This document shows positions 1 to 64,000 of a DNA stretch of 64,000 nucleotides, piece after piece; the first letter of the stretch is position 1, and each line of letters opens with the position of its first letter. This DNA comes from Pseudobutyrivibrio sp. OR37 (GTDB lineage: Bacteria; Bacillota; Clostridia; Lachnospirales; Lachnospiraceae). The notes beneath the pieces are model-generated. The model was not told the DNA's origin. It saw only the letters and a list, made by a program, of their open reading frames with translations, and ran no database searches. The translations under genes were made by a program, and so were the position numbers. The DNA lies in contig NZ_FOQF01000013.1 in the NCBI RefSeq assembly GCF_900113655.1, forward strand, positions 1-64,000. The letters are read 5' to 3'.

Positions 1-2
1 AC

Positions 3-170
3 CATAAATGTGTTAAATGGGATGATTATGAATTTACCAAGGAAGAATTACAAGAATTGGATGAGCTCTGCCATGGGAACTGGATTGAAATCCAGCGACT
101 TTATGAATACATCGATGAGCTCCAAGAACTTCTTAAAGAAAACAATATTTCATATCCATACTTTTTCTAA
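3..170 (+). CDS. C-terminal tail of an unknown protein (5' end outside window)
   Basis: A reading frame is open from the left edge and stops with TAA at 168-170, giving 55 visible residues. The composition is natural for a protein: acidic and leucine-rich, with an amphipathic helical stretch (KEELQELDEL, then YEYIDELQELLKEN) and an aromatic end. The overlapping open frame starting at base 10 reads through the downstream repeat tract and has an unnatural composition, so this frame is the better choice. The family is not recognisable from the tail alone. A GC-rich hairpin follows 10 bases after the stop. The start lies beyond the window, so length and function cannot be stated. Confidence 0.6.
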   Translation, partial: HKCVKWDDYEFTKEELQELDELCHGNWIEIQRLYEYIDELQELLKENNISYPYFF

Positions 171-180
171 AACAATCATT

Positions 181-201
181 GGGGCTGGCTTGTCCAGCCC
201 C
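181..201. terminator. GC-rich hairpin after the truncated gene
   Basis: A perfect 8-bp inverted repeat, GGGGCTGG and CCAGCCCC, is separated by CTTGT, 10 bases after the stop codon at 170. No clear U-tract follows on the plus strand, so intrinsic termination is possible but not typical. Confidence 0.45.
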
Positions 202-327
202 TCAAAAGTGCCCCTCAAACCGTACCCTCAAACCAGCCCCTCAAACCATACCCTCAAAAACTCCCACTAAAAAAGGGCTTGCCCCTCACGACAAACCCTC
301 ATAAACTTTGGCAAACCCTCAAAAACT
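198..327. repeat. Degenerate 13-bp tandem repeat tract (CCCTCAAA core)
   Basis: The core (C)CCCTCAAA occurs at about 198, 211, 225, 237 and 251 with a spacing close to 13 bp. Looser copies follow at 282, 296 and 316, the last two sharing a CCCTC..AAACTTT tail. The tract fills the space between two convergent genes. Its function is unknown. It is not CRISPR-like, because the units are too short and there are no unique spacers. Confidence 0.75.
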
Positions 328-564
328 TTGATTATCCCCTTTTCCAACTGTTTTTGCCAAACGTTCTCTTCTATATTCATCAGCAATATAATCAGGTCCA
401 TTCATCCACATATCTGTACTTTCATCGAATAGCATAGCCGCTGTTTGAGACTTCATGAAGCGAAAAAATGCTTTTGTTCTAGATATTTTTTGTTCCCTAG
501 CTATATTAATTGATGCCATAGCTGCCAAAAGTTGCATTGTATATTCGTATTTGCTAACCTTCAT
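319..564 (-). CDS. Small unknown protein paired with the DUF3791 protein
   Basis: The protein has 81 residues when started at the ATG at 562-564, which is preceded by GAAGGAG at ideal spacing. An ATG 27 bases further upstream lies before that Shine-Dalgarno sequence and overlaps the preceding gene by 4 bases, so it is less likely. The protein is basic and helical, with the segment SQTAAMLFDESTDMW followed by GPDYIADEY. A pattern of this kind (S-T...LfdesT.LW...yI.dEY) is found, as far as I recall, in small partners of DUF3791 proteins in Lachnospiraceae, where they often look like toxin-antitoxin or regulatory pairs. That role is inference; no catalytic motif is visible. It is translated just after the DUF3791 gene and is probably co-transcribed with it. 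Confidence 0.7.
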   Translation of the reverse strand: MKVSKYEYTMQLLAAMASINIAREQKISRTKAFFRFMKSQTAAMLFDESTDMWMNGPDYIADEYRRERLAKTVGKGDNQSF

Positions 565-587
565 TAGCTTGTCTCCTTCTTCAAGAA

Positions 588-812
588 TCATATTGATAAT
601 CCCTTCACTTTAAGATAATGTTCCAAATCTGCTAGATTCGCCTCATCCCACTGAACATGATATTCCTCATAACAAGTTTCAATATACTCATTTAATCCAT
701 ATTTTTTAAAAATCTGCTCACACTCCTCAGCAGACTTATCCCACTTTAATTGTGCTAATCTAAACAATCTCACTTGAAGCATAAAGATATCGTCTCTTTT
801 ATTCAATCCCAT
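588..812 (-). CDS. DUF3791 domain protein
   Basis: This 74-residue protein matches my memory of DUF3791 small proteins: an N-terminal helix, then a segment of the form F.KYGLNEYIETCYEEYH and a hydrophobic, acidic end (LADLEHYLKVKG). It begins at an ATG preceded by GGAG nine bases upstream. Function is unknown in the family; members usually occur in small two- or three-gene clusters with other short proteins, sometimes described as toxin-antitoxin-like. Here it is the first gene of a two-gene unit, with the partner at 319-564. An extended -10 promoter and a short palindrome lie directly upstream (843-866), consistent with autoregulation. Confidence 0.75.
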   Translation of the reverse strand: MGLNKRDDIFMLQVRLFRLAQLKWDKSAEECEQIFKKYGLNEYIETCYEEYHVQWDEANLADLEHYLKVKGLSI

Positions 813-842
813 TCTTCATTTCTCCATTATTTCGTTTATACG

Positions 843-866
843 ATTATAACATAATTGCTCACAATT
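843..866 (-). promoter_or_regulatory. Extended -10 promoter and palindrome of the DUF3791 pair
   Basis: On the minus strand TGTTATAAT (843-851) is a consensus extended -10 element about 30 bases before the DUF3791 start. Directly upstream is AATTGCTCACAATT (853-866), a palindrome with 5-bp arms. No good -35 hexamer is seen. The palindrome could be an operator. Confidence 0.55.
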
Positions 867-1256
867 ATTAGCATATATCCTCTATCGAAATTTGGTAGTT
901 CTTTTTGTTTTCTAATCTTTATTGTACTATAAATTATTTATGTACTGATATATTTTTCTACAAGGTTCCATAACCAACCTTTCTAATAGCTCCCATATTT
1001 TAGACTCTTTCATTTTAGTATTTTCGGCACTTTTATTTTAGTAAATTCGGATTTTAATTTTTTCTAATTTCATTTTTCTACATAAAGATGAGATGTTATA
1101 TTATCTCATTTTCACTAAACTATTATTCTTCCGTAATTAATGTTTTAGCAATTAAAAGGCACGCGTATAAGATTCACTAAAACTAAGGTTTTTATCCGCG
1201 CATGAGCTCCACATAAAGGCCCGCCAGTAACCAGAACAAGCAACGTCCAACACCAA
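867..1256. other. AT-rich intergenic stretch with short direct repeats
   Basis: No convincing gene is seen between the DUF3791 promoter and the end of the nuclease gene. The stretch holds a 16-bp direct repeat, ATTTTAGTATTTTCGG (1012-1027) and ATTTTAGTAAATTCGG (1035-1050), 23 bp apart start to start. It also holds the first copy of the longer repeat that brackets the nuclease gene (1160-1204). The base composition is clearly more AT-rich than the housekeeping genes further right. Confidence 0.6.
1160..1204 (+). repeat. Direct repeat, copy 1, downstream of the nuclease gene
   Basis: This copy begins CACGCGTATAA, continues through an A-rich middle and GTTTTTAT, and ends CCGCG.ATGA. It aligns end to end with the copy at 2317-2362 with one 1-base gap and roughly three quarters identity. 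Both copies have the same orientation and enclose the nuclease gene. Confidence 0.65.
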
Positions 1257-2108
1257 CTATACTAAATACTCCTCTATAATCCCCTTAAGCTGCCTAGAAC
1301 TTAAGGGAACAGCTGAGGTCTCAAAGGTTGCTATCATATTCTTGCCCAGGTAATAGCCGTTCTGCTGGTACACATTCATTTTACTGATATTCTTGTTTGC
1401 ATAACCCGCGTTGTCCATCATTCCAAAATGTTCCCACACGTATTCCCGGCGGGTTCTGATATTTAAGCACACGAAATCTGGCCTTACCTGACCAAGGCCG
1501 TCCAGCACAATAGGCTTCTCGTATTTATAAGGGATACCATACTGCTCTAAAAGATTAGCGATAATCAGCTCCGATTTTGAACGCACCCTAACGCCATCGC
1601 CAGAATAATAATCTGTATTATCGCTAAACCCCATTGGTTCATAAGACTCGGCCTTCCACTTTTCTTTATATGTAATATCATCATCATAAAATGGTGTCAC
1701 TAATTCTTTCTTTAGACTATGCATATCATCATATGCTTTGACCAATAGCTCTTCCTCAAGCATAGAGCTATAGTCATTAACAATACATTGCTCCTTCAAA
1801 GCACATTTCAACAGCTTCTTGTTATATTCCTTCTGCGCCAAGGCTTTTGCGATATCCATATCCTCTTTATGTATATAAGCACCATTTGTATCCTTGGCAT
1901 CCTTTCGCCAATAATACTGAACATAGCTTTTCCTATTTGTAATTCTTAAGCTCCCATCGGGAGCGTTATCTAGTTCCAGCTTCAGCCTATCCACCAAATT
2001 ATCTATGCCATTTTTTCTCTTAACTATGCTATCTCTAAAACCTACATCAGATAAATCCACTCCGGCATTCATTATATTACTTCCACCAAGTTTGTTTATA
2101 TCTTTCAT
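1257..2108 (-). CDS. PD-(D/E)XK nuclease-like protein
   Basis: The protein has 283 residues and starts at an ATG preceded by AAGGAG. The C-terminal third carries the features of a PD-(D/E)XK nuclease fold: VRSKSELIIANLL (a conserved Glu in a helix), a hydrophobic strand ending in RPDF (Asp), then YVWEHFG (Glu) and a helix with lysines. I recall many Lachnospiraceae hypothetical proteins with this S-K-S-E / PDF / W-E-H-F-G pattern. The first 170 residues are charged and helical and not recognised. Substrate is unknown; DNA is likely from the fold, but this is inference. The gene stands alone between AT-rich regions, is bracketed by direct repeats, and has several GCGTATA boxes upstream. No methyltransferase is adjacent, so a restriction-modification role is not supported here. 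Confidence 0.65.
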   Translation of the reverse strand: MKDINKLGGSNIMNAGVDLSDVGFRDSIVKRKNGIDNLVDRLKLELDNAPDGSLRITNRKSYVQYYWRKDAKDTNGAYIHKEDMDIAKALAQKEYNKKLLKCALKEQCIVNDYSSMLEEELLVKAYDDMHSLKKELVTPFYDDDITYKEKWKAESYEPMGFSDNTDYYSGDGVRVRSKSELIIANLLEQYGIPYKYEKPIVLDGLGQVRPDFVCLNIRTRREYVWEHFGMMDNAGYANKNISKMNVYQQNGYYLGKNMIATFETSAVPLSSRQLKGIIEEYLV

Positions 2109-2150
2109 TTATCTCCTTACTATAATTTCCGCTGCATTACCTATTTTTAT

Positions 2151-2331
2151 ACGCGTATAGCAGCGTTTAAAAACTTTCGCGCGTATAATTTTCCACATTT
2201 AACCAATTTTTATATGTGTAAAATCACCTAGATTAGCCAAAATCCCTGATTTCGCGCGTATAAAAATCTCATTATTTTGCAATTTTATCTGCGCGCGCTT
2301 TTCAAAGCCATCGTCTCACGCGTATAAAATT
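2151..2331. repeat. GCGTATA boxes upstream of the nuclease gene
   Basis: The motif (A/C)GCGTATA recurs at 2152, 2180, 2256 and 2318, mostly flanked by CGCG and A/T runs. A pure GCGCGCGC run lies at 2291-2298. The same box is found at 1161 on the other side of the gene. All boxes share one orientation. Such a cluster in a promoter region suggests a protein-binding site, but no known regulator motif was recognised. Confidence 0.6.
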
Positions 2332-2362
2332 CAATAAAAAAGGAGTTTTTAGCCGCGAATGA
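2317..2362 (+). repeat. Direct repeat, copy 2, upstream of the nuclease gene
   Basis: This is the partner of the copy at 1160-1204. It begins CACGCGTATAA and ends CCGCG.ATGA, with an A-rich and T-rich middle. The pair encloses about 1.1 kb holding only the nuclease gene. Confidence 0.65.
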
Positions 2363-2503
2363 AGTAGCACTTGCTCGTTCATAGCAGCAATTAAAGAGAA
2401 TTATTGAAGTTGAGTTATATATTATCACATGCAAGTGATATTGTAAATCAAATATAACGCCGACAAATCAATCCACACCATCAAAACAACAAAAAAAACG
2501 CCC

Positions 2504-2543
2504 AAAAAAGGCTCCCTGCGCCGCAAAATCAACGCAAAGAGCC
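2504..2543 (-). terminator. Intrinsic terminator of the CDP-polyol operon
   Basis: On the minus strand, GGCTCTTTGCG pairs with CGCAGGGAGCC (with two G-U pairs) around a 12-base loop, followed directly by six T. It lies about 30 bases after the stop of the oxidoreductase gene. Confidence 0.85.
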
Positions 2544-2575
2544 ACACCTCCTACTATAAATAAAATCAACCAGCT

Positions 2576-3556
2576 TTACGCCTTCTCCATAACCTCGGCC
2601 ATAGCAATAGACAGCCCCTCCAGCTCAACACTGGCTGGTGCGCCATTCACTCTGTCAACAAACTCCCTAATCTCATAGCGCAAGCCATCCCCTTCCATTT
2701 CCTCGTCGTAGGAAATGATACGATTCGGATCCTCGAAATGAACCTCGTAATGCTTGGTCAGCCACCATGGTGCAGGCACCACAATATAGCCCTTCGTGCC
2801 AGATACCACCAGGCTTCCCTCGCTCTTTACACCGATTCCAGTAGTAACCGAGCCATAAGCACCGGCAAACTTGAAATCAGCCACTGTAAAGATATCCACG
2901 CCATCTTTATTTCGCATGGTTTCAAAGGAAACACTCTTATAATCAAGCCCAAGCAAGCTAAACACTGCAAGCATTCCATAGCTGCCCAGCTCCCTAAAGC
3001 TGCCAGCCACATCACTATCGGTGAACTCCCTGCTATCCTCTGGTACCAGCTTGGTAAATGCGGCTCTCACATGAACGATGTCCCCAATCATGCCACTTCT
3101 AGCGGTATCACATAGATTCTTAAACCCAGGCATGTAGGCTGTCTTCAATCCTTCCATTACCACCAGCTTCTTCTTCCTTGCCAACTTGAATACCTTTTCT
3201 GCCTCCTTGCCACTTAATGCTAGCGGCTTTTCGCACAATACATGCTTACCATGTTCCAAAGCCTCTTTGGCGTATTCAATATGTGTGCCATGAGGACTTG
3301 AGATGTACACGGCATCCACCTTATCCCACATATCCTCTACCTTGTCCACAGGCTCCGGAAGGGAATATTTACTAAGTCCAAGCACTGCGGAAGGCATCAA
3401 GCCAACTATATCATCCTGCAGCCTTGAAACGAATTCCATTGCACTTCCCCCATGTGGATTGTAAACAACTGATATTGATGCTCCATCCACATGCTCTATC
3501 TCTTTCAAAAATCTCCTAGCAATTCTTCCAGTTCCAATAATTCCAAATTTAATCAC
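2576..3556 (-). CDS. Gfo/Idh/MocA family oxidoreductase
   Basis: This 326-residue NAD(P)-dependent dehydrogenase has the N-terminal Rossmann motif GIIGTGRIA (residues 5-13) and the family signature CEKPLAL with the catalytic lysine near residue 110. An alpha/beta substrate-binding domain fills the rest. Such enzymes oxidise or reduce sugars, inositols or related polyols. The start is GTG, with GGAG seven bases upstream; that Shine-Dalgarno sequence lies in the last codons of the preceding fusion gene, whose stop is 2 bases away, so the two are translationally linked. It is clearly paralogous to the oxidoreductase half of that fusion protein: both share SAMEF, the GSYGML segment, GVKSEG and PWWL. 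The pair may act in sequence or as a complex. The substrate cannot be read from the sequence. Confidence 0.9.
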   Translation of the reverse strand: MIKFGIIGTGRIARRFLKEIEHVDGASISVVYNPHGGSAMEFVSRLQDDIVGLMPSAVLGLSKYSLPEPVDKVEDMWDKVDAVYISSPHGTHIEYAKEALEHGKHVLCEKPLALSGKEAEKVFKLARKKKLVVMEGLKTAYMPGFKNLCDTARSGMIGDIVHVRAAFTKLVPEDSREFTDSDVAGSFRELGSYGMLAVFSLLGLDYKSVSFETMRNKDGVDIFTVADFKFAGAYGSVTTGIGVKSEGSLVVSGTKGYIVVPAPWWLTKHYEVHFEDPNRIISYDEEMEGDGLRYEIREFVDRVNGAPASVELEGLSIAMAEVMEKA

Positions 3557-3558
3557 GA

Positions 3559-4908
3559 CTACTCTCCTTGTATCTGCTTTCTCTGCTCCATAAATTTTTC
3601 TACGACCTTAGCCATAGCTCGGGATTCCCCAGCTGTCAGCTTGTAGTCCACGCTTTCGGGATCCCTGATTTTGTTAATGAATTCCGAAATCTCGTATCTA
3701 AAGCCTCCTCCCTGGAATTCTGCCTTGTGACGCTCAATTCGCGAAGGATCCTCGTAGCGCACCTCAAAGCTGTCGGCCAGCCACCATGGTGACTGCACCA
3801 AAATATATCCTTCAGTTCCGGCGATTATAAGCTGGCCTTCGGATTTAACACCATCGCCAGCCTTGGCCGTAGCCAAACATCCATCGTATTTGAACCTAGC
3901 CTCAGTATAGATATCGATTCCATTCTCCCCGAGTATGGATTCAATTTCCACCGACTGATAATCCACCCCCAGAAGCTTGAATATAGGCAGCATTCCATAG
4001 CTTCCATACTCCAAAAATGCGCCACTATATTTGTAATCATATTGCTCTCTAGAGCCCACCACCGGAAGTCGGGAAAAGCAGGCTTCCACATTGCAAATTC
4101 TACCGATTGTCCCCGATTTTGCAGTTGCGATTATCTGCTGAAAGGCCGGTAGATATGCCGCCCTGATTCCTTCCATCAGCTTTAGGCCCTTTGATTTTGC
4201 CATGTTATATAGTTCCTGGGACTCCGCAAAAGTAAAGGTCATCGGCTTTTCACACAGCACGTGCTTTCCAGATTCTAAGCCTTTTCGCACATAGTCCGCA
4301 TGAGTTTCGTTTGGCGATGCCACGTATATTGCATCCACCTTGCCTAAAAACTCATCAAAATTCTCCACATAGGTAGGCAGCTGATAGATTCTATTAAATT
4401 CCATGGCAGAATCCACATCCGGATTGTAGGCTGCCACAACTTCGGCACCAGATACATAACTGGATTCTTCGAAGAAACGTGGTGCCACACGGCCTGTTCC
4501 AACTATTCCTATTCTGATTAAAGAACCTCTTCCCTCCCGTATTATGGTAGAAGAGATATCTGGCGTACGCTCCAGGTAGACCACCTTGCAATATGCATTT
4601 AGATAGTCAAATTTGCCTGTCCAATCTGAGCCCACTGTAAAGATATCCACCCCATACTTTTGGATATCCTCTATCTTTTGACCATCGTGGTCCTCTACGA
4701 TGATTTCATCCGCAAACCCTGTGGCACGTACATTTTCAATACGTGTCATGATTGGGTCCACCAGATTCAGCTTTCCTCGCATGGTGTCAAAATGTTCAGT
4801 TGTAACTCCAACAATTAGATAATCCCCCAGAGCCTTTGCACGCTGTAACAGCTTGTAATGTCCCTCATGAAACAAATCAAAGGAGCCGTACGTAATAACC
4901 TTTTTCAT
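3559..4908 (-). CDS. Fusion: cytidylyltransferase domain plus Gfo/Idh/MocA oxidoreductase
   Basis: The 449-residue protein joins two enzymes. Residues 1-128 are a TagD-like nucleotidyltransferase, with YGSFDLFHEGH at 7-17 (the HxGH motif), a RGK segment near 44-46, and ISSTIIR near 119-125. This domain type usually transfers CMP from CTP to glycerol 3-phosphate or a similar phosphorylated polyol. Residues 131-449 form a complete Gfo/Idh/MocA dehydrogenase with GIVGTGR and CEKPMTF. There is no frameshift at the junction, so the fusion is genuine as read. One inference is that the dehydrogenase reduces a sugar phosphate or keto compound whose product is activated with CTP by the other half. The neighbours fit: a CDP-glycerol-transferase-like protein upstream and a second dehydrogenase directly downstream. 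The exact CDP product is unknown. Confidence 0.88.
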   Translation of the reverse strand: MKKVITYGSFDLFHEGHYKLLQRAKALGDYLIVGVTTEHFDTMRGKLNLVDPIMTRIENVRATGFADEIIVEDHDGQKIEDIQKYGVDIFTVGSDWTGKFDYLNAYCKVVYLERTPDISSTIIREGRGSLIRIGIVGTGRVAPRFFEESSYVSGAEVVAAYNPDVDSAMEFNRIYQLPTYVENFDEFLGKVDAIYVASPNETHADYVRKGLESGKHVLCEKPMTFTFAESQELYNMAKSKGLKLMEGIRAAYLPAFQQIIATAKSGTIGRICNVEACFSRLPVVGSREQYDYKYSGAFLEYGSYGMLPIFKLLGVDYQSVEIESILGENGIDIYTEARFKYDGCLATAKAGDGVKSEGQLIIAGTEGYILVQSPWWLADSFEVRYEDPSRIERHKAEFQGGGFRYEISEFINKIRDPESVDYKLTAGESRAMAKVVEKFMEQRKQIQGE

Positions 4909-4937
4909 AAGCTCACCCGTGATACTTTCTGTACTCC

Positions 4938-7481
4938 CTACCTTAAATACTCGTACACCTTCTCACCACAGTCACCAGCTGGCGAAGCATTCACCATGGC
5001 ATATTGCCTTAGCTGCTCTTCCTTATCAAACTGGTTTCCGTGGATGTTGTTATCAATCAAATCAACTAACGTATTGAACAAATCCTCGTTACAACAATAT
5101 CTTTGCAGATGTGATGAATTGGTAAAGCCCTTCGCATGACTGTAAATTTCTTCCTTATCGAAATACTGGTCTTCAAGAGAGATTTCCTTTGTATTTAAAT
5201 CGATATGATATTGCTTTCTGTTAATTGCATCGAAATAACTATAGCAGCTCTTATCCACATCCCATCTACGGATGAAATAGCCTGCCCCATAGTTTGGCAC
5301 ATACCTGTCCTTGTCCTCAAATGTAACCGTAAATGGGCTATCCCATGGCTTCACTTCACCAGTGACCCTGTTTAGGCAAACAAACACATTGCCCCAATAT
5401 GGAGCAAATATAATTTCATCTCCATTAAATGCCATGCTAGCAAACAATCTTTTATTAGCCTGACATTTCTTAGTCCTATCGTATCCATTAATGCCAGGCA
5501 CTGCCAAATCATAATCCTTGAATCCGCCATTCTTAAAATTAAACAGCCTAAATACAGTGCCCTCATAGGGAAATAGCCACACTTCATCTGTGTCTACACT
5601 TTCCATACCTCCAGCCGTGTATAGCCCTGTAAATCCTGTATCTGTCACCTCCGTAGCCATTGTCTGCTTATCTATTTTAAGCAGCAGACTACCGTCCACT
5701 GACAGGATATAGATTGAATCTCTATTTGACCATCTGGCAGATATTATCCGCTCCCCTTCCATGGTCTGAAGGATGTTAAAATCAGCCACATTACTAAGCA
5801 CTGCAATTTCATTGTTATCCATATTCAGCCTAATCATGCTGCCGTATCTGTCTGGGCACAGATAGATGTAATTCTTTTCCAAGTAGAATCCTGAAAAGGC
5901 AACACCCCGGGCTACTCGCTTTTCAAGCTCAATCTTTCTAATGTTCTTTTTCTTATCAATGATTAATATATCCTGCGCCACATATGGCAACACGTAGATA
6001 TTATCCTTATATTCAATAGCGCGCTGATAGTAACCGCCGCTGCTGTAGTCCAATAGCTTGCAGAAGAACTCAAAATGCATATCATCATTTGGCGATACAT
6101 ACAGCTCGTTATATGGACTCACAAAATATTTGTTGTGCCTCTCTCCATCAAATGTAGCCATGTGCCCTTGATAAAATGACGCCTTCCAATCATCCTCCTC
6201 TGGTAGCTCGTTCAGGCTATTATTAAGAATAAACATAGGCTTACCAACCACACCAAACAGTGATGTTACGCTGGTGCCCGAATCGCCAATATACACATCT
6301 GATATGGCTATCGTATTTTCGATATTTGGTGTAGTGTCATAGATTCCCCAGCCCTCTCTGATATACCTATCCCTGATATCGTGATAGATAGGCAGAAATC
6401 CCGGTTCCATGGATTCAAGGGTAGATTCAAACAGAGGATGTGGACGCCAGATTAAGCACACGTCCTTTCTTTCCCTGAATGTATTAAATACATAGCTCAT
6501 CTTCTCCATGAAATTCTTTGGATTATCAAGCATGCCACTAAGGCTGGTGTTGTAGAAAAACACCCGCTTGCCAACCATCTTATCCTTCCATTCAGCTGGA
6601 GCCTCTGGCGGATTTTCGCACTTCTTTATCACCGCATCAAACTTAGGTGAGCCCAGCGGAAGAAACTTTTCCCTTGGCACATTCTTATAGTAATCAATAA
6701 TCTTTTTTGACTGAACTACCAGATAGTCTGCATTGTCATAGCTTGGAAGATAAGCCTGTCCCTCCCCCATGCCTCCTGCTGTTGCAAAATAAGGCACATA
6801 AACCAGGCAATCTCCATACTCCTTTAGCTTATCTGAGTAGAAAAATGGATGTACACTTGTAACGTAATTATATTGATCATAAGGATTATGAAAGAAAATA
6901 ACATCTGGATGTTCTAATCCAAAATCGAATTCATCATATTTTGTGATAGGGATATCCTCTGGGAAAAGGTCCGCTTCATAATGTTTTTTTACAAAATCCC
7001 CCTGAGAATCTTTATCGAAATAAGGAATTGGAATTACAAGGGCCCTACAGTTCTCATCTGATCTGGCTGCTTTAAAAATAGACTCCATGCTGTCCCACAT
7101 GGATGCCTTGTATGGTAAAAACACAAATAAACGCTTTACAACAATGTCGTTCTTTGCGCTTTTTTCTATCTCATTTATGCTGTGATCTAATCTGCCCCTT
7201 GCCGATTCCGCCGCAAGTCCTCTCTCACTTTGCAGCTCCTGATGAATCTGAAAGATCACCTCGCAAAACTCCTCCAAATGCTTTACCGTCACATGGCCTT
7301 CGCCCTCTTCTGCCTCTATGTATTCTCCTAAATCAATGGCTTTTTGCTGGCAGATTTCCAGATACTCCAAAGCTTTGTCCATACCAGCCCCGTCTTTTGA
7401 TAAAGCCGCGAATACCCCCTCATTTAGCTTTCTAAATAATGCGATATAATTTTCTACCTGTTTGAACCTATACTTTCTCAT
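4938..7481 (-). CDS. CDP-glycerol glycerophosphotransferase-like protein with C-terminal propeller-like domain
   Basis: The protein has 847 residues when started at the ATG at 7479-7481, which has GGGAGG seven bases upstream; the frame is open a further 51 codons but without a comparable start. Residues 1-115 are helical. Residues about 117-430 resemble the TagF/CDP-glycerol glycerophosphotransferase family: WRPHP at 345-349 and GDSGTSVTSLFG at 399-410 are the family's usual nucleotide and phosphate contacts. Residues about 470-790 contain repeated strands of the kind seen in beta-propellers (IYVLPY, IYLCPDRYG, IYILSVDG, VWLFPYEG, IIFAPYWG). The product probably transfers a polyol phosphate to a surface polymer, with the propeller perhaps binding the acceptor; that split is inference. 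It is the first gene of the operon with the fused cytidylyltransferase. Confidence 0.8.
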   Translation of the reverse strand: MRKYRFKQVENYIALFRKLNEGVFAALSKDGAGMDKALEYLEICQQKAIDLGEYIEAEEGEGHVTVKHLEEFCEVIFQIHQELQSERGLAAESARGRLDHSINEIEKSAKNDIVVKRLFVFLPYKASMWDSMESIFKAARSDENCRALVIPIPYFDKDSQGDFVKKHYEADLFPEDIPITKYDEFDFGLEHPDVIFFHNPYDQYNYVTSVHPFFYSDKLKEYGDCLVYVPYFATAGGMGEGQAYLPSYDNADYLVVQSKKIIDYYKNVPREKFLPLGSPKFDAVIKKCENPPEAPAEWKDKMVGKRVFFYNTSLSGMLDNPKNFMEKMSYVFNTFRERKDVCLIWRPHPLFESTLESMEPGFLPIYHDIRDRYIREGWGIYDTTPNIENTIAISDVYIGDSGTSVTSLFGVVGKPMFILNNSLNELPEEDDWKASFYQGHMATFDGERHNKYFVSPYNELYVSPNDDMHFEFFCKLLDYSSGGYYQRAIEYKDNIYVLPYVAQDILIIDKKKNIRKIELEKRVARGVAFSGFYLEKNYIYLCPDRYGSMIRLNMDNNEIAVLSNVADFNILQTMEGERIISARWSNRDSIYILSVDGSLLLKIDKQTMATEVTDTGFTGLYTAGGMESVDTDEVWLFPYEGTVFRLFNFKNGGFKDYDLAVPGINGYDRTKKCQANKRLFASMAFNGDEIIFAPYWGNVFVCLNRVTGEVKPWDSPFTVTFEDKDRYVPNYGAGYFIRRWDVDKSCYSYFDAINRKQYHIDLNTKEISLEDQYFDKEEIYSHAKGFTNSSHLQRYCCNEDLFNTLVDLIDNNIHGNQFDKEEQLRQYAMVNASPAGDCGEKVYEYLR

Positions 7482-7634
7482 CCCTAAGCCTCCCAGTATT
7501 CCTATACCTACACTAATACCACTATATTTTACCGCTTTCTGTCTAAAAATACACTTTTGTTCACAGAATGTTGCGAATTTTCTTTGCAACTCCCTTTTCA
7601 CAGCTAATACATAAAACCATGCTATATTACACAC

Positions 7635-8267
7635 ATGGAAGATATTATTAGCAAGGTTGCAAACCTAAAAATCAACAATAACATCGTTTATATTATTATT
7701 TTCTTACTGGCTGTATACATCTGCTTCAATGGATATACAGTATATAAGTTTGCCCTTGGTGTATTGGGCTTTTGGGTTGGCTTTTCCAATGTTCACAAGC
7801 TTTTAGAATTCTTTAATGTGAATGTAAATGATAAGCAAATGCTTTTTCTACAGATACTCTTTGGTGCTGCACTTATGATGCTATCCTGGCTTCTTAGAAA
7901 GCTAGGCTTATTCGTGGTTGTATTTGACTTTGTTTATATTTATCTTGCCTCTATTGTGGTTGAATTTATCGCAAAAAAAATGGACATATCCCCTCAGATA
8001 TATCCATACTTTTCTGTGTTATTTGCCCTTGCACTAGCTCTTTTAGCAGCATTGATTGCTGTAAAACACGAATATTCAATTATAATAATCGTCATGGCCT
8101 GGGTAGGCGGTTTTGCTGCAGTCCATTATTTGCAACTGTTCCTCACTAACGGCCCATTCCATATTGGTCTACTTTCTATCTTCCCAGCCTGGGGCTGGTA
8201 CTTCCTGCAATGCTTCGTATCATTGTCGGGAATGATGACTCAGGGAGTAGGCCAGGAAGACGAATAA
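7635..8267 (+). CDS. Polytopic membrane protein of unknown function
   Basis: This 210-residue protein has about six hydrophobic segments (roughly 18-36, 39-57, 72-84, 87-110, 122-142, 148-166 and a final one near 180-197), mostly joined by short loops. The GYTVYKFALGVLGFWVGF segment recalls the DUF4203/TMEM198-type membrane proteins, but the match is weak. No catalytic motif is seen. There is no Shine-Dalgarno sequence before the ATG; a TATATT hexamer at 7624-7629 would place transcription start at about the ATG itself, so leaderless translation is possible. The gene is transcribed divergently from the CDP-polyol operon and converges on the hydrolase gene, with 5 bases between the two stops. 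Confidence 0.7.
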   Translation: MEDIISKVANLKINNNIVYIIIFLLAVYICFNGYTVYKFALGVLGFWVGFSNVHKLLEFFNVNVNDKQMLFLQILFGAALMMLSWLLRKLGLFVVVFDFVYIYLASIVVEFIAKKMDISPQIYPYFSVLFALALALLAALIAVKHEYSIIIIVMAWVGGFAAVHYLQLFLTNGPFHIGLLSIFPAWGWYFLQCFVSLSGMMTQGVGQEDE

Positions 8268-8272
8268 TCCTG

Positions 8273-9013
8273 TTATTCATTAATGAATTCTATTATTTCA
8301 CTAACAGTTTCGCTAGTCTGCTCCTGCACGCTGATGGAAGGCTTTCCATCTCCATCCTGCATTCCATAATCTCCAAAATACCCATGGCAACCACCATCTA
8401 TCACTACTTCCTCGAAATCTGATGGAAGATTTTTTTTGCACTCATTATACTTTTCCATGTTTAGGACTCCGTCCTCAGAACCTCTGATGGAAAGAGTATT
8501 TACTGCAGGCTCATCAGTCAAATCCTTTGTAGAATATGCTGCAAGCAATATCAATCCTTCGTATTCGCTTTGATGTCTGTCTGCGTATAGAGAAGCCATT
8601 GCTCCGCCAAGGCTGTGTCCACCAATGTACCACTTATCAATCTCAGGATATTTTGCCTGAATTCCTCTAGCTCCATTAGCATCAAGCATTGCCAGATAAT
8701 GTGGCATTTTAACCACCACGCCAAAGACTCCCTGCTCTGCAAGCTGCTCCATAAGTGGCGCATAAGCCTCTGTCTCTACCAATCCACCTGGATAAAAGAT
8801 AAATCCAGCAACTGGATTTTCAGGCTCAAACAAAATCGTATTATCAATATCTTCAACCTTTACTCCCTCAGCTGGTTCGCTGATATATTTCCACGCTTCA
8901 TCCGTTGCCAGATAGTAGTTATTCACATAACTAAAACATTTCCACACACAGGCAATCACTACAGCAAGGATTACCACACCTACTATTATTCTTCTTTTTT
9001 TCTTACTCTTCAT
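8273..9013 (-). CDS. Membrane-anchored alpha/beta hydrolase
   Basis: This 246-residue protein has a basic N-terminus and one transmembrane segment (residues 9-30). The rest is an alpha/beta hydrolase domain facing outward. GHSLGG places the nucleophile at Ser134; Asp181 (SEDGVL) and His210 (GGCHGYFG) complete a likely triad. The domain resembles the dienelactone-hydrolase-like or family 5 hydrolases with a short lid. Substrate is unknown; an ester or small-molecule substrate is possible. Its ATG overlaps the 3' end of larB by 11 bases and has AGGAAG just upstream, so the two are co-transcribed. No functional link to LarB is known to me. Confidence 0.8.
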   Translation of the reverse strand: MKSKKKRRIIVGVVILAVVIACVWKCFSYVNNYYLATDEAWKYISEPAEGVKVEDIDNTILFEPENPVAGFIFYPGGLVETEAYAPLMEQLAEQGVFGVVVKMPHYLAMLDANGARGIQAKYPEIDKWYIGGHSLGGAMASLYADRHQSEYEGLILLAAYSTKDLTDEPAVNTLSIRGSEDGVLNMEKYNECKKNLPSDFEEVVIDGGCHGYFGDYGMQDGDGKPSISVQEQTSETVSEIIEFINE

Positions 9014-9677
9014 TTCTACTTCCTACTGCCAATCTATTTATCTGCGTTGCAATATAACCTGCCCCGTAGCCATTATCAATATTTACCACGGAAATTCCAT
9101 TAGCACATGAATTAATCATGGTAAGAAGTGCCGAGATTCCGCCCATGTTTGCCCCATAGCCTACACTTGTAGGAACTGCGATAACAGGAACCTTTACAAG
9201 GCCTCCAACAACTGATGCCAATGCACCTTCCATTCCTGCAACTGCCACCACGCAATTAGCCTGATTCAATACATCCACATTTTCAAGCAGACGATGAATG
9301 CCGCTAACGCCCACATCAAATACTCTGTTAACCTTGCTGCCGAAATATTCAGCTGTCTGAGCCGCCTCTTCTGCAACAGGGATATCAGCTGTACCTGCTG
9401 TAACTACTGCGATTTCCCCTACAAGCTCTGGTAGTTTGGCATCTGGCGAAACAGCCTTCAGAATCCTGCTAACCTTATCATAGGTTGCCTCTGGGATAGC
9501 TACCTTCACTATCTCATACTGATGCTCCGTAGCTCTTGTCCCAAAAACCTGGCCATCTCTTTCATACATCTTTTTATATATGTCCTCCAAAAACTCATCG
9601 GGCTTTCTCTCACAGAAGATTACCTCTGGAAATCCTGTACGATTTTTTCTATCAAAATCCAAATTTGCAAAATCCAT
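9003..9677 (-). CDS. larB: LarB, pyridinium-3,5-biscarboxylic acid mononucleotide synthase
   Basis: This 224-residue protein matches LarB: an N-terminal arm (LDFDRKNRTGFPEVIFCERK) followed by a PurE-like domain with TAGTADIPVAEEA, VAVAGMEGALASVVGGL and PTSVGYGANMGG. LarB carboxylates and hydrolyses nicotinic acid adenine dinucleotide in the first step of nickel-pincer nucleotide synthesis, the cofactor of lactate racemase and relatives. The larC and larE partners and larA are not in this window. Its start has AGGAGGAGG five bases upstream, and a consensus extended -10 promoter lies just before it, overlapped by an inverted repeat. Co-transcribed with the hydrolase gene. pncB, which makes nicotinate mononucleotide for the same NAD branch, lies about 8 kb away, but that may be coincidence. 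Confidence 0.92.
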   Translation of the reverse strand: MDFANLDFDRKNRTGFPEVIFCERKPDEFLEDIYKKMYERDGQVFGTRATEHQYEIVKVAIPEATYDKVSRILKAVSPDAKLPELVGEIAVVTAGTADIPVAEEAAQTAEYFGSKVNRVFDVGVSGIHRLLENVDVLNQANCVVAVAGMEGALASVVGGLVKVPVIAVPTSVGYGANMGGISALLTMINSCANGISVVNIDNGYGAGYIATQINRLAVGSRNEE

Positions 9678-9701
9678 GTAAGCCTCCTCCTAGGTGAGAT
9701 T

Positions 9702-9729
9702 ATTATAGCATAAAACGGGAAGACGCACC
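9702..9729 (-). promoter_or_regulatory. larB promoter with extended -10
   Basis: On the minus strand TGCTATAAT ends at 9702, an extended -10 match with a perfect TATAAT hexamer (9702-9707). It lies about 25 bases before the larB start. The -35 region at about 9724-9729 is poor and is covered by one arm of the inverted repeat. Confidence 0.7.
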
Positions 9730-9759
9730 TATTTAAATGCGCTGCGCGCGAGGTGCGTC
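9722..9759. promoter_or_regulatory. Inverted repeat overlapping the larB -35 region
   Basis: GACGCACCT (9722-9730) and AGGTGCGTC (9751-9759) are perfect 9-bp arms around a 20-base GC-rich centre. The arm nearer larB covers the -35 region, which suggests an operator rather than a transcript structure, since it lies upstream of the likely start site. The binding protein is unknown. Confidence 0.55.
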
Positions 9760-9768
9760 GTGGATAAC

Positions 9769-9800
9769 AAAAAGAACCAGTAGAAATACTGGTCCTTTTT
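9769..9800. terminator. Terminator after the DUF1292 gene
   Basis: AAAAAGAACCAGTA and TACTGGTCCTTTTT form a 14-bp hairpin (with one mismatch) around GAAA. It has A and T tracts on both sides, so it could work on either strand; on the minus strand it ends the DUF1292 transcript. Confidence 0.85.
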
Positions 9801-9809
9801 ATTATCATG

Positions 9810-10070
9810 TCATATCATATCCATATACGCCTCGGCGACTCTATTATAGTCAATCTGATTGGTGATTTTCTCAACCTTGAAGTCATCCTCGCCAACCTTT
9901 ATTCGATAAATAAAACACCCTTCATCACTAACCGTGTCGCCTTCAACTAATGCTGCTGCAACGTATGCTTTATTTTCGAATTCAAATTGATCTACGACTG
10001 CCATTTCTACTTCGTCGCCATCTCTGGTGCTAACCACAAATGTAATATATTCTTTAAATTCATTGCCCAT
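9810..10070 (-). CDS. DUF1292 family protein
   Basis: The protein has 86 residues when started at the ATG at 10068-10070, which has AAAAGGAGG six bases upstream. The open frame runs 47 codons further up but through AT-rich promoter sequence. The protein fits DUF1292: a short beta-rich acidic protein of the form ITFVVSTRDGDEVEMAVVDQ, a middle strand FENKAYVAAAL, and an acidic end with EDDF and YNRVAEAYMDM. Family members are common in Firmicutes, often near housekeeping genes, and have no known function. A hairpin terminator follows directly. The gene appears to be its own transcription unit. Confidence 0.85.
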   Translation of the reverse strand: MGNEFKEYITFVVSTRDGDEVEMAVVDQFEFENKAYVAAALVEGDTVSDEGCFIYRIKVGEDDFKVEKITNQIDYNRVAEAYMDMI

Positions 10071-10223
10071 AGGGATCCTCCTTTTAGGATTCATAGCTCT
10101 CCCGTTATATGGAAATATATTACAACATAATTGTGTATATAGTAAGCATAATCTATGAAATATTAGTAAATAGCCTATTTCCGTGAGGTTAAATTCACAA
10201 CCAAACCACATTATAGGTCGATT

Positions 10224-11066
10224 TTAGCCCTTTACAGCACCACCTGTAACACCTTCAACATAGAACTTCTGCATGATGATGAATAGGATTGAAATAGGTA
10301 CCGCAATCATCAAACCACCGCAACAGAAGTATGCGAAATACTGGTTAACAAGTGCTCTTTGAAGTAAGTTGAAAAGTCCTAAAGCCATTGTCCAGTCAGC
10401 TGCATTCTTTGACTTAATCATAAGTCTTACCATTACGAAGTCCATCCAAGGATTAAGGAAGGAGTTGATGACTGTATAAACAATCATTGGCTTTGAAAGT
10501 GGCACAACAATCTTAGCAAATATTGTTGCCTCTGATGCACCCTCAAGCTTTGCTGCTTCGTGAAGTGAAGTAGGAATTGTATCAAAGAATCCCTTCAAAA
10601 TCAGGTAACCAAGACCTGATGCACCTGAATAAAGGATAATAAGTCCTACTACACTATCAGTAAGTCCAAGCATCTTCAAAATGAAATACATAGCAATCAT
10701 TGAAAGTACGCCTGGGAACATTCCAAGGATGAGTGAAAAGCTCATAAGCTTCTTTCTACCCTTAAATTCAATAAATGAAAATGCGTAAGCTGTCATGATT
10801 ACAAATATTGATGAAACAAGACAGCTAAAGACACCTATAATCATTGAATTCTTAAACCATGCAGGGAAATTTGCTGCTGCATCTGGCTCAAAGAAAAGCT
10901 GATGATAATTTGCAAGTGTCCAATGTGATGGGAAAAAGTGATTTGTATTAATACCTTTTTCCACACCAAATGTTGTTACTACCAACCAAAATACTGGTAT
11001 CAACCAAATAAATGCAAGTACTGCAAGAACAATATGTCTTCCGACTATTTTCCATGTTTTTTTCAT
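10224..11066 (-). CDS. Sugar ABC importer permease, MalG type
   Basis: This 280-residue protein has six membrane segments and the permease coupling motif EAAKLEGASEATIFAKIVVPLSKP near residues 175-200, the usual site of contact with the ATPase. It belongs to the MalG branch of carbohydrate importers, which work in the cytoplasmic membrane. Its start overlaps the malF stop in the arrangement TAATG. With malF and the upstream binding protein it forms a three-gene importer. No ATPase gene is present, which is common in Firmicutes, where a shared MsmK-type ATPase serves several importers. The sugar is not certain; the relation to MalFG suggests malto-oligosaccharides. Confidence 0.9.
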   Translation of the reverse strand: MKKTWKIVGRHIVLAVLAFIWLIPVFWLVVTTFGVEKGINTNHFFPSHWTLANYHQLFFEPDAAANFPAWFKNSMIIGVFSCLVSSIFVIMTAYAFSFIEFKGRKKLMSFSLILGMFPGVLSMIAMYFILKMLGLTDSVVGLIILYSGASGLGYLILKGFFDTIPTSLHEAAKLEGASEATIFAKIVVPLSKPMIVYTVINSFLNPWMDFVMVRLMIKSKNAADWTMALGLFNLLQRALVNQYFAYFCCGGLMIAVPISILFIIMQKFYVEGVTGGAVKG

Positions 11067-12478
11067 TATCTGTATACCCCCTCTTTATCTCCACCTATCA
11101 TTCTTGAGAAAGTAAGAAGTGAAAGGGCTGCACAAACTACGAATGTTACAATACCAATTACTGATGCCATCTTGAAGTTACTGTACTCATTTGTAAGTCT
11201 GAATAACCAGGTGATAAGCAAGTCAACCTCGTTGGCATGTGAATTAGCCATAGCCATATTTGTTGTCTGGTAATTGTATGTAAGTAAATAAATAACATTA
11301 AAGTTATTAATATTACCGATAACTGACTGAATAAGTGATGGGCCAGTAATAAACATTACATAAGGCATTGTTATCTTCCAGAAAATCTGGAACTTGTTTG
11401 CACCATCAATCTTTGCAGATTCAATCTGGTCTGATGGAATATTCATAAGAATACCTGTAGCAACAAGCATCTGGTAAGGAATACCTACCCAAATATTTAC
11501 AAGAATAATTGTTATGTGTGCCCAGCCTGGACGTGATAAAAATGGGATAAATGAATCTCCCGCATTAAGCAATCCAATATTCTTGAAGAAATCAAGGATT
11601 CCTACATTTGAACAAAACGTATTTACGATACCATTATCACCAAACATCTTACTGATAAGAAGAAGTGTAACGAACTGTGGAATACCGATTGTGATTACAA
11701 AAAGTGTTCTCCACATTCCCTTGAATTTAGTGTCCTCATGGTTGATAAACTGAGCAAGAAGGATACCTCCAAGGAATGTTGTAGCTGTTGCTAAAACTGC
11801 CCAAATTAAAGTCCAAATTAATACTCTTACAAATGCATAACCAAATGTGATTGTCTGGCTTGTTGTAAATAGATTTACGAAGTTTTTAATACCAACCCAT
11901 GTAAACAGATATGTAGGTGGCTGATGATTCTCATCATAATTCGTAAATGCGATACATACCATAAATAAAATAGGTATGATGTTAATAAGAATTACACCTA
12001 AACTTGGAAGTGTAAGGAGTGTGATGTGAAATCTTTCATTTTTGAATGAAGTAATATCATCCATAAATGTATTTAGCTTTTCACCATTCTCCTGCATCTT
12101 CTGGATACGATAAGTTGCCTTAATGTTTCCAATATATAATGCGATAAATGCAATGATTACAAGGATTCCAATGATTCCATAAAGAAGAATCAAGAGTGAG
12201 TTATCGTAATCATTTACAGTTTTTTTCATAGTTACAATATCAAAAATTTCTTCTCTCTGAACTGTTCCAAGAGTATTGAGTTTTGACATATATGGTGCGA
12301 ATACACCGAAAATCGATGCCAACACTCCAACCTGAAGTAATGTCATCAATATACCGCGCATAATTTGCTTTCTTCCAAAGTAACCTGCGCCCATTATGAT
12401 TAATGAAAGCTTCACCCAAATATCGCCGTGAGCTATTGCTAGACCAAAGTCTTTAAAGTAGTTGCCTATTTTCTTCAT
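11066..12478 (-). CDS. Sugar ABC importer permease, MalF type
   Basis: The protein has 470 residues when started at the ATG at 12476-12478, preceded by GAGG. An open frame upstream runs into the palindromic repeat element and is not coding. The protein is longer than ordinary sugar permeases because it carries, as MalF does, extra N-terminal membrane segments (about 45-65 and 93-115) before the core permease. The core holds the ESAKIDGANKFQIFWKITMPYV coupling motif. The neighbouring MalG-type permease is its partner. The 162-base gap to the binding-protein gene holds a palindromic element that should lower expression of the permeases relative to the binding protein. Confidence 0.9.
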   Translation of the reverse strand: MKKIGNYFKDFGLAIAHGDIWVKLSLIIMGAGYFGRKQIMRGILMTLLQVGVLASIFGVFAPYMSKLNTLGTVQREEIFDIVTMKKTVNDYDNSLLILLYGIIGILVIIAFIALYIGNIKATYRIQKMQENGEKLNTFMDDITSFKNERFHITLLTLPSLGVILINIIPILFMVCIAFTNYDENHQPPTYLFTWVGIKNFVNLFTTSQTITFGYAFVRVLIWTLIWAVLATATTFLGGILLAQFINHEDTKFKGMWRTLFVITIGIPQFVTLLLISKMFGDNGIVNTFCSNVGILDFFKNIGLLNAGDSFIPFLSRPGWAHITIILVNIWVGIPYQMLVATGILMNIPSDQIESAKIDGANKFQIFWKITMPYVMFITGPSLIQSVIGNINNFNVIYLLTYNYQTTNMAMANSHANEVDLLITWLFRLTNEYSNFKMASVIGIVTFVVCAALSLLTFSRMIGGDKEGVYR

Positions 12479-12492
12479 ATTTGTCCTCTTAT

Positions 12493-12636
12493 AAAAAGGC
12501 TTCCCCCTCTGGGGGAAGCTGTCACGCAGTGACTGATGAGGGTAAATGTATGTAAAGACGCTAAGCATCTTATATTTTTTACACACACCCTCATCCGTCA
12601 GCTCCGCTGCCACCTTCCCCCAGCGGGGGAAGGCTT
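12493..12636. repeat. Palindromic repeat element between malE and malF
   Basis: The element opens with GGCTTCCCCCTCTGGGGGAAGC and closes with CTTCCCCCAGCGGGGGAAGG, each a strong hairpin. Inside are GTCACGCAGTGAC, then GATGAGGG near the left and CCCTCATC near the right, so the whole folds into a long compound palindrome of about 144 bp with an AT-rich centre. A related element lies at 49680-49779. No coding capacity is seen. It fits a non-autonomous MITE/REP-like family. It sits 4 bases after the malE stop and could block RNA decay or cause partial termination. Confidence 0.85.
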
Positions 12637-12640
12637 GTTA

Positions 12641-13924
12641 TTATTCAACAGGCTGTGTAATACCTGCTACTGCATCATCAAGTACCTGCTGGCTTACCTT
12701 GCCCTCAAGAATGTTCTTTCCAAGTGACTCTGCTGGTGTCCAATAGTTACCACCAACTCTCTGAAGCTGTGCGAACTCAGACTGTGCTGCAAGAGCATCA
12801 AGTGCTGGAGAAGAAGCCTTAGCAAGTGCCTCTGTGTTTGAAGGGCCCTCACCTGTTGCTTCGTAAACAGCTTCCTGAGATGTTGCATTTGTAAGGTACT
12901 CAGCAAGAAGCATTGACCAACCTGTGTTCTCTGCATATGCGTTAACACCTACGAACTTGTATCCTGAGTAAGAAGCCATCTGCTTAGCTTCGCCATTTAC
13001 TTCGAATGTAGGAAGCTTTGTAGCTGCATAGCCATCACCATAAGCCTCTGAGAATGCGTTTACGTTCCATGTACCAGAAACATAAGCTACAACCTTGCCA
13101 TCATTAAGGTTTGCAAGAAGATCATCGTTTCCGTAGCTCTTGTATGCCTTAGAAGAAGCAATCTTCTGAATTGCCTCTGCTGCTGCAAGACCTGTCTCAT
13201 TGTTCCAATCACAGTTGTTTGACTGATCTTCGTTCTCTGTAAGGTTGCAACCAGCACCCTTGAAGAATCCGTATAAGTACCAGCCGTTTGCTGTCTCACA
13301 ACCAACTTCCTTACCAAGCTCCTCAGCCTTTGCTGTAAGTGCTTCCCAAGAAGCTACATCTTCGTCTGAAAGCTGATTCTTATCATAGTATAAGAAATAT
13401 CCGTTTGAAGCTGTGAATGGATAGCCATACTGCTTACCATTGTACTGTCCAGCCTCAACTGTAGCTGCTGTATCTGTATCGTTCATGTCGTATGTGTACT
13501 GAGCTGCTACTTCGTTAAGAGCGCCTGCCTTAACAAGTGCCTCAAGCTGATCATCTGGGAATATAAATACATCAGCTGCTGCCTCAACATCCTCAAGAAC
13601 ACGATCCTTCATATCAGCTTCTGAAACAGCACCAAGTGTGATATTGAAATCAACGTCTGGATACTGTGCTGCGAAATCATCGCAAAGCTTCTTCATAACT
13701 GTCTGATACTCTTCTGTCTCTGAGCACCATAAATCAATGTTTACTGTACCTTCTGTTGATGCAATGAGGTTTGCGATAGCGTCATCTGATGAAGCCCCCT
13801 CTGTTGCCTCTGTGCTTTCTGTAGCTGCACTGTCTGTTGTCTCTTCTGCTGCAGAACCGCATCCAACGAATGCTGAAGCAACCATTGTAGAAACAAGAAG
13901 TGCTGAAACAATCTTTTTCTTCAT
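12641..13924 (-). CDS. Sugar-binding lipoprotein, MalE type
   Basis: This 427-residue protein has a lipoprotein signal, with a hydrophobic stretch and VGC at residues 20-22 (lipid-modified Cys22). A Thr/Ser/Glu-rich linker follows, then an extracellular solute-binding fold: INIDLWCSETEEYQTVMKKL-like start, FIFPDDQLEALVKAGAL, and GYKFVGVNAYAENTGWSMLLAEYL, as in MalE-family binding proteins. It delivers sugars, probably maltodextrins, to the MalF/MalG pair. The start has GGAGGAG six bases upstream. Transcription probably begins at the TTGACG/TAGGAT promoter at 14011-14039, with a LacI-type operator just after the start site. The protein is first in the operon and, given the element after it, likely the most abundant. 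Confidence 0.93.
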   Translation of the reverse strand: MKKKIVSALLVSTMVASAFVGCGSAAEETTDSAATESTEATEGASSDDAIANLIASTEGTVNIDLWCSETEEYQTVMKKLCDDFAAQYPDVDFNITLGAVSEADMKDRVLEDVEAAADVFIFPDDQLEALVKAGALNEVAAQYTYDMNDTDTAATVEAGQYNGKQYGYPFTASNGYFLYYDKNQLSDEDVASWEALTAKAEELGKEVGCETANGWYLYGFFKGAGCNLTENEDQSNNCDWNNETGLAAAEAIQKIASSKAYKSYGNDDLLANLNDGKVVAYVSGTWNVNAFSEAYGDGYAATKLPTFEVNGEAKQMASYSGYKFVGVNAYAENTGWSMLLAEYLTNATSQEAVYEATGEGPSNTEALAKASSPALDALAAQSEFAQLQRVGGNYWTPAESLGKNILEGKVSQQVLDDAVAGITQPVE

Positions 13925-13986
13925 TTTTACTCCTCCATTTTTTCATAAAAATCTTTTATTTATACTCCCAGGTTGCGCCGTTCTGT

Positions 13987-13998
13987 GCAACCGGTTGT
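13987..13998. promoter_or_regulatory. LacI-type operator in the malE leader
   Basis: GCAACCGGTTGT contains a perfect 10-bp palindrome, CAACCGGTTG. It lies about 15-25 bases downstream of the likely malE start site. A near match, GCAATCGGTTGC, lies in the lacI-type gene's own promoter, which links both sites to that regulator. A half site, GGTTGCGC, lies at about 13972. Confidence 0.75.
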
Positions 13999-14010
13999 TC
14001 TACATAAATA

Positions 14011-14039
14011 ATCCTATCTCTATAATCGTTTTTCGTCAA
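14011..14039 (-). promoter_or_regulatory. malE operon promoter
   Basis: On the minus strand TTGACG (14034-14039) is followed after exactly 17 bases by TAGGAT (14011-14016). The -35 is near consensus and the -10 is moderate. The operator lies directly downstream, so repression by blocking is likely. Confidence 0.75.
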
Positions 14040-14084
14040 CATAGCAAATTGTACAAGTATTATCTTATAATTTTGTTAATTTTA

Positions 14085-15074
14085 CTAAACAGTACTGTCT
14101 CTCATCTGGATATTGTAGTCTGTAAGTATCTCATTTGTGACACTTTCTCCATCCAAGTTGCGCATTAAAATCTCGATACATTGTGCCCCAAGCTTCTTTG
14201 CATCAAAATATAAGCTAGTGATTGATGGCTTTGATGTAGATAGCAAGTTTGAATCATAAAAAGAGCAAAGCTTAATATCCTCAGGCACTGAAATTCCATC
14301 GTTATGCAGGCAATTAAGCACCGAATTACAAAGCATATCATCCATGCAAACAATACACTCTGCCCCTTCCGAAATAGATTCCTTCAGCACAGAATCCATC
14401 CTTGCACTCTTATGCATATTTAAGAAAATCAAGGATTCATCAGCCTTTAAACCCTTGTTTAAAAATCCTTTTCTATAGCCTGCCAAACGACTGTGAGTAA
14501 CATTAATATTCTCACCACCGCCAATTAATGCCATCCTTGTAATGCCTGTATCTATCAGGTTTTCTATCATTTTTGTGGCTGCGCCCTCGTTATCGTGATC
14601 AACATAAGGAACGTCCTCATCCATAGGATTTCCCACCACAATATAAGGTATATCTGACTCCTTTAAGAAGTTGATTACCTTAGAATCTCTTTCGCATCTA
14701 CTAACTACAACTGCATCGATTTTTTTATTAGAAACAGCATGTCTTAAGGCAGCAATACCATCATTATCAGCCAAAATGATAAGCACATCGTACTCGTATT
14801 CCATAGCCCTATCACATACACCTGTCATAAGTGTCTGGAAATATGGCATTTCCCCTAAAGCAGAATCCTGCGGTACTACAAGCCCCACGTTAAAAGTACG
14901 ATTTGCCGCTAAAGATCTGGCTACTGCACTTGGTCTATAGTTGATTTCCTTTATATATTCATTTACCTTTTTTCTAGTCTCCTCGGAAATTCGGCCTTTT
15001 CCCGAAATCGCACGGCTAACTGTTGTTTTACTTAACCCCAGTTCCTTTGCAATTGAATCTAATGTATGACCCAT
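14085..15074 (-). CDS. LacI family transcriptional regulator of the sugar importer
   Basis: The protein has 329 residues when started at the second ATG (15072-15074), since the first ATG lies directly on the AAGGGG Shine-Dalgarno sequence. Residues 1-60 hold the LacI helix-turn-helix, TLDSIAKELGLSKTTVSRAISGKGRIS, and the hinge helix YRPSAVARSLA. The rest is a periplasmic-binding-protein-like effector domain (FNVGLVVPQDS, then a second lobe). It should repress the adjacent malE-malF-malG operon until a sugar binds. Matching operators at 13987-13998 and 15128-15139 support this and autoregulation. It is convergent with nothing; the operon it controls lies directly downstream on the same strand. 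Confidence 0.92.
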   Translation of the reverse strand: MGHTLDSIAKELGLSKTTVSRAISGKGRISEETRKKVNEYIKEINYRPSAVARSLAANRTFNVGLVVPQDSALGEMPYFQTLMTGVCDRAMEYEYDVLIILADNDGIAALRHAVSNKKIDAVVVSRCERDSKVINFLKESDIPYIVVGNPMDEDVPYVDHDNEGAATKMIENLIDTGITRMALIGGGENINVTHSRLAGYRKGFLNKGLKADESLIFLNMHKSARMDSVLKESISEGAECIVCMDDMLCNSVLNCLHNDGISVPEDIKLCSFYDSNLLSTSKPSITSLYFDAKKLGAQCIEILMRNLDGESVTNEILTDYNIQMRDSTV

Positions 15075-15099
15075 AATCATCCCCTTTTCTTTCTAATTT

Positions 15100-15139
15100 C
15101 TAACGTTAGCACAATATTCTCTTGATTGCAATCGGTTGC
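15100..15139. promoter_or_regulatory. lacI-type gene promoter with two palindromes
   Basis: GCAATCGGTTGC (15128-15139) resembles the operator at the malE promoter and covers a possible -35 (TTGCAA on the minus strand). CTAACGTTAG (15100-15109), a perfect palindrome, covers the -10 region 17 bases downstream (TAACGT). This fits autorepression. Confidence 0.6.
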
Positions 15140-15161
15140 GCACTTTTCGTAAAAATCAAAC

Positions 15162-15190
15162 AAAAAAAGTCTCCACATCTTGTGAAGACT
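15162..15190 (-). terminator. Terminator of the dCache-HAMP protein gene
   Basis: On the minus strand AGTCTTCAC pairs with GTGGAGACT (one G-U pair) around five bases, followed by a run of seven T. It lies 19 bases after the stop at 15209. Confidence 0.85.
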
Positions 15191-15208
15191 TTCTATGCTT
15201 AACATATT

Positions 15209-16582
15209 TTACATTGTTTTAAAATGAGAGGTCTTTTCCATCAATATATTTGCTTCTGCTGAAAGCTCCTCGAAAACAGAGCGCATCTCCTCTAAATCAC
15301 TGGTTTCGTTGATACCCATTGCAAAGCTCTGTAGGTTTATAGCTGAAAACTGAATATCACTGATAATATCATTAAAGGATGCCTTGATGGAATTAACAGA
15401 TTCTGCAATTTCATTTAATTCGCCAGGGAAGTTCTCAATGTCCTCCACCACAAGATTTCCCTTTTCCATCTCTGACAATACGTACTTTTGCTTTTGGATA
15501 ACCTTTGAAAGCTCCTCTAGAGATATTGCTAGCTTATTTTGCATATCCCCTATTTCATCATTAGCCGTTGCAAAATTCAGCTTAGTAGAAAAATCACCTT
15601 CCATAATTCTATCCATTGCAGGATTCATCTTATCAAGAGGCTTTAACACTTTTCTGACTGTATATGTTATATCGCCCAGTGCAAGGATGATACAAATAAT
15701 AGCCACGAATATGCTTATTCTAATACCTCTATCCACATGTTTTAAGAAATTCGATTCTGGATATGCCACTGCCACTGTCCATCGGCTATTCTCCAGCGTT
15801 ACAGCCGAATAAACCATACTGGTACCAGTATAATCTTTTGCTGTTACATAGCCATCGTCCTTGGCATCTACCACTTCCTTAAGCTCAGGCATTACTTCAA
15901 ATGCAGCTGTTATTTTCTCTGCTGTTGGATTGTACTGTGTATTTGGATGAACGATTATGTTATCTTGACTATCTAAAAGGAATCCATAGGAACCTTCTTC
16001 AAAATTTATGGTACCCATGAAATTCTGAATAGATTCGATATCGGCATCCACTGCCACAACGCCAACCATCATTGTGCCCCAATATACAGGAGTTGCAACG
16101 GTTACCATCATAACATCCGGTCTGGTTGCACTAGAATAGGGGTCGATTACAACTGTATGTCCAGCGGCTGCTGCTTTTTTATACCATACTCGTTCCCTAG
16201 GATCAACTCCCTGCGCAAAATTAACGCCTCGCGCCATGGTCATATTTCCCAATTTATCAGAGAAATAAACAAAATATAATTCAGGATGATTAAGTGCCAC
16301 CCTATCAACTACAGCCCTAACAGTGGTCTGATCCAAATCACCTAAAGCTGTAAGTGTGCTAGCCATATCCTCTGTAACAGTAGCCATACCTCGAATCCAG
16401 GCATCCACTTCATTTGCACTGACCTGTGTTGCAAGCTCTAGCTTCATTTCCTGCTGCTCAATAATACGGCGGGAAAGATATATAAGATTTACAATAGTCA
16501 TAAAACTAATGGTAATTATTATGGCAACTACTACATGTCTCGTTATTCTGCTTTTAACCGTAGTACGCTTGGTCTTCTTCAT
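15209..16582 (-). CDS. dCache-HAMP sensor protein lacking a chemotaxis signalling domain
   Basis: The protein has 457 residues when started at the ATG at 16580-16582, preceded by GAGGGG. It has a first membrane segment (about 16-37), a large outside dCache-like sensing domain (about 40-275, with RERVWYKKA and VVGVVAVDADIE, typical of such domains), a second membrane segment near 285-305 and a HAMP domain. The C-terminal ~110 residues are helical but lack the conserved chemoreceptor tip found in the two neighbouring receptors. It also has no kinase, GGDEF or phosphatase domain. It could be a truncated chemoreceptor that forms mixed complexes, or a sensor working through an unseen partner. The frame shows no sign of a recent break. 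Confidence 0.85.
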   Translation of the reverse strand: MKKTKRTTVKSRITRHVVVAIIITISFMTIVNLIYLSRRIIEQQEMKLELATQVSANEVDAWIRGMATVTEDMASTLTALGDLDQTTVRAVVDRVALNHPELYFVYFSDKLGNMTMARGVNFAQGVDPRERVWYKKAAAAGHTVVIDPYSSATRPDVMMVTVATPVYWGTMMVGVVAVDADIESIQNFMGTINFEEGSYGFLLDSQDNIIVHPNTQYNPTAEKITAAFEVMPELKEVVDAKDDGYVTAKDYTGTSMVYSAVTLENSRWTVAVAYPESNFLKHVDRGIRISIFVAIICIILALGDITYTVRKVLKPLDKMNPAMDRIMEGDFSTKLNFATANDEIGDMQNKLAISLEELSKVIQKQKYVLSEMEKGNLVVEDIENFPGELNEIAESVNSIKASFNDIISDIQFSAINLQSFAMGINETSDLEEMRSVFEELSAEANILMEKTSHFKTM

Positions 16583-16702
16583 GTTTTCCCCTCTTTCAGA
16601 TAAAGACACACTACATGTGTTATATATCATTTATGATAGTATAAAAATAAGGGTTTTCCGTGAAAAAAGCATGCCATTTGATGAATTTACCATTCACACA
16701 CA

Positions 16703-17392
16703 TTACCTTGCGTATACCATGCAATCGTACCTGATTGCCTTGCCCTCCAAGCTGTAGCTAGGCTTTCTGCCAGCAAGGTATGGTCCCTTTAGTGGACGTT
16801 TTATTACAATTCTTTTTGGCTCGGCCGCCTCGGCTGATTCTAAAAGCTCCTCCTCCATAGAGCATGGACTTTCCAGCTTCTGAAGGAGCTGAAACTTCTT
16901 CTTAATCAAAGCACTCTTCTGTCGCTCAGGAAACATTGGGTCTAACAGCACTATATCAGGCTTATAATCCAGTTTCTTCATAGCCTTTACACTATCGCCA
17001 CAGACTAATGTCATCCTCCCTACAGCGTCCTTTAATTCGGGAATTTCAAGGGCTCTTTCCATGCAATCCTGAAGCAGTACAGCAATAATCTCGTCCATTT
17101 CGTATAGACGCACCTCAAAGCCTGCTGCTGCAAGAATCAGGGAATCCTCCCCAAAGCCAGCGGTTGCATCGATTAGAGTCTGAGGCATAGGCTGCCCCTT
17201 AATCCTTGCCGCCTTTACCAGCATTTCTCGCTCCAGATTACTCTTTTTAATCCTTGGCAGCATATCCCTAAAATCCGCCATTATAGAAAGCTCGCCAGAG
17301 CTAAGGCTGAGCCCATCATCTGTTTGAATCAGAGCCAACCCCTTATCTGCGAGCTTTAAATTATAGTTTTCTATAAGTTCCTTTGATATCAA
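16703..17392 (-). CDS. rsmJ: RsmJ-like 16S rRNA methyltransferase
   Basis: This 229-residue SAM-dependent methyltransferase has the RsmJ pattern: DATAGFGEDSLILAAAG (SAM-binding loop), an acidic strand end YEMDE, LLDPMFPERQKSA (the catalytic DPxxP-type motif with a following lysine-rich helix) and a C-terminal strand with the IKRPL segment. RsmJ methylates N2 of a guanine near the decoding site of 16S rRNA (G1516 in E. coli). It starts at TTG, two bases after the pncB stop, with GAGG upstream inside pncB, so translation is coupled. The alternative is a general class I methyltransferase; the DPMFPERQKSA motif makes RsmJ the best call. Confidence 0.88.
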   Translation of the reverse strand: MISKELIENYNLKLADKGLALIQTDDGLSLSSGELSIMADFRDMLPRIKKSNLEREMLVKAARIKGQPMPQTLIDATAGFGEDSLILAAAGFEVRLYEMDEIIAVLLQDCMERALEIPELKDAVGRMTLVCGDSVKAMKKLDYKPDIVLLDPMFPERQKSALIKKKFQLLQKLESPCSMEEELLESAEAAEPKRIVIKRPLKGPYLAGRKPSYSLEGKAIRYDCMVYAR

Positions 17393-17394
17393 TT

Positions 17395-18897
17395 CTATTT
17401 GTCCTCTTTGCGAAGAAGATCCATCTTCATGTTGTAATAGTTAGGAGTCATATCAAGGTAGTGCTTATGAGGATTTTCGAAACGCTGCTCCTCTGGCCAT
17501 ACACTTGTCTCCAACTGATTTTGAACTCTTGCACGGATGGTCTGCATATCCTCATCCTCAGAAGCGGCCTTTCCGCCTACGATAAGCGGCTTCTGTAACA
17601 ATTCAGCAGTGCAGTTTTCAAAGATATGTGTGCTCTTCCATGGCTGTTCAGGATCTACAAATTTGTATCCGCCCTCAGCACTCATATCAACCTTTTCGCC
17701 TTTAATAGCTAGCAAATCTGCAACAGCTCTACCTGCCTCATCCTTTATACGATATACGTCCTTAAGACCTGGATTTGTAATCTTCTCCACAGTCTCTGAA
17801 ATCTTAATCTTTGGGATAAACTCCCCTGTCTTGCTATCCTGCACAGCGCAAAGCTTATATACTGCACCAAACACTGGCTCGGATTTTGCAGTGATAAGTC
17901 TCTCGCCTACTCCAAAGGAATTGACCTGACCACCCTGCTGCAAAATAGAAGTGATGGTATACTCATCAAGGGAGTTACTTACGATGATTTTAGCTTCGTT
18001 GAATCCTGCATCATCTAACATCTTTCTAGCCTTCTTTGTAAGATAAGCCAAATCTCCTGAATCAATACGGATTCCGTAGCTCTTAGACTGAATACCAGCC
18101 TCCTTCATCTCCTTGAATACCTTTATAGCGTTAGGTACACCAGATTTTAAAACATTGTAGGTATCTACAAGAAGGATGCAGTTGTTAGGATAGCTCTTGG
18201 CAAAGCTTCTAAATGCCTGAAGCTCTGATTTACGATAATCATTATCCTCAGATGTAAAATACATAACGTAACTGTGAGCCATTGTGCCACCGATAGGGAT
18301 ATCGAAATATTGGCCCGCTGAAACAGTTGCTGTTCCGCTTGCTCCGCCGATATAAGCTGCTCTGGCGCCATAAATAGCTGCATCATTGTTATGGGCACGT
18401 CTTGCACCAAAATCTGATACTGCTCGCCCTGCTGCAGCCCTGACTATTCTACTGGCCTTTGTGGCAATAAGTGACTGATGATTTACCTGAGCCAAAATCT
18501 CTGTCTCCACCAGCTGAGCCTCGATGATTGGGGCTGTTACTGTGATGATTGGCTCATTAGGATACATGATAGTTCCCTCTGGAAAAGCGTCCACATCACC
18601 TGTGAATTTGAAATCCTTAAGATATTCAAGAAATTCCTCTGTAAAATGTCCCACACTTCTAAGGTACTCTATATCCTCGTCTGTAAAATGCATATTTAAA
18701 AGATAATCCTTTACCTGCTGCAAGCCTGCAAAAATAGCAAAACCACCGCCATCAGGATTTACTCTATAAAAAACATCAAAGCTTACCCTTGTGTTATTGT
18801 CAATTGTAGGATCGTTAAAATAAGCATTAGCCATTGTAAGCTCATACTCATCCATCATCATTGTAAGGTTACGAGCCTTATCTTGAGTTTGCTTCAT
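17395..18897 (-). CDS. pncB: Nicotinate phosphoribosyltransferase
   Basis: This 500-residue enzyme makes nicotinate mononucleotide from nicotinate and PRPP with ATP hydrolysis, the salvage step of NAD synthesis. Features include the N-terminal DEYELTMANAYF, the phosphate-binding stretch DFGARRAHNNDAAIYGARAA, IGGASGTATV, a GTMAHS segment with the conserved histidine, and LDTYNVLKSG/RIDSGDL for PRPP. Length and order are those of the Firmicutes (type II-like) enzyme. It lies between a small zinc-ribbon gene and rsmJ, with short gaps on both sides, which suggests one transcript. prs, which supplies PRPP, lies 30 kb to the right. Confidence 0.95.
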   Translation of the reverse strand: MKQTQDKARNLTMMMDEYELTMANAYFNDPTIDNNTRVSFDVFYRVNPDGGGFAIFAGLQQVKDYLLNMHFTDEDIEYLRSVGHFTEEFLEYLKDFKFTGDVDAFPEGTIMYPNEPIITVTAPIIEAQLVETEILAQVNHQSLIATKASRIVRAAAGRAVSDFGARRAHNNDAAIYGARAAYIGGASGTATVSAGQYFDIPIGGTMAHSYVMYFTSEDNDYRKSELQAFRSFAKSYPNNCILLVDTYNVLKSGVPNAIKVFKEMKEAGIQSKSYGIRIDSGDLAYLTKKARKMLDDAGFNEAKIIVSNSLDEYTITSILQQGGQVNSFGVGERLITAKSEPVFGAVYKLCAVQDSKTGEFIPKIKISETVEKITNPGLKDVYRIKDEAGRAVADLLAIKGEKVDMSAEGGYKFVDPEQPWKSTHIFENCTAELLQKPLIVGGKAASEDEDMQTIRARVQNQLETSVWPEEQRFENPHKHYLDMTPNYYNMKMDLLRKEDK

Positions 18898-18912
18898 AAT
18901 TAGCCTTCTTTC

Positions 18913-19134
18913 TTACTCTCCTGGAGCGCTGTTAATTACTTTACCTGTATTCCAAAGCATAGCAGACTTTTCTGCTGCTGTGAGCTTTCCATCTTCGTTT
19001 TTGTAGCCAACTGTTCCTGTATAGCTACCACAATCTAAACACGCAACATAAAAGCCCATGTCTTCTTCCTCTAAAATACCTGCCCCACCGCAGATAGGGC
19101 AGTCATGTAATTCAATCTTTTCTGAAATATCCAT
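18913..19134 (-). CDS. Lar-like zinc-ribbon protein
   Basis: The protein has 73 residues when started at the ATG at 19132-19134, with AAGGAG seven bases upstream. It carries CPICGGAG and then CLDCGSYTG, two Cys pairs that make a zinc ribbon, and ends EKSAMLWNTG. The spacing and the final W-N match the Lar restriction-alleviation family, small proteins first known from prophages and later found on chromosomes. Whether it modulates restriction here is unknown. It is 15 bases upstream of pncB and likely co-transcribed with it. Confidence 0.75.
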   Translation of the reverse strand: MDISEKIELHDCPICGGAGILEEEDMGFYVACLDCGSYTGTVGYKNEDGKLTAAEKSAMLWNTGKVINSAPGE

Positions 19135-19163
19135 TACAAAACTCCTTAACAATAAAATCCGAT

Positions 19164-19192
19164 AAAAAGGGGTGCAGCATTTGCTACACCCC
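19164..19192 (-). terminator. Terminator of the chemoreceptor gene
   Basis: On the minus strand GGGGTGTAGC and GCTGCACCCC form a 10-bp stem (one G-U pair) around four bases, followed by five T. It lies 30 bases after the chemoreceptor stop. Confidence 0.9.
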
Positions 19193-19222
19193 CTGCTACC
19201 TTTTTCTATTGTACACGTTTTT

Positions 19223-20713
19223 TTACTTGAGCGCCATCTCTTCCATCTCTCTGGCAATTTTATTAATTACATCCAGAGTCTCATTCATGTTTGTAAGAGC
19301 ATCCATTGCGTCATCACTTACAGCACCAACTGTATCTGTAGCTGCTGCAACCTCTTGTGATGTAGCTGATAGATTTGTGATATTGTCCATAATCTGAGTA
19401 TTTGCTGCGATTACCTCATCAACTGATGATTTAACCTGAACAACGCCTTCTCTCAGCTCATCTGTACCTTCTTTAATGTTATCAAGCTTTGTTCCTGTCT
19501 CAGAAATAAGCTCGTTCTGCTTGTTAGCATATTCTGCTGATTTTGACATTGCAGATGCTGCTGAACGTGCATCTGATGTAAGTCTCTCGATAATCTTTGC
19601 TATCTCTTCTGTAGCCTCTCTGGTGCTCTCAGAAAGTGCTCTGATTTCATCAGCAACAACGGCAAATCCCTTACCAGCCTCACCAGCTCTTGCTGCCTCG
19701 ATTGAAGCGTTAAGTGCAAGAAGATTTGTCTGGCTGGAAATTCCAAGGATAGTTTCTGTGATACCCTGAATATCCTGGATACTTTCATTAAGGGCCTGTG
19801 TTGTTTCACTTGTTTCGATGTTAATATTAGCAACCTTCTCGGCCTGGCTCTTAAGCTGATTAATAAGGTCCACACCTTCATTAACCGATTCCTCAACTCT
19901 CATTGAAACATCATCAATATTATTAGCCTCTGAACCAACAGTCTGAATGCTTTCCTGAATAACAGCTGTCTTACTAGTCTGATTTTCAACTGCCTCGGCT
20001 GTATTTCTTGTTCCCTCTACAATCTCTGCCACAGAATGATGTACAGTTTCCATTGAATTATTAAGTGCTGTAGAAACTTCATTAGCCTCCTCAAACTTCT
20101 TATTCAGCTGCTCTGCCAAATCAACAATTGTTTCAGATGTCTCTTTAAGGTCTTCTGCATGATCCTTGATTGTATCAAGAGCTTCTGTAGTCTGTCTTCT
20201 CTGCTGTTTACATACTACAACTGCTATTGTGCAGGCTATAATACTAAAACCTAATTCTGTCATTAAATCACGGCCAGAAATATGTCCTTTGCGAATCTCT
20301 AAAAAGCCCGAGGTTATAAGACATACATTGGCAATTATACATCCTATCCTTACCGTGCCAGCCTCTCCATAAATCATAACGATAAGTATAATAGGATACA
20401 TAAACAAGTACATATGGTTATCACTAGGTACATATATATTCAACAAAAACATCGCAACCATAGATAATGTGATGCAGAACTTATAACGATATTGCTCGCC
20501 AAAGCTCATATAACATACCTGGAATAATATAATATCAAGAACTGCTAAAACTAAACGCACTAAATCTAGCGGATTAACGCCGTCCATTATAAGTGATCTG
20601 ACAGCAAAAAATATCAACGCTATACATGTGATTGTACCGCAATATCTGGCCAAACGGTTCTTTTCAAGCATCTGCTTGGTTTTGATATCAATTCTCTCAG
20701 CTTCTTCATTCAT
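19223..20713 (-). CDS. Chemoreceptor with polytopic membrane sensor
   Basis: This 496-residue methyl-accepting chemotaxis protein has about five to six membrane segments in its first 170 residues, with no large outside loop, so it may sense within the membrane or through it. Residues about 175-490 are a long helical hairpin with the signalling tip [18 protein letters not shown] and [17 protein letters not shown] near 345-385, which contacts CheA and CheW. The start has GGAGGG upstream. Unlike the next receptor it has no HAMP domain. No che gene lies in this window. It is followed by a strong terminator and is probably monocistronic. Confidence 0.92.
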
Positions 20714-20857
20714 AATTGATGCCCTCCATATATCTCATCATATTTTCCGCTGGATACTTTCGTCATTACACTAAGTATAACCACATTTTTTTGAAAATAA
20801 TGTGAATTTGCAGAAACTTCACAAAAGATTCATAAGACTAATTTCCCATATAAATGT

Positions 20858-20894
20858 GAAGAGGCCACGACTGAATATCAGCCGCAGCCCCTTC
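20858..20894. terminator. Hairpin after the dCache chemoreceptor gene
   Basis: Seventeen-base arms with several G-U pairs (GAAGAGGCCACGACTGA and TCAGCCGCAGCCCCTTC) surround a 3-base loop, 20 bases after the stop at 20915. The stem is strong but the T-tract is poor, so termination is likely but not certain. Confidence 0.6.
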
Positions 20895-20914
20895 TATATA
20901 TTATTGTAGCGCTA

Positions 20915-22966
20915 CTACACTTGTGGATTATCAGACTCAATCTTGAACTTAGAAAGTTCATCATTGATAGCAAGAGCTGAATCTGAAACAGAATTTGCTA
21001 CATCTTCTACGCCCTGGCTTTCTGTTGCAATCTGGTTAGCACTTTCTGTAAGTGTATAGATTGTTGCAGTGATTTCTTCTGAACTAGCTGACTGCTCCTC
21101 TGAAATAGCTGCTACGGACGATGCAATATCATTAACCTCGCCCATCATACTAATCATGTTCTTCATTACGCTTGCAGCTTCGTTAAGGTCATCGTAAATC
21201 TTGCTGAAGCTTGTACCAGCCTTTTCTACTACCTCACCGCTGGCATTAATTGAATCCATGTTATTCTGTGACTTTTCTGCCAAATCAGAGATAAGTCCTG
21301 TAATCTGTTTGATAATATCGCCGATTTCCTTTGCCGCATCCTGAGAGTTCTGAGCTAGCTTTCCGATTTCATCGGCAACAACTGCAAAGCCCTTGCCTGC
21401 CTCACCTGCTCTGGCAGCCTCGATAGAAGCGTTAAGAGACAACAGGTTTGTCTGCTCTGCAATAGAATCAATCATCTGAACAATATCTGTAATCTGCTTA
21501 GCAGAATCGCCTACAGTAACTACAACATCGTTCATCTCGCTCATAGACTCATTAATCTTGTCCATACTGCGCTGAACCTCAGTCATATCCTCCTGACCAA
21601 TCTTGGCCTGGTCTACTAAGGCAATCATGGTTTCGTTTGTGCTATTTCCATTATCAGTCAAATCTGAAACTGCATGAGCAAGATTTGTTGCGTTCTCAGC
21701 AAGCTCGCCGACAGCGTTTGAAATATCGTCCATAGTCTCTTGAATCTGACCCATTGATACTGACTGGTCGCCAGCCTCTGTACTCATCTTGCTAGATGCA
21801 TTCTTAGAGGTCTCAGAATCCTCCTGCAGCTGTTCTGCACGGCCCTGAATAGAACCAATAGCTCCATTCATAATCTGTACGAAACGCTGCATTTCCTTAC
21901 TGATAAGACCAATCTCATCGCCTCTATCATCTGGCATTCTTGTTGTGAAATCACCATCGGAAATCTTAAGAATGCTGCTTGAAAGGCCAGATACTGGTTT
22001 TGTAATAACCTTGTTGATTGTAATAAGGATAACTGCTGTAATTACAGCTATTAACAGAAGCATTGCAATAATAGATACAACCATAAAGTGGTTTGCTTCC
22101 GCCATTACATCATCAACTGCTACTGATGAAATAAGCGACCATGGCGTTCCAGGAATAGCTGATACACATACATAATAGTCTGTGTTTGTAGAATCCTGAT
22201 TAATAATAACTACATCTGTGTTACCGTTTTCAACAAGAGCTTTTACATCCTGTAAATACTTGCTTCCAGACTCAGAAACTAAAGTTCCATTGAGTGCTGT
22301 ATCAAAATAAGAAATAATAAAATCTCCGTCAAGTACCATTGAACCACCAGTCTTCATAGGTGTAAGAGCATTAACCTTCTCTTGAAGATCTGTTAGAAAT
22401 ACATCAACAGCAGCAACACCCTTTTCGCCATTTGCACAGTCAACAGAACGTACAAATGTAACGCAAAGCTCATTTCTTGCAGCGTCTAAGTATGAATCTG
22501 TACAGATAAAGTTTTCTTGATCTTTGCCCACGCTATACCATCCACGCTCTGTAGGTCTCCAATCAGCTGGCTGCTTCTGATGATTAGCAAAGAAATACGT
22601 ATCATCAGAAAAACCAATGTATATACCTGTATTTTCAACTGTATTATAATCAGCAGAAGGCTCAACATACTTAAGCATCGCATTATGATCTTCAAAAACA
22701 ACACTTTCTAAAGTATCACAATACTGTCCATCTTTGGCTGTAAGCATTTCAAATACTGCGCCTAAATCACTAGCATTGGCTTGCCCTTCAGCCTTTAAAT
22801 CCATAAGGGAAACTTCGGTGATAACCTGACGTGCGTTGTAGGAAATAAACACAATAATGCATATAATACCAATAAGAATAATTGGTAATAGATAAAGCAA
22901 CAATGTTTTCCCTATTCCGCGCTTAACTTTCATAGCAGAATTTGTTACATTTTCTTTTTTAGCCAT
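20915..22966 (-). CDS. Chemoreceptor with dCache sensor and HAMP domain
   Basis: This 683-residue receptor has a first membrane segment (about 17-42), an outside dCache domain (about 45-290; WRPTERGWY and VAAVDVFL are typical), a second membrane segment near 297-322, a HAMP domain, and a long helical signalling domain with [17 protein letters not shown]-type tip and [17 protein letters not shown]. dCache receptors commonly bind amino acids, organic acids or similar small molecules. The start has AGGAGGG upstream. It closely follows the other two sensors in position, but each has its own terminator, so they are separate units. Confidence 0.94.
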
Positions 22967-23061
22967 GGCGCCCTCCTAATTAATTGCAGAATCCCCTCAT
23001 CTGCGTTCTAGTGAATTTGAGTTCATCATAGACTAAAAATGTTATATTCCTGTTAATTTAT

Positions 23062-23295
23062 CTAACTTCTTAATTTTTTCACTATTTCTTCATAGTTGTC
23101 CTTCATGTGCGGTCTAAGGCAATTTACACAGGATTTAATCCCCTTTTCAGTGTAGTAAAAATTGCCACCACATTCCTTGCCCAAATGATAAAGTGGACAA
23201 TAACAAAAGAGACAGTTAAACTCTTCTGGTTTATCTGTCTCATGGCAAGGAAAATATTCACACTCTCTATTCTGAAAGAATTTATAATGTTCCAT
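23062..23295 (-). CDS. Cysteine-rich small domain protein
   Basis: This 77-residue protein has nine cysteines: NRECEYFPCH, NCLFCYCPLYHLGKECGG and SCVNCLRPH. This is the cysteine-rich small domain (PF04071 as I recall), which probably binds zinc or another metal and is sometimes found fused or near to cobalamin genes. No cobalamin gene is seen nearby. The start has GGAG five bases upstream. Function is unknown; it lies downstream of murA with about 110 bases between. Confidence 0.85.
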   Translation of the reverse strand: MEHYKFFQNRECEYFPCHETDKPEEFNCLFCYCPLYHLGKECGGNFYYTEKGIKSCVNCLRPHMKDNYEEIVKKLRS

Positions 23296-23366
23296 ATATG
23301 CTCCAAGTCCGCAACTATTACGTTCACAATCATAATATTTCTTCCAGTCACTAATGTGACTTCCAG

Positions 23367-23390
23367 AAAAATTATAGATTGTTAACTATA
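23367..23390 (-). terminator. Weak terminator after murA
   Basis: On the minus strand a 5-bp stem, TATAG and CTATA, is followed by ATTTTT. A second short hairpin, AGTCAC-TAAT-GTGACT, follows at about 23347-23362. Either may slow or end the murA transcript. Confidence 0.35.
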
Positions 23391-23407
23391 GTTGCTCACT
23401 TAAATTT

Positions 23408-24703
23408 TTAACCTACCTTTAGTTTGAACTTCTGTAAGTCGTGTTCACTGTCGACTTCGGCGAAGGTTGCGCCTAGCTTTGTGAACTTGCCAACGATATC
23501 CTCGTATCCACGCTGGATATACTTGATATCATCGATTACTGTAATACCATCTGCAGCAAGTCCTGCGATAATAAGAGCTGCACCAGCACGAAGGTCTGGA
23601 GCCTGTACCTGTGCACCTGTATATTTCTCAACACCTGTTACGATAGCAACAGTACCTTCAACCTTGATGTTGGCTCCCATTCTTGCGAGCTCATCTACAT
23701 ATTTAAAACGGTTTTCAAAAATAGATTCTGTAACTGTACTGGTTCCCTCTGCAATAGCAAGCACAGCTGTAATCTCTGGCTGCATATCTGTTGGGAAACC
23801 TGGATATGGAAGTGTAGTTACGTGTGTATGTGTAAGCTTACGTCCCTTAGCAATAACTCTAACAGCATCATCATATTCTTCGATTACGCAGCCTGCCTCA
23901 ATAAGCTTTGCTGAAGTAGCTTCCAAATGCTTAGGAATAACATTCTTAATAAGAACATCACCGTGTGTAGCCGCAGCAGCACACATATATGTACCAGCCT
24001 CAATCTGATCTGGAATAACAGCGTATGTAGTACCGTGAAGCTTCTGTACGCCTACGATACGGATAACATCAGTACCAGCACCACGGATATTAGCACCCAT
24101 ACTGTTAAGGAAGGATGCGACATCAACAACGTGTGGCTCCTTTGCTGCATTTTCGATAGTAGTCTTACCTTCTGCAAGTACAGCAGCAAGCATGATATTG
24201 ATAGTAGCACCTACTGATACCTTATCAAGGTAAATATGGCTACCTGCAAGCTTGTCTGCTCTAGCAGACCAAAGTCCGTAAGATACATCAACATTTGCTC
24301 CAAGAGCCTTGAGTCCCTTTACGTGTAAATCGATTGGACGTGATCCTATAAGGCAACCGCCTGGAAGTGCAACCTCTGCACTTTTATATTTGCCCAATAG
24401 TGCTCCCATTAAATAATAAGAAGCACGAATCTTTTTGATGTATTCGTAATCTACTGAAAGTCTATTGATGGTTGAACCATTAATCTCAACTGTATGATCA
24501 TCCACACGGTTAATCTTTGCACCAATGTCTTCAATAGCGCCAATCAAAACATTAATATCTTTAACATTTGGCAGATTTTCTATTGTAACAGTCTCGTCTG
24601 TCATAATGGCACCAGCCAAAATACCAAGTGCTGCGTTTTTGGCACCGCTTATCTCTACCTCTCCTGAAAGCGCTGTGCCGCCCTTAATCACATACTGTTC
24701 CAT
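23408..24703 (-). CDS. murA: UDP-N-acetylglucosamine 1-carboxyvinyltransferase
   Basis: The protein has 431 residues when started at the ATG at 24701-24703, which has TAGGAG upstream; the open frame continues 47 codons above without a suitable start. MurA transfers enolpyruvate from PEP to UDP-GlcNAc, the first committed step of peptidoglycan synthesis, in the cytoplasm. It has Lys22 in SGAKNAALG and the active-site Cys117 in LPGGCLIGSRPID, the residue targeted by fosfomycin. Length and motifs are normal. It follows the ABC exporter after a terminator that overlaps the end of that gene, so it may have its own promoter in the 50-base gap or depend on read-through. Confidence 0.96.
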   Translation of the reverse strand: MEQYVIKGGTALSGEVEISGAKNAALGILAGAIMTDETVTIENLPNVKDINVLIGAIEDIGAKINRVDDHTVEINGSTINRLSVDYEYIKKIRASYYLMGALLGKYKSAEVALPGGCLIGSRPIDLHVKGLKALGANVDVSYGLWSARADKLAGSHIYLDKVSVGATINIMLAAVLAEGKTTIENAAKEPHVVDVASFLNSMGANIRGAGTDVIRIVGVQKLHGTTYAVIPDQIEAGTYMCAAAATHGDVLIKNVIPKHLEATSAKLIEAGCVIEEYDDAVRVIAKGRKLTHTHVTTLPYPGFPTDMQPEITAVLAIAEGTSTVTESIFENRFKYVDELARMGANIKVEGTVAIVTGVEKYTGAQVQAPDLRAGAALIIAGLAADGITVIDDIKYIQRGYEDIVGKFTKLGATFAEVDSEHDLQKFKLKVG

Positions 24704-24742
24704 TTTATCTCCTATAACCTCTAACTTAAGAAACGAGTCATT

Positions 24743-24768
24743 AAAAAGGAATCGGCTACGCTGATTCC
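24743..24768 (-). terminator. Terminator overlapping the end of the ABC exporter gene
   Basis: On the minus strand GGAATCAGC and GCCGATTCC pair (one A-C mismatch) around GTA, followed by TTTTT. The stem covers the last four codons and the stop codon of the exporter gene at 24756. Confidence 0.7.
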
Positions 24769-26504
24769 TCTTTAGACTGACTCTGATATAATTTAGCATA
24801 AAAGCCGTTTTTCTGCAACAATTCCTTATGACTTCCTTGCTCAACTATACTTCCATCTTTTACAAAGAGAATTACGTCCGCTTCTCTAATAGTTGATAGT
24901 CTGTGGGCTACTATAAAAGTAGTTCTGCCCTTCATCATCTTATTAAATGCTGATTGTATTTTCTGTTCTGTTCTTGTATCTATTGAACTAGTAGCTTCAT
25001 CTAATATTAACATCGGTGGGATGTTAAGCATTACTCTTGTAATACATAACAGCTGCATCTGTCCTTGGGATAATGATACACCCACTGAAGAAAGGATTGT
25101 ATCATACCCATAAGGCATCCTTTTTATGAAGCTGTGAGCATAAGTAGCCTTCGCAGCCTCCATTATTTCTTCATCAGTGGCATTTGGATTTGCCATCTTT
25201 AGATTGTCCTTTACGCTGGCATTCTTAAGCCAGGTCTCCTGCAGTACCATTCCAAAGCTTTGACGCAAATCGTTAATCGGAATATCCCTAATATCAACAC
25301 CATCTATAAGGATTTGGCCCTTATCAATATCATAAAATCTCATAAGAAGATTAATGATTGTACTTTTTCCTGCACCAGTTGGACCAACAATGGCAATTCG
25401 CTGTCCACTCTTTACTGAAAGATTGAGATTCTCGATAAGCTTCTTATTCTTATCATAAGAAAAGAATACGTCCTTGAATTCAATGTTTCCTTCTATTTCA
25501 TTTAAGGACTGTTCCCCTTCATCAACCTCTACCTCAGCATCAATCATTTCAAACAATCTTGCTGCACAGGCAAGGGCATTTTGAAACTCTGTGATAACTC
25601 CTGATATTTCATTAAATGGCTTTGCATAAGTGCTGGCATATGATAAGAAGCTTGTAAGTCCACCGACTGTAATACCACCAGCGATTGCCATAATGGCTCC
25701 AAACACACCTACAGCTGCATAGATAATGTTGTTGATAAGTCTTGTGCTTGGATTAACTGTAGAAGAATAAAAGGTTGCCTTCATAGATGCATCTCTCAGG
25801 CTATTGTTCATAGTCTCAAATTCTTCTATTGCTCTGGACTCATAGTCCATATTTCTGACAATATTCTTGCCAGTAATCATTTCTTCTATATAAGAAGTTT
25901 CAGTTCCTCTAAGCTTTGCCTGTTCCCCAAAAAACTTATAGGTCTTTTCAGAAATAAATTTTGCAAGTAATAGCGATAATGGTGTGGCTATTATTACTAT
26001 CAAAGCTATTTTCACTGAAATCATCAACATAAAATAGATAGTACCAAGTATTGTAAGCACACCTGTGAAGAACTGAGTAAAGCCCATCAAAAGACCATCT
26101 GCAAATGTATCAGCATCTGAAACGATACGGCTTACATAATCGCCATGTGGATGTGAATCTATCTGAGACAGCTTCATGTGCTGCAGCTTTTTAAAGGCTC
26201 TGTCTCGAAGGCTCTTTGTAACGCTATAGGTAATGGCATTATTCACCCTGTTCATAATCCACTGTGTAAAGAAGGTTGCAGCCACTGTCACAGCCATCTG
26301 CTGTAATACAGCTATAAGATTATCGTAATCAATCTCTCCCGGTGCAACAATGCAATCCACTGCCTTACCTGTAAGAATAGGAATTCTAAGTGTCAGGTAT
26401 ACGGTTGCCAGTGCACAGATAATAGAAAGGATTATCTGTATACCATAGCTTTTTAATTCTATTAAAACACGATTTAATATATTTGCTTGAGATTTATTAT
26501 TCAT
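24756..26504 (-). CDS. ABC exporter half, catalytically complete NBD
   Basis: This 582-residue protein has six membrane segments (1-310) and an ATPase domain: Walker A GPTGAGKST, Walker B LILDEATSS with the catalytic Glu, and H-loop VAHRLS with His. Its signature motif is LSQGQ rather than LSGGQ. Together with the partner encoded directly upstream, whose own Walker B and H-loop are changed, this makes a typical heterodimeric exporter in which only one of the two ATP sites hydrolyses. The genes overlap by 8 bases, with GAGGAGG before this start. Substrates of such pairs are drugs, lipids or peptides and cannot be read from the sequence. Confidence 0.92.
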   Translation of the reverse strand: MNNKSQANILNRVLIELKSYGIQIILSIICALATVYLTLRIPILTGKAVDCIVAPGEIDYDNLIAVLQQMAVTVAATFFTQWIMNRVNNAITYSVTKSLRDRAFKKLQHMKLSQIDSHPHGDYVSRIVSDADTFADGLLMGFTQFFTGVLTILGTIYFMLMISVKIALIVIIATPLSLLLAKFISEKTYKFFGEQAKLRGTETSYIEEMITGKNIVRNMDYESRAIEEFETMNNSLRDASMKATFYSSTVNPSTRLINNIIYAAVGVFGAIMAIAGGITVGGLTSFLSYASTYAKPFNEISGVITEFQNALACAARLFEMIDAEVEVDEGEQSLNEIEGNIEFKDVFFSYDKNKKLIENLNLSVKSGQRIAIVGPTGAGKSTIINLLMRFYDIDKGQILIDGVDIRDIPINDLRQSFGMVLQETWLKNASVKDNLKMANPNATDEEIMEAAKATYAHSFIKRMPYGYDTILSSVGVSLSQGQMQLLCITRVMLNIPPMLILDEATSSIDTRTEQKIQSAFNKMMKGRTTFIVAHRLSTIREADVILFVKDGSIVEQGSHKELLQKNGFYAKLYQSQSKEESA

Positions 26505-28248
26505 TTACAGCCTCCTCTCTAGGATACTGACAATAATATATCTCCTGATATGTCTCGCAGTCCTTTATAAGCTTGTCATGATTTCCAAGTCCAACACACT
26601 TACCATCATCTAACACTAATATCTGATCTGCCTCAAGCACTGATGATGCCCTCTGAGAAACTATTATAAGTGTTGGATGCCATGGCAGATTCATAAGTGC
26701 CTTTTTAAGTTTTGCTTCTGTAGCAAGATCAAGGGCACTGGCTGAATCGTCCAGCATAATATATTTAGGCTGCCCCACAAGAGCTCTTGCAATTGTAAGA
26801 CGCTGTCTTTGTCCTCCGGAGAAGTTGGCGCCTTTGCCTTTAACCTCTGTATCGATGCCGCCATCCTTTGCCTCAACAAAATCAAGCGCCTGCGCTATAT
26901 TAAGTGCCGATTTAATTTCTCTATCATCTGGCTCAGAACCATTCATTTCCATATTGCTTCTAACAGTGCCACTAAAAAGATAGGCCTTCTGTGGAACTAT
27001 ACCAAAGCATTTAGCCAAGTAGCTATCATCAAACTGATTTACATTTGTGCCCCCAATTTCGATAGCACCCTTTGTAACATCATAAGTATGATTTAGCAAT
27101 TTAAGAAGTGTACTCTTACCCGAACCTGTACCACCTATGATGCCCAAGGTAGAACCTGCTGGTATTTCTAAGCTAATATCCTCAAGGTCCATATCTGCTG
27201 TACCATTGTAGCTAAATGATACATTTTTTATGGAGATTGCCTGAGGATTATTAGAGCCTCCTATAATTAAACCGTCATTTAATTTATTATCAAAATATCT
27301 TTCGTCCGACTTCATCTCCATAAGCTCCTGAACTCTGTCTGCTGATGGAAATGCCTTCATCAAAAGTACGATTAGGTTGGCAAGCTTAATCAGCTCTACC
27401 AAAATCTGACTCATGTAGTTTACCAAAGCTACTACATCACCCTGCAGGATAAATCCATTATCAACTCTGTGCATTGCCACATAGATTAAAACAACTATGC
27501 CAAGGTTTACTACTACATAGGTAACTGGATTGAGCAGTGCTGAAATCTTACCAGTATTAATCTGCATAGTAGCAAGCTCACCAGTCTTTGCTTCGAAGCC
27601 TGACTTCTCCTGCTCCACCTGGCAAAAGGCTCTGAGCACTCTTGAGCCTTCCAAATTTTCGGAAACAGCATGAAGCACTTTTTCTAATCTGGCAGCGATT
27701 GTTTTATATCTAGGAAGTGTATAGCGCATAATGAAATACACTATTATTGAAAGCAATGCTACTACTAATATAAAAATAAATGCTGATTTAATATCAACTA
27801 TAAATGCCATTACAATGGCACCACCTACTATAAATGGTGAACGCAAGAATAATCTCAGCACCATGTTGATAGCATTTTGAATCTGATTAATATCATTTGT
27901 GATTCGAGTGGTAAGAACTTCCTCACCTATCTTTTCCTTTGTGCCCTGGGACAAGGACATTATCTTTGCAAACAATGCCTGTCTTATTTCTGCTGCTGTA
28001 AATACTGCAACATAAGCACTGAAATACTGGGCTGTGATTGAAAACATAAGGCCAACAACTGCCAGTAATAAAAGAACCCCACTCATCTTAATGATGTAGT
28101 GGGTGTCCGAGGTTGCGATACCCTTGTTAATGATTGATGCCATAACAAGTGGTACTAAAAGCTCAAATACCGCCTCTAACATTTTGAAGAGTGGGGCTAA
28201 AAATGCCTTAATTTTATATTTTTTGAGATAGTTTAAAACAAAACTCAT
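26497..28248 (-). CDS. ABC exporter half, degenerate NBD
   Basis: This 583-residue partner has six membrane segments and an ATPase domain with Walker A GGTGSGKST and a canonical FSGGQRQRL signature. The Walker B is MLDDSASALD, with Asp in place of the catalytic Glu, and the H-loop His is Gln (VSQRAS). These are the changes known from heterodimeric exporters of the TM287/288 type. Its start has GGAG placed over the stop region of the prsA-like gene, so it is translated from the same transcript. Confidence 0.92.
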   Translation of the reverse strand: MSFVLNYLKKYKIKAFLAPLFKMLEAVFELLVPLVMASIINKGIATSDTHYIIKMSGVLLLLAVVGLMFSITAQYFSAYVAVFTAAEIRQALFAKIMSLSQGTKEKIGEEVLTTRITNDINQIQNAINMVLRLFLRSPFIVGGAIVMAFIVDIKSAFIFILVVALLSIIVYFIMRYTLPRYKTIAARLEKVLHAVSENLEGSRVLRAFCQVEQEKSGFEAKTGELATMQINTGKISALLNPVTYVVVNLGIVVLIYVAMHRVDNGFILQGDVVALVNYMSQILVELIKLANLIVLLMKAFPSADRVQELMEMKSDERYFDNKLNDGLIIGGSNNPQAISIKNVSFSYNGTADMDLEDISLEIPAGSTLGIIGGTGSGKSTLLKLLNHTYDVTKGAIEIGGTNVNQFDDSYLAKCFGIVPQKAYLFSGTVRSNMEMNGSEPDDREIKSALNIAQALDFVEAKDGGIDTEVKGKGANFSGGQRQRLTIARALVGQPKYIMLDDSASALDLATEAKLKKALMNLPWHPTLIIVSQRASSVLEADQILVLDDGKCVGLGNHDKLIKDCETYQEIYYCQYPREEAVNE

Positions 28249-28251
28249 AAA

Positions 28252-29370
28252 TTACTCCGCTTCTGTTTCCTCAGTAGTCTCATCTGATGTTTCTTCAGAT
28301 GTTTCCTCTGTCTCCCCGTCTGCTGTAGTATCTTCTGTTTCTTCTGTAGATTCTTCCTTTGTTTCAGGAGCCTTGAAAAGTGAATCGAACTGAACCTTTT
28401 CCCAAACCTTATCATTTACCTTCCAAGTGATTGCTTCCTTCCACTCATCCATGAGCTTATCAAAAGCTTCAGACTGAAGTGACTCTCTCTTGCTCTGTGA
28501 AGCATCCTCATCATGGTCTGCTGTAAGCTTAATTACATACATGCCAGTTCCTTCAACTGTAATGACGCCTGACTGCTCGCCCTCTTTAAGCTTTTCAGCT
28601 TCCTTGATAACGGACATGTCCATTGATTCATCCTCTGACTCACCCTTAAGGTAAGAGAAGTTCTGAGTTGTAAGACCAAGCTCTTCAACCTTAGCATCAA
28701 AATCCTCTGATGTAGAAAGCTCCTTTGCCTGAGTCTTCATTTCTGCAATTTCGTCATCAGTTAAGTCTGTCTTATTGCCATCTGCATCAGTCTTGCCTGT
28801 TGTATCAAATAGCACGTAGCTAAATGAACGCATCCAGCAATCCTCATCCTTTATATCAGGATCTGCAGCTTCCTTTGCAGCCTTGCTTACAAGTGTATAG
28901 TAAGTTCTGTACTCAAGATATTCTTTAACATATTCCTCTGTAGCACCCATTGCCTTAAGAGATTCTTTATCATTGTCAGAAATGAACTTCTTTGCTGCTT
29001 CTGCAATATCGTTCTTCTGCTCCTTTGATAATTTTACCCCATAATCATCAGCGTGAACCTTTGCAAGATACTGAGATTCCATATCCTCAAGCACGCCATC
29101 CTTTGTGTCTTCCTGAAGTGTCGAACCACTTCCTGACATATCAGACTTCCACATATCCTCGCCGTAATATGCAAGAAGATACTGGTCATACATAGCCTGC
29201 TGATATCTTGCTGCAAAGTTACCATATCCAAGAGAAATAGTATCCTTTGTGCCATCCTCTGTCTTAATTGTTACAAGTGTCTCGTTAGGATTGATTTTAC
29301 TGCAGCCTGTCATCATAACTACTGCTGATAATGCAGTAAGTCCTGCTGCCTTAACCATTTTTTTATTCAT
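28252..29370 (-). CDS. PrsA-like foldase lipoprotein
   Basis: The protein has 372 residues when started at the ATG at 29368-29370, with AGGAGG upstream. It has a lipoprotein signal, with MTGC placing the lipidated Cys at 23, an N-terminal helical SurA/PrsA-like chaperone region, a weak parvulin-like middle (SYVLFD, LKEGEQSGVI, MYVIKL) and a long Glu/Thr-rich tail of low complexity from about 335. PrsA-type proteins help secreted proteins fold outside the membrane. The gene lies between mfd and the ABC exporter, an order I recall from other Lachnospiraceae. It has its own consensus-like promoter in the mfd gap. Peptidyl-prolyl isomerase activity is uncertain because the parvulin core is poorly conserved. 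Confidence 0.85.
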   Translation of the reverse strand: MNKKMVKAAGLTALSAVVMMTGCSKINPNETLVTIKTEDGTKDTISLGYGNFAARYQQAMYDQYLLAYYGEDMWKSDMSGSGSTLQEDTKDGVLEDMESQYLAKVHADDYGVKLSKEQKNDIAEAAKKFISDNDKESLKAMGATEEYVKEYLEYRTYYTLVSKAAKEAADPDIKDEDCWMRSFSYVLFDTTGKTDADGNKTDLTDDEIAEMKTQAKELSTSEDFDAKVEELGLTTQNFSYLKGESEDESMDMSVIKEAEKLKEGEQSGVITVEGTGMYVIKLTADHDEDASQSKRESLQSEAFDKLMDEWKEAITWKVNDKVWEKVQFDSLFKAPETKEESTEETEDTTADGETEETSEETSDETTEETEAE

Positions 29371-29418
29371 TATAAATTCCTCCTGAGTGTCCCCACCCAA
29401 ATATTTTCAAGCCTTTTT

Positions 29419-29447
29419 ATTATAATTAATCCTCGTGAATTATACAA
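29419..29447 (-). promoter_or_regulatory. Promoter of the prsA-like gene
   Basis: On the minus strand TTGTAT (29442-29447) and TATAAT (29419-29424) are separated by exactly 17 bases, about 50 bases before the start. The -10 is perfect. Confidence 0.75.
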
Positions 29448-29487
29448 GGCATGCCATGCATTAAGGCTGTTTTACGTAGCTTCGTCC

Positions 29488-32400
29488 TTATTCCTCCACC
29501 TTCAGCGTCTTCAAATCAAGCAAAAAGTCCTGCAGGTACTCGAAAACCTCGGATGGTTTGATGCGTGTGTTAGCTCTGGTATTAAATATAAATGCCGGGT
29601 TCTTAGGGTCTGCCGCAAAGGTGATGTGTGGATTGTTGCGCTCTAAAAGAGCAGGAATCTGAACCACGTCTATCTTGGCCTTTTCGTACATGACGATGCG
29701 GATGATGTCACCCTTTTGCTCGATGGCTGATACATAAGCATCGTGAGCCTTCACGCGAAGCATTGCCACCCAAAGCAGATTCTGGACGCATCGCTTTGGT
29801 TCGCCGAAGCGGTCCACAAGCTCGTCAAGCATATCATCTCTTGCTTCCTCGCTGTCGATAGCAGCAATACGCTTGTAGATATCGATACGCTGCTCTTCGT
29901 TTGATACGTAGGTATCTGGAAGATATGCTTCGATATTGATATCCACTGAGGTGTTGAAGTTTTCTTCCTTCACCTCGCCCTTTTCTATCTTTACGGCCTC
30001 GTTAAGCATCTTGCAATATAAATCGTAACCTACTGCAGTCATGTTGCCGTGCTGTTCCACACCTAACAGATTTCCAGCTCCACGTATCTCCAAATCTCGC
30101 ATGGCGATTTTAAAGCCAGAGCCTAAATCTGTAAATTCCTTAATAGCGGCAAGACGCTTCTCTGCAACTTCCTTTAGCATCTTGTCTCTTCTATACATTA
30201 AAAACGCATATGCGGTACGATTACTTCGGCCTACTCGTCCACGAAGCTGATATAACTGAGATAATCCCATGTTGTCAGAATCATGAATGATTATCGTATT
30301 TACGTTAGAAATATCCAGACCTATTTCAATGATGGTGGTAGCTACAAGCACATCAATCTCGTGATTGATAAACTGCATCATGACATCCTCAACCTTTGCC
30401 TCGGTCATCTGACCATGGATATATCCCACTGTTGCCTCTGGAACCAGGCGCTCTATTTCCGCAGCCATATCCTGAATGCCTCGCACTCTGTTGAATACGT
30501 AGTACACCTGTCCATCTCTTGCCATCTCACGCACAATGGCTTCACGCACCATTTCTTCGTTGTATTCAAATACAAAGGTCTGGATTGGCGTACGCTCCAT
30601 TGGCGCCTCATCCAGTACACTCATGTCACGGATTCCGACCAAAGACATGTGAAGTGTACGAGGAATTGGTGTAGCAGAAAGGGACAGCACATCTACTGTC
30701 TTTTTCATCTGCTTGATGCGCTCCTTATGATTAACACCAAATCGCTGCTCCTCATCTATGATAAGAAGTCCTAAATCCTTAAATTCTACGTCCTTTGAAA
30801 GCAGGCGGTGTGTACCGATGACGATATCTACCATGCCCTTTTTCAAATCCTCAATAGTCTTTTTCTGCTCCGCAGCGGTTCTAAATCTACATAGCAATCC
30901 CATGTTTACAGGATAGCCACCCATTCTTTGAACGAAGTTATTATAATGCTGCTGCGCAAGGATAGTTGTAGGCACCAGATATGCAACCTGCTTGCCTTCC
31001 TGAACAGCCTTAAATGCAGCTCGCATAGCAACCTCTGTTTTACCAAAGCCTACGTCACCACAGATAAGTCTATCCATGATTTTCTTTGATTCCATATCCT
31101 TCTTTACGGCATCAATAGCTGTAAGCTGACCTTCTGTTTCCTCGTATGGAAAGCTTTCTTCAAATTCCTTCTGCCATACGGTATCAGGACCATACACAAA
31201 TCCATCTGTATTTTGGCGAAGTGCGTACAAATCCACCAGCTCCTTGGCAACTACACCAACAGCCGATTGAACCTTCTGCTTTGTTCTGGTCCATTCCTGA
31301 GTGCCGGCACCAAGACTGTTGAGCTTTGGTTTCTTGCCATCAGGACCAGAATATTTCTGTATCATATCAAGCTGGGAAGTAAGCACATACAGATTGCTGC
31401 CCTTAGCATACTCAATCTTTATATAATCGCGGATTACCTTGTCCACTTCCATTTGCTCGGTTCCCTTGTACACGCCCAATCCATAATTTTCATGAACAAC
31501 ATAATCTCCAACGTGAAGATCCTGGAATGAAGAAATAGATTCGCCCTCGTATTTCTTTACCCTGCGCTTTTTCTTACGAACATGTCCAAAGATATCTCCG
31601 TCAGACAGCATTACAAAGGCAGAATTAGGATAATCAAATCCTCTTTTAATATTTCCAACACACAACATTGTTTCCCCAGGATTGATTTTATGATCTAAAT
31701 CAGTGGTGAAATATGCGTTTAATCCTTCATCTAACAGATCCTGTGCCAGACGCTGCCCCTTTGTGGATGAGCTGGTCACAAGTAGCACCTTGTATTTACG
31801 CTTCTTGTACTGGAGCAATTCCTTAGTCAATAGCTCAAATGAACCGTTGTACGCATTAACACCCTGCACTGCAATGCTGAAGTGGTCTGCTGATTTAAGC
31901 AACTTATTTTTAGCATCCAAAACAGACATAAGTGTAGTAGGGTATTTTTCGATTCTTCCGAATATCTCCGACACGCTGTAAAGCATTTCCATCTGGCCCT
32001 TTAGCATGTAGCCAGCCTCAACGCGGCGTGTCATGGCATCAGCAAATTCAGTTTCTGTAACCTCGCCTTTGTTTATTACCTTCTGAACCTCGTCAATAAA
32101 CACGTAGGTTCCCTTTGGCATGAAATCTATAAATGAACCCAGCTTGTCGCAGAAGTAAGTGAGATTTGTTTCAAGCTCCTGGGATAATCCCCATTCTCTT
32201 GTCTCCTCCACAACTCTGTCGGCATAGGTTTTCAGATGATATGCCTCTTCCGTTTTCATTTCCTTACGATACTGTTCATAGCGCTCATCTCGTTCGGCTT
32301 CAATCTTCTGAAGACCAGCCTCCACCTCGTCAGCCCCCAGTATTAGCTCGACCGCAGGAAAAATTAAAACAGAATTTATATTTTCGATAGACTTCTGATT

Positions 32401-33015
32401 GCTGGCATCGTAGGTACGAATGCTATCAACCTCGTCACCCCACAGCTCAATACGAACTGGCAAATCCGAAGTAAGTGGGAACACATCGATGATTCCACCT
32501 CTAACTGCAAACTCACCTGGATGCTCGCAGGTACCCACATTTTCATAGCCCATGGCAACCAGCTTGCGGCGCAATGCCTCAAGCTCGATTGTATCCGTAT
32601 CAGATATAGCAACCACACCATCCTCGAAATAAGAAAGTGCAGGCAGCTTATTCATTAACGCATCTATGGTGGTTATTACAGTACATGAATTATTGCTGAT
32701 AACTGCCTCTATGGCGCTCATACGCTCGCGTGTAAGGGCGTTACCTCTGATATCCGACTGGTAAAACAGGAAATCCTTTGCAGGGAAAAATACCGTATTT
32801 TCATCGTAAAAACGATATTCCTCCACAATCTCCCTTGCCTTTAATTCATCTGCTGTAATAATCAGCTTATAATCAACGTCATGGCCTATACCAAAAATAA
32901 GGTGCGCCTTATCGGCACACCCTGTTATATCATAGACTTTACCGCGGCGAGAAAGAGCCTCACGAAGAGACTCCACCGCTGTTAAATTTTCAAATGGTTC
33001 TAAAAATGTTTTCAT
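29488..33015 (-). CDS. mfd: Transcription-repair coupling factor Mfd
   Basis: This 1175-residue protein is a full-length Mfd. It displaces stalled RNA polymerase with ATP and recruits UvrA. It has the N-terminal UvrB-like modules (GGIIDVFPLTSDLPVRIELWGDEVDSIR), the RNA-polymerase-binding domain (VGDYVVHENYGLGVYKG), a translocase with Walker A CGDVGFGKTE, DEEQ in LLIIDEEQRFG and QLRGRVGRSNR, and the C-terminal regulatory domain. The start ATG lies 2 bases after the SulP stop and has only a weak ribosome site, so translation is probably coupled. Placement directly behind a pilus-type operon is unusual for a housekeeping gene. Confidence 0.97.
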   Translation of the reverse strand: MKTFLEPFENLTAVESLREALSRRGKVYDITGCADKAHLIFGIGHDVDYKLIITADELKAREIVEEYRFYDENTVFFPAKDFLFYQSDIRGNALTRERMSAIEAVISNNSCTVITTIDALMNKLPALSYFEDGVVAISDTDTIELEALRRKLVAMGYENVGTCEHPGEFAVRGGIIDVFPLTSDLPVRIELWGDEVDSIRTYDASNQKSIENINSVLIFPAVELILGADEVEAGLQKIEAERDERYEQYRKEMKTEEAYHLKTYADRVVEETREWGLSQELETNLTYFCDKLGSFIDFMPKGTYVFIDEVQKVINKGEVTETEFADAMTRRVEAGYMLKGQMEMLYSVSEIFGRIEKYPTTLMSVLDAKNKLLKSADHFSIAVQGVNAYNGSFELLTKELLQYKKRKYKVLLVTSSSTKGQRLAQDLLDEGLNAYFTTDLDHKINPGETMLCVGNIKRGFDYPNSAFVMLSDGDIFGHVRKKKRRVKKYEGESISSFQDLHVGDYVVHENYGLGVYKGTEQMEVDKVIRDYIKIEYAKGSNLYVLTSQLDMIQKYSGPDGKKPKLNSLGAGTQEWTRTKQKVQSAVGVVAKELVDLYALRQNTDGFVYGPDTVWQKEFEESFPYEETEGQLTAIDAVKKDMESKKIMDRLICGDVGFGKTEVAMRAAFKAVQEGKQVAYLVPTTILAQQHYNNFVQRMGGYPVNMGLLCRFRTAAEQKKTIEDLKKGMVDIVIGTHRLLSKDVEFKDLGLLIIDEEQRFGVNHKERIKQMKKTVDVLSLSATPIPRTLHMSLVGIRDMSVLDEAPMERTPIQTFVFEYNEEMVREAIVREMARDGQVYYVFNRVRGIQDMAAEIERLVPEATVGYIHGQMTEAKVEDVMMQFINHEIDVLVATTIIEIGLDISNVNTIIIHDSDNMGLSQLYQLRGRVGRSNRTAYAFLMYRRDKMLKEVAEKRLAAIKEFTDLGSGFKIAMRDLEIRGAGNLLGVEQHGNMTAVGYDLYCKMLNEAVKIEKGEVKEENFNTSVDINIEAYLPDTYVSNEEQRIDIYKRIAAIDSEEARDDMLDELVDRFGEPKRCVQNLLWVAMLRVKAHDAYVSAIEQKGDIIRIVMYEKAKIDVVQIPALLERNNPHITFAADPKNPAFIFNTRANTRIKPSEVFEYLQDFLLDLKTLKVEE

Positions 33016-33017
33016 AA

Positions 33018-34664
33018 TTATTTGCCTATAATTTTTTCTGCTCTATCAAGTGCTGCATCAATATTTGGTGCGAAGTTCTCCTCTCCTACGATGCTAATGA
33101 AATCAGCCTTCTCCATCATGTGTCTTGGCTGCTCGTTTACGTGTGAGAATACTACTGTTACGCCCTTAGCCTTAGCGCGCTCTACAAGGTCTCTTAAAGC
33201 TCTAAGTGCTGTAACATCAATAGCTGGAACTGAACGCATTCTGATAACAAGTACCTTTGTGAAGCGCTTTACATTGATATCATTTGCAAGCATATCTGAA
33301 ACACCGAAGAAAAGAGGTCCTGTGATTTCGAATACACGGATTTCCTTTTCAACTGCTCTAAGGTCATCAACGAATTCCTCGTCGTCTGACTGATATGTCC
33401 AACCACTTACATGTGTCTCCTCGCTCATTCTCTTGATGAAAAGGATACATGCAACAATCATACCCCACTCAATAGCAACAACAAGGTCGAATACTACTGT
33501 AAGGATGAATGTAAGTACAAGTACGATGATATCTGACTTTGGAGCATATTTTACAAGTCTTACGAATGGTCTCCACTGGCACATGTTGTAAGCTACCTGG
33601 AAAAGAATAGCTGCGATACATGGCATTGGGATGAACTTTGCATAAGGCATAAGTACTACAAGTACGATTAAAAGTGTGATTGAATGAACCATACCTGCGA
33701 TTGGTGTACGTCCACCGTTTTTGATGTTGGCAGCTGTACGTGCAATAGCGCCTGTAGCTGGGATACCACCAAATAAAACTGAGCCGATGTTACCGATACC
33801 CTGACCGATAAGCTCCTGATTACTTCTGTGCTTGCTGTTTACCATACCATCGGCAACTACTGCAGAAAGAAGTGATTCGATAGCTGCAAGGATTGCGATT
33901 GTAAATGCATTAGGCATTTCATTTCTAACTATTGCAAGTGAGAAATGTGGCACTGAAAGGCTTGGAAGTCCTGCCTTTAAATCTGGATAAAGTGTTCCGA
34001 TTGTATTTACGTTAAGGTGTAAGCCCTGAACGATTGCGATACTAACAAATACTGCGATGATAGATGCTGGTATCTTTGAGAAAAACTTAGGCCAGATAAT
34101 AAGCACTGCAAGGCAGATAATACCTACCATCATTGCCTGAACGTTGAGTGAATCGATGTTTGCAAAGAATACTTTTAACTTATCAATTGTCTCGATTGGC
34201 TTTTCGCCACGGAAATCTACACCAAAGAAATCCTTAAACTGACCAATAAGAATAGTAACTGCGATTCCGGCTGTGAATCCTGTTGTGATTGTGTATGGTA
34301 TGAATTTGATAAGTGCTCCGGCTTTTACTATACCTAAGATTATCAAAATGATACCTGCCATGATAGTTGCGATGATAAGACCATCCATACCATCTGTGGC
34401 AATGATTCCTGCTACGATTGTAGCAAATGCAGCTGTTGGACCAGCTATCTGAACTGTACTTCCTCCGAAGAAGGAAATCAAAAAGCCAGCCACGATTGCT
34501 GTATATAAACCTGGCTCTGGGCCAACTCCTGACGCAAGCGCCAAGGCAATAGAAAGTGGCAATGCAATGATTGCCACGATGATTCCTGATACTAAATCTT
34601 TAAAGAACTGCTCCTTGCTATAATTTTTCATGCAAGTAAACAGCATAGGTTTAAAACTTTCCAT
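33018..34664 (-). CDS. SulP family anion transporter with STAS domain
   Basis: This 548-residue protein has about 10-14 membrane segments and the SulP pattern ALPLSIALALASGVGPEPGLYTAIVAGF, SIQIAGPTAAF-like TVQIAGPTAAF, and GQGIGNIGSVLFGGIPATGAIARTA. The C-terminal STAS domain spans about 445-548 (RVFEITGPLFFG, then RMRSVPAIDVTALRAL). Bacterial SulP proteins carry sulfate, bicarbonate or C4-dicarboxylates; which applies here is not clear. Its ribosome site overlaps the pilT stop, so it is in the same unit as the pilus genes. mfd follows 2 bases later. Confidence 0.93.
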   Translation of the reverse strand: MESFKPMLFTCMKNYSKEQFFKDLVSGIIVAIIALPLSIALALASGVGPEPGLYTAIVAGFLISFFGGSTVQIAGPTAAFATIVAGIIATDGMDGLIIATIMAGIILIILGIVKAGALIKFIPYTITTGFTAGIAVTILIGQFKDFFGVDFRGEKPIETIDKLKVFFANIDSLNVQAMMVGIICLAVLIIWPKFFSKIPASIIAVFVSIAIVQGLHLNVNTIGTLYPDLKAGLPSLSVPHFSLAIVRNEMPNAFTIAILAAIESLLSAVVADGMVNSKHRSNQELIGQGIGNIGSVLFGGIPATGAIARTAANIKNGGRTPIAGMVHSITLLIVLVVLMPYAKFIPMPCIAAILFQVAYNMCQWRPFVRLVKYAPKSDIIVLVLTFILTVVFDLVVAIEWGMIVACILFIKRMSEETHVSGWTYQSDDEEFVDDLRAVEKEIRVFEITGPLFFGVSDMLANDINVKRFTKVLVIRMRSVPAIDVTALRALRDLVERAKAKGVTVVFSHVNEQPRHMMEKADFISIVGEENFAPNIDAALDRAEKIIGK

Positions 34665-34668
34665 TAAA

Positions 34669-35775
34669 TCAAACTCCTAATCTTCTTCCTAGCATTTCTG
34701 CATTAACTGCATACTCCATTGCTGTTTCTTTTGTAATTTTGCCTGCCTGAACAAGCTTGAATAAGCTAGAGTCCATAGAAACCATATCTTCAGTGTCGCT
34801 AGAATAAATAACACCTTCGATTTGTGGCACCTTATTTTCTCTAATCATGTTTCTGATGGCTGGTGTAACTGTCATAACCTCAAATGCAGGCACAAGTGTG
34901 CCATCTACTGTTGGCACCAGCTGCTGAGATACAACCGCCTTTATAACCATAGAAAGCTGTAATGCTATCTGGTGTTGTTGCTCTGATGGAAAAACATCGA
35001 TAATTCTGTCGATGGTGTTTGCTGCGCCAATGGTATGCAATGTAGACAGTATCAAATGACCTGTCTCAGCCGCGGTCATTGCAACGGAAATGGTTTCAGC
35101 ATCACGCATTTCTCCAAGCAAGATAACATCAGGACTCTGTCTAAGTGATGCACGAAGTGCTGTCACATAGTTCTCTGTATCTAAGTGGATTTCTCGCTGT
35201 GACACTATTGATTTGGCGTGTCTGTGAAGGTACTCCACTGGGTCCTCTAATGTAATAATGTGTTTATTATAATTTTTATTTATTTTATCAACGATGCAAG
35301 ACAAAGTGGTAGACTTACCACTTCCTGCAGGACCAGTAACCAGTACTAATCCCTTTGATTCGTTTGACAGCTTGATAACTGACTCTGGAATCATAAGCTC
35401 CTGATAATCAGGCAATGTAAATGTGATTATGCGAATGACTGCCGCATAGGTACCCCTCTGCTTAAAGGCATTCACTCTGAATCTCGATACATCCTTAATA
35501 GCGAATGAAAAATCATCATCGCCATATTCTTTATACTTTGAAATGTCTCTTCCTGCAAGCTCATATATTTGCTCTACCAAGGCCTTGGCATTATCAGGCT
35601 TAACTACGCCATCGTCTGGCTCTGACTTTTCATCATATCCATCCTCCAATTCAGAGCGAGTCAATACCATATCGTTTACTCTAAAAGAAACCTCACGGCC
35701 TGTGATTATGAACATATCTGATGCCTTATATTTTTTAACAGCATCTGTCAAATAGCTTACAATGTTTACACTCAT
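34669..35775 (-). CDS. pilT: PilT-type ATPase
   Basis: The protein has 368 residues when started at the ATG at 35773-35775, with GAGGGG eight bases upstream; a second in-frame start lies 7 codons further up. It is a hexameric pilus motor ATPase: Walker A GPAGSGKSTT, the Asp box ITLEDPVEYLH, Walker B VILLGEMRD and the His box TAAETGHLILSTLHT. These match the retraction-type PilT. The N-terminal domain has an acidic insert (ELEDGYDEKSEPDDG) not usual in PilT. It ends the row of pilus genes and has 13 bases to the small membrane protein upstream. No PilB/GspE assembly ATPase is in the window. Confidence 0.93.
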   Translation of the reverse strand: MSVNIVSYLTDAVKKYKASDMFIITGREVSFRVNDMVLTRSELEDGYDEKSEPDDGVVKPDNAKALVEQIYELAGRDISKYKEYGDDDFSFAIKDVSRFRVNAFKQRGTYAAVIRIITFTLPDYQELMIPESVIKLSNESKGLVLVTGPAGSGKSTTLSCIVDKINKNYNKHIITLEDPVEYLHRHAKSIVSQREIHLDTENYVTALRASLRQSPDVILLGEMRDAETISVAMTAAETGHLILSTLHTIGAANTIDRIIDVFPSEQQHQIALQLSMVIKAVVSQQLVPTVDGTLVPAFEVMTVTPAIRNMIRENKVPQIEGVIYSSDTEDMVSMDSSLFKLVQAGKITKETAMEYAVNAEMLGRRLGV

Positions 35776-35788
35776 ACTCAAATCCCCT

Positions 35789-36151
35789 CTAATCATCTAT
35801 TGTTATGACAGGTTGTGAACTTTCTGCCTCCCAATTAGATGAGTTATCCACAGTGAATCTAACAATTTCACCTTTATCCACCTTGACATTTAACACCTGA
35901 TTTTCATTAATATCAACTGTAAATTCCTGATCAGCCCAATTAGAGGCCGCTATTTTCTCGTAGGCTTCGTTAGAAGCTGCGTAATATTCATCAGTGTGTT
36001 CCTTAAGCTTTTGGCTTAAATTGTAGTTATTATGACTGGAGGATATGGCAAGCGCCGCTATAACCGCAAACGCCATACTAATCAAAATAACCACCATCAG
36101 AGATGTTCCAATATTTATTATTGTCCTGCTTTCACGTTTCTTTTGCTCCAT
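35789..36151 (-). CDS. Small single-pass protein of the pilus-like operon
   Basis: This 120-residue protein has a basic start, one membrane segment (about 12-35) followed by a polar outside domain with strands (FTVDINENQVLNVKVDKGEIVRFTVD). Its layout is that of a pseudopilin, a short positive N-terminus then a hydrophobic helix, but no clear prepilin-peptidase site (G followed by Glu at +5) is present. It lies between PilT and another pseudopilin-like gene. The family is not recognised; a role as minor pilin or accessory membrane protein is inference. Confidence 0.65.
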   Translation of the reverse strand: MEQKKRESRTIINIGTSLMVVILISMAFAVIAALAISSSHNNYNLSQKLKEHTDEYYAASNEAYEKIAASNWADQEFTVDINENQVLNVKVDKGEIVRFTVDNSSNWEAESSQPVITIDD

Positions 36152-36159
36152 GGATTCAC

Positions 36160-36543
36160 CTATTTAAGTGCCTTTTCCACCTCAAGTGCGTATATTTCCT
36201 CGTCAGTAATAGTTGATACTACCACATGCATACTCTGGCAATCGCCCCTTTTATCTGGCTCTACCACTATACTTGTAACCTTATAGGAGGCCTTATCGTC
36301 GCTCACCTCATTCCAATTTTCATCAAAATAATAGGTATCACCCTTGTAATTATAGGTGGCAAGATATTCCTCTGCAGCATTAGTGGCAAGATTAACAGCC
36401 TCAGTCAATTCCTTGGCTTGCCCACTTTTAGCATAGCTTCCAGCAAAGCACTGGACGCAAACAGCTGAAACTATAATAAAGAAAAAAATCGAAAACATCA
36501 GCTCAGTCATGAAGATTCTAGAGCCATTATTCCTGTTTTTCAT
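36160..36543 (-). CDS. Pseudopilin-like protein
   Basis: This 127-residue protein begins MKNRNNGSRIFMTELMFSI and continues as a long hydrophobic helix (to about residue 34), then an outside domain with KSGQAKELTEAVNLATNAAEEYL, typical of minor pilins, and a beta-rich end. The FMTEL segment resembles the FTLIEL cleavage region of prepilins with its Glu, though the preceding residue is not Gly. Its start overlaps the end of the DUF4860 gene by 17 bases and has GGAGG upstream. A minor (pseudo)pilin is the best call. Confidence 0.7.
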   Translation of the reverse strand: MKNRNNGSRIFMTELMFSIFFFIIVSAVCVQCFAGSYAKSGQAKELTEAVNLATNAAEEYLATYNYKGDTYYFDENWNEVSDDKASYKVTSIVVEPDKRGDCQSMHVVVSTITDEEIYALEVEKALK

Positions 36544-37021
36544 CTGGCACCTCCACCGACTTCAGTCCGATAGTGACAGGTATTGCATTCCCTGATGTAT
36601 CCTCAATGTTGATTTCTATCTTATCATCATCAGAACTTAGCTTCATATTGTTTATCTTTAGAATTTTGTTACCAAAATCTGCTGTAGCCTCCGAGCCTTC
36701 CTTGGCCGTAAGCTCCATTAAATAGCCATCATATTCATATATATAAAGGCTTACCCCATCTGCCTCTGCAAGCTTCAGACATGCTTTGCCATCGATGGTG
36801 TCAATAGTGATTGCACCTGCCTCATCATGAGCCCTCGCCTGCTCCCTGATATAAGAGGTTGCAACCCTGAGATTTCCGTTTTCTTCATTTGCGTATACTA
36901 CGGATTTATAGGAATTTACAGCCATCAAAAGAACACTCACTCCGGAAAAAGTGAATATCAAAAACAATACCATCAAAAACACGATATCTATATTGTGTCT
37001 TCTTAGCTGGTTCTTTTTCAA
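36527..37021 (-). CDS. DUF4860 family protein
   Basis: This 164-residue protein starts at TTG with AAAGGAG five bases upstream. It has a short positive N-terminus, a membrane helix (about 11-33), an outside helix and a beta-rich domain with ICLKLAEADGVSLYIYEYDGYL-like strands (SLYIYEYDGYLMELT). I recognise it as DUF4860, found in Firmicutes next to type II secretion F-type and pilin-like genes. It is pseudopilin-like in layout, again without a clear peptidase site. Function unknown. Confidence 0.75.
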   Translation of the reverse strand: MKKNQLRRHNIDIVFLMVLFLIFTFSGVSVLLMAVNSYKSVVYANEENGNLRVATSYIREQARAHDEAGAITIDTIDGKACLKLAEADGVSLYIYEYDGYLMELTAKEGSEATADFGNKILKINNMKLSSDDDKIEINIEDTSGNAIPVTIGLKSVEVPDEKQE

Positions 37022-37041
37022 GGCTGCTCCTTTCCGATATA

Positions 37042-37395
37042 CTATCTATCCAAATTGATTATACTGACCTCTGGGCGCATATTACTTCCATAGATTACAT
37101 AATCAACTCTAAACTGCTCTTCATCATATATAATGCCGTAGTGCTCCTTCAGATAATCAAAGCTCTGTGGGTATCTTCCCTCTGTCACGTAGCACTGCAC
37201 AATAGCCCTGTCTATGGCATCTGAAAGACTCTGCTGCTGTTCCTTGGCGGAACCCTTTGTAGTCTGACTTACCACAAACAAAAATATAACGAAGATTATG
37301 ATAAATATCACAACCGATATAATGGTGCTTTCCACACCATATTTCTTTCTAATTTCATGAATGCCATCAAGGCTTCCAAATCTGGTTCTTCCCAT
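37042..37395 (-). CDS. Pilin-like membrane protein
   Basis: This 117-residue protein has a 26-residue cytoplasmic start, a membrane helix (about 24-46) and an outside part of the form SDAIDRAIVQCYVTEGRYPQSFDYLKEHYGI, which closely recalls the helix-then-YP turn of ComGC/GspG-type pilins. It ends with strands (FRVDYVIYGSNMRPEVSII). It lacks a canonical G-xxxx-E site, so processing is uncertain. It starts one base after the PilC stop. It may be the main subunit of this system, by its resemblance and its place next to PilC. Confidence 0.7.
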   Translation of the reverse strand: MGRTRFGSLDGIHEIRKKYGVESTIISVVIFIIIFVIFLFVVSQTTKGSAKEQQQSLSDAIDRAIVQCYVTEGRYPQSFDYLKEHYGIIYDEEQFRVDYVIYGSNMRPEVSIINLDR

Positions 37396-37396
37396 A

Positions 37397-38449
37397 TTAA
37401 ATCATCCCCGACATAATGTTAAGAAGTGGCAACATTACTGAAAGTAAAATGATACCAACGATTACAGAAAGAATTATTACAAGAGTAGGCTCAACCACTG
37501 CGATGAAATCGTTTATCTCATCATCAGCCTCCTCCTGATAGGTGCTGGCTACCTTCTCTAGAACTGTTTCCATATTTCCAGTTTTAGCTCCAAGAATAGC
37601 CATTCTTCCATATAATCCACCAAATATACCTGATAGCGAAAAGGCCTTTCCTATATCCATTGATTCAGCAAAGGCATCCTTGCACTTTTCAATCTTTGTC
37701 TCAAATTCTGGGGCGTCCACGATTCTTCCACTTACATCAAGCGCCTGCATTACATCCATACCACTTGATAAAGTCATTGCCATGGCAGATGCAAATCTGC
37801 TGGTAGAAATCTTTGAATGAATTGATTTGAAGCGACGGCTTCTGTACAAAAGAGTAATTCTTCTGCTCTTGCCCCATTCGCTCTTATTAAGTGCGATTAC
37901 ATATATAATCACTGCGAGAAGTATGATAAGAAGCAGCACCCCATGTGCCTTCATAAACAATCCCACAGCTAAAAAGCCTCCAGACAGACCATCCATGGTA
38001 CCGCCAAGCTGCTTAAATACTCTGTTAAATACTGGCATGATTTCTGTAACCAGCACAATGATAATCACAAGCATCATCACCACCATCATAAGAGGATAGG
38101 TTACAGCGCTGCGTATTGCATTGCTGATAGCCATTTCTCTTGAATAATGAGCGGCCAGATTAGTAAGCACTGTATCCATCTTACCTGTGGTTTCTCCCAT
38201 TTTTACCATCTCTACAAAATAATCTGGAAAAACCTCCACCTGCTCGATAGCCCTTGAAAGAGAACCTGTTTCTCCTACAATCTGCTCCATCTGTGTGAGA
38301 AGCTCTTTCTCCTCTCCACCCTGGGACTCATCCAGCATCATAGTGATTGCCTGTATTGATGAAACACCACTGCTAATCATCATTCCCATTTCGTCCGAGA
38401 ATGCGTATAACTCCTCTGAAGTTAGCTTTTTTCTAATATTTTCACCCAT
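37397..38449 (-). CDS. pilC: PilC/GspF-type inner membrane platform protein
   Basis: This 350-residue protein is a type II secretion F/PilC family member: two related cytoplasmic helical domains (about 12-125 and 205-325), each with a GMMISSGVSSIQAI- or ALAMTLSSG-like motif (here SAMAMTLSSGMDVMQAL), and membrane segments near 118-140, 165-188 and 325-348. This protein anchors the ATPases and pilins in the membrane. It follows the transglutaminase gene by 10 bases. The length is a little below the usual 400. Confidence 0.93.
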   Translation of the reverse strand: MGENIRKKLTSEELYAFSDEMGMMISSGVSSIQAITMMLDESQGGEEKELLTQMEQIVGETGSLSRAIEQVEVFPDYFVEMVKMGETTGKMDTVLTNLAAHYSREMAISNAIRSAVTYPLMMVVMMLVIIIVLVTEIMPVFNRVFKQLGGTMDGLSGGFLAVGLFMKAHGVLLLIILLAVIIYVIALNKSEWGKSRRITLLYRSRRFKSIHSKISTSRFASAMAMTLSSGMDVMQALDVSGRIVDAPEFETKIEKCKDAFAESMDIGKAFSLSGIFGGLYGRMAILGAKTGNMETVLEKVASTYQEEADDEINDFIAVVEPTLVIILSVIVGIILLSVMLPLLNIMSGMI

Positions 38450-38459
38450 AATAACACCC

Positions 38460-39425
38460 TTAATATTTATATTTCAGTTGATAGTATGTATCATCTTCCC
38501 TATATTTCTTAACTGTGCTGTTACTTGCATAAGATCCAAGTGTGGGATCCATCAGCGTCCATTCCTTACCATCAAACTGGATAATCTTGTCTATCCAGCC
38601 AGTCTCTTTAGTGTATACCGAAATCCATGCATGATATTCCGTTCCCGCATAGCCGATTTCCAGTCTGGTAGGAATCCCCTGTGACCTAAGCATGGCTCCC
38701 ATAAGGGATGCATAGTCAAAACATATTCCCTTGCCTGTTGCCAAGGTTTCATCAACCGTAGGAATGTAGCCCGACTGCACTGTTTCGGCCTTGTCGTAGT
38801 CGTAGGTTACATTCTTGGTGATGTAATGATAGACGTTCTGAACCACCTCAATATCAGTGTTGGCTCCCGCCGCCAGCTCCTGTCCCTTCTGCACCGCCTT
38901 TGAGTTGATATTAAAATCAACATAAGCATTTGGATACAGGAACATGCTATATTCATCTTTTAGGGTTACGTTCACTGACTGAGTAAATGCTGCTGCATAC
39001 TGGTCATCATGTAGGTTCTCGTACACGCCGATTTTGTAGGTTCCACTACCTTCTGATAGAGGGTAAACATCGTACTGCCCGTCCAAATCCATCAGGTAGT
39101 TGTAGGTGTTTCCTGCTGGCGTTTCAATAAGCATTCTTACCTTAGCTGCGCTTCCTGTGTATTTCACCATCACGTATCCATCTTTGGCATTGCTGGAATC
39201 AATGGATGCATCACTGTTGCCGTGCACATCCACTCCCGAGGCCTCTGGCACCAATACTTGGATACCATTGCCTCGCTTGCCGCTTGATTCCTTAGCCACC
39301 GCCTCATTGGATGCAGATTCCGTGACAGTTTGGCCATTAATCTTTGCTGCCACGTCATTATCCTGACAAGAAGTCACACTAAGACTCAGAACAATCAGTG
39401 AAAGCAAATAGTGTAATCTTCTCAT
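38460..39425 (-). CDS. Transglutaminase-like lipoprotein
   Basis: This 321-residue protein has a lipoprotein signal, with TSC placing the lipidated Cys at residue 20. Residues 60-165 form a beta-rich region, and residues 190-300 a transglutaminase-like (papain-type) domain with the triad Cys235 (GICFDYAS), His265 (EYHAWI) and Asp293 (LMDPT). Such domains act as proteases, peptidoglycan-linked amidases or cross-linking enzymes. Here it sits at the head of the pilus-like operon, so it may process or attach pilin-like proteins outside the cell; this is inference. No known pilus system contains such a protein to my knowledge. Confidence 0.85.
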   Translation of the reverse strand: MRRLHYLLSLIVLSLSVTSCQDNDVAAKINGQTVTESASNEAVAKESSGKRGNGIQVLVPEASGVDVHGNSDASIDSSNAKDGYVMVKYTGSAAKVRMLIETPAGNTYNYLMDLDGQYDVYPLSEGSGTYKIGVYENLHDDQYAAAFTQSVNVTLKDEYSMFLYPNAYVDFNINSKAVQKGQELAAGANTDIEVVQNVYHYITKNVTYDYDKAETVQSGYIPTVDETLATGKGICFDYASLMGAMLRSQGIPTRLEIGYAGTEYHAWISVYTKETGWIDKIIQFDGKEWTLMDPTLGSYASNSTVKKYREDDTYYQLKYKY

Positions 39426-39450
39426 TTGCTTCCTCCGCTCACTGCCCGTT

Positions 39451-39870
39451 TTATTTATTTAATATTCTAACAAGCTCCACTTCGCTGTTAAAGCTATATT
39501 CCTTATCTTCTGATTTACTGTAAATCATTCCCTGCCAGGTAGCGTTATCTCTACCTGTAACCATAATGATATAAGCCTTTCTCTTGCATAAATCCAAAAG
39601 CTTTTCTGTGTCAAAAAGCTTTTCCTTTGGATCAATATCTACAAGCTTAAGTGTAGGTAAGGTCTTTTTGAAGGATCTATACTTAATCTTCTGAGCAGGA
39701 TATTCCAATGCGTCCAAAAAAGAATTAACTATATTAAAGAAATCATCTACATCATTAAATTCTTCTGGCTCATTTTCGTAGCAATTGTAAAGCTCTCCCT
39801 TAAAGCCTTCATTCTTAAGAGTAATACCTACACAATTGTGCATTCTTTTCATTCTATCTGAAATTGCCAT
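39451..39870 (-). CDS. Unknown cytoplasmic protein coupled to the BTAD regulator
   Basis: This 139-residue protein has no signal or membrane segment. It has a Cys/Tyr-containing start (CVGITLKNEGFKGELYNCYE), a helix-rich middle and a C-terminal strand pair (AYIIMVTGRDNATWQGMIYSKSEDKEYSF). Its ATG overlaps the stop of the BTAD-type regulator (TAATG), so the two are made together. I do not recognise the family. A role as partner of the regulator is suggested only by the tight coupling. Confidence 0.75.
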   Translation of the reverse strand: MAISDRMKRMHNCVGITLKNEGFKGELYNCYENEPEEFNDVDDFFNIVNSFLDALEYPAQKIKYRSFKKTLPTLKLVDIDPKEKLFDTEKLLDLCKRKAYIIMVTGRDNATWQGMIYSKSEDKEYSFNSEVELVRILNK

Positions 39871-41117
39871 TATTCCTCACCTCTTACAATATCCTGCAGC
39901 TCATCGGTGTCGTTGTCTGTGCCTGCACTTGCAAGATTAACAGGCGCCAAATGATACTTAATGTATCTCTTTCTTGATTCCTTGCTAAGATTTTCGTTGA
40001 TTCGTGTCTGAACCAATACACAATCCTCCTGAGTGATATCAAGAAGGAGTACTACAAACTGATTATTGCTGTATCTGGCATACATATCGCCACCTCTTGC
40101 AGAAGTGCGGATTGCTTCAGATAGTTCGTCAGCAAGAGTATCTAATCTGTCTGACTCGTTAAGAGCAAAGCCCTTGCCATCAGTGATTGTGCAAAGCATA
40201 AGCCATGCAGCCTGTCCTGAACGGCGAATAACTCTCTTTATATATCTGTAGCTTTCAACAAATACAGGGTATGTGCAGTAGAAGGCGCCCTCGATATCTT
40301 CCTTTGAAGTATCAAGGTTCTTCTTAACCTCGCTAATCATATCTGTATTATTCTTAACCTGCTCGCCAAGTTTCTCAAGCTGCTCTGCCATACTTGCAGA
40401 TACAGATACACCAAGCTCCTCAAACATAAGAGTCTCTGTATCTTCATAAAGCTTAAGAGCATCTTTTGTGTTACCCTCTTCGATGAGAGCCTCCATTTCG
40501 TATGTCTGCCATCCATCATAAGGATAAATCTTGTTAGCCTTATGGCTGAGCTTGTACATATCTGCATAATCCTTCTGTACCTTGTACATTTCAAGGAGCT
40601 GCTTTAAGCATCTGTCGAAAAGCTTCTTTAATCTAACCTGTGTGGTAACAACCCACTCGTACCCACTAAGTGTAGGTAGGAAATCACCGTTGTAAAGCTC
40701 TAGAGCTTCCTCTAAAAGCTTCTGCTGCTCGCTAACATCCTCTGCGCTAAGAGCCTTCTTGGCAGTCTCTTCGAAAAGTACAGCATCACACTCAACCTTT
40801 ACATTAGGATTAATTCGATAAGTACCTCTTTTAATATATACGTAATCCTCATCTGGGATTCCGATACTAAGAAGTGCCTTTCTAAGTCTAAACACGATAG
40901 CTCTAAGGCTGTTTGACTCATCAGCTATTTCCTCGTTGTGGAACAAATTATAGATAACCTGATCTCTTGCTATTCCATTCTGATGATAAAGTAACATCTG
41001 GAATAGCTGATTAACCTTTGTTGTGTTATTTCTTTCTAAGACGATAGGTACATCCTTACAAGAAATATCCACGGTTCCTAAAAAATTAGCTTTAAAAATT
41101 ACATTTGGTTCGTACAT
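39870..41117 (-). CDS. BTAD-type (SARP-like) regulator with GGDEF-like C-terminus
   Basis: This 415-residue protein has an OmpR-type winged helix (about 1-105), a helical BTAD domain with tetratricopeptide-like pairs (about 110-260; LYNGDFLP followed by Y.W), and a C-terminal domain from about 275 that looks like a GGDEF fold: ARYSNNQFVVLLLDI sits where SRYGGDEF would be, so the catalytic residues are missing. SARP-like proteins are activators. It is the first gene of the unit that continues through the transglutaminase and pilus-like genes to SulP, with gaps of 25 bases or less. It probably controls that unit; a nucleotide or c-di-GMP signal for the degenerate domain is speculative. Confidence 0.85.
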   Translation of the reverse strand: MYEPNVIFKANFLGTVDISCKDVPIVLERNNTTKVNQLFQMLLYHQNGIARDQVIYNLFHNEEIADESNSLRAIVFRLRKALLSIGIPDEDYVYIKRGTYRINPNVKVECDAVLFEETAKKALSAEDVSEQQKLLEEALELYNGDFLPTLSGYEWVVTTQVRLKKLFDRCLKQLLEMYKVQKDYADMYKLSHKANKIYPYDGWQTYEMEALIEEGNTKDALKLYEDTETLMFEELGVSVSASMAEQLEKLGEQVKNNTDMISEVKKNLDTSKEDIEGAFYCTYPVFVESYRYIKRVIRRSGQAAWLMLCTITDGKGFALNESDRLDTLADELSEAIRTSARGGDMYARYSNNQFVVLLLDITQEDCVLVQTRINENLSKESRKRYIKYHLAPVNLASAGTDNDTDELQDIVRGEE

Positions 41118-41216
41118 GGCTCTCCCTTTTTCTCTATTAATTATTTTATATAATATAGTTCAATATCATTACATTTTTTAGTATAGAATAACAAAACGTT
41201 ATTGTAAATAACTAAA

Positions 41217-41249
41217 TTAAAAAATAGCCTGCATAGAATCTATGCAGGC
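41217..41249 (-). terminator. Terminator of the glg-spoVG-pth operon
   Basis: On the minus strand GCCTGCATAG and CTATGCAGGC form a perfect 10-bp stem around 3 bases, followed by TATTTTTT. It lies just after the pth stop. Confidence 0.93.
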
Positions 41250-41255
41250 CACTTT

Positions 41256-41831
41256 CTAATCAATTTTTTCTTTTACATTGTATTTATTCATTGCAGCATC
41301 CATGTCTCCTTCAAGGAACATCTCTACCGCTCCGATTACCTTGTCAAATGATGCATCTACCTTTTCACGGTCCTCGGCATTATAGCGACCCAAAACATGA
41401 GCTACCATATCACCGTTTTCGCACTCTCCTACTCCCACTCTGATTCTTGGGAATACGTTGCTATCTAGTCTCGCAATAATATTTTTAAGACCATTATGAC
41501 CACCAGCAGAGCCCTTCTTTCTTACTCTGATGTTACCTGTTGACAGAGATACATCATCTGAAATGATGACTAGCTCTGTCTCTGGATCCACATCATAGTA
41601 ATCAACAAGTGGCTGTACGCATTCACCGCTAAGGTTCATATAGGTCATAGGCTTCGCCAAAATTACTTTATGGCCATTTATTATGCCCTTTCCAACAATG
41701 CCCTTTTGTTCTTTTTGATTCACATCAATTCCAAAATGCTTTGAAAGGGCGTCTATCGCCTCAAACCCAACGTTATGTCGGGTTCCTTCATACTTTCTTT
41801 CTGGATTACCTAGACCAACTATTAAATACAT
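41256..41831 (-). CDS. pth: Peptidyl-tRNA hydrolase
   Basis: This 191-residue enzyme releases peptides from prematurely dropped peptidyl-tRNA. It has GLGNPERKYEGTRHNVGF with the catalytic His20, the KPMTYMNLSG stretch, and ISDDVSLSTGNIRVRKKGSAGGHNGLKNI with the catalytic Asp. Length is normal. It lies 6 bases after spoVG and ends the operon, with a strong terminator next. Confidence 0.96.
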   Translation of the reverse strand: MYLIVGLGNPERKYEGTRHNVGFEAIDALSKHFGIDVNQKEQKGIVGKGIINGHKVILAKPMTYMNLSGECVQPLVDYYDVDPETELVIISDDVSLSTGNIRVRKKGSAGGHNGLKNIIARLDSNVFPRIRVGVGECENGDMVAHVLGRYNAEDREKVDASFDKVIGAVEMFLEGDMDAAMNKYNVKEKID

Positions 41832-41837
41832 AAAACT

Positions 41838-42098
41838 TTACTCTGGGAACTCTTCCTTGTACTTGTTAAGAATCATTGTCTGCATCTGCTCTCTTGTTGT
41901 TGAACGGATTGGATGAGCAATGTCCTTGTAACCACCTTCAGAACCACGTCTTGAAGGCATTGCTATAAATAGTCCCTTATCTCCTTCAATAATCTTGATG
42001 TCGTGAATTACAAACTCCTCGTCGATTGTTACAGAAACAACCGCTTTCATCTTGCCTTCCTTCTCAATCTTGCGAATTCTAATGTCTGTAATTTGCAT
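41838..42098 (-). CDS. spoVG: SpoVG family RNA/DNA-binding regulator
   Basis: The protein has 86 residues when started at the ATG at 42096-42098, with GGGAGG upstream. It has [11 protein letters not shown] at the start, [19 protein letters not shown], and [10 protein letters not shown]. SpoVG is a small regulator that binds nucleic acid and influences septation, sporulation and envelope genes in Firmicutes. In many genomes spoVG precedes glmU; here it lies between glgD and pth, only 4 and 6 bases away. Confidence 0.95.
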
Positions 42099-42102
42099 TT
42101 TG

Positions 42103-43236
42103 TTATACCTCCCCAACTGGCATATCATATCTGTTTTTGTTACCGGTTACGATGCGGATACCATTCTCCCCAATATATGTTGATCCGCTGAGCAATGTCT
42201 CATGGCTTTCAACAATACAATTCTCTACATGTACGTTATCACCAATGTATGCTCCATTTAAAATGACGCAGTTTTTAACAACTGAATTGTTTCCTACAAA
42301 CGCCTTTTTAAATAGTACAGAATTCTCTACTGTGCTGTTTATAATGCAACCACCAGCAACAAGTGAATTTGTGACCTTAGAACCTGTATTAAATTTAGCA
42401 GGTGGCAGGTCGTGAGTCTTGGAAAATACGCCAGGCTCGGTATGGAAGAAGCTATCTCTAACATCCTTTCTAAGGAAATCCATGTTAGCTTTGAAATAGC
42501 TATCTACGTCTGCAAGATTAGCCCAATAACCTTCCATCTTGTAGCCGTAAATCTTCTTCATGTTTTTATATCTAATGAGAATATCTGTTACAAAGTTGTA
42601 TCTGCCCTCTCTATTGCATTCCTCCAACAAATCGATAAGAGCTCTTCTGCGGATGACATAGACACCTGCTGAAACGATATCTGAATTTGCAACCATTGGC
42701 TTCTCTTCAAATTCAACGATTCTGCCGTCTCTATCCATCTCTACTACACCGTAGCGGTTGATGTCGTCTCCCTCAGGAAGCTTTGCACATACTACTGTGA
42801 TATCAGCCTGCTTTTTGATGTGATAATCTAAAACTTTATTGAAATCCAGCTTGTAAACACAATCACCACTTGCGATTATAACATAAGGTTCGTGTCTCTT
42901 CTTCAAGAAATCAATATTTTGCCAAATGGCATCGGCAGTACCTCTGTACCACCAGCTATTATTAGTAGTAACTGTTGGTGTGAAAAGGAAGAGACCTCCC
43001 TGCTTTCTACCAAAGTTCCACCATTTTGATGAGTTAAGATGCTCGTTCAATGAGCGTGCGTTGTACTGTGAAAGTACTGCTACTGTCTGGATGTGTGAAT
43101 TTGTCATGTTTGAAAGAACAAAATCGATACATCTGTAGCTTCCGCCCACTGGCATCGCTGCAATAGCGCGCTTTTCTGTAAGCTGCTGCATTCTGCTTGA
43201 GTTACCACCTGCTAGTATAATTCCTAATGCTTTCAT
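42103..43236 (-). CDS. glgD: Glucose-1-phosphate adenylyltransferase subunit GlgD
   Basis: This 377-residue protein has a nucleotidyltransferase start ([13 protein letters not shown]), [13 protein letters not shown], and a C-terminal left-handed beta-helix with repeated I/V-N/E-N turns ([16 protein letters not shown]). It differs from GlgC by the shorter beta-helix and altered active site, as is normal for GlgD, which pairs with GlgC to make ADP-glucose for glycogen in Firmicutes. Its ATG overlaps the glgC stop by 4 bases. Confidence 0.95.
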
Positions 43237-44564
43237 AATCGATCACCTGCCTTGATAATGTAGCCGCCACTAGCTAACTGTCCGTCAGGATAATCTGCCT
43301 CGCTAGTCTCGCCCTTGATAGCTGTATTTTTGCCAATAGTAACGTTTGCTGGTATTACGGAATTCTCTCCGATAACTGCAAGTCCAAATGAGTAGATGCT
43401 TGCATTCAGCTTGCTCTCTGCTTCTTCGCCTTGACCAATCTTTGTTCCTTCACCAACAACAGTGTTCTCTGCAATAATCGATTTATCTATTACGCAATTC
43501 TTACCGATGATAGCCCCTTCCATTATGATTGAATCACGTACTACCGTGCCTTCATCAATCACAACGCCAGCGCCTAAAACTGAATTATAAACCTCGCCAT
43601 AAATCTGTGCTCCTGCACCAACAATAGCCTTTTCAACTATCGCTGTGCCAGCAATGAACTGTGGCTCGATGATATTTTGATTAGTGTATATTTTCCAAAA
43701 TTCTTCGTATAAGTTAAACTCTGGAATCAAATCAATCAACTCCATATTGGCTTCCCAATATGATCCAAGTGTTCCTACATCCTTCCAATAGCTATTGAAT
43801 TCGTAGGCATACATTGGTGCCCCCTTCTCGTGGAGATAAGGAAGTACATGCTTACCAAAATCACAGTTGCTTTGGTCTCTAAGGGCTAGCAATGACTCCT
43901 TTAATGCTTTCCAGCTAAAGATGTAAATACCCATTGAAGCAAGGTTGCTTCGTGGATTAGCTGGCTTCTCCTCAAATTCACTGATGCGCTTTTCATCATC
44001 AGCAATAACTACTCCAAAACGTGATGCCTCCTCAATAGGAACTGGAATAACAGCGATTGTAACATCGGCACCCTTAGCCTTATGAAAATCTAACATGGCT
44101 TCATAATCCATTTTATAGATGTGGTCTCCTGAAAGGATAAGCACATACTCTGGATTATAGTTCTCCATGTACTTAAGGTTTTGGAAAATTGCATTGGCTG
44201 TACCAGAATACCACTCACTTGTATCGCTCTTCTCGTATGGAGGAAGAACGGTTACTCCGCCATTATTTCTGTCCAAATCCCAAGGAATACCAATTCCGAT
44301 GTGAGAATTAAGGACTAATGGCTGATACTGAGTCAGTACGCCAACTGTATCAATGCCTGAATTGATACAATTTGAAAGAGGAAAATCGATAATACGATAC
44401 TTTCCCCCGAAAGAAACTGCTGGCTTTGCTACGTCGGAGGTTAATACTCCTAGTCTGCTTCCCTGCCCGCCAGCCAGAAGCATTGCGATCATTTCTTTTC
44501 TAATCATCCTATCATCTGCCTTTCTCGTGGTGTCAGTCAAGGATGTGCCCATAAAATAACCCAT
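43233..44564 (-). CDS. glgC: Glucose-1-phosphate adenylyltransferase GlgC
   Basis: The protein has 443 residues when started at the ATG at 44562-44564, which has AAGGGGAG upstream. This adds about 19 residues before the conserved start [20 protein letters not shown]. It has [26 protein letters not shown] and [10 protein letters not shown], with a C-terminal beta-helix. It makes ADP-glucose from ATP and glucose 1-phosphate, the first step of glycogen synthesis, with GlgD as partner. The operon promoter lies in the divergent region shared with murC, where an inverted repeat covers both -35 areas. Confidence 0.93.
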
Positions 44565-44650
44565 AGCACTCCCCTTTGTAACATTAGTATAGCAAATGCC
44601 ACTATTTACTGCAATATTATTAATAATTTTTACCAAACCATTGTTAATTG

Positions 44651-44679
44651 TTTGACAATTCACTGTCAAATTCTACAAT
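44651..44679 (+). promoter_or_regulatory. murC promoter and divergent operator-like inverted repeat
   Basis: TTGACA (44652-44657) and TACAAT (44674-44679) are separated by 16 bases on the plus strand, about 90 bases before murC. TTTGACA and TGTCAAA form a perfect 7-bp inverted repeat (44651-44670), so a TTGACA also faces glgC on the minus strand. This places murC and the glycogen operon under one possible shared site. Confidence 0.7.
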
Positions 44680-44768
44680 TTCGTCTTTTCAACTTGCATG
44701 TGACACGTTTTGGGGGTAGAGTTATGTAGGTAAAATTTTGTAAATATATAATTAAAGAAGGAACACTT

Positions 44769-46148
44769 ATGTATAAAATCGATTTTAACAACAAAATACA
44801 TGTGCACTTCATAGGAATTGGCGGCATCAGTATGTCTGGTCTTGCTGAAATCCTTCTTGGTGCAGGATTTACTATTTCCGGCTCTGACCGTGACGCTTCA
44901 GACCTTACTAAACATCTTGAAGCTCTCGGCGCCATCGTAAATTATCCACAGGCGGCAGCAAATATCACTGAAGATATCGACCTTATCGTTTATACTGCTG
45001 CAATTCATGAGGATAACCCAGAGTTCGTAGCTGCCAAGGCTTCTGGCAAGCCAATGCTTACAAGAGCAGAGCTCCTTGGTGAGATTATGGAAAACTACGC
45101 CCGCTCAATCGCTGTAGCAGGCACACATGGCAAGACCACTACCACATCAATGATTAGCCAGATTATACTTGAAACTGCTGATGATCCTACTATCTCTGTA
45201 GGCGGTATTCTTGATGCCATCCACAGCAATGTTCATGTTGGCGACAGTGATGTTTTCATTACAGAAGCATGTGAGTACACAAATTCCTACCACTCCTTCT
45301 TCCCTAAGTACAACATCATTCTTAACGTAGAGGCAGACCACCTTGATTTCTTCAAGAATCTTGAGAACTATCGCGCTTCCTTCAAGAAGTTCGCAGGCAA
45401 CACTGCTGATGACGGTATCTTGATTATTAACAACGAAATTGATGATGTAGCTTACTTTACTGAAGGACTTAAGTGCCAGGTTATCACTTACTCACTTAAC
45501 AAGGATGCAGATATTTATCCTTCAGATATTGAATACAACGAAAAGGGCTGTGCAAGCTTTGTACCTGTATATCACGGCAAGGCTTACGATAAGGTTACCC
45601 TTAACGTACCTGGTGTTCACAACATTTCAAACGCTCTTGCAGCCATCGCTTTATCTATCGAGATGGGTATTTCTTACCAGAATATACTTGCTGGTCTCGC
45701 TAAATTTGGCGGCGCTCACAGACGTTTCGAATACAAGGGTACCTACAACGGTGCCACTGTTATTGATGATTATGCACACCACCCAACAGAGATTTCTGCC
45801 AGCCTTGCAGCTGCAGCAAACTATCCACATAACAGATTGATTGTTTGCTTCCAGTCTCATACTTACACACGTACACTTAGCTTCCTTGACGAGTTCGCTC
45901 AGGCTCTTAGCGTGGCTGATATAGTATTACTTGCAGATATCTATCCTGCAAGAGAGCCAGACATTTATGGTGTAAGTGCAAAAGACATTGCCGATAGAAT
46001 CGAAAAAATAGGAACGGAAGTTCACTATTTAGGCTCTTTTGAGGCTTGCGAAAAATTTTTACAAAAAAATCTTTTGAACAACGACTTGTTGATAACTATG
46101 GGTGCCGGAGACGTGTATTTAGTAGGAGAGCATCTATTAGCTAACTAG
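44769..46148 (+). CDS. murC: UDP-N-acetylmuramate-L-alanine ligase
   Basis: This 459-residue enzyme adds L-alanine to UDP-MurNAc using ATP. It has the nucleotide-binding start HFIGIGGISMSGLAEIL, the ATP loop GTHGKTTTTSMI, ITEACEY, and NALAAIALS/GAHRRFEYKG. Length is normal. The start has GAAGGA six bases upstream. A terminator made in part of DnaA-box-like sequence follows the stop directly. Confidence 0.96.
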   Translation: MYKIDFNNKIHVHFIGIGGISMSGLAEILLGAGFTISGSDRDASDLTKHLEALGAIVNYPQAAANITEDIDLIVYTAAIHEDNPEFVAAKASGKPMLTRAELLGEIMENYARSIAVAGTHGKTTTTSMISQIILETADDPTISVGGILDAIHSNVHVGDSDVFITEACEYTNSYHSFFPKYNIILNVEADHLDFFKNLENYRASFKKFAGNTADDGILIINNEIDDVAYFTEGLKCQVITYSLNKDADIYPSDIEYNEKGCASFVPVYHGKAYDKVTLNVPGVHNISNALAAIALSIEMGISYQNILAGLAKFGGAHRRFEYKGTYNGATVIDDYAHHPTEISASLAAAANYPHNRLIVCFQSHTYTRTLSFLDEFAQALSVADIVLLADIYPAREPDIYGVSAKDIADRIEKIGTEVHYLGSFEACEKFLQKNLLNNDLLITMGAGDVYLVGEHLLAN

Positions 46149-46176
46149 TTTTCCACATTATCCACATTTTTCCACG
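46149..46176 (+). promoter_or_regulatory. DnaA-box-like array 1
   Basis: Three head-to-tail 9-mers follow the murC stop: TTTTCCACA (46149), the perfect box TTATCCACA (46158) and TTTTCCACG (46168). A fourth near match, TTATTCACG, lies at 46181. All have the same orientation. The array partly coincides with the terminator stem. Confidence 0.75.
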
Positions 46177-46210
46177 GATTTTATTCACGGAAAAGTGTGG
46201 ATTTTTTTTT
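46161..46210 (+). terminator. murC terminator built on DnaA-box-like sequence
   Basis: TCCACATTTTTCC (46161-46173) pairs with GGAAAAGTGTGGA (46189-46201), with one G-U pair, followed by nine T. It is a strong intrinsic terminator. Confidence 0.88.
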
Positions 46211-46236
46211 GCCATTTTTTCAAGGGCTCGTAATAT

Positions 46237-46263
46237 TTATCCACATTATCCACATTAGCCACA
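46237..46263 (+). promoter_or_regulatory. DnaA-box-like array 2 before dnaD
   Basis: Three 9-mers follow without spacing: TTATCCACA (46237), TTATCCACA (46246) and TTAGCCACA (46255). Two are perfect consensus DnaA boxes. The array ends about 60 bases before the -10 of the dnaD promoter, so DnaA could control dnaD-dnaC. Confidence 0.8.
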
Positions 46264-46320
46264 AACCCTTTATTTACAAGGCTTCCGGCCCTTCGACCTC
46301 TTTTCATTTCAATTCTACTT

Positions 46321-46329
46321 TGCTATAAT
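46321..46329 (+). promoter_or_regulatory. Extended -10 promoter of dnaD-dnaC
   Basis: TGCTATAAT is a consensus extended -10 with a perfect TATAAT, about 33 bases before the dnaD start. No good -35 is seen. Confidence 0.7.
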
Positions 46330-46361
46330 TTGACTCAGTTTTGAGGGAGAGGATAATAATT

Positions 46362-47465
46362 ATGGCTGACATCATGCTACATACCAGTACTAATTCTGGT
46401 TTTACTTGCATTTCTAATACTTTTATTGACGATTTCATGAAAGATGCCAATGGAGAGTACGTAAAGATTTACCTTTACTTACTGCGTTGTCTAAATCGAG
46501 AGGATTATGATTTTTCCATCTCACAGTTGGCGGACTGCTTAGACCACACAGAAAAGGATATCATGCGAGCTTTCACTTATTGGGAGAAAGTGGGATTGCT
46601 CCGTCTTGAGTACTCTGAGGACAATGAACTTACTGGAATCTGTCTAGTGGATGTGAATGGCAAGAAATCATTCACATCAGTAAACAATTCTGCAGCACCA
46701 TACGTTGCTATTACTGCTACTATGCCTGCAGTTTCAAATATACCAATACCAGTTCCATTTAAACCAAGCTACACACCAGACGAATTGGACGCCTTCAAGG
46801 AGGAGGACGAAGTATCAGACTTAATCTTCGCCACACAGACTTACCTTGGACGACCACTTTCAACATCTGATACAAACACCTTGTTATTCTGGTATGACGG
46901 TTTACACATGTCTGTTGATTTAATTCAGTATCTCATCGAGACATGCCTTGATAATGGACACACAAGCTTCCATTACATGGATACCGTTGCTAGAAATTGG
47001 ACTGAAGATGGTATTACCACAGTAGAGGATGCTAGAAAATCATCTAGCGCTCATACAAACACTGTTTACTCTATCAAGAAGGCTCTTGGCATTGGAAACA
47101 GAGAGTTGGTTGAGTCTGAGCTCAACTATATCGACAAATGGGCAAACACCTACATGTTTAGCCTTGATATCATATTAGAGGCTTGTGAACGCACTATTGC
47201 AGCTACAAATAAGCCAAGCTTCAAATATGCAGATTCTATTTTATCAAGCTGGAACAAGGCATCCGTTAGAACACTTGATGATATTGCCCTTCTTGATCAG
47301 GAATTCACAAAGGCTTCCGTTGCAAGACTCTCTGAGGCAAGATTAAAGGCTGCTTCAAACGCCAATACATCTGCCAGAGCTAAATCAAACAACAAGTTTT
47401 TAAACTTCGAACAGCGTCAGAATTACGACTTTAATGCTTTGGAGAAAAAATTACTTGGAAACTAA
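46362..47465 (+). CDS. dnaD: DnaD domain replication protein
   Basis: The protein has 367 residues when started at the ATG at 46362, with GGGAGAGG nine bases upstream. It has an N-terminal winged-helix region (about 10-90) and two DnaB/DnaD-type helical domains (about 150-215 and 230-300), the second ending in a FKYADSILSSWN-type motif; DSILSSWN recalls the YxxxI of the family. DnaD-type proteins act at the origin and in primosome restart, helping load the replicative helicase. It is co-transcribed with the loader gene 15 bases downstream. Confidence 0.88.
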   Translation: MADIMLHTSTNSGFTCISNTFIDDFMKDANGEYVKIYLYLLRCLNREDYDFSISQLADCLDHTEKDIMRAFTYWEKVGLLRLEYSEDNELTGICLVDVNGKKSFTSVNNSAAPYVAITATMPAVSNIPIPVPFKPSYTPDELDAFKEEDEVSDLIFATQTYLGRPLSTSDTNTLLFWYDGLHMSVDLIQYLIETCLDNGHTSFHYMDTVARNWTEDGITTVEDARKSSSAHTNTVYSIKKALGIGNRELVESELNYIDKWANTYMFSLDIILEACERTIAATNKPSFKYADSILSSWNKASVRTLDDIALLDQEFTKASVARLSEARLKAASNANTSARAKSNNKFLNFEQRQNYDFNALEKKLLGN

Positions 47466-47480
47466 AAGGGAGGTATCTAT

Positions 47481-48470
47481 ATGGCACTCACTAATGAGCA
47501 ATATGATGCACTTATGAGAGAATATAATCATAAGCAATCTAGAAACAATCAAATTGTATCTTTCCGTACTAAGGAATTGTATTCTGCCGTACCTTCACTC
47601 TCTTCACTTGATGAAGAGGTTTCTAAAGTATCTATATCTTCTATCACATCTATCTTTGAAGGCAAGGATGTAGCTTCTGCTTCTGCCGATTCAAAGATAA
47701 AGCTTGAAGCTCTTAAACATAAACGTATCGAGCTCATGAAGGCCGCTGGTTTCCCAGAGGATTATCTTGAGCCTCCATACGATTGTCCAGATTGTAAAGA
47801 CACAGGCTATGTTAATGGAAAGCGCTGCCACTGCTTTAAGCAGGCTGCCATTAATATAGTCTATGGTCAGTCTAATATCAGCAACATTTTATCAAAAGAA
47901 AACTTCGAGGCGTTTGACCTCAATATGTACGATGATGACTATTATGAGCCAGATTCTGAGCTTAGTGCTCGGTCTAATGCTGAAATAGCACTAGAAAGAG
48001 CCACTAATTTTGTGCAGAATTTTAAGCAAAAAGGTGGTAATCTCTTGTTGCTTGGTAAGACAGGATGTGGTAAGACCTTCTTGTCTAACTGCATCGCAAA
48101 AGCTCTACTAGACCAGGGTATCTCGGTTATTTATTTCACATCAAGCGAACTGTTTAGAGTTTTTGAAGAACAAACATTTAAGAAGAATGCTAACGTAGCA
48201 GAGCTTCACAATCATATTTTTGATTGCGATTTATTAATAATCGATGATTTAGGCACAGAGTTCCAGAATTCATTCACTACAGCCCGCCTATTTCAATGTT
48301 TGAACGAAAGATTACTTCGTAACAAATCAACAATTATTTCCACAAATCTCTCTCTAAAAGAATTGAGAGACACTTACAGCGAACGTATTACTTCACGAGT
48401 ATTTTCAAACTATGATGTGATTAAGCTCATAGGTAATGATATTCGTATGAAAAAAGTAATATCAAAATAA
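47481..48470 (+). CDS. dnaC: DnaC/DnaI-type helicase loader
   Basis: This 329-residue AAA+ ATPase has an N-terminal helical part, a small zinc motif CPDCKDTGYVNGKRCHCF near 107-124, Walker A GKTGCGKTF, Walker B LLIIDDLGTE and the arginine-containing end of the AAA+ core (RITSRVFSNYD). It loads the replicative helicase. GGGAGG precedes the start. Paired with the DnaD gene it makes a replication initiation unit, which fits the DnaA-box arrays in front. Confidence 0.9.
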   Translation: MALTNEQYDALMREYNHKQSRNNQIVSFRTKELYSAVPSLSSLDEEVSKVSISSITSIFEGKDVASASADSKIKLEALKHKRIELMKAAGFPEDYLEPPYDCPDCKDTGYVNGKRCHCFKQAAINIVYGQSNISNILSKENFEAFDLNMYDDDYYEPDSELSARSNAEIALERATNFVQNFKQKGGNLLLLGKTGCGKTFLSNCIAKALLDQGISVIYFTSSELFRVFEEQTFKKNANVAELHNHIFDCDLLIIDDLGTEFQNSFTTARLFQCLNERLLRNKSTIISTNLSLKELRDTYSERITSRVFSNYDVIKLIGNDIRMKKVISK

Positions 48471-48497
48471 TAATTTAATAGTATCAAGGAGCAAAAC

Positions 48498-49676
48498 ATG
48501 CCAAATAATGAAATCGTGTTGGAAAACACACCACCTATGGCTGAGCTTGGATTAATTCCACACAAGAGCTGTACAGCCATCTCGGAGCGAGTTAATGACT
48601 ACCTTCTTAAGTGGAGACAGGAGCGCAAAAGCGACCAGTCTATCATCACTTTAGCAGGTTACCGTAGTGATTCCTACATTGTTGATGCTGATTGCCCACG
48701 TTTCGGTTCAGGCGAAGCAAAGGGTATTATTAAACAGTCTGTTCGTGGACTTGATTTATACATCCTTGTTGATGTAACAAATTACAGCCTCACTTACACT
48801 GTTTGTGGCCATGAGAACCACATGAGTCCAGATGATATTTTCTGTGACCTTAAGCGTATCATCGCTGCAGCTATGGGAAAAGCAAAGCGTATCACTGTTA
48901 TTATTCCATTCCTTTATGAAGGAAGACAGCATCGTAGAAGTGCTCGTGAATCCCTTGATTGTGCTATGGCACTTCAGGAACTCGTTAACATGGGTGTTGA
49001 TAACATCATCACATTTGATGCTCACGACCCACGTGTTCAGAATGCGATTCCTCTTCACAGCTTTGAGACAGTTTCACCTACATACCAGTTCCTTAAGGGC
49101 ATCTTTAAGAACTGCAAGGACTTAAAGCTTGATAATGATAACCTTATGATTATTTCACCTGATGAAGGTGGTACAAAGCGTGCCGTATATATGGCATCTG
49201 TTTTAGGTGTTAATGTTGGTATGTTCTACAAGCGTCGTGATTACAGCCGTATCGTAGATGGACGTAATCCTATCGTCGCTCACGAATTCCTTGGAAATGA
49301 TGTTGCTGGTAAGGACGTAATCATCGTTGATGATATGATTTCTTCAGGCGAGTCTATGATAGATGTTGCTACAGAGCTTAAGAAGCGTAATGCTAATCGT
49401 ATCTTCGTAGTAGCTACATTCGGACTCTTCACAAATGGTATGGCTAAATTCGATAAGGCTGTTGAAGACGGTATCATTTACCGCGTTGTTACAACAAACC
49501 TTACATACCTTCCAGAAGAAGTTCAGAATAAGGACTACTTCATCAAGTGCGATATGTCTAAGTACATCGCTTACATCATCGATACTCTTAATCATGAGTG
49601 CTCAATTTCAGAGCTTCTCAATCCATACGGACGTATCGAAAAGCTTATTACTCGTTACAAAAACGGCGAATATTAA
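48498..49676 (+). CDS. prs: Divergent ribose-phosphate pyrophosphokinase
   Basis: This 392-residue enzyme is longer than the usual ~315 because of an N-terminal extension. It makes PRPP from ribose 5-phosphate and ATP. Recognisable parts are VIIPFLYEGRQHRRS (in place of the usual ARQDRK), ITFDAHDPRVQNA, SPDEGGTKRA and the PRPP loop IIVDDMISSGESM, which differs from the usual DTGGT. Such divergent forms occur in Lachnospiraceae as far as I recall. The start has AAGGAG upstream, 27 bases after dnaC. Activity is likely but the changed loops could alter regulation. Confidence 0.88.
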   Translation: MPNNEIVLENTPPMAELGLIPHKSCTAISERVNDYLLKWRQERKSDQSIITLAGYRSDSYIVDADCPRFGSGEAKGIIKQSVRGLDLYILVDVTNYSLTYTVCGHENHMSPDDIFCDLKRIIAAAMGKAKRITVIIPFLYEGRQHRRSARESLDCAMALQELVNMGVDNIITFDAHDPRVQNAIPLHSFETVSPTYQFLKGIFKNCKDLKLDNDNLMIISPDEGGTKRAVYMASVLGVNVGMFYKRRDYSRIVDGRNPIVAHEFLGNDVAGKDVIIVDDMISSGESMIDVATELKKRNANRIFVVATFGLFTNGMAKFDKAVEDGIIYRVVTTNLTYLPEEVQNKDYFIKCDMSKYIAYIIDTLNHECSISELLNPYGRIEKLITRYKNGEY

Positions 49677-49679
49677 AAA

Positions 49680-49779
49680 AGCCTTCCCCTCGAGGGGAAG
49701 GTGGCCCGAAGGGTCGGATGAGGTGTTCCCTCATCAGTCACCTTCGGTGACAGCTTCTCCCATAGGGAGAAGCCTTTTT
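49680..49779. repeat. Palindromic repeat element, copy 2, also a bidirectional terminator
   Basis: GCCTTCCCCTCGAGGGGAAGG opens the element and GCTTCTCCCATAGGGAGAAGC closes it. Inside lie GATGAGG and CCTCATC arms and GTCACCTTCGGTGAC. A-runs before and T-runs after make it a terminator for both prs and the converging LTA-synthase-like gene. It is related in plan and sequence to the element at 12493-12636 but shorter in the centre. Confidence 0.85.
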
Positions 49780-51960
49780 TTATTCTTCTGCATCTTCTTC
49801 ACTTTCTTCTATTTCAGGTTCCTCTTCCACGTAATTAGGATCGTAAACCTTATATTCGTTTGACTCCCTAAATACTGTGTTAGAGCTTCCCATCTGACAT
49901 ACCTCAATGGTGTCCCCATTAGCTACATCAGAAATGTTTATTGAAAGTACCTGGCCACTTTCGTATTTTGTAGGCACCTGTTCGCCGTTTACAAATACTT
50001 TAGACCATTTGGTGAATTCATCACCGTATATGTGCAGCCTTCCATTAAAGAAGTATGCGCTATCAATTACAACATCATTTACGCCCATCACAAGGTCTGA
50101 TGGCTCGTACTTAGTACCGTCCTCATAAGTATATCTATCTCCGTATAGGATATCATACTGAAGCATTTTAAGATTGTTCATATAGTCGCTAGAACCATAT
50201 TTCTTACCCTCTGCCATAGCTGTCTGGTGGTAAGCGTTTATATTACCATTATGTACATCCAGGCGATTTAAAAACTCTGATACAAGCTGATATGCAGCTA
50301 AATCCTCATCCACCTTTTCCATACCGAAGTTGTTCCAGGTGAAGTATTTTGTCTTGTAAAGATCACCAGTAGCTACCTCGCTATCTGTAAGTCCCATTGT
50401 AGGAAGGTGATCACCAAACATGATTACAAGTGTATCCTCGCCTCTTGCATCAAGTGCTTCGATGTATTTCTTAACAAAATCGTCTACGTTGTAGATACGA
50501 TTAATGTAATAGCTCCAAGCATTCTGCTCTTCTTCTGTCTTACCCTTTGCATTAACCTTGATGACTGGGTCCTCTTCTACAGGATAAGTAGGATAAGCGC
50601 CGTGGCCCTCAACTGTGATAGTGTACACAAAATCAGGATTATCATCTGAATCCATAGCATCTACAGTGGCATCGATTAGGATGTCGTCTGTAGGCCAGTT
50701 GCCAAGTGGTGTGTAATCTGTAATATCCAAAAGCTCTTTAGATGTAAAGGTATCAAAGCCCATCATTGAAAAGGCGTTGGCACGTGAATAGAAATTACCA
50801 CCATTATTGTGAACTACGTGAGTGCTATAGCCATTGTCGGAAAGAACATCGGCGTAGCTTTCGCAATCTGTTTCCTTGATGATGGTCTTCTGTGGATACT
50901 CACCTGGTCCAAAGAAGCTACAGCTCATACCTGTAAGCACCTCAAACTCAGAATTACATGTACCAGCTCCAACTACAGGCACGATACAGTGACCTGTTGA
51001 ATAATTCTGCTCCAACGAATGGATGAATGGGATTGGATCCTCGCTTGTCTCCAAAAACTCTGATTCAGATACATCGTAGAAGGATTCCAGCAACATAACT
51101 ACGATGTTAGGCTGTGACTTATCCTCCGATGGAATCTCGATAGTGTTTACATAGGAAGCATCCTTCTCTATGATATCGTCAATCTTATTCTTTGAATATC
51201 CAAATGGTCTGTTCATTCCTCTATCAAGGACTGATGTTGAAAAGCCATACAAATATCCGTAATCCAAATATCCCTGAGCAAGATTGCCGAAGTAGGATGT
51301 CATGATACCTGACTGTCTAAGCAATATTGTTGATGGATAGAGAGATATGAACAATGCTGCTACTAATATAAGCCTCTGCCAAAATGGCTTTGGATTGGCC
51401 TTCTTAGGACCCTTTGCCATGTAAATAGACATTAATATAATGTAAATAACAAGCGCAATGACCGCTATCATGGCTTCCTGTGCAGAGAAGTAATTAGAAT
51501 CCTGCATTGTAAGCAAATCGCCAATCATGTAGAGGTCGGTGTAACCGAATGGTGAAACACGATTCAACAGAATGATGCAATTTATAATACCAAGTATTAT
51601 AAAGAACATACTGACGAATACTCGCCACCAGCCTCGCCTTTTGCTAAGAAAGACAATTGATAATGCAACAAACACGCAATATGAATTAAATAGGTAAGGA
51701 CCTGTGTGGTCTACCACGAATCCGCAGGCTGCTGCAAATGAGTGTCTGGACATCCATTCCATAACAAATATTATGAGTAAAGCAAGTGGTATGTGCATTG
51801 GGAAGGCGTAGTCGCTCCAAAGCATCATCCATGTCTTGTGTAACTTGCTATTAAGATAGCCCTGCACCAACTTGGAATTACCAAATTTTACAAAAGGTAT
51901 TTTTATAACTTTCCCCAACCAGCTAAAGCCGGTTTTGATTTTCGTTAATAATTTTTTCAT
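49780..51960 (-). CDS. LTA-synthase-like sulfatase-family transferase
   Basis: This 726-residue protein has about five membrane segments in the first 240 residues and an outside alkaline-phosphatase/sulfatase domain. It has NIVVMLLESFYD (metal site), VVGAGTCNSEFEVLTGM (with the catalytic Thr in the usual place), a VVHNNGGNFYSR stretch, and IMFGDHLPTMG. The family moves glycerol phosphate or related groups from lipid donors to surface polymers. Beyond the usual length it carries a beta-rich C-terminal domain (about 635-700) and an acidic tail. GGAGG precedes the start. It could act with the CDP-polyol operon in making surface polymers, but they are far apart. Confidence 0.9.
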   Translation of the reverse strand: MKKLLTKIKTGFSWLGKVIKIPFVKFGNSKLVQGYLNSKLHKTWMMLWSDYAFPMHIPLALLIIFVMEWMSRHSFAAACGFVVDHTGPYLFNSYCVFVALSIVFLSKRRGWWRVFVSMFFIILGIINCIILLNRVSPFGYTDLYMIGDLLTMQDSNYFSAQEAMIAVIALVIYIILMSIYMAKGPKKANPKPFWQRLILVAALFISLYPSTILLRQSGIMTSYFGNLAQGYLDYGYLYGFSTSVLDRGMNRPFGYSKNKIDDIIEKDASYVNTIEIPSEDKSQPNIVVMLLESFYDVSESEFLETSEDPIPFIHSLEQNYSTGHCIVPVVGAGTCNSEFEVLTGMSCSFFGPGEYPQKTIIKETDCESYADVLSDNGYSTHVVHNNGGNFYSRANAFSMMGFDTFTSKELLDITDYTPLGNWPTDDILIDATVDAMDSDDNPDFVYTITVEGHGAYPTYPVEEDPVIKVNAKGKTEEEQNAWSYYINRIYNVDDFVKKYIEALDARGEDTLVIMFGDHLPTMGLTDSEVATGDLYKTKYFTWNNFGMEKVDEDLAAYQLVSEFLNRLDVHNGNINAYHQTAMAEGKKYGSSDYMNNLKMLQYDILYGDRYTYEDGTKYEPSDLVMGVNDVVIDSAYFFNGRLHIYGDEFTKWSKVFVNGEQVPTKYESGQVLSINISDVANGDTIEVCQMGSSNTVFRESNEYKVYDPNYVEEEPEIEESEEDAEE

Positions 51961-52090
51961 GAATCCTCCGTAAAACCTAAGACAGTATGAAAAAATAGTG
52001 TTACAATAAAATTTACTCCGATTTAATAAATATCGAAAGTCTAACGGATTATAACACTTTATTTTTTAATAAGCAAGAAAGCGAGATTAT

Positions 52091-54640
52091 ATGAAATTAC
52101 AGTTCTATAAAAAAGGCATACCTACCAAAATTATCAAAAGATCTGGCATTTTATTTGCCATTTTTATCTGTGCCGTAATCTTCTTTGAAATAATCACAAA
52201 CATTACTGAAACAAAGGAGGTTACCAAGCTAGCCAAGCCTTCCCTTCCTATTGTTTCTGTTAATTATCTGCAGGATGCTTCCAGTCAGCTTCACGGCTAT
52301 GTTTCAAAAATGGACCCAGCTTACATGCGTGATGCCATAATCCCACTGGATGCCAATCGTACAGTTTCATTATCTATAGACGCCAAAAAATACGATATAG
52401 ATAATGTTTCCTATGAAATACGCTCACTTGATACTCAGCGAAACATCTCCAACAACGATTTAGATTACACCACCGAAGATGGCATAATCACAGCCAGCTT
52501 CCAGGCGGAAAATCTTATCGAAAAGAATGAAGAGTATCTTCTTATCATTACTCTCACCAGTGGAGACAAGGAAATCTACTATTACACCCGTATAATGCAG
52601 CCAGACGGATGCCACGAGGAAGAGATACTTGATTTCGCCCAGTATTTCCATAATACAGCCCTTTCAGAGGACGCTACAGACCTTGCTACCTATATCGAGC
52701 CAAAATCTACTGAAAGCAATGATTTGAACCATGTAACCATTAATTCAAATCTATCTCAGGTTTCCTACGGTACCTTTGACGGACAGCAGGTAGGTGATTG
52801 CAACATCGCCCTCACCGATATCAGTACCAATTACGTAAGCCTTACTCTTTCCTATGTGTTATCAAGAGACAATTTTGATAAGAAGGAATATTATTCTTGC
52901 TCAGAAGACTTCCGTATTCGCTACACCTCCGATAGAATTTATCTGCTGGCCTACGACAGAACCATGAATCAGATTTTGGATGCCAATTCTGTGGATTTTG
53001 CCGATAATGTGCTATCAATCGGCATTACCAATCCTGATTTACAGTATCTTTCAAACGAAACAGGTACTATTGTTTCCTTCGTTCAGAACGGCTCACTTTA
53101 CGAATACAATCAGACAGACCGCAAGATTAAGCAGATTTTCAGCTTTATTGATGATGCCACTGATATCCGTTCCGTTTACGACCAGCATCAGATTCTTCTA
53201 TTAAATATAGATGAAAGCGGAACCATGGATTACGTCGTATACGGATACATGAATTCAGGCAGTCACGAAGGCGAATGCGGTATCAATTTGTTCCACTATG
53301 ATGCCATCGAGGATACCTCTACCGAGCAGGTTTTCATCACCTCTACAAGCTCTTACCAGATTTTGAACGCCAACTTCTCAGAGCTTTTGTATGAAACAGC
53401 GGATAACGATTTCTACATCATGGTCAACGGCACACTCCTTTACATGTCTCTAAACGAGCTGACCACCAAGGAGCTTATGACAGGCCTGGATGATGCTAAA
53501 TATGCTGTGTCCGGCTCCCGCAGATATTTCGCCTGGATGGATGAGGAAAACATGTCCGATACCATTCATATCATGGATTTGGAGACTGGCTCTTCCTTCG
53601 ATATTACAGCAGGCAACGGACAGCTTCTAAAGCCACTTGAATTTTTGGATGATGATTTAATATACGGTACTCTAAATAAAAACGATATTACTACTGACGG
53701 TGCAGGCTCTACTATTTACCCTATGTACAAGCTCACCATTGCCGATGTTTCTCAGGGTAACAGTCGCGAGCTTATGACCTACCAGAAGCGTGGTTACTAT
53801 ATTACTGATACTTCAATCGATTCCTACACTATTTACCTGGAAAGAATCCAGATTGGTCAGGATGGCATTATTACTGCTGCAGACCCTGATACCATCAAAA
53901 ATAGCGCCGGAGAACAGAACAAGGCTGTTGATATAGCCCTTGCTACAGATGATGTTAAACAGCAGATTGTAACCCTTACAATGGCACCTTTAGCTGAAGA
54001 CGAAAAGCTGGGCCGAATCGATTATGATATTACAGGACTTGTGCTAGCTGATGCAGGCAGAAACATCTCTGTATCTTCAGCAAGCAGCTCAACTCAGTAC
54101 TATGTATATGTTGGAAATAAGGTTGCCATCGCAACAGACGATTTACTATCTGCAATTACCCTTGCAGATGAAGAAATGGGAATAGTATTAGATAATACCC
54201 CTAAATATATATGGAAACGAGGCCGTAAGGCTTATCAGAATTCAATTTCAGATATTGCTGTAGGCTCAAGCGATTCCGAGGCTTCAGGCTCTGCCAAGGC
54301 ACTATCGGCAATGCTTGTAAATGCTGGGGAAAATGTGCAGGTTCACACACTATTAGAATCTGGAGAAACACCTATCTCCATCCTAAGAAAGACTCTTAAG
54401 GATTATGATATTTTAGATTTAACTGGTGCCAGCCTTACACAGGTGCTATATTACGTAAACCAGGGCATCCCGGTATATGCTTACACTGGTGAAGACACTG
54501 CAGTGCTCATCGTAGGATATGATGCTTCATCTATCTCCTACTTCAATCCTACTACCAGCTCTGTCGGTAAAATGGGCATCACCGAAGCCACTGAATATTT
54601 CTCAACCTTCGGAAACGTATTTGTATCTTATATCAAATAA
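52091..54640 (+). CDS. Single-pass protein with propeller-like middle and C39-like, likely inactive, end
   Basis: This 849-residue protein has a membrane segment near 19-38, then a large outside part. The middle (about 300-560) has repeated strand-turn segments (RIYLLAYDR, DFYIMVNGTLLYMSL, YFAWMDEENMSD) that suggest a beta-propeller. The last ~130 residues resemble a C39-like papain-type domain (QVLYYVNQGIPVYAYTGEDTAVLIVGYD, then YFNPTT), but the active Cys near GSAKALSAML and the His before VLIVGYD are not present (A/S and T instead). It is thus probably a binding domain. It is divergent from the LTA-synthase-like gene. Function unknown; a surface polymer role is only suggested by position. 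Confidence 0.75.
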   Translation: MKLQFYKKGIPTKIIKRSGILFAIFICAVIFFEIITNITETKEVTKLAKPSLPIVSVNYLQDASSQLHGYVSKMDPAYMRDAIIPLDANRTVSLSIDAKKYDIDNVSYEIRSLDTQRNISNNDLDYTTEDGIITASFQAENLIEKNEEYLLIITLTSGDKEIYYYTRIMQPDGCHEEEILDFAQYFHNTALSEDATDLATYIEPKSTESNDLNHVTINSNLSQVSYGTFDGQQVGDCNIALTDISTNYVSLTLSYVLSRDNFDKKEYYSCSEDFRIRYTSDRIYLLAYDRTMNQILDANSVDFADNVLSIGITNPDLQYLSNETGTIVSFVQNGSLYEYNQTDRKIKQIFSFIDDATDIRSVYDQHQILLLNIDESGTMDYVVYGYMNSGSHEGECGINLFHYDAIEDTSTEQVFITSTSSYQILNANFSELLYETADNDFYIMVNGTLLYMSLNELTTKELMTGLDDAKYAVSGSRRYFAWMDEENMSDTIHIMDLETGSSFDITAGNGQLLKPLEFLDDDLIYGTLNKNDITTDGAGSTIYPMYKLTIADVSQGNSRELMTYQKRGYYITDTSIDSYTIYLERIQIGQDGIITAADPDTIKNSAGEQNKAVDIALATDDVKQQIVTLTMAPLAEDEKLGRIDYDITGLVLADAGRNISVSSASSSTQYYVYVGNKVAIATDDLLSAITLADEEMGIVLDNTPKYIWKRGRKAYQNSISDIAVGSSDSEASGSAKALSAMLVNAGENVQVHTLLESGETPISILRKTLKDYDILDLTGASLTQVLYYVNQGIPVYAYTGEDTAVLIVGYDASSISYFNPTTSSVGKMGITEATEYFSTFGNVFVSYIK

Positions 54641-54648
54641 TTTAGTCC

Positions 54649-54729
54649 GTAAGTTACATTAACAAGCTTAATAATTCCACGCTCATAGATTATTCGCTTA
54701 GGAATCATTAAAGCTTGTTAATTACTTAC
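54649..54729. repeat. Long inverted repeat between convergent genes
   Basis: Arms of about 29-30 bases (54649-54678 and 54701-54729) share TTAACAAGCTT and GTAAGT blocks and the ATTCC/GGAAT ends, with a few mismatches, around a 22-base centre. There is no T-tract. It lies between the stops of the 849-aa gene and the YhhN gene and could be a terminator of unusual form or a mobile element remnant. Confidence 0.75.
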
Positions 54730-54733
54730 TCAT

Positions 54734-55384
54734 CTAAAGGCTATAGATAAATAATAATATTGCTACATAATAAGTCGCGAGGTTCAGGTAGTGGACCCCG
54801 CGCTTATTTTTTATATGACTAAAATGATAGAAATATAAAAATAATATTGTGAAATCACTGATTAAAAACAGCACACCTGCTCTTCCAAGCCATGGCAGCC
54901 CGTTCAAGCCACATTCTACGGCCTTTAAGGTCATTGTAGATACAAAATAGCAATAGATAAGGCATGGAACAAATAGGGAGCCCATGTGCAAATGACACCA
55001 ATGCCTCATACCTACTAATATGAGACATGGTACTATTGGGAAGATATACACCATGGCGCTGGTTTTATCGCTAATTCTGCACATATAATTAAGGAAACCC
55101 ACATGTCCCAACATAAACGCTATGATTCCAAGAACCATAAACTGCTTTCTAAGATAGGTATTATACAAGCCCATCAGAATATCTCCCACAAAGCATGCTA
55201 AAAGGGCCCATATCAGAAGTCCCAGCTTTTCACTGTAGTAATAATTCAAAAAGAAAATCACCAAAAAGGAGATGCTACACACCACCTTTAGAGGGACGTA
55301 GTATCTCCTTGAATATCTATTATCACATACAGCAAATAATGCAATTATAAGTGCTACATAAATAATAGTTTCTGCTATAATCAT
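54734..55384 (-). CDS. YhhN family membrane protein
   Basis: This 216-residue protein has about eight membrane segments and the YhhN/TMEM86 pattern: PLKVVCSISFL near the start, CFVGDILMGL, FMLGHVGFL, VLFLISDFTILFL and LNLATYYVAILLF. Animal members are lysoplasmalogenases; the bacterial role is not well established. It is 12 bases after the MucBP-type protein gene and probably in the same transcript as the sortase. Confidence 0.85.
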   Translation of the reverse strand: MIIAETIIYVALIIALFAVCDNRYSRRYYVPLKVVCSISFLVIFFLNYYYSEKLGLLIWALLACFVGDILMGLYNTYLRKQFMVLGIIAFMLGHVGFLNYMCRISDKTSAMVYIFPIVPCLILVGMRHWCHLHMGSLFVPCLIYCYFVSTMTLKAVECGLNGLPWLGRAGVLFLISDFTILFLYFYHFSHIKNKRGVHYLNLATYYVAILLFIYSL

Positions 55385-55396
55385 TTTTCCACCTGA

Positions 55397-57070
55397 CTAT
55401 TCGTCATCGTTCCTCCCTGATATTATTGCTTCAAGCTTTCTCTGATTACCTAAAAGGATAGCACCTGCACCTAGCATAAAGATAGCAAGGCAAAGAAGAT
55501 ATCTGCTATCAAAGCCATCCGCTGTTTTTGGTGTTGTATCCTTTACGTGACCAGCTGAAATAGAGCCATCACTGCTTACTTTATAGGTAACTGTAGTTGT
55601 TGTCTTGCCCTCTGTTACCCTAAGAATTGTCTCTGCATATCCATCCACATACTCAAATCTGACTATATGGTCGCCAATGGAAAACAGCTTAACAAATCCT
55701 CCTGTAAAAGTAAGGATAGTGGAACCAGAAGCAATGGTATATCTATTTGGATCTATTCTAACCTGATCCACGAAAATACCTGTAAGCTTGCTAACTTCGC
55801 CGTTGCAAACAATCTTGACTGGTCCATTCTCTCTAACTATTGTCTGATTAGCTCCCTCAATAACCTGGTATTTAGCCATAAGTGATGAATCAATCTCACT
55901 CTTTAATACTGGCTGATTACCTGTTACTGCTGGTGTTGCTGAAGCACTGCTACTACTGCTACCGCCTTCAGTATTTCCTCCAGGTGTTGGTGCAGGAGTA
56001 GAGCCTGTTGCCTTATATTTGAAGGTTACATTCTGAGTTGCTGCACTTGTAACCTCATATTTTGTAGTATCACCAAATACCTTGTAACCATTATGTGTTA
56101 CAGGAATTATTATTATACCTACCTTGTAATGATTAGCTTGACCCACATTAGTCGAAACCTTTGTCACGCCCTTGCTGTCGTAGAATTCCTCTGTGATAGT
56201 TACCAAAGGATCACTTGAGCTTGCCTGCTCAACAAAGGTAAATGTGTAGGTCTTGTCTGTGACAACTGGTGCCTTCTCATCCCATTTGTAGGTGATGTCG
56301 TTTTCGTCTGTCAGCACTGTTAAAACTGGAGCTGTTGGAACTGCTGTTGTTGTTCCTCCATCAATAGTGCCACTAGTTTCACCACTTGCTTTTATTAATC
56401 TATATTGAAGTGCATAAGTCTCGGTAGGAGTTGGGGTAGGTGGATTTATATCTGACTCTGAATAATAAATGGTAATATGTCTGGTTTCTGTCTCTCTTGC
56501 AAGGAAAAACTGGGAAACTACTGATTGCTCCTGACTTGTGGATCCTAAGCAGTAAACCACTGTATTATTAGCTGGCCATTTATTTGCCTGTGTACCAAAT
56601 GATGTAATCTGGTCTCCACCTCTTGAACCTGCAAAACGAAGAACGTTTACACTACTTTCACTGAAAGCATCCTGAGCAATTCTTGTTACAGTTTCAGGCA
56701 CTGTAAAATCCTCACCTGCTCCTGCTGGAACCTTCTTTAAGGTAGCTCCTCCATCTTCATATTCTGCTTCTGTACTATCGGAAGCATCTGCTTTAACTAT
56801 TGGCTGCTGAACAGCTTCCTCTACTACTGGCTCAGAAGGTGTCTCTACAGCCTCTTGTATCTCTTCCTCAAGTATTTCTCTTTCAGGCTCTAAATTCTCC
56901 TCAATCACCTCAGCCCCTGGAACTGGTTCAGCGGCAATTTCCTGCAAAACAGGCTCTTCCTCTAAATCTGCCTCAGAGGTAGAACTGCCATAGAACATGA
57001 CTCCTGTGAGAATAATAGATGCGCTAATAAGAATACATCCTGTCTTTTTTAAAAATCCCTTTTTCACCAT
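55397..57070 (-). CDS. Wall-anchored MucBP-like surface protein
   Basis: The protein has 557 residues when started at the ATG at 57068-57070, since the longer frame overlaps the sortase gene. It has a signal segment (about 11-30), a Glu/Pro-rich stalk (35-110), a region resembling leucine-rich repeats of BspA type (AFSESSVNVLRFAG), a MucBP-like repeat (about 250-350; VTITEEFYDSKGVTKVS and VTFKYKATG), a Ser/Gly/Ala linker and a second domain. The C-terminus has TPKTADG, a hydrophobic helix and a charged tail, so it is a sorting signal with a PKTADG-type motif. The sortase encoded 40 bases upstream is its probable partner. The motif differs from LPxTG. Confidence 0.88.
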   Translation of the reverse strand: MVKKGFLKKTGCILISASIILTGVMFYGSSTSEADLEEEPVLQEIAAEPVPGAEVIEENLEPEREILEEEIQEAVETPSEPVVEEAVQQPIVKADASDSTEAEYEDGGATLKKVPAGAGEDFTVPETVTRIAQDAFSESSVNVLRFAGSRGGDQITSFGTQANKWPANNTVVYCLGSTSQEQSVVSQFFLARETETRHITIYYSESDINPPTPTPTETYALQYRLIKASGETSGTIDGGTTTAVPTAPVLTVLTDENDITYKWDEKAPVVTDKTYTFTFVEQASSSDPLVTITEEFYDSKGVTKVSTNVGQANHYKVGIIIIPVTHNGYKVFGDTTKYEVTSAATQNVTFKYKATGSTPAPTPGGNTEGGSSSSSASATPAVTGNQPVLKSEIDSSLMAKYQVIEGANQTIVRENGPVKIVCNGEVSKLTGIFVDQVRIDPNRYTIASGSTILTFTGGFVKLFSIGDHIVRFEYVDGYAETILRVTEGKTTTTVTYKVSSDGSISAGHVKDTTPKTADGFDSRYLLCLAIFMLGAGAILLGNQRKLEAIISGRNDDE

Positions 57071-57110
57071 AGCTTTCACCCTTAACCCAAGTTTATAGAC
57101 GCTAGTGTTG

Positions 57111-58289
57111 TTATCTGACTCTCTTGGCCACAACAAACATTCGTCCATCCTCGGTGTAGGTGTTGCAAGTACTGAGAGTCAGTATCTTGTCAGTCGCACT
57201 TATGTCGATTGTCTCGTCATAAACTGATAAACTTTGGATATTGTCTAGGAACTCCTGAAGCTCGCTGCCTGTTACTGCGTTGATGAAATTGTAGTATTTG
57301 TAGTTTTCATCGTCATCATAGCCTACCGCCGATAAGCCCACGCCTACAATTTCGTACTCCTGCTCTTCATATAGAGTTTTAAAGATTATCGTTTTATGCG
57401 ACTGATAGTAATCCTCTTTCAAGAAACGCTTTAACCCACCAAACATTTCTCCAGAACGCATATTGTGTCCGTAAATGATGGTGTTTGTAGTAGGATTTAC
57501 TATGTCACAACGATAATCAACGAATAAAGTACCTTTTGTACTATTCTTTCCATAGAAATCCCGTCTCAAATAATACTCTGGTTCGCTTACTGTCTGCATC
57601 ACAGGGTAGTTGATGTCTGTATCTACTACCTCCAAAATCCCCACTAAATCAGGATTTTGCTGATATAAATCCACCAATTCAGGAAGAATATCACGGTCCT
57701 CTGGTGCATAATCCTTGTCCCAAGGACTCACAATCATATCCTCTGTTATCTCATTGGAATTTGCGGATTTATTAGACACTTCGTCCCCATTTGAGTTCTC
57801 TACAGAATCTATATCGTCATTTTCATTGTTAATATTAACGTTTTTTTGTGAATTATTAGTGTCCTGAGCGGACTTGACTTCTTGTTGAATTTTCGCCAAT
57901 CGTCTGGTTTCCATTACCTCTTTGATTTCTACTGTGGCATATATACCAATAAGTAGAACTGCCATGGCAACAAAAACCACACCAAGTCTTCTGGAGCTCT
58001 TGGCCTTTGTAGCAGCTTCCTCTATGATTTCTCTATCATCTAATAGTCCGGCAGATTTGTTTGCCACAATATCAGCAATATGCTCTGTATACTGTGCCCC
58101 AATTGGACTGTTAAAAGTGATAATTCCATCGCGAATATCGTTATAAAGACGCAAAGCTACCTCTGGATCTTGGATATCAAGCTCCTCATTGATGCACTCT
58201 ATTTTCTTTACGTCCTCTTGGGCTGCACGATATTCATAGTGGGTTTCAAATTCAAACCCTCCTATGATGAACCTTTTTTTCTCTGCCAT
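57111..58289 (-). CDS. Class B sortase
   Basis: This 392-residue sortase has an unusually long N-terminal cytoplasmic part (about 100 residues), a membrane segment (101-122), an acidic Asn/Ser-rich linker, and the catalytic domain from about 185. It has YGHNM with the His, TLSTC with Cys375 and GRMFVVAKR with Arg383, the sortase triad. Class B is indicated by NYPVMQ, YYLRRDFYG and the helix before the last strands. It would anchor the neighbouring PKTADG protein. The promoter at 58312-58340 and the terminator upstream show that the transcript starts here. Confidence 0.93.
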   Translation of the reverse strand: MAEKKRFIIGGFEFETHYEYRAAQEDVKKIECINEELDIQDPEVALRLYNDIRDGIITFNSPIGAQYTEHIADIVANKSAGLLDDREIIEEAATKAKSSRRLGVVFVAMAVLLIGIYATVEIKEVMETRRLAKIQQEVKSAQDTNNSQKNVNINNENDDIDSVENSNGDEVSNKSANSNEITEDMIVSPWDKDYAPEDRDILPELVDLYQQNPDLVGILEVVDTDINYPVMQTVSEPEYYLRRDFYGKNSTKGTLFVDYRCDIVNPTTNTIIYGHNMRSGEMFGGLKRFLKEDYYQSHKTIIFKTLYEEQEYEIVGVGLSAVGYDDDENYKYYNFINAVTGSELQEFLDNIQSLSVYDETIDISATDKILTLSTCNTYTEDGRMFVVAKRVR

Positions 58290-58311
58290 ACATCAGTACC
58301 TTCTAAATAGA

Positions 58312-58340
58312 ATTCTACCTAAAAGCATTTGTTCTAGCAA
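58312..58340 (-). promoter_or_regulatory. Promoter of the sortase operon
   Basis: On the minus strand TTGCTA (58335-58340) and TAGAAT (58312-58317) are separated by exactly 17 bases, about 20 bases before the sortase start. Both differ from consensus in one or two places. Confidence 0.65.
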
Positions 58341-58383
58341 TTCTCTTTATTTGAAAATATTGTGAACAATTAATTTTAACCGC

Positions 58384-58419
58384 AAAAGGGAGGCCAGGAG
58401 CTTTCGCTCTTAGCCTCCC
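58384..58419 (-). terminator. Terminator of the giant surface protein gene
   Basis: On the minus strand GGGAGGC and GCCTCCC, extended by pairs between TAAGAGC and GCTCCTG, surround GAAA and are followed by TTTTG. It lies about 20 bases after the stop codon. Confidence 0.88.
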
Positions 58420-58437
58420 AAATAATATGGCTTTTAA

Positions 58438-61400
58438 TTATTTAACAATGGCTTCAACATACTCTGACTGGTTAACTGGCTCCAGCTTACCTGTTACATC
58501 AGATATTGCATAGCCCTTTACGTAGTAGTAGTAGGTTACTCCACTGCTAAGGTTTGTATTAGTATATGCTCCTGTATCACGTGGTACTATCGCGCAAAGT
58601 GTTCCCTTGCTTGTAGTATCTGTTGAACGATAGATGTAGTAAACCAATACATTTCCGCCAGTAGGCAGTGTAATTGTTGCCTTTGTAGGGTCGCTTGCGC
58701 TTCTTGTAGCAGTAATAGATGAGGTTTCCACTGATGTAGTATCTTCCACATCCTTTGGTGCACTATAGATTGTTACTCCCTCTTCTGGCTCAGCGTAAGC
58801 CTTTGCAGTAATCCTGTATGTAGTGCTACCCTTAAGACCTTCTAGCTTGTACTCATTAGTGTTTCCAACAATTCTTGTGGTCATATATGCTCTATATGTA
58901 CCATCGCTCTGCTTAACCTCTACCTTAAGCTGAGTGCCCTTTGAAAACAATTCCTTAACCCACTTAACAGTTAATGAATCACCTGTCTTATCTATTACAC
59001 GCAGGTTTGCCACACTCTGCAGGCCAATTGTAAATTGACAGGTTCTAGAGCCTGTAAGATTACCTGATAACTTGTCAGCGTTTGCATTTAATACGATTGC
59101 ACAATCATCTTCTGCTGTACTATATACATTGTTTCCGTAATCAACCTCGTAGTCTCCAGTATTAGTCTCTTCGTCATAAAGCTTGAATTTATATATCTGC
59201 TCACTACTATCAGGATCCTGAAGATTTTTAGATTTAATGCTTACAGCAAATCCTGGCTCCACTGCCTCTCCTGTATATCTGTGGAAATCTCTATCCCATT
59301 CCACAATACATTCATCAATTGGTCTGGCTACGATATTGTAGGTGGTTCTTGCTGTGTTGTTTGTCTGTCTTCCAACATCATAGGTGATTACAGCCTCGAT
59401 TGTTCCCTTATCAGTAAACGCAGGCTTATCCTCAGCCTTGTTAGGGTCAATCTTAATGTTATCCTTAAAATATTCAACGGCTGTAATATTTGCTGTGGAT
59501 ACATTAAGTGTAAACTTTGGAATTATTGGATAGCCAGTATACTTATAATCACCTTCATTGTTATTAACGTATATTTCACTCTCGTTAAAATCAATATCGT
59601 ATCGTACCGTCCTATCACCCTTCCAATACCTAGACTCAACGCCTGAATAAATTACACTACCATAAGATATAAAGTTGTCTGTTTCTCCCGAACCAGAGAA
59701 TTTATAATCCGTTCCTGCTTCAAGTACCACATCTCTAGGGTAATCTACAGTCGCTACTAATACCAGATAGATTCTTGGATTACCAAATGTTATTTCCGAA
59801 CCTGTGTATATCTGTCTAGGCGTTCCGGCAATCAGGTTTTTATTAGAATCCTCATAGTATGCCACTACCTGATCTTCATTACTCAAATTACCCATAATAT
59901 CAAAGTATAGTTCCTTAGTGCCTGTGTAGTTGTTTACACCAGTTATAACAACCCTTGCCTGGCCTGGTATAACGTTGTCGAAATATTGTACCTTAAAGTC
60001 ACCTTCCTCAGTATTTTCATCATACTGTACCAGTGGCTCTCCACCATTAGTCACTCTTACTGCTGGTGTTAACTCGCGTCCCGTGTAATCCTGAGGTTCA
60101 TCCAAGCCTTCAGCAAATTCTGCAACGAAATCCTCCTGTGAGATATCTCTTGCCACTATAATATATCTAAAAGTATATTTAATAGATGCACTACCTACGT
60201 AATAATTACCTGATGATGTAGGATCATTAGCTCCTTCGCCTGTATTTTTAAATGTAATTACAACTTCACCACAGGTTATAATGTCACCATTATCACCAAA
60301 GATTGTCTTGGTATTATCATTGTTATATGTGATTTCTAAGTCGCCATTTTCCCCGCTGCTAATCTGAGATATTCCATTACCACTTCCAAGAGTATTATCA
60401 TATACTGCTATGGTTGGCTGTATTGGTGTTCCACTATATATGCCATAGTAGTAATCAACATATTTAACAGCCTGATCATCTGTTAAATTATGAGCCTTTA
60501 GGTATTTCTTTGCAGTTTCTTCATTTAATCTGGACAATCCTGATACCTTAAAGCTTAATACTGTCTTATCTTCAAATGAACCATCAGCCTTTTTATTTTT
60601 AGCTACAGGGTCTTTTTCTGTTGTAAAGTAATCTCCATGCGCTGCTATAGTTTGTAGATTCTCGATAACAGGTTCAGCTTCTATCTTTTTTCTGCGAATT
60701 CTATATCGTTGAATCATGGTTCCACAGTAGTCGCCTTTACCTGTTATAACTACATATTTGTAGCCAGCATTAGTAGAGATACCGTTACTTGATGTAGCTT
60801 CATTTCCTAAGGCATCTGTGATTGATACACTATAATCCTTTGTGCTAGATAGTCGCTTATTATCAGAAGAAAGTACCTCTGGTGTAGGCTCCTGTGGACG
60901 ACCATTGTAGTCATACGACCAGGCCGCACCTGTTGAATCATAGCTACTATATTGTTCTAAGCGCTCATATGTATGAATAACACCTGAATTATCAGTTACT
61001 TTATATCGAACTATCAGTCCCTGATTATTAATATTCTTACCGATGTTGTATGGTAATGTGATTTCACCTGTATAATCTCCCTGACCTGTAATGGTTATTG
61101 CAGGAGAGGTAGCTGCAACTAATGCATGATTATCATCTGTAGCCCTATTTACCCATTCAGCAGTTCCTGCTGTCTGGGCATTTCTTACAGATAATGTGAA
61201 ATCCCTTTCTTCTAGTAGCTCATAATCCTTTGTTGGAATAATAGGGTCTTTAAGGCCCCTATCTATAATTGTTACTACTGGAATATTATCTTCATCTTCC
61301 TTAACAGTTGTACAATCATAGACGCGGATTTCCAAAGTATCAGAACCTAATCCACCTGTTGTTATAAAGCCAGGCTTATAATCTGCTGCTGTAGTAAAAT

Positions 61401-64000
61401 CAGATTCCTTTAATGGTCTCCATGTGCCTTCAAATCCAGGCTTGCCAGTTGATGGCTTAGTATTAGTGTAGTAATAGTGATAATTGTTTGGTAATGAACG
61501 TGCTTTAATTGTAAAATCAATTATTCTTGCACCCTCACAGTTATTCTGACCTGTTACTACCAGCTTATAATCACCCATGGCTTTCAATTCTTTTGAACCA
61601 TCAGGGGAATCTAGTATTTCAACAGTATAGTCACCTGTTCCGTCTGCTTTGCCTACTAATGGAGTTTCTACGCCATTATGAACAACAGATAACTTTAGCA
61701 CACTATACTCATCCTGCTTAGCACCTGTAAACTCTGCTGCAAATTTATTTTCATCTACATCATTGTGGTCAGTCAGCTTATCTACTATTTTTACTTCACT
61801 ATTAGTTTCTACATTTAATCGTTCAATAGTAAATGGCACCGATATTGTAGATATTGCTGTTTCTCCCTGATATTCGCCAGTATAGTTACCTTTATTTACA
61901 GCTTCTATAGTAACTTTTGGCATCAGGTCTTTATTCCAGGTTCTAGGGTCATCATTACCCATAGCTACAGCAGTTGCTATAGAGCTATTATTAGTATAAT
62001 CAACTATAGTATAATCTGTACCTTCTCTAAGTTCCGTAGTACCATTTTTAATAGTTACAGTAGGCTCTACTTCAAGACCATTTCCTGTACCAATGTAGTA
62101 GGCATCTCCAAAGGATATTAGACAATCCTTCAGTGCCTTCTTTTTGATTACAAATGTAGTATCCTCATTGGTTCCAGAATAGTTGTTTATACCTGTTACA
62201 ATTACTGTTGCTGTACCAGCCTTTATATTGTTCCTGTAGGTTACACTATAATCTTTATTTTCAGTTAATGTTATAGCACCATTTTGAATCTTTACTGTTA
62301 CCTTTGGAGTTATTGCCTTTCCGGTATATTCGAAGCTGTCATTATCCAAAGTAATTGCTGCATCTGCTATGCTGATTCCTGAAATACGGAACTGTGCCTC
62401 ACCTGTTCCTGTACAGTAATCCTCTCCTACTGCACTAGCTGAAAACGTTACTGTATATTTTCCCATATCTGTCTTTGCTGTAGGATCAATTTCCACAAGT
62501 GGTGTAGCCCCCTTTGGATATATTGGAGTTTCACCATCTTGATCAGTAATAGTTGTGATGTCTGCAAAAATATATGGACTGCCTGTATATCCCACCTGCT
62601 GTACGCCGTCAACAACAGAGGCATTTGTAAATGTAACAATAGCTTTTGTTAAATCATATTTAATATAGAACTCAAGAGTTTTTCCTTCATCTCCTGTTCC
62701 ACTTCTCATGAAATATCTACTGTTCGCTGTAGCCTCTATATGGGCTTTCCACTTTCCAGCGGCTTTTGCCACATCTGTATACTTACCGTCAATACCTTCA
62801 TAATACAGAACATAATCCACATCATCTCCTTCTTCATGACGATGTATTGTCTGGTCTGCATCAATTGTGATAGGTGCAGGATTAGCACCTATATCACCTA
62901 GGCCTCTAATGGTTGGGGTTACAGGATTATTGGTATATATGTACTGTCCATTTCCTGCTATCTTCAAGTCTGCATAATTTGAAAGACTAATTAAGAAGCA
63001 TACAACCTTACCTGTGTCCGCTTTTACATTTGTGGCTTTACCTACACAGTTATACTTTCCTTCTACAGTTATGCTTCCATCAGGGCCTGGTTTGCCCTCT
63101 CTATCACGGGTTATAGTATAGTTGGTAAGCGTCTTTACTATATCAGTTACACCGTCTGCTGCCTTTTCAGTAATTGTAGGGGCAGCAAGAGTCTCTGTCC
63201 ATGTACCAGCAGTACCACCTATTTTTCTATATTTTATAATAGGCTTAACTTCTGGAGATGGATTTCCCTGACTATCTAATTCATATCTTTCGTTTTCGAT
63301 AGTTACCTTTGCCCAGTCATGACCTAAATTCAGCACAATATTAAACGGAATCTTGCAATATCCACTGTAAATACCCTTACCTTTTACAAAGATGTAGTTA
63401 TTCTGGTACGAAGGATTAGAATCTGACCATATAGCTGTGTCAAATGTTGTCTCTCCAAACTGATTTTTAAAGACTTCAGTTTGAGTTTCTTCATATGATT
63501 CTACCAGTTCATAATCTCTTCCATATACAAGTTCATCGCCGCCTTTTGCTGTAGCAAGTGTCAGCGTAGCTGCTTTGATTCTTGCAAAGGTTATTTTTTC
63601 TGCGGTATATTCCAAATCACTTAACGTTCCATAGAATTCTTTAATATTATTGCTGGCGATCTTATAGTTGATAGTTATTGTCTGTTCTACATACTTATCA
63701 CCCTTTGTCTTTATGGTAATAGTAAGATTCTCATCTAGCTTCACCTTACCCATCTGCTCGTCCATACTTGGATAGCTTACTATGTCATAATCTTCGCCTA
63801 GTATTAATTCCTTAGTTCCATTTGTTGCTGTCAATTTAAGTATAGGAAGCTGTGCCTGATTTTCTTTGTATGTATAAAGTGCTCCTAAATCAAGGGTTTG
63901 TGTTTCTTTAGAATTAATTGATTTTGCATCGGTGTCAGGGGTATTAGTATCTTTCTTACCACTAACAATAACATAACCCTTATTTACCGAAATAGTATAT
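58438..64000 (-). CDS. Giant repeat surface protein (5' end outside window)
   Basis: The frame is open from the right edge to the stop at 58438, giving at least 1,854 residues; the true start is outside. The visible part is built from beta-rich repeats of about 80-130 residues. Each tends to have Y.G..I.P.V, then L..g.DY.V.Y.NN, then GTA.V.ITG..NY.GT, as in Lachnospiraceae and other Firmicutes surface proteins. Good examples lie at about 59920-60100 and 62150-62340. The C-terminus has two fibronectin type III-like domains (58445-59030), the first with SLTVKW and STTYRITAKAYAE. There is no sorting signal or membrane helix at the end, so it is secreted or held by other means. Ligand unknown. 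Confidence 0.9.
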   Translation of the reverse strand, partial: YTISVNKGYVIVSGKKDTNTPDTDAKSINSKETQTLDLGALYTYKENQAQLPILKLTATNGTKELILGEDYDIVSYPSMDEQMGKVKLDENLTITIKTKGDKYVEQTITINYKIASNNIKEFYGTLSDLEYTAEKITFARIKAATLTLATAKGGDELVYGRDYELVESYEETQTEVFKNQFGETTFDTAIWSDSNPSYQNNYIFVKGKGIYSGYCKIPFNIVLNLGHDWAKVTIENERYELDSQGNPSPEVKPIIKYRKIGGTAGTWTETLAAPTITEKAADGVTDIVKTLTNYTITRDREGKPGPDGSITVEGKYNCVGKATNVKADTGKVVCFLISLSNYADLKIAGNGQYIYTNNPVTPTIRGLGDIGANPAPITIDADQTIHRHEEGDDVDYVLYYEGIDGKYTDVAKAAGKWKAHIEATANSRYFMRSGTGDEGKTLEFYIKYDLTKAIVTFTNASVVDGVQQVGYTGSPYIFADITTITDQDGETPIYPKGATPLVEIDPTAKTDMGKYTVTFSASAVGEDYCTGTGEAQFRISGISIADAAITLDNDSFEYTGKAITPKVTVKIQNGAITLTENKDYSVTYRNNIKAGTATVIVTGINNYSGTNEDTTFVIKKKALKDCLISFGDAYYIGTGNGLEVEPTVTIKNGTTELREGTDYTIVDYTNNSSIATAVAMGNDDPRTWNKDLMPKVTIEAVNKGNYTGEYQGETAISTISVPFTIERLNVETNSEVKIVDKLTDHNDVDENKFAAEFTGAKQDEYSVLKLSVVHNGVETPLVGKADGTGDYTVEILDSPDGSKELKAMGDYKLVVTGQNNCEGARIIDFTIKARSLPNNYHYYYTNTKPSTGKPGFEGTWRPLKESDFTTAADYKPGFITTGGLGSDTLEIRVYDCTTVKEDEDNIPVVTIIDRGLKDPIIPTKDYELLEERDFTLSVRNAQTAGTAEWVNRATDDNHALVAATSPAITITGQGDYTGEITLPYNIGKNINNQGLIVRYKVTDNSGVIHTYERLEQYSSYDSTGAAWSYDYNGRPQEPTPEVLSSDNKRLSSTKDYSVSITDALGNEATSSNGISTNAGYKYVVITGKGDYCGTMIQRYRIRRKKIEAEPVIENLQTIAAHGDYFTTEKDPVAKNKKADGSFEDKTVLSFKVSGLSRLNEETAKKYLKAHNLTDDQAVKYVDYYYGIYSGTPIQPTIAVYDNTLGSGNGISQISSGENGDLEITYNNDNTKTIFGDNGDIITCGEVVITFKNTGEGANDPTSSGNYYVGSASIKYTFRYIIVARDISQEDFVAEFAEGLDEPQDYTGRELTPAVRVTNGGEPLVQYDENTEEGDFKVQYFDNVIPGQARVVITGVNNYTGTKELYFDIMGNLSNEDQVVAYYEDSNKNLIAGTPRQIYTGSEITFGNPRIYLVLVATVDYPRDVVLEAGTDYKFSGSGETDNFISYGSVIYSGVESRYWKGDRTVRYDIDFNESEIYVNNNEGDYKYTGYPIIPKFTLNVSTANITAVEYFKDNIKIDPNKAEDKPAFTDKGTIEAVITYDVGRQTNNTARTTYNIVARPIDECIVEWDRDFHRYTGEAVEPGFAVSIKSKNLQDPDSSEQIYKFKLYDEETNTGDYEVDYGNNVYSTAEDDCAIVLNANADKLSGNLTGSRTCQFTIGLQSVANLRVIDKTGDSLTVKWVKELFSKGTQLKVEVKQSDGTYRAYMTTRIVGNTNEYKLEGLKGSTTYRITAKAYAEPEEGVTIYSAPKDVEDTTSVETSSITATRSASDPTKATITLPTGGNVLVYYIYRSTDTTSKGTLCAIVPRDTGAYTNTNLSSGVTYYYYVKGYAISDVTGKLEPVNQSEYVEAIVK

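Follow-up and report, generated by a model that had tools for sequence, protein, structure and literature searches.

A widespread cytidylyltransferase-dehydrogenase fusion as a candidate CDP-alditol synthase for surface polymers

Introduction

According to PMC10918830, the HS5.18/HS5.17 pair of C. jejuni (CDP-6-D-glucitol) and the Mnp1/Mnp2 pair of S. pneumoniae (CDP-D-mannitol) activate a sugar phosphate with CTP and then reduce it with NADPH, for a surface polymer. As described there, each route uses two proteins, an IspD-type cytidylyltransferase (PF01128) and an SDR (PF01370). The same paper reports reduction first for TarI/TarJ and for the H. influenzae CDP-ribitol synthase Bcs1, a fused enzyme that the reference titles in PMC10918830 present as one bifunctional protein. 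The TagDs of B. subtilis and S. aureus (1coz, 2b7l) are stand-alone glycerol-3-phosphate enzymes, and the TagF/TarF CDP-glycerol transferases form the family PF04464. Here, we analyze a locus in a 64,000-nucleotide stretch of DNA (the window) that combines a TagD-type domain (PF01467) and a Gfo/Idh/MocA dehydrogenase in one chain, and which we propose, with some preference over other readings, to encode a bifunctional CDP-alditol synthase acting by activation and then reduction for a surface polymer.

Results and Discussion

The open reading frame list places three genes in succession on the minus strand of the window, encoding a transferase-like protein (TF), the fusion, and a second dehydrogenase (DEH2), with gaps of 29 bases between TF and fusion and 2 bases between fusion and DEH2 (Table 1). 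This set is not a chance arrangement, since the same order is kept at three other loci (L008, L009, and L011). A chance or misread frame was likewise excluded for the fusion, as the same full-length protein was found in related genomes. Similarity among TF relatives starts at the ATG at 7481; translation from an upstream GTG (7634) would lengthen the protein by 51 residues, to 898 aa. The terminator-like pattern 3' of DEH2 occurs at 8 sites in 6.3 kb, against 4.4 expected. The host of the operon is a gut or rumen bacterium.

Table 1. Features of the operon and their positions in the window.
Feature	Position	Strand	Basis
TF, transferase-like, 847 aa	4938..7481	-	ORF and similarity start of relatives
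GT-B-like half of TF, about residues 115-420	6222..7139	-	Model, fold match, profile match
Beta-propeller-like half of TF, about residues 450-790	5112..6134	-	Model, fold match
Fusion, 449 aa, cytidylyltransferase and Gfo/Idh/MocA dehydrogenase	3559..4908	-	ORF, Pfam, model
TagD-like cytidylyltransferase domain, fusion residues 1-126	4531..4908	-	Pfam, conserved motifs
Gfo/Idh/MocA domain, fusion residues 130-445, GTGRVA and EKP intact	3574..4521	-	Pfam, motifs, fold
Lys221 codon (AAG), EKP motif of fusion	4246..4248	-	Alignment
DEH2, second Gfo/Idh/MocA dehydrogenase, 326 aa, GTG start	2576..3556	-	ORF, Pfam
Terminator-like hairpin with T run, just 3' of DEH2	2510..2543	-	Pattern only

The in-frame fusion reported in the earlier note was confirmed by Pfam, with PF01467 at residues 5-125 (E 3.7e-18) and PF01408 at residues 131-247 (E 1.8e-27; 96.9 bits against a cut-off of 24) in one uninterrupted frame. 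For the Gfo/Idh/MocA C-terminal domain (PF22725, cut-off 27), the fusion scored below the threshold (23.3) and DEH2 above it (43.6). The fusion was modeled as two folded domains (pLDDT 91.4), with the lowest confidence in residues 121-130 (57), 41-50 (70), and 111-120 (76), and the whole dehydrogenase fold of this predicted model was matched in structure comparison. Fold and sequence relatives of this half include the Gfo/Idh/MocA ketoreductases KijD10 (3rc1) and dimeric dihydrodiol dehydrogenase (2o48), which lack the cytidylyltransferase domain and, by their names, act on TDP-sugar or diol substrates. The earlier note would have been undermined by a dehydrogenase half without NAD-binding; both GxGxxA and EKP are intact in the window fusion. 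Its contrast with known CDP-alditol routes holds against the IspD/SDR type, as neither PF01128 nor PF01370 matched TF, the fusion, or DEH2. Bcs1 and TarI/TarJ also pair a cytidylyltransferase with a reductase in one pathway, on what we take to be protein folds other than those of the window fusion.

Fusions of this type are not rare, as the earlier note had allowed they might be: one scan recovered 77 loci across several phyla, 67 of them with a full-length fusion. Our main neighborhood set comprised 114 scanned loci (102 with a full-length fusion); for this set, 37 wider stretches were hand-picked among new fusions, with near-identical and partial ones excluded, and yielded 35 full-length fusions. 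Alignment A1 retained 56 of the 70 available fusions (69 loci and the window) after exclusion of near-duplicates and cut sequences. Neighbors were labeled using BLAST clusters and HMMs built here, with representatives checked against Pfam/NCBIfam. The predicted link to surface-polymer genes was recovered, with a LicD, TagF-like, or TF gene within six genes of 73 of the 102 fusions; counting same-strand genes, this corresponds to 50/62 fusions with an intact EKP lysine and 23/40 without it. The remaining 12 intact fusions include some on short contigs. As candidates for a substrate-supplying gene, 66 of 67 unassigned neighbors of intact fusions were inspected by eye over their first 75 residues; two TIM-barrel proteins at L073 aside (one above and one below the Pfam cut-off), no sugar-phosphate enzyme was evident. 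The L029 fusion has a PF01128 gene nearby and the L027 fusion a PF01370 gene, and this co-occurrence suggests, short of proof, that the TagD/Gfo fusion and IspD/SDR routes serve different groups. We found no paper on the fusion among the matches listed in the open-licence PMC literature, and the fusion-type protein of Ruminococcus albus 7 is annotated only as "adenylyltransferase/cytidyltransferase family protein".

At the limits used, comparison with Pfam, NCBIfam, and PDB sequences assigned TF (847 aa) to no family. Unlike TagF/TarF, it matches no Pfam model even at E 10, which argues against a known Pfam family, and the lack of a LicD match argues against a LicD protein. Its model (pLDDT 88.7) matches UDP-GlcNAc 2-epimerases (GT-B fold) and beta-propellers moderately, with target TM-scores mostly of 0.4-0.55. 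The CDP-glycerol-transferase-like half proposed earlier gains support from a profile match of residues 119-419 to an alignment of TagF-like neighbors (hhalign probability 96.5, E 1e-9), in which the HP motif is aligned; this is a remote match to the PF04464 family, without a direct Pfam hit. Conserved WRPHP and GDSGTS stretches lie in this GT-B-like half, and the fold matches of the model argue for the additional C-terminal half being propeller-like, as was also proposed. A Pfam-identified LicD protein (L014:5197-6987) and its relative in L076 nevertheless resemble TF over 227 residues, with 31-32% identity.

The two halves of the fusion differ in conservation. In the cytidylyltransferase half, H14, H17, R114, T115, and S119 (HxGH and RTxxxS, catalytic motifs common with TagD) are invariant in all 56 aligned fusions. 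In the dehydrogenase half, the 63 intact fusions (window included) all keep the redox-site residues G134, G137, G139, A142, H203, E220, K221, G296, and E300, and the EKP lysine (Lys221 of the window fusion) is lost in 40 of 102 fusions. These 40 rarely keep G139 (7), A142 (8), G296 (11), E300 (12), or Y304 (5), and all keep W375 and W376. Judged by the lost residues, the dehydrogenase half looks dead in the 40 relatives.

Loss of this lysine coincides with a particular gene neighborhood. Aminotransferases, short-chain reductases, and TPP enzymes act on carbonyls, and one of these lies within two same-strand genes of 28/40 lysine-less fusions versus 1/62 intact ones. An example of a lysine-less fusion is encoded on a plasmid of Ruminococcus albus 7, with Ser at position 221 and a class-V aminotransferase as neighbor. 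Loci found after this hypothesis was set gave a similar picture (10/17 versus 1/18), as did an early count on short flanks (11/19 versus 1/23), which was superseded by the larger set because L089 and L098, counted there as intact, are both the window, and some of the rows from Akkermansia were near-identical. Fisher tests gave 1.4e-14 (102 loci) and 1.2e-12 (86 non-redundant). These values overstate independence, because across trees of 56 and 87 rows the lysine changed only three times (twice on the dehydrogenase-half tree) and a tree-aware pair test of the association cannot reach significance. One wrongly cut tree row, L073_DEH2, which holds the GDPD half, was disregarded. Exceptions exist on both sides: 12/40 lysine-less fusions have no partner within two genes and 7/40 none within six, while at the six-gene range 8/62 intact fusions also have one. 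L164 and L026 are intact with a HisC-like gene at +1 and a class-V aminotransferase at +3, respectively. That degenerate dehydrogenase halves go together with neighboring carbonyl-acting enzymes is, at the level of gene content, new here, and is best read as lineages outsourcing the carbonyl step to these neighbors.

We infer the substrate, step order, cofactor use, direction, and TF role of the favored pathway as follows. The TagD-like half would use CTP and a small keto-polyol phosphate from central metabolism to form a CDP-linked ketone, which the Gfo/Idh/MocA half would turn into a CDP-alditol by NAD(P)H-dependent reduction of the carbonyl. In this lineage, DEH2 might carry out an additional or alternative redox step; TF would transfer the polyol phosphate onto a surface glycan. 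Activation ahead of reduction has its published precedent in the C. jejuni and S. pneumoniae pairs. A broader version, which we put forward tentatively, is a modular platform in which one cytidylyltransferase subfamily supplies a common CDP-linked ketone for lineage-specific conversion. The built-in dehydrogenase would then yield an alditol, an SDR an epimeric alditol, a class-V or HisC-like transaminase an amino-polyol, and a TPP enzyme with an SDR a branched polyol, with the dead dehydrogenase domain retained in these last three lineages to scaffold the partner enzyme.

The order of the two steps could also be reversed, with the dehydrogenase half making an alditol phosphate from a ketose phosphate for activation by the TagD half, the published order that PMC10918830 gives for the CDP-ribitol enzymes of H. 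influenzae and S. aureus. Residue 74 of the TagD half is Tyr in 39/40 lysine-less fusions, compared to His in 31/63 and Tyr in 7/63 intact ones, so the pockets of the two groups are not identical, as might be expected if the activated compounds differ. Yet this order would require the TagD half of the different lineages to take alcohol, amine, and possibly branched products, although it is the better conserved half (between-group mean identity of 66%, versus 36% for the dehydrogenase half, over 158 rows that count A1 members twice). The remainder of the TagD-half signature is common to both groups, which fits a single activated carbonyl compound, and we consider reduction first unlikely.

This signature also bears on whether the fusion is a self-contained CDP-glycerol synthase, reducing dihydroxyacetone phosphate to glycerol 3-phosphate before activating it. 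Among solved structures, the TagD half is closest to glycerol-3-phosphate cytidylyltransferases (1coz and 2b7l align with residues 1-125), 24/62 intact fusions have a GDPD gene no more than two genes away, and the fusion could fill this role in its own genome, where no gene exceeds the cut-off of the corresponding NCBI model (TIGR01518, 165.4 bits). However, all seven fusions tested fall below that cut-off (window 106, or 109 in the own-genome search; six relatives 106-124), whereas four stand-alone TagDs score 180-214. A Trp at positions 73-76 is found in 0/103 fusions (the 102 and the window) versus 6/6 stand-alone TagDs, and position 64 is Gly in 101/103 versus Arg/Lys in 6/6, a seventh stand-alone protein (L081) being left out; positions 64 and 75 presumably correspond to substrate-binding pocket residues of TagDs. 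The alignments with 1coz and 2b7l show the Trp in both. By sequence, the TagD half is a subfamily apart from the glycerol-3-phosphate enzymes, which makes a CDP-glycerol synthase improbable and leans toward, rather than settles, the earlier note's view that the enzyme does not act on glycerol 3-phosphate alone; a product outside the usual teichoic acid alditols, as that note proposed, would be a further conjecture.

DEH2 contains PF01408 and PF22725, retains EKP in its translation, and is 44% identical to the dehydrogenase part of the fusion over 328 aligned columns, in line with the paralogy proposed earlier. The companion claim of two reductase steps fared worse, as DEH2 directly adjoins only 10/62 lysine-intact fusions and lies within six genes of only 12/62. 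The tandem paralogs could form an epimerizing pair, the dehydrogenase half oxidizing a CDP-polyol and DEH2 reducing the ketone back with opposite stereochemistry, but this is very improbable given that 50/62 intact fusions lack a DEH2 within six genes and that the aminotransferase or SDR of lysine-less lineages would then have no carbonyl source.

If activation followed by reduction is correct, the fusion would represent a CDP-polyol route built from protein families other than the published ones and distributed over bacteria of the gut and rumen, perhaps also archaea. The surface polymers of these microbes would then be predicted to contain amino-polyol and branched polyol phosphates. Lineages with a dead domain offer a natural test of the step performed by each half, and a protein known only by a generic family name would become a testable enzyme family.

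Operon and predicted protein structures

The operon encodes a transferase-like protein (TF), a fusion of a TagD-like cytidylyltransferase with a Gfo/Idh/MocA dehydrogenase, and a second, paralogous Gfo/Idh/MocA dehydrogenase (DEH2), with 29 bases separating TF from the fusion and 2 bases separating the fusion from DEH2. A Pfam search placed PF01467 and PF01408 in a single reading frame of the fusion, its predicted structure comprised two folded domains (pLDDT 91.4), and a structure search with this model matched the dehydrogenase half to solved Gfo/Idh/MocA enzymes (top match 3e9m, target TM-score 0.88). Pfam, NCBIfam, and PDB sequence searches found no family for TF at the limits used; its model resembled UDP-GlcNAc 2-epimerases (GT-B fold) and beta-propellers, and profile-profile comparison matched residues 119-419 to TagF-like proteins. 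Alpha/beta hydrolase and LarB genes (8273-9677) adjoin the operon, and genes matching this pair in lengths and order flank it at two other loci (L008, L009). For a 283-aa ORF (1257-2108), searches of Pfam and NCBIfam at E 0.001 gave no match.

Features of the fusion operon in the window
Feature	Coordinates	Strand	Remark
TF	7481-4938	minus	847 aa
Fusion	4908-3559	minus	449 aa
DEH2	3556-2576	minus	326 aa
Terminator-like hairpin	2543-2510	minus	3' of DEH2, pattern only

A distinct cytidylyltransferase subfamily

The cytidylyltransferase half of the fusions is a subfamily separate from stand-alone TagD. Relative to the latter, Arg44 and a hydrophobic residue at position 47 each replace Lys, Gly64 (101/103 fusions) replaces Arg/Lys, and Trp at 73-76 occurs in none of 103 fusions vs. 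6/6 stand-alone TagDs. This signature, which includes Gly76 and Ser94, is common to fusions retaining Lys221 of the dehydrogenase EKP motif (“intact”) and to those that have lost it (“lysine-less”); position 74 differs between these groups, so that their cytidylyltransferase pocket is not wholly shared. All seven fusions tested scored below the NCBI glycerol-3-phosphate cytidylyltransferase cut-off, whereas four stand-alone TagDs scored above it, and a search of the window's own genome found no gene above it. Three further PF01467 proteins, one in a 799-aa and one in a 445-aa frame, are encoded in this genome (G000:C22:41233-63794; loci L003, L004, L006), in the same region as its sole PF04464 gene found.

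Distribution of the fusion

One scan of species genomes yielded 77 loci, 69 with both halves in one plus-strand ORF, 67 of these full-length by profile. Hosts include Lachnospiraceae, Oscillospiraceae, Selenomonadaceae, Bacteroidales, Akkermansia, Treponema, Methanobrevibacter, Cryobacterium, and others; since many loci are metagenome-assembled, including both from Methanobrevibacter, single host taxa may represent binning errors. Profile searches matched 30/299 genomes of the window's family at E 1e-100 (among these 30 best matches, two align to just a part of the model and one contains internal stops), with no fusion match in G949, the one same-genus genome listed besides the window's. In its phylum, 13/398 genomes matched at E 1e-50, corresponding to nine full-length fusions (window included) and four stand-alone TagDs. 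The phylum of an Akkermansia locus gave 14/240, and that of a Bacteroidales locus 1/395, the genome used as centre. Among 72,556 plasmid records, one matched at E 1e-40, Ruminococcus albus 7 pRUMAL01. Its polysaccharide locus reads LicD, class-V aminotransferase, fusion, LicD, GNAT, LicD; the fusion, annotated “adenylyltransferase/cytidyltransferase family protein”, is lysine-less, with Ser at the EKP Lys position.

Degenerate dehydrogenase halves and their neighbours

Lys221 was present in 35 of 56 aligned fusions, and an enlarged set of 102 full-length fusions comprised 62 that retain it and 40 that have lost it. Lysine-less fusions are also degraded at nucleotide-binding and active-site positions, with W375 and W376 invariant and the glycine motif retained in a few, including L043 to L050.

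Adjacent genes were grouped by BLAST clusters, with families identified on representatives and remaining members labelled by similarity only. These comprised LicD (PF04991), TagF-like (PF04464), GDPD (PF03009), class-V aminotransferase (PF00266), HisC-like aminotransferase, SDR (short-chain reductase, PF00106), and acetolactate-synthase-like TPP enzyme clusters. Within six same-strand genes, intact and lysine-less fusions differed in TF (29/62 vs. 0/40), GDPD (24/62 vs. 1/40), and DEH2 (12/62 vs. 1/40).

A partner gene (aminotransferase, SDR, or TPP enzyme) lay at most two same-strand genes away from 28/40 lysine-less vs. 1/62 intact fusions, or 28/39 vs. 1/47 among 86 non-redundant fusions and 10/17 vs. 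1/18 at 35 loci discovered once the hypothesis had been formulated; within six genes the counts were 33/40 vs. 8/62. Exceptions are L164, intact with a HisC-like gene at +1, and seven of the 40 lysine-less fusions, with no partner within six genes. Lysine state changed only three times on trees (twice on the dehydrogenase-half tree), and a pairwise tree-based test of lysine loss against partner was not significant; the association, strong in counts, thus rests on few independent losses. Partner type changed 15 times on an 87-row tree, scoring intact rows as “none” and leaving out lysine-less rows without a partner.

At L072, L074, L082, and L150, a TPP enzyme (acetolactate-synthase-like at L082) and an SDR lie near lysine-less fusions, which suggests branched CDP-linked products. 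At L149:3673-4626, a stand-alone DEH2-like gene with EKP lies on the opposite strand near a further lysine-less fusion. One protein (L073:9669-11420) joins GDPD to a DEH2-like domain, tying the phosphodiesterase to the fusion pathway. LicD-type proteins at L014:5197-6987 (assigned by Pfam) and L076:5254-6990 carry a C-terminal stretch related to the TF GT-B half.

Proposed pathway

In a quick tree with several unsupported branches, DEH2 falls among fused dehydrogenase domains, as if copied from one; most intact fusions have no DEH2 nearby. The component parts of the fusion are already known; among the matches listed from open-licence PMC papers, neither the combination nor the dead-domain lineages were found. 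We file it as a variant of CDP-alditol synthesis, set apart from TagD, Bcs1, and HS5.18/HS5.17 and classed as a member of none.

The activating half would take a carbonyl compound, and the built-in dehydrogenase would normally reduce it to yield a CDP-alditol. This is the simplest account because enzymes of carbonyl-acting classes adjoin fusions with an apparently dead reductase half, and the activating half stays alike. Activation before reduction matches the order given in PMC10918830 for C. jejuni and S. pneumoniae, whose enzymes belong to other families, but the opposite order is given there for H. influenzae and S. aureus, so that either order may apply. We consider the odds even for this exact order with a carbonyl substrate, and lean slightly towards the statement as a whole. 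It is likely that the fusion is some form of CDP-alditol synthase whose product goes into a surface polymer.
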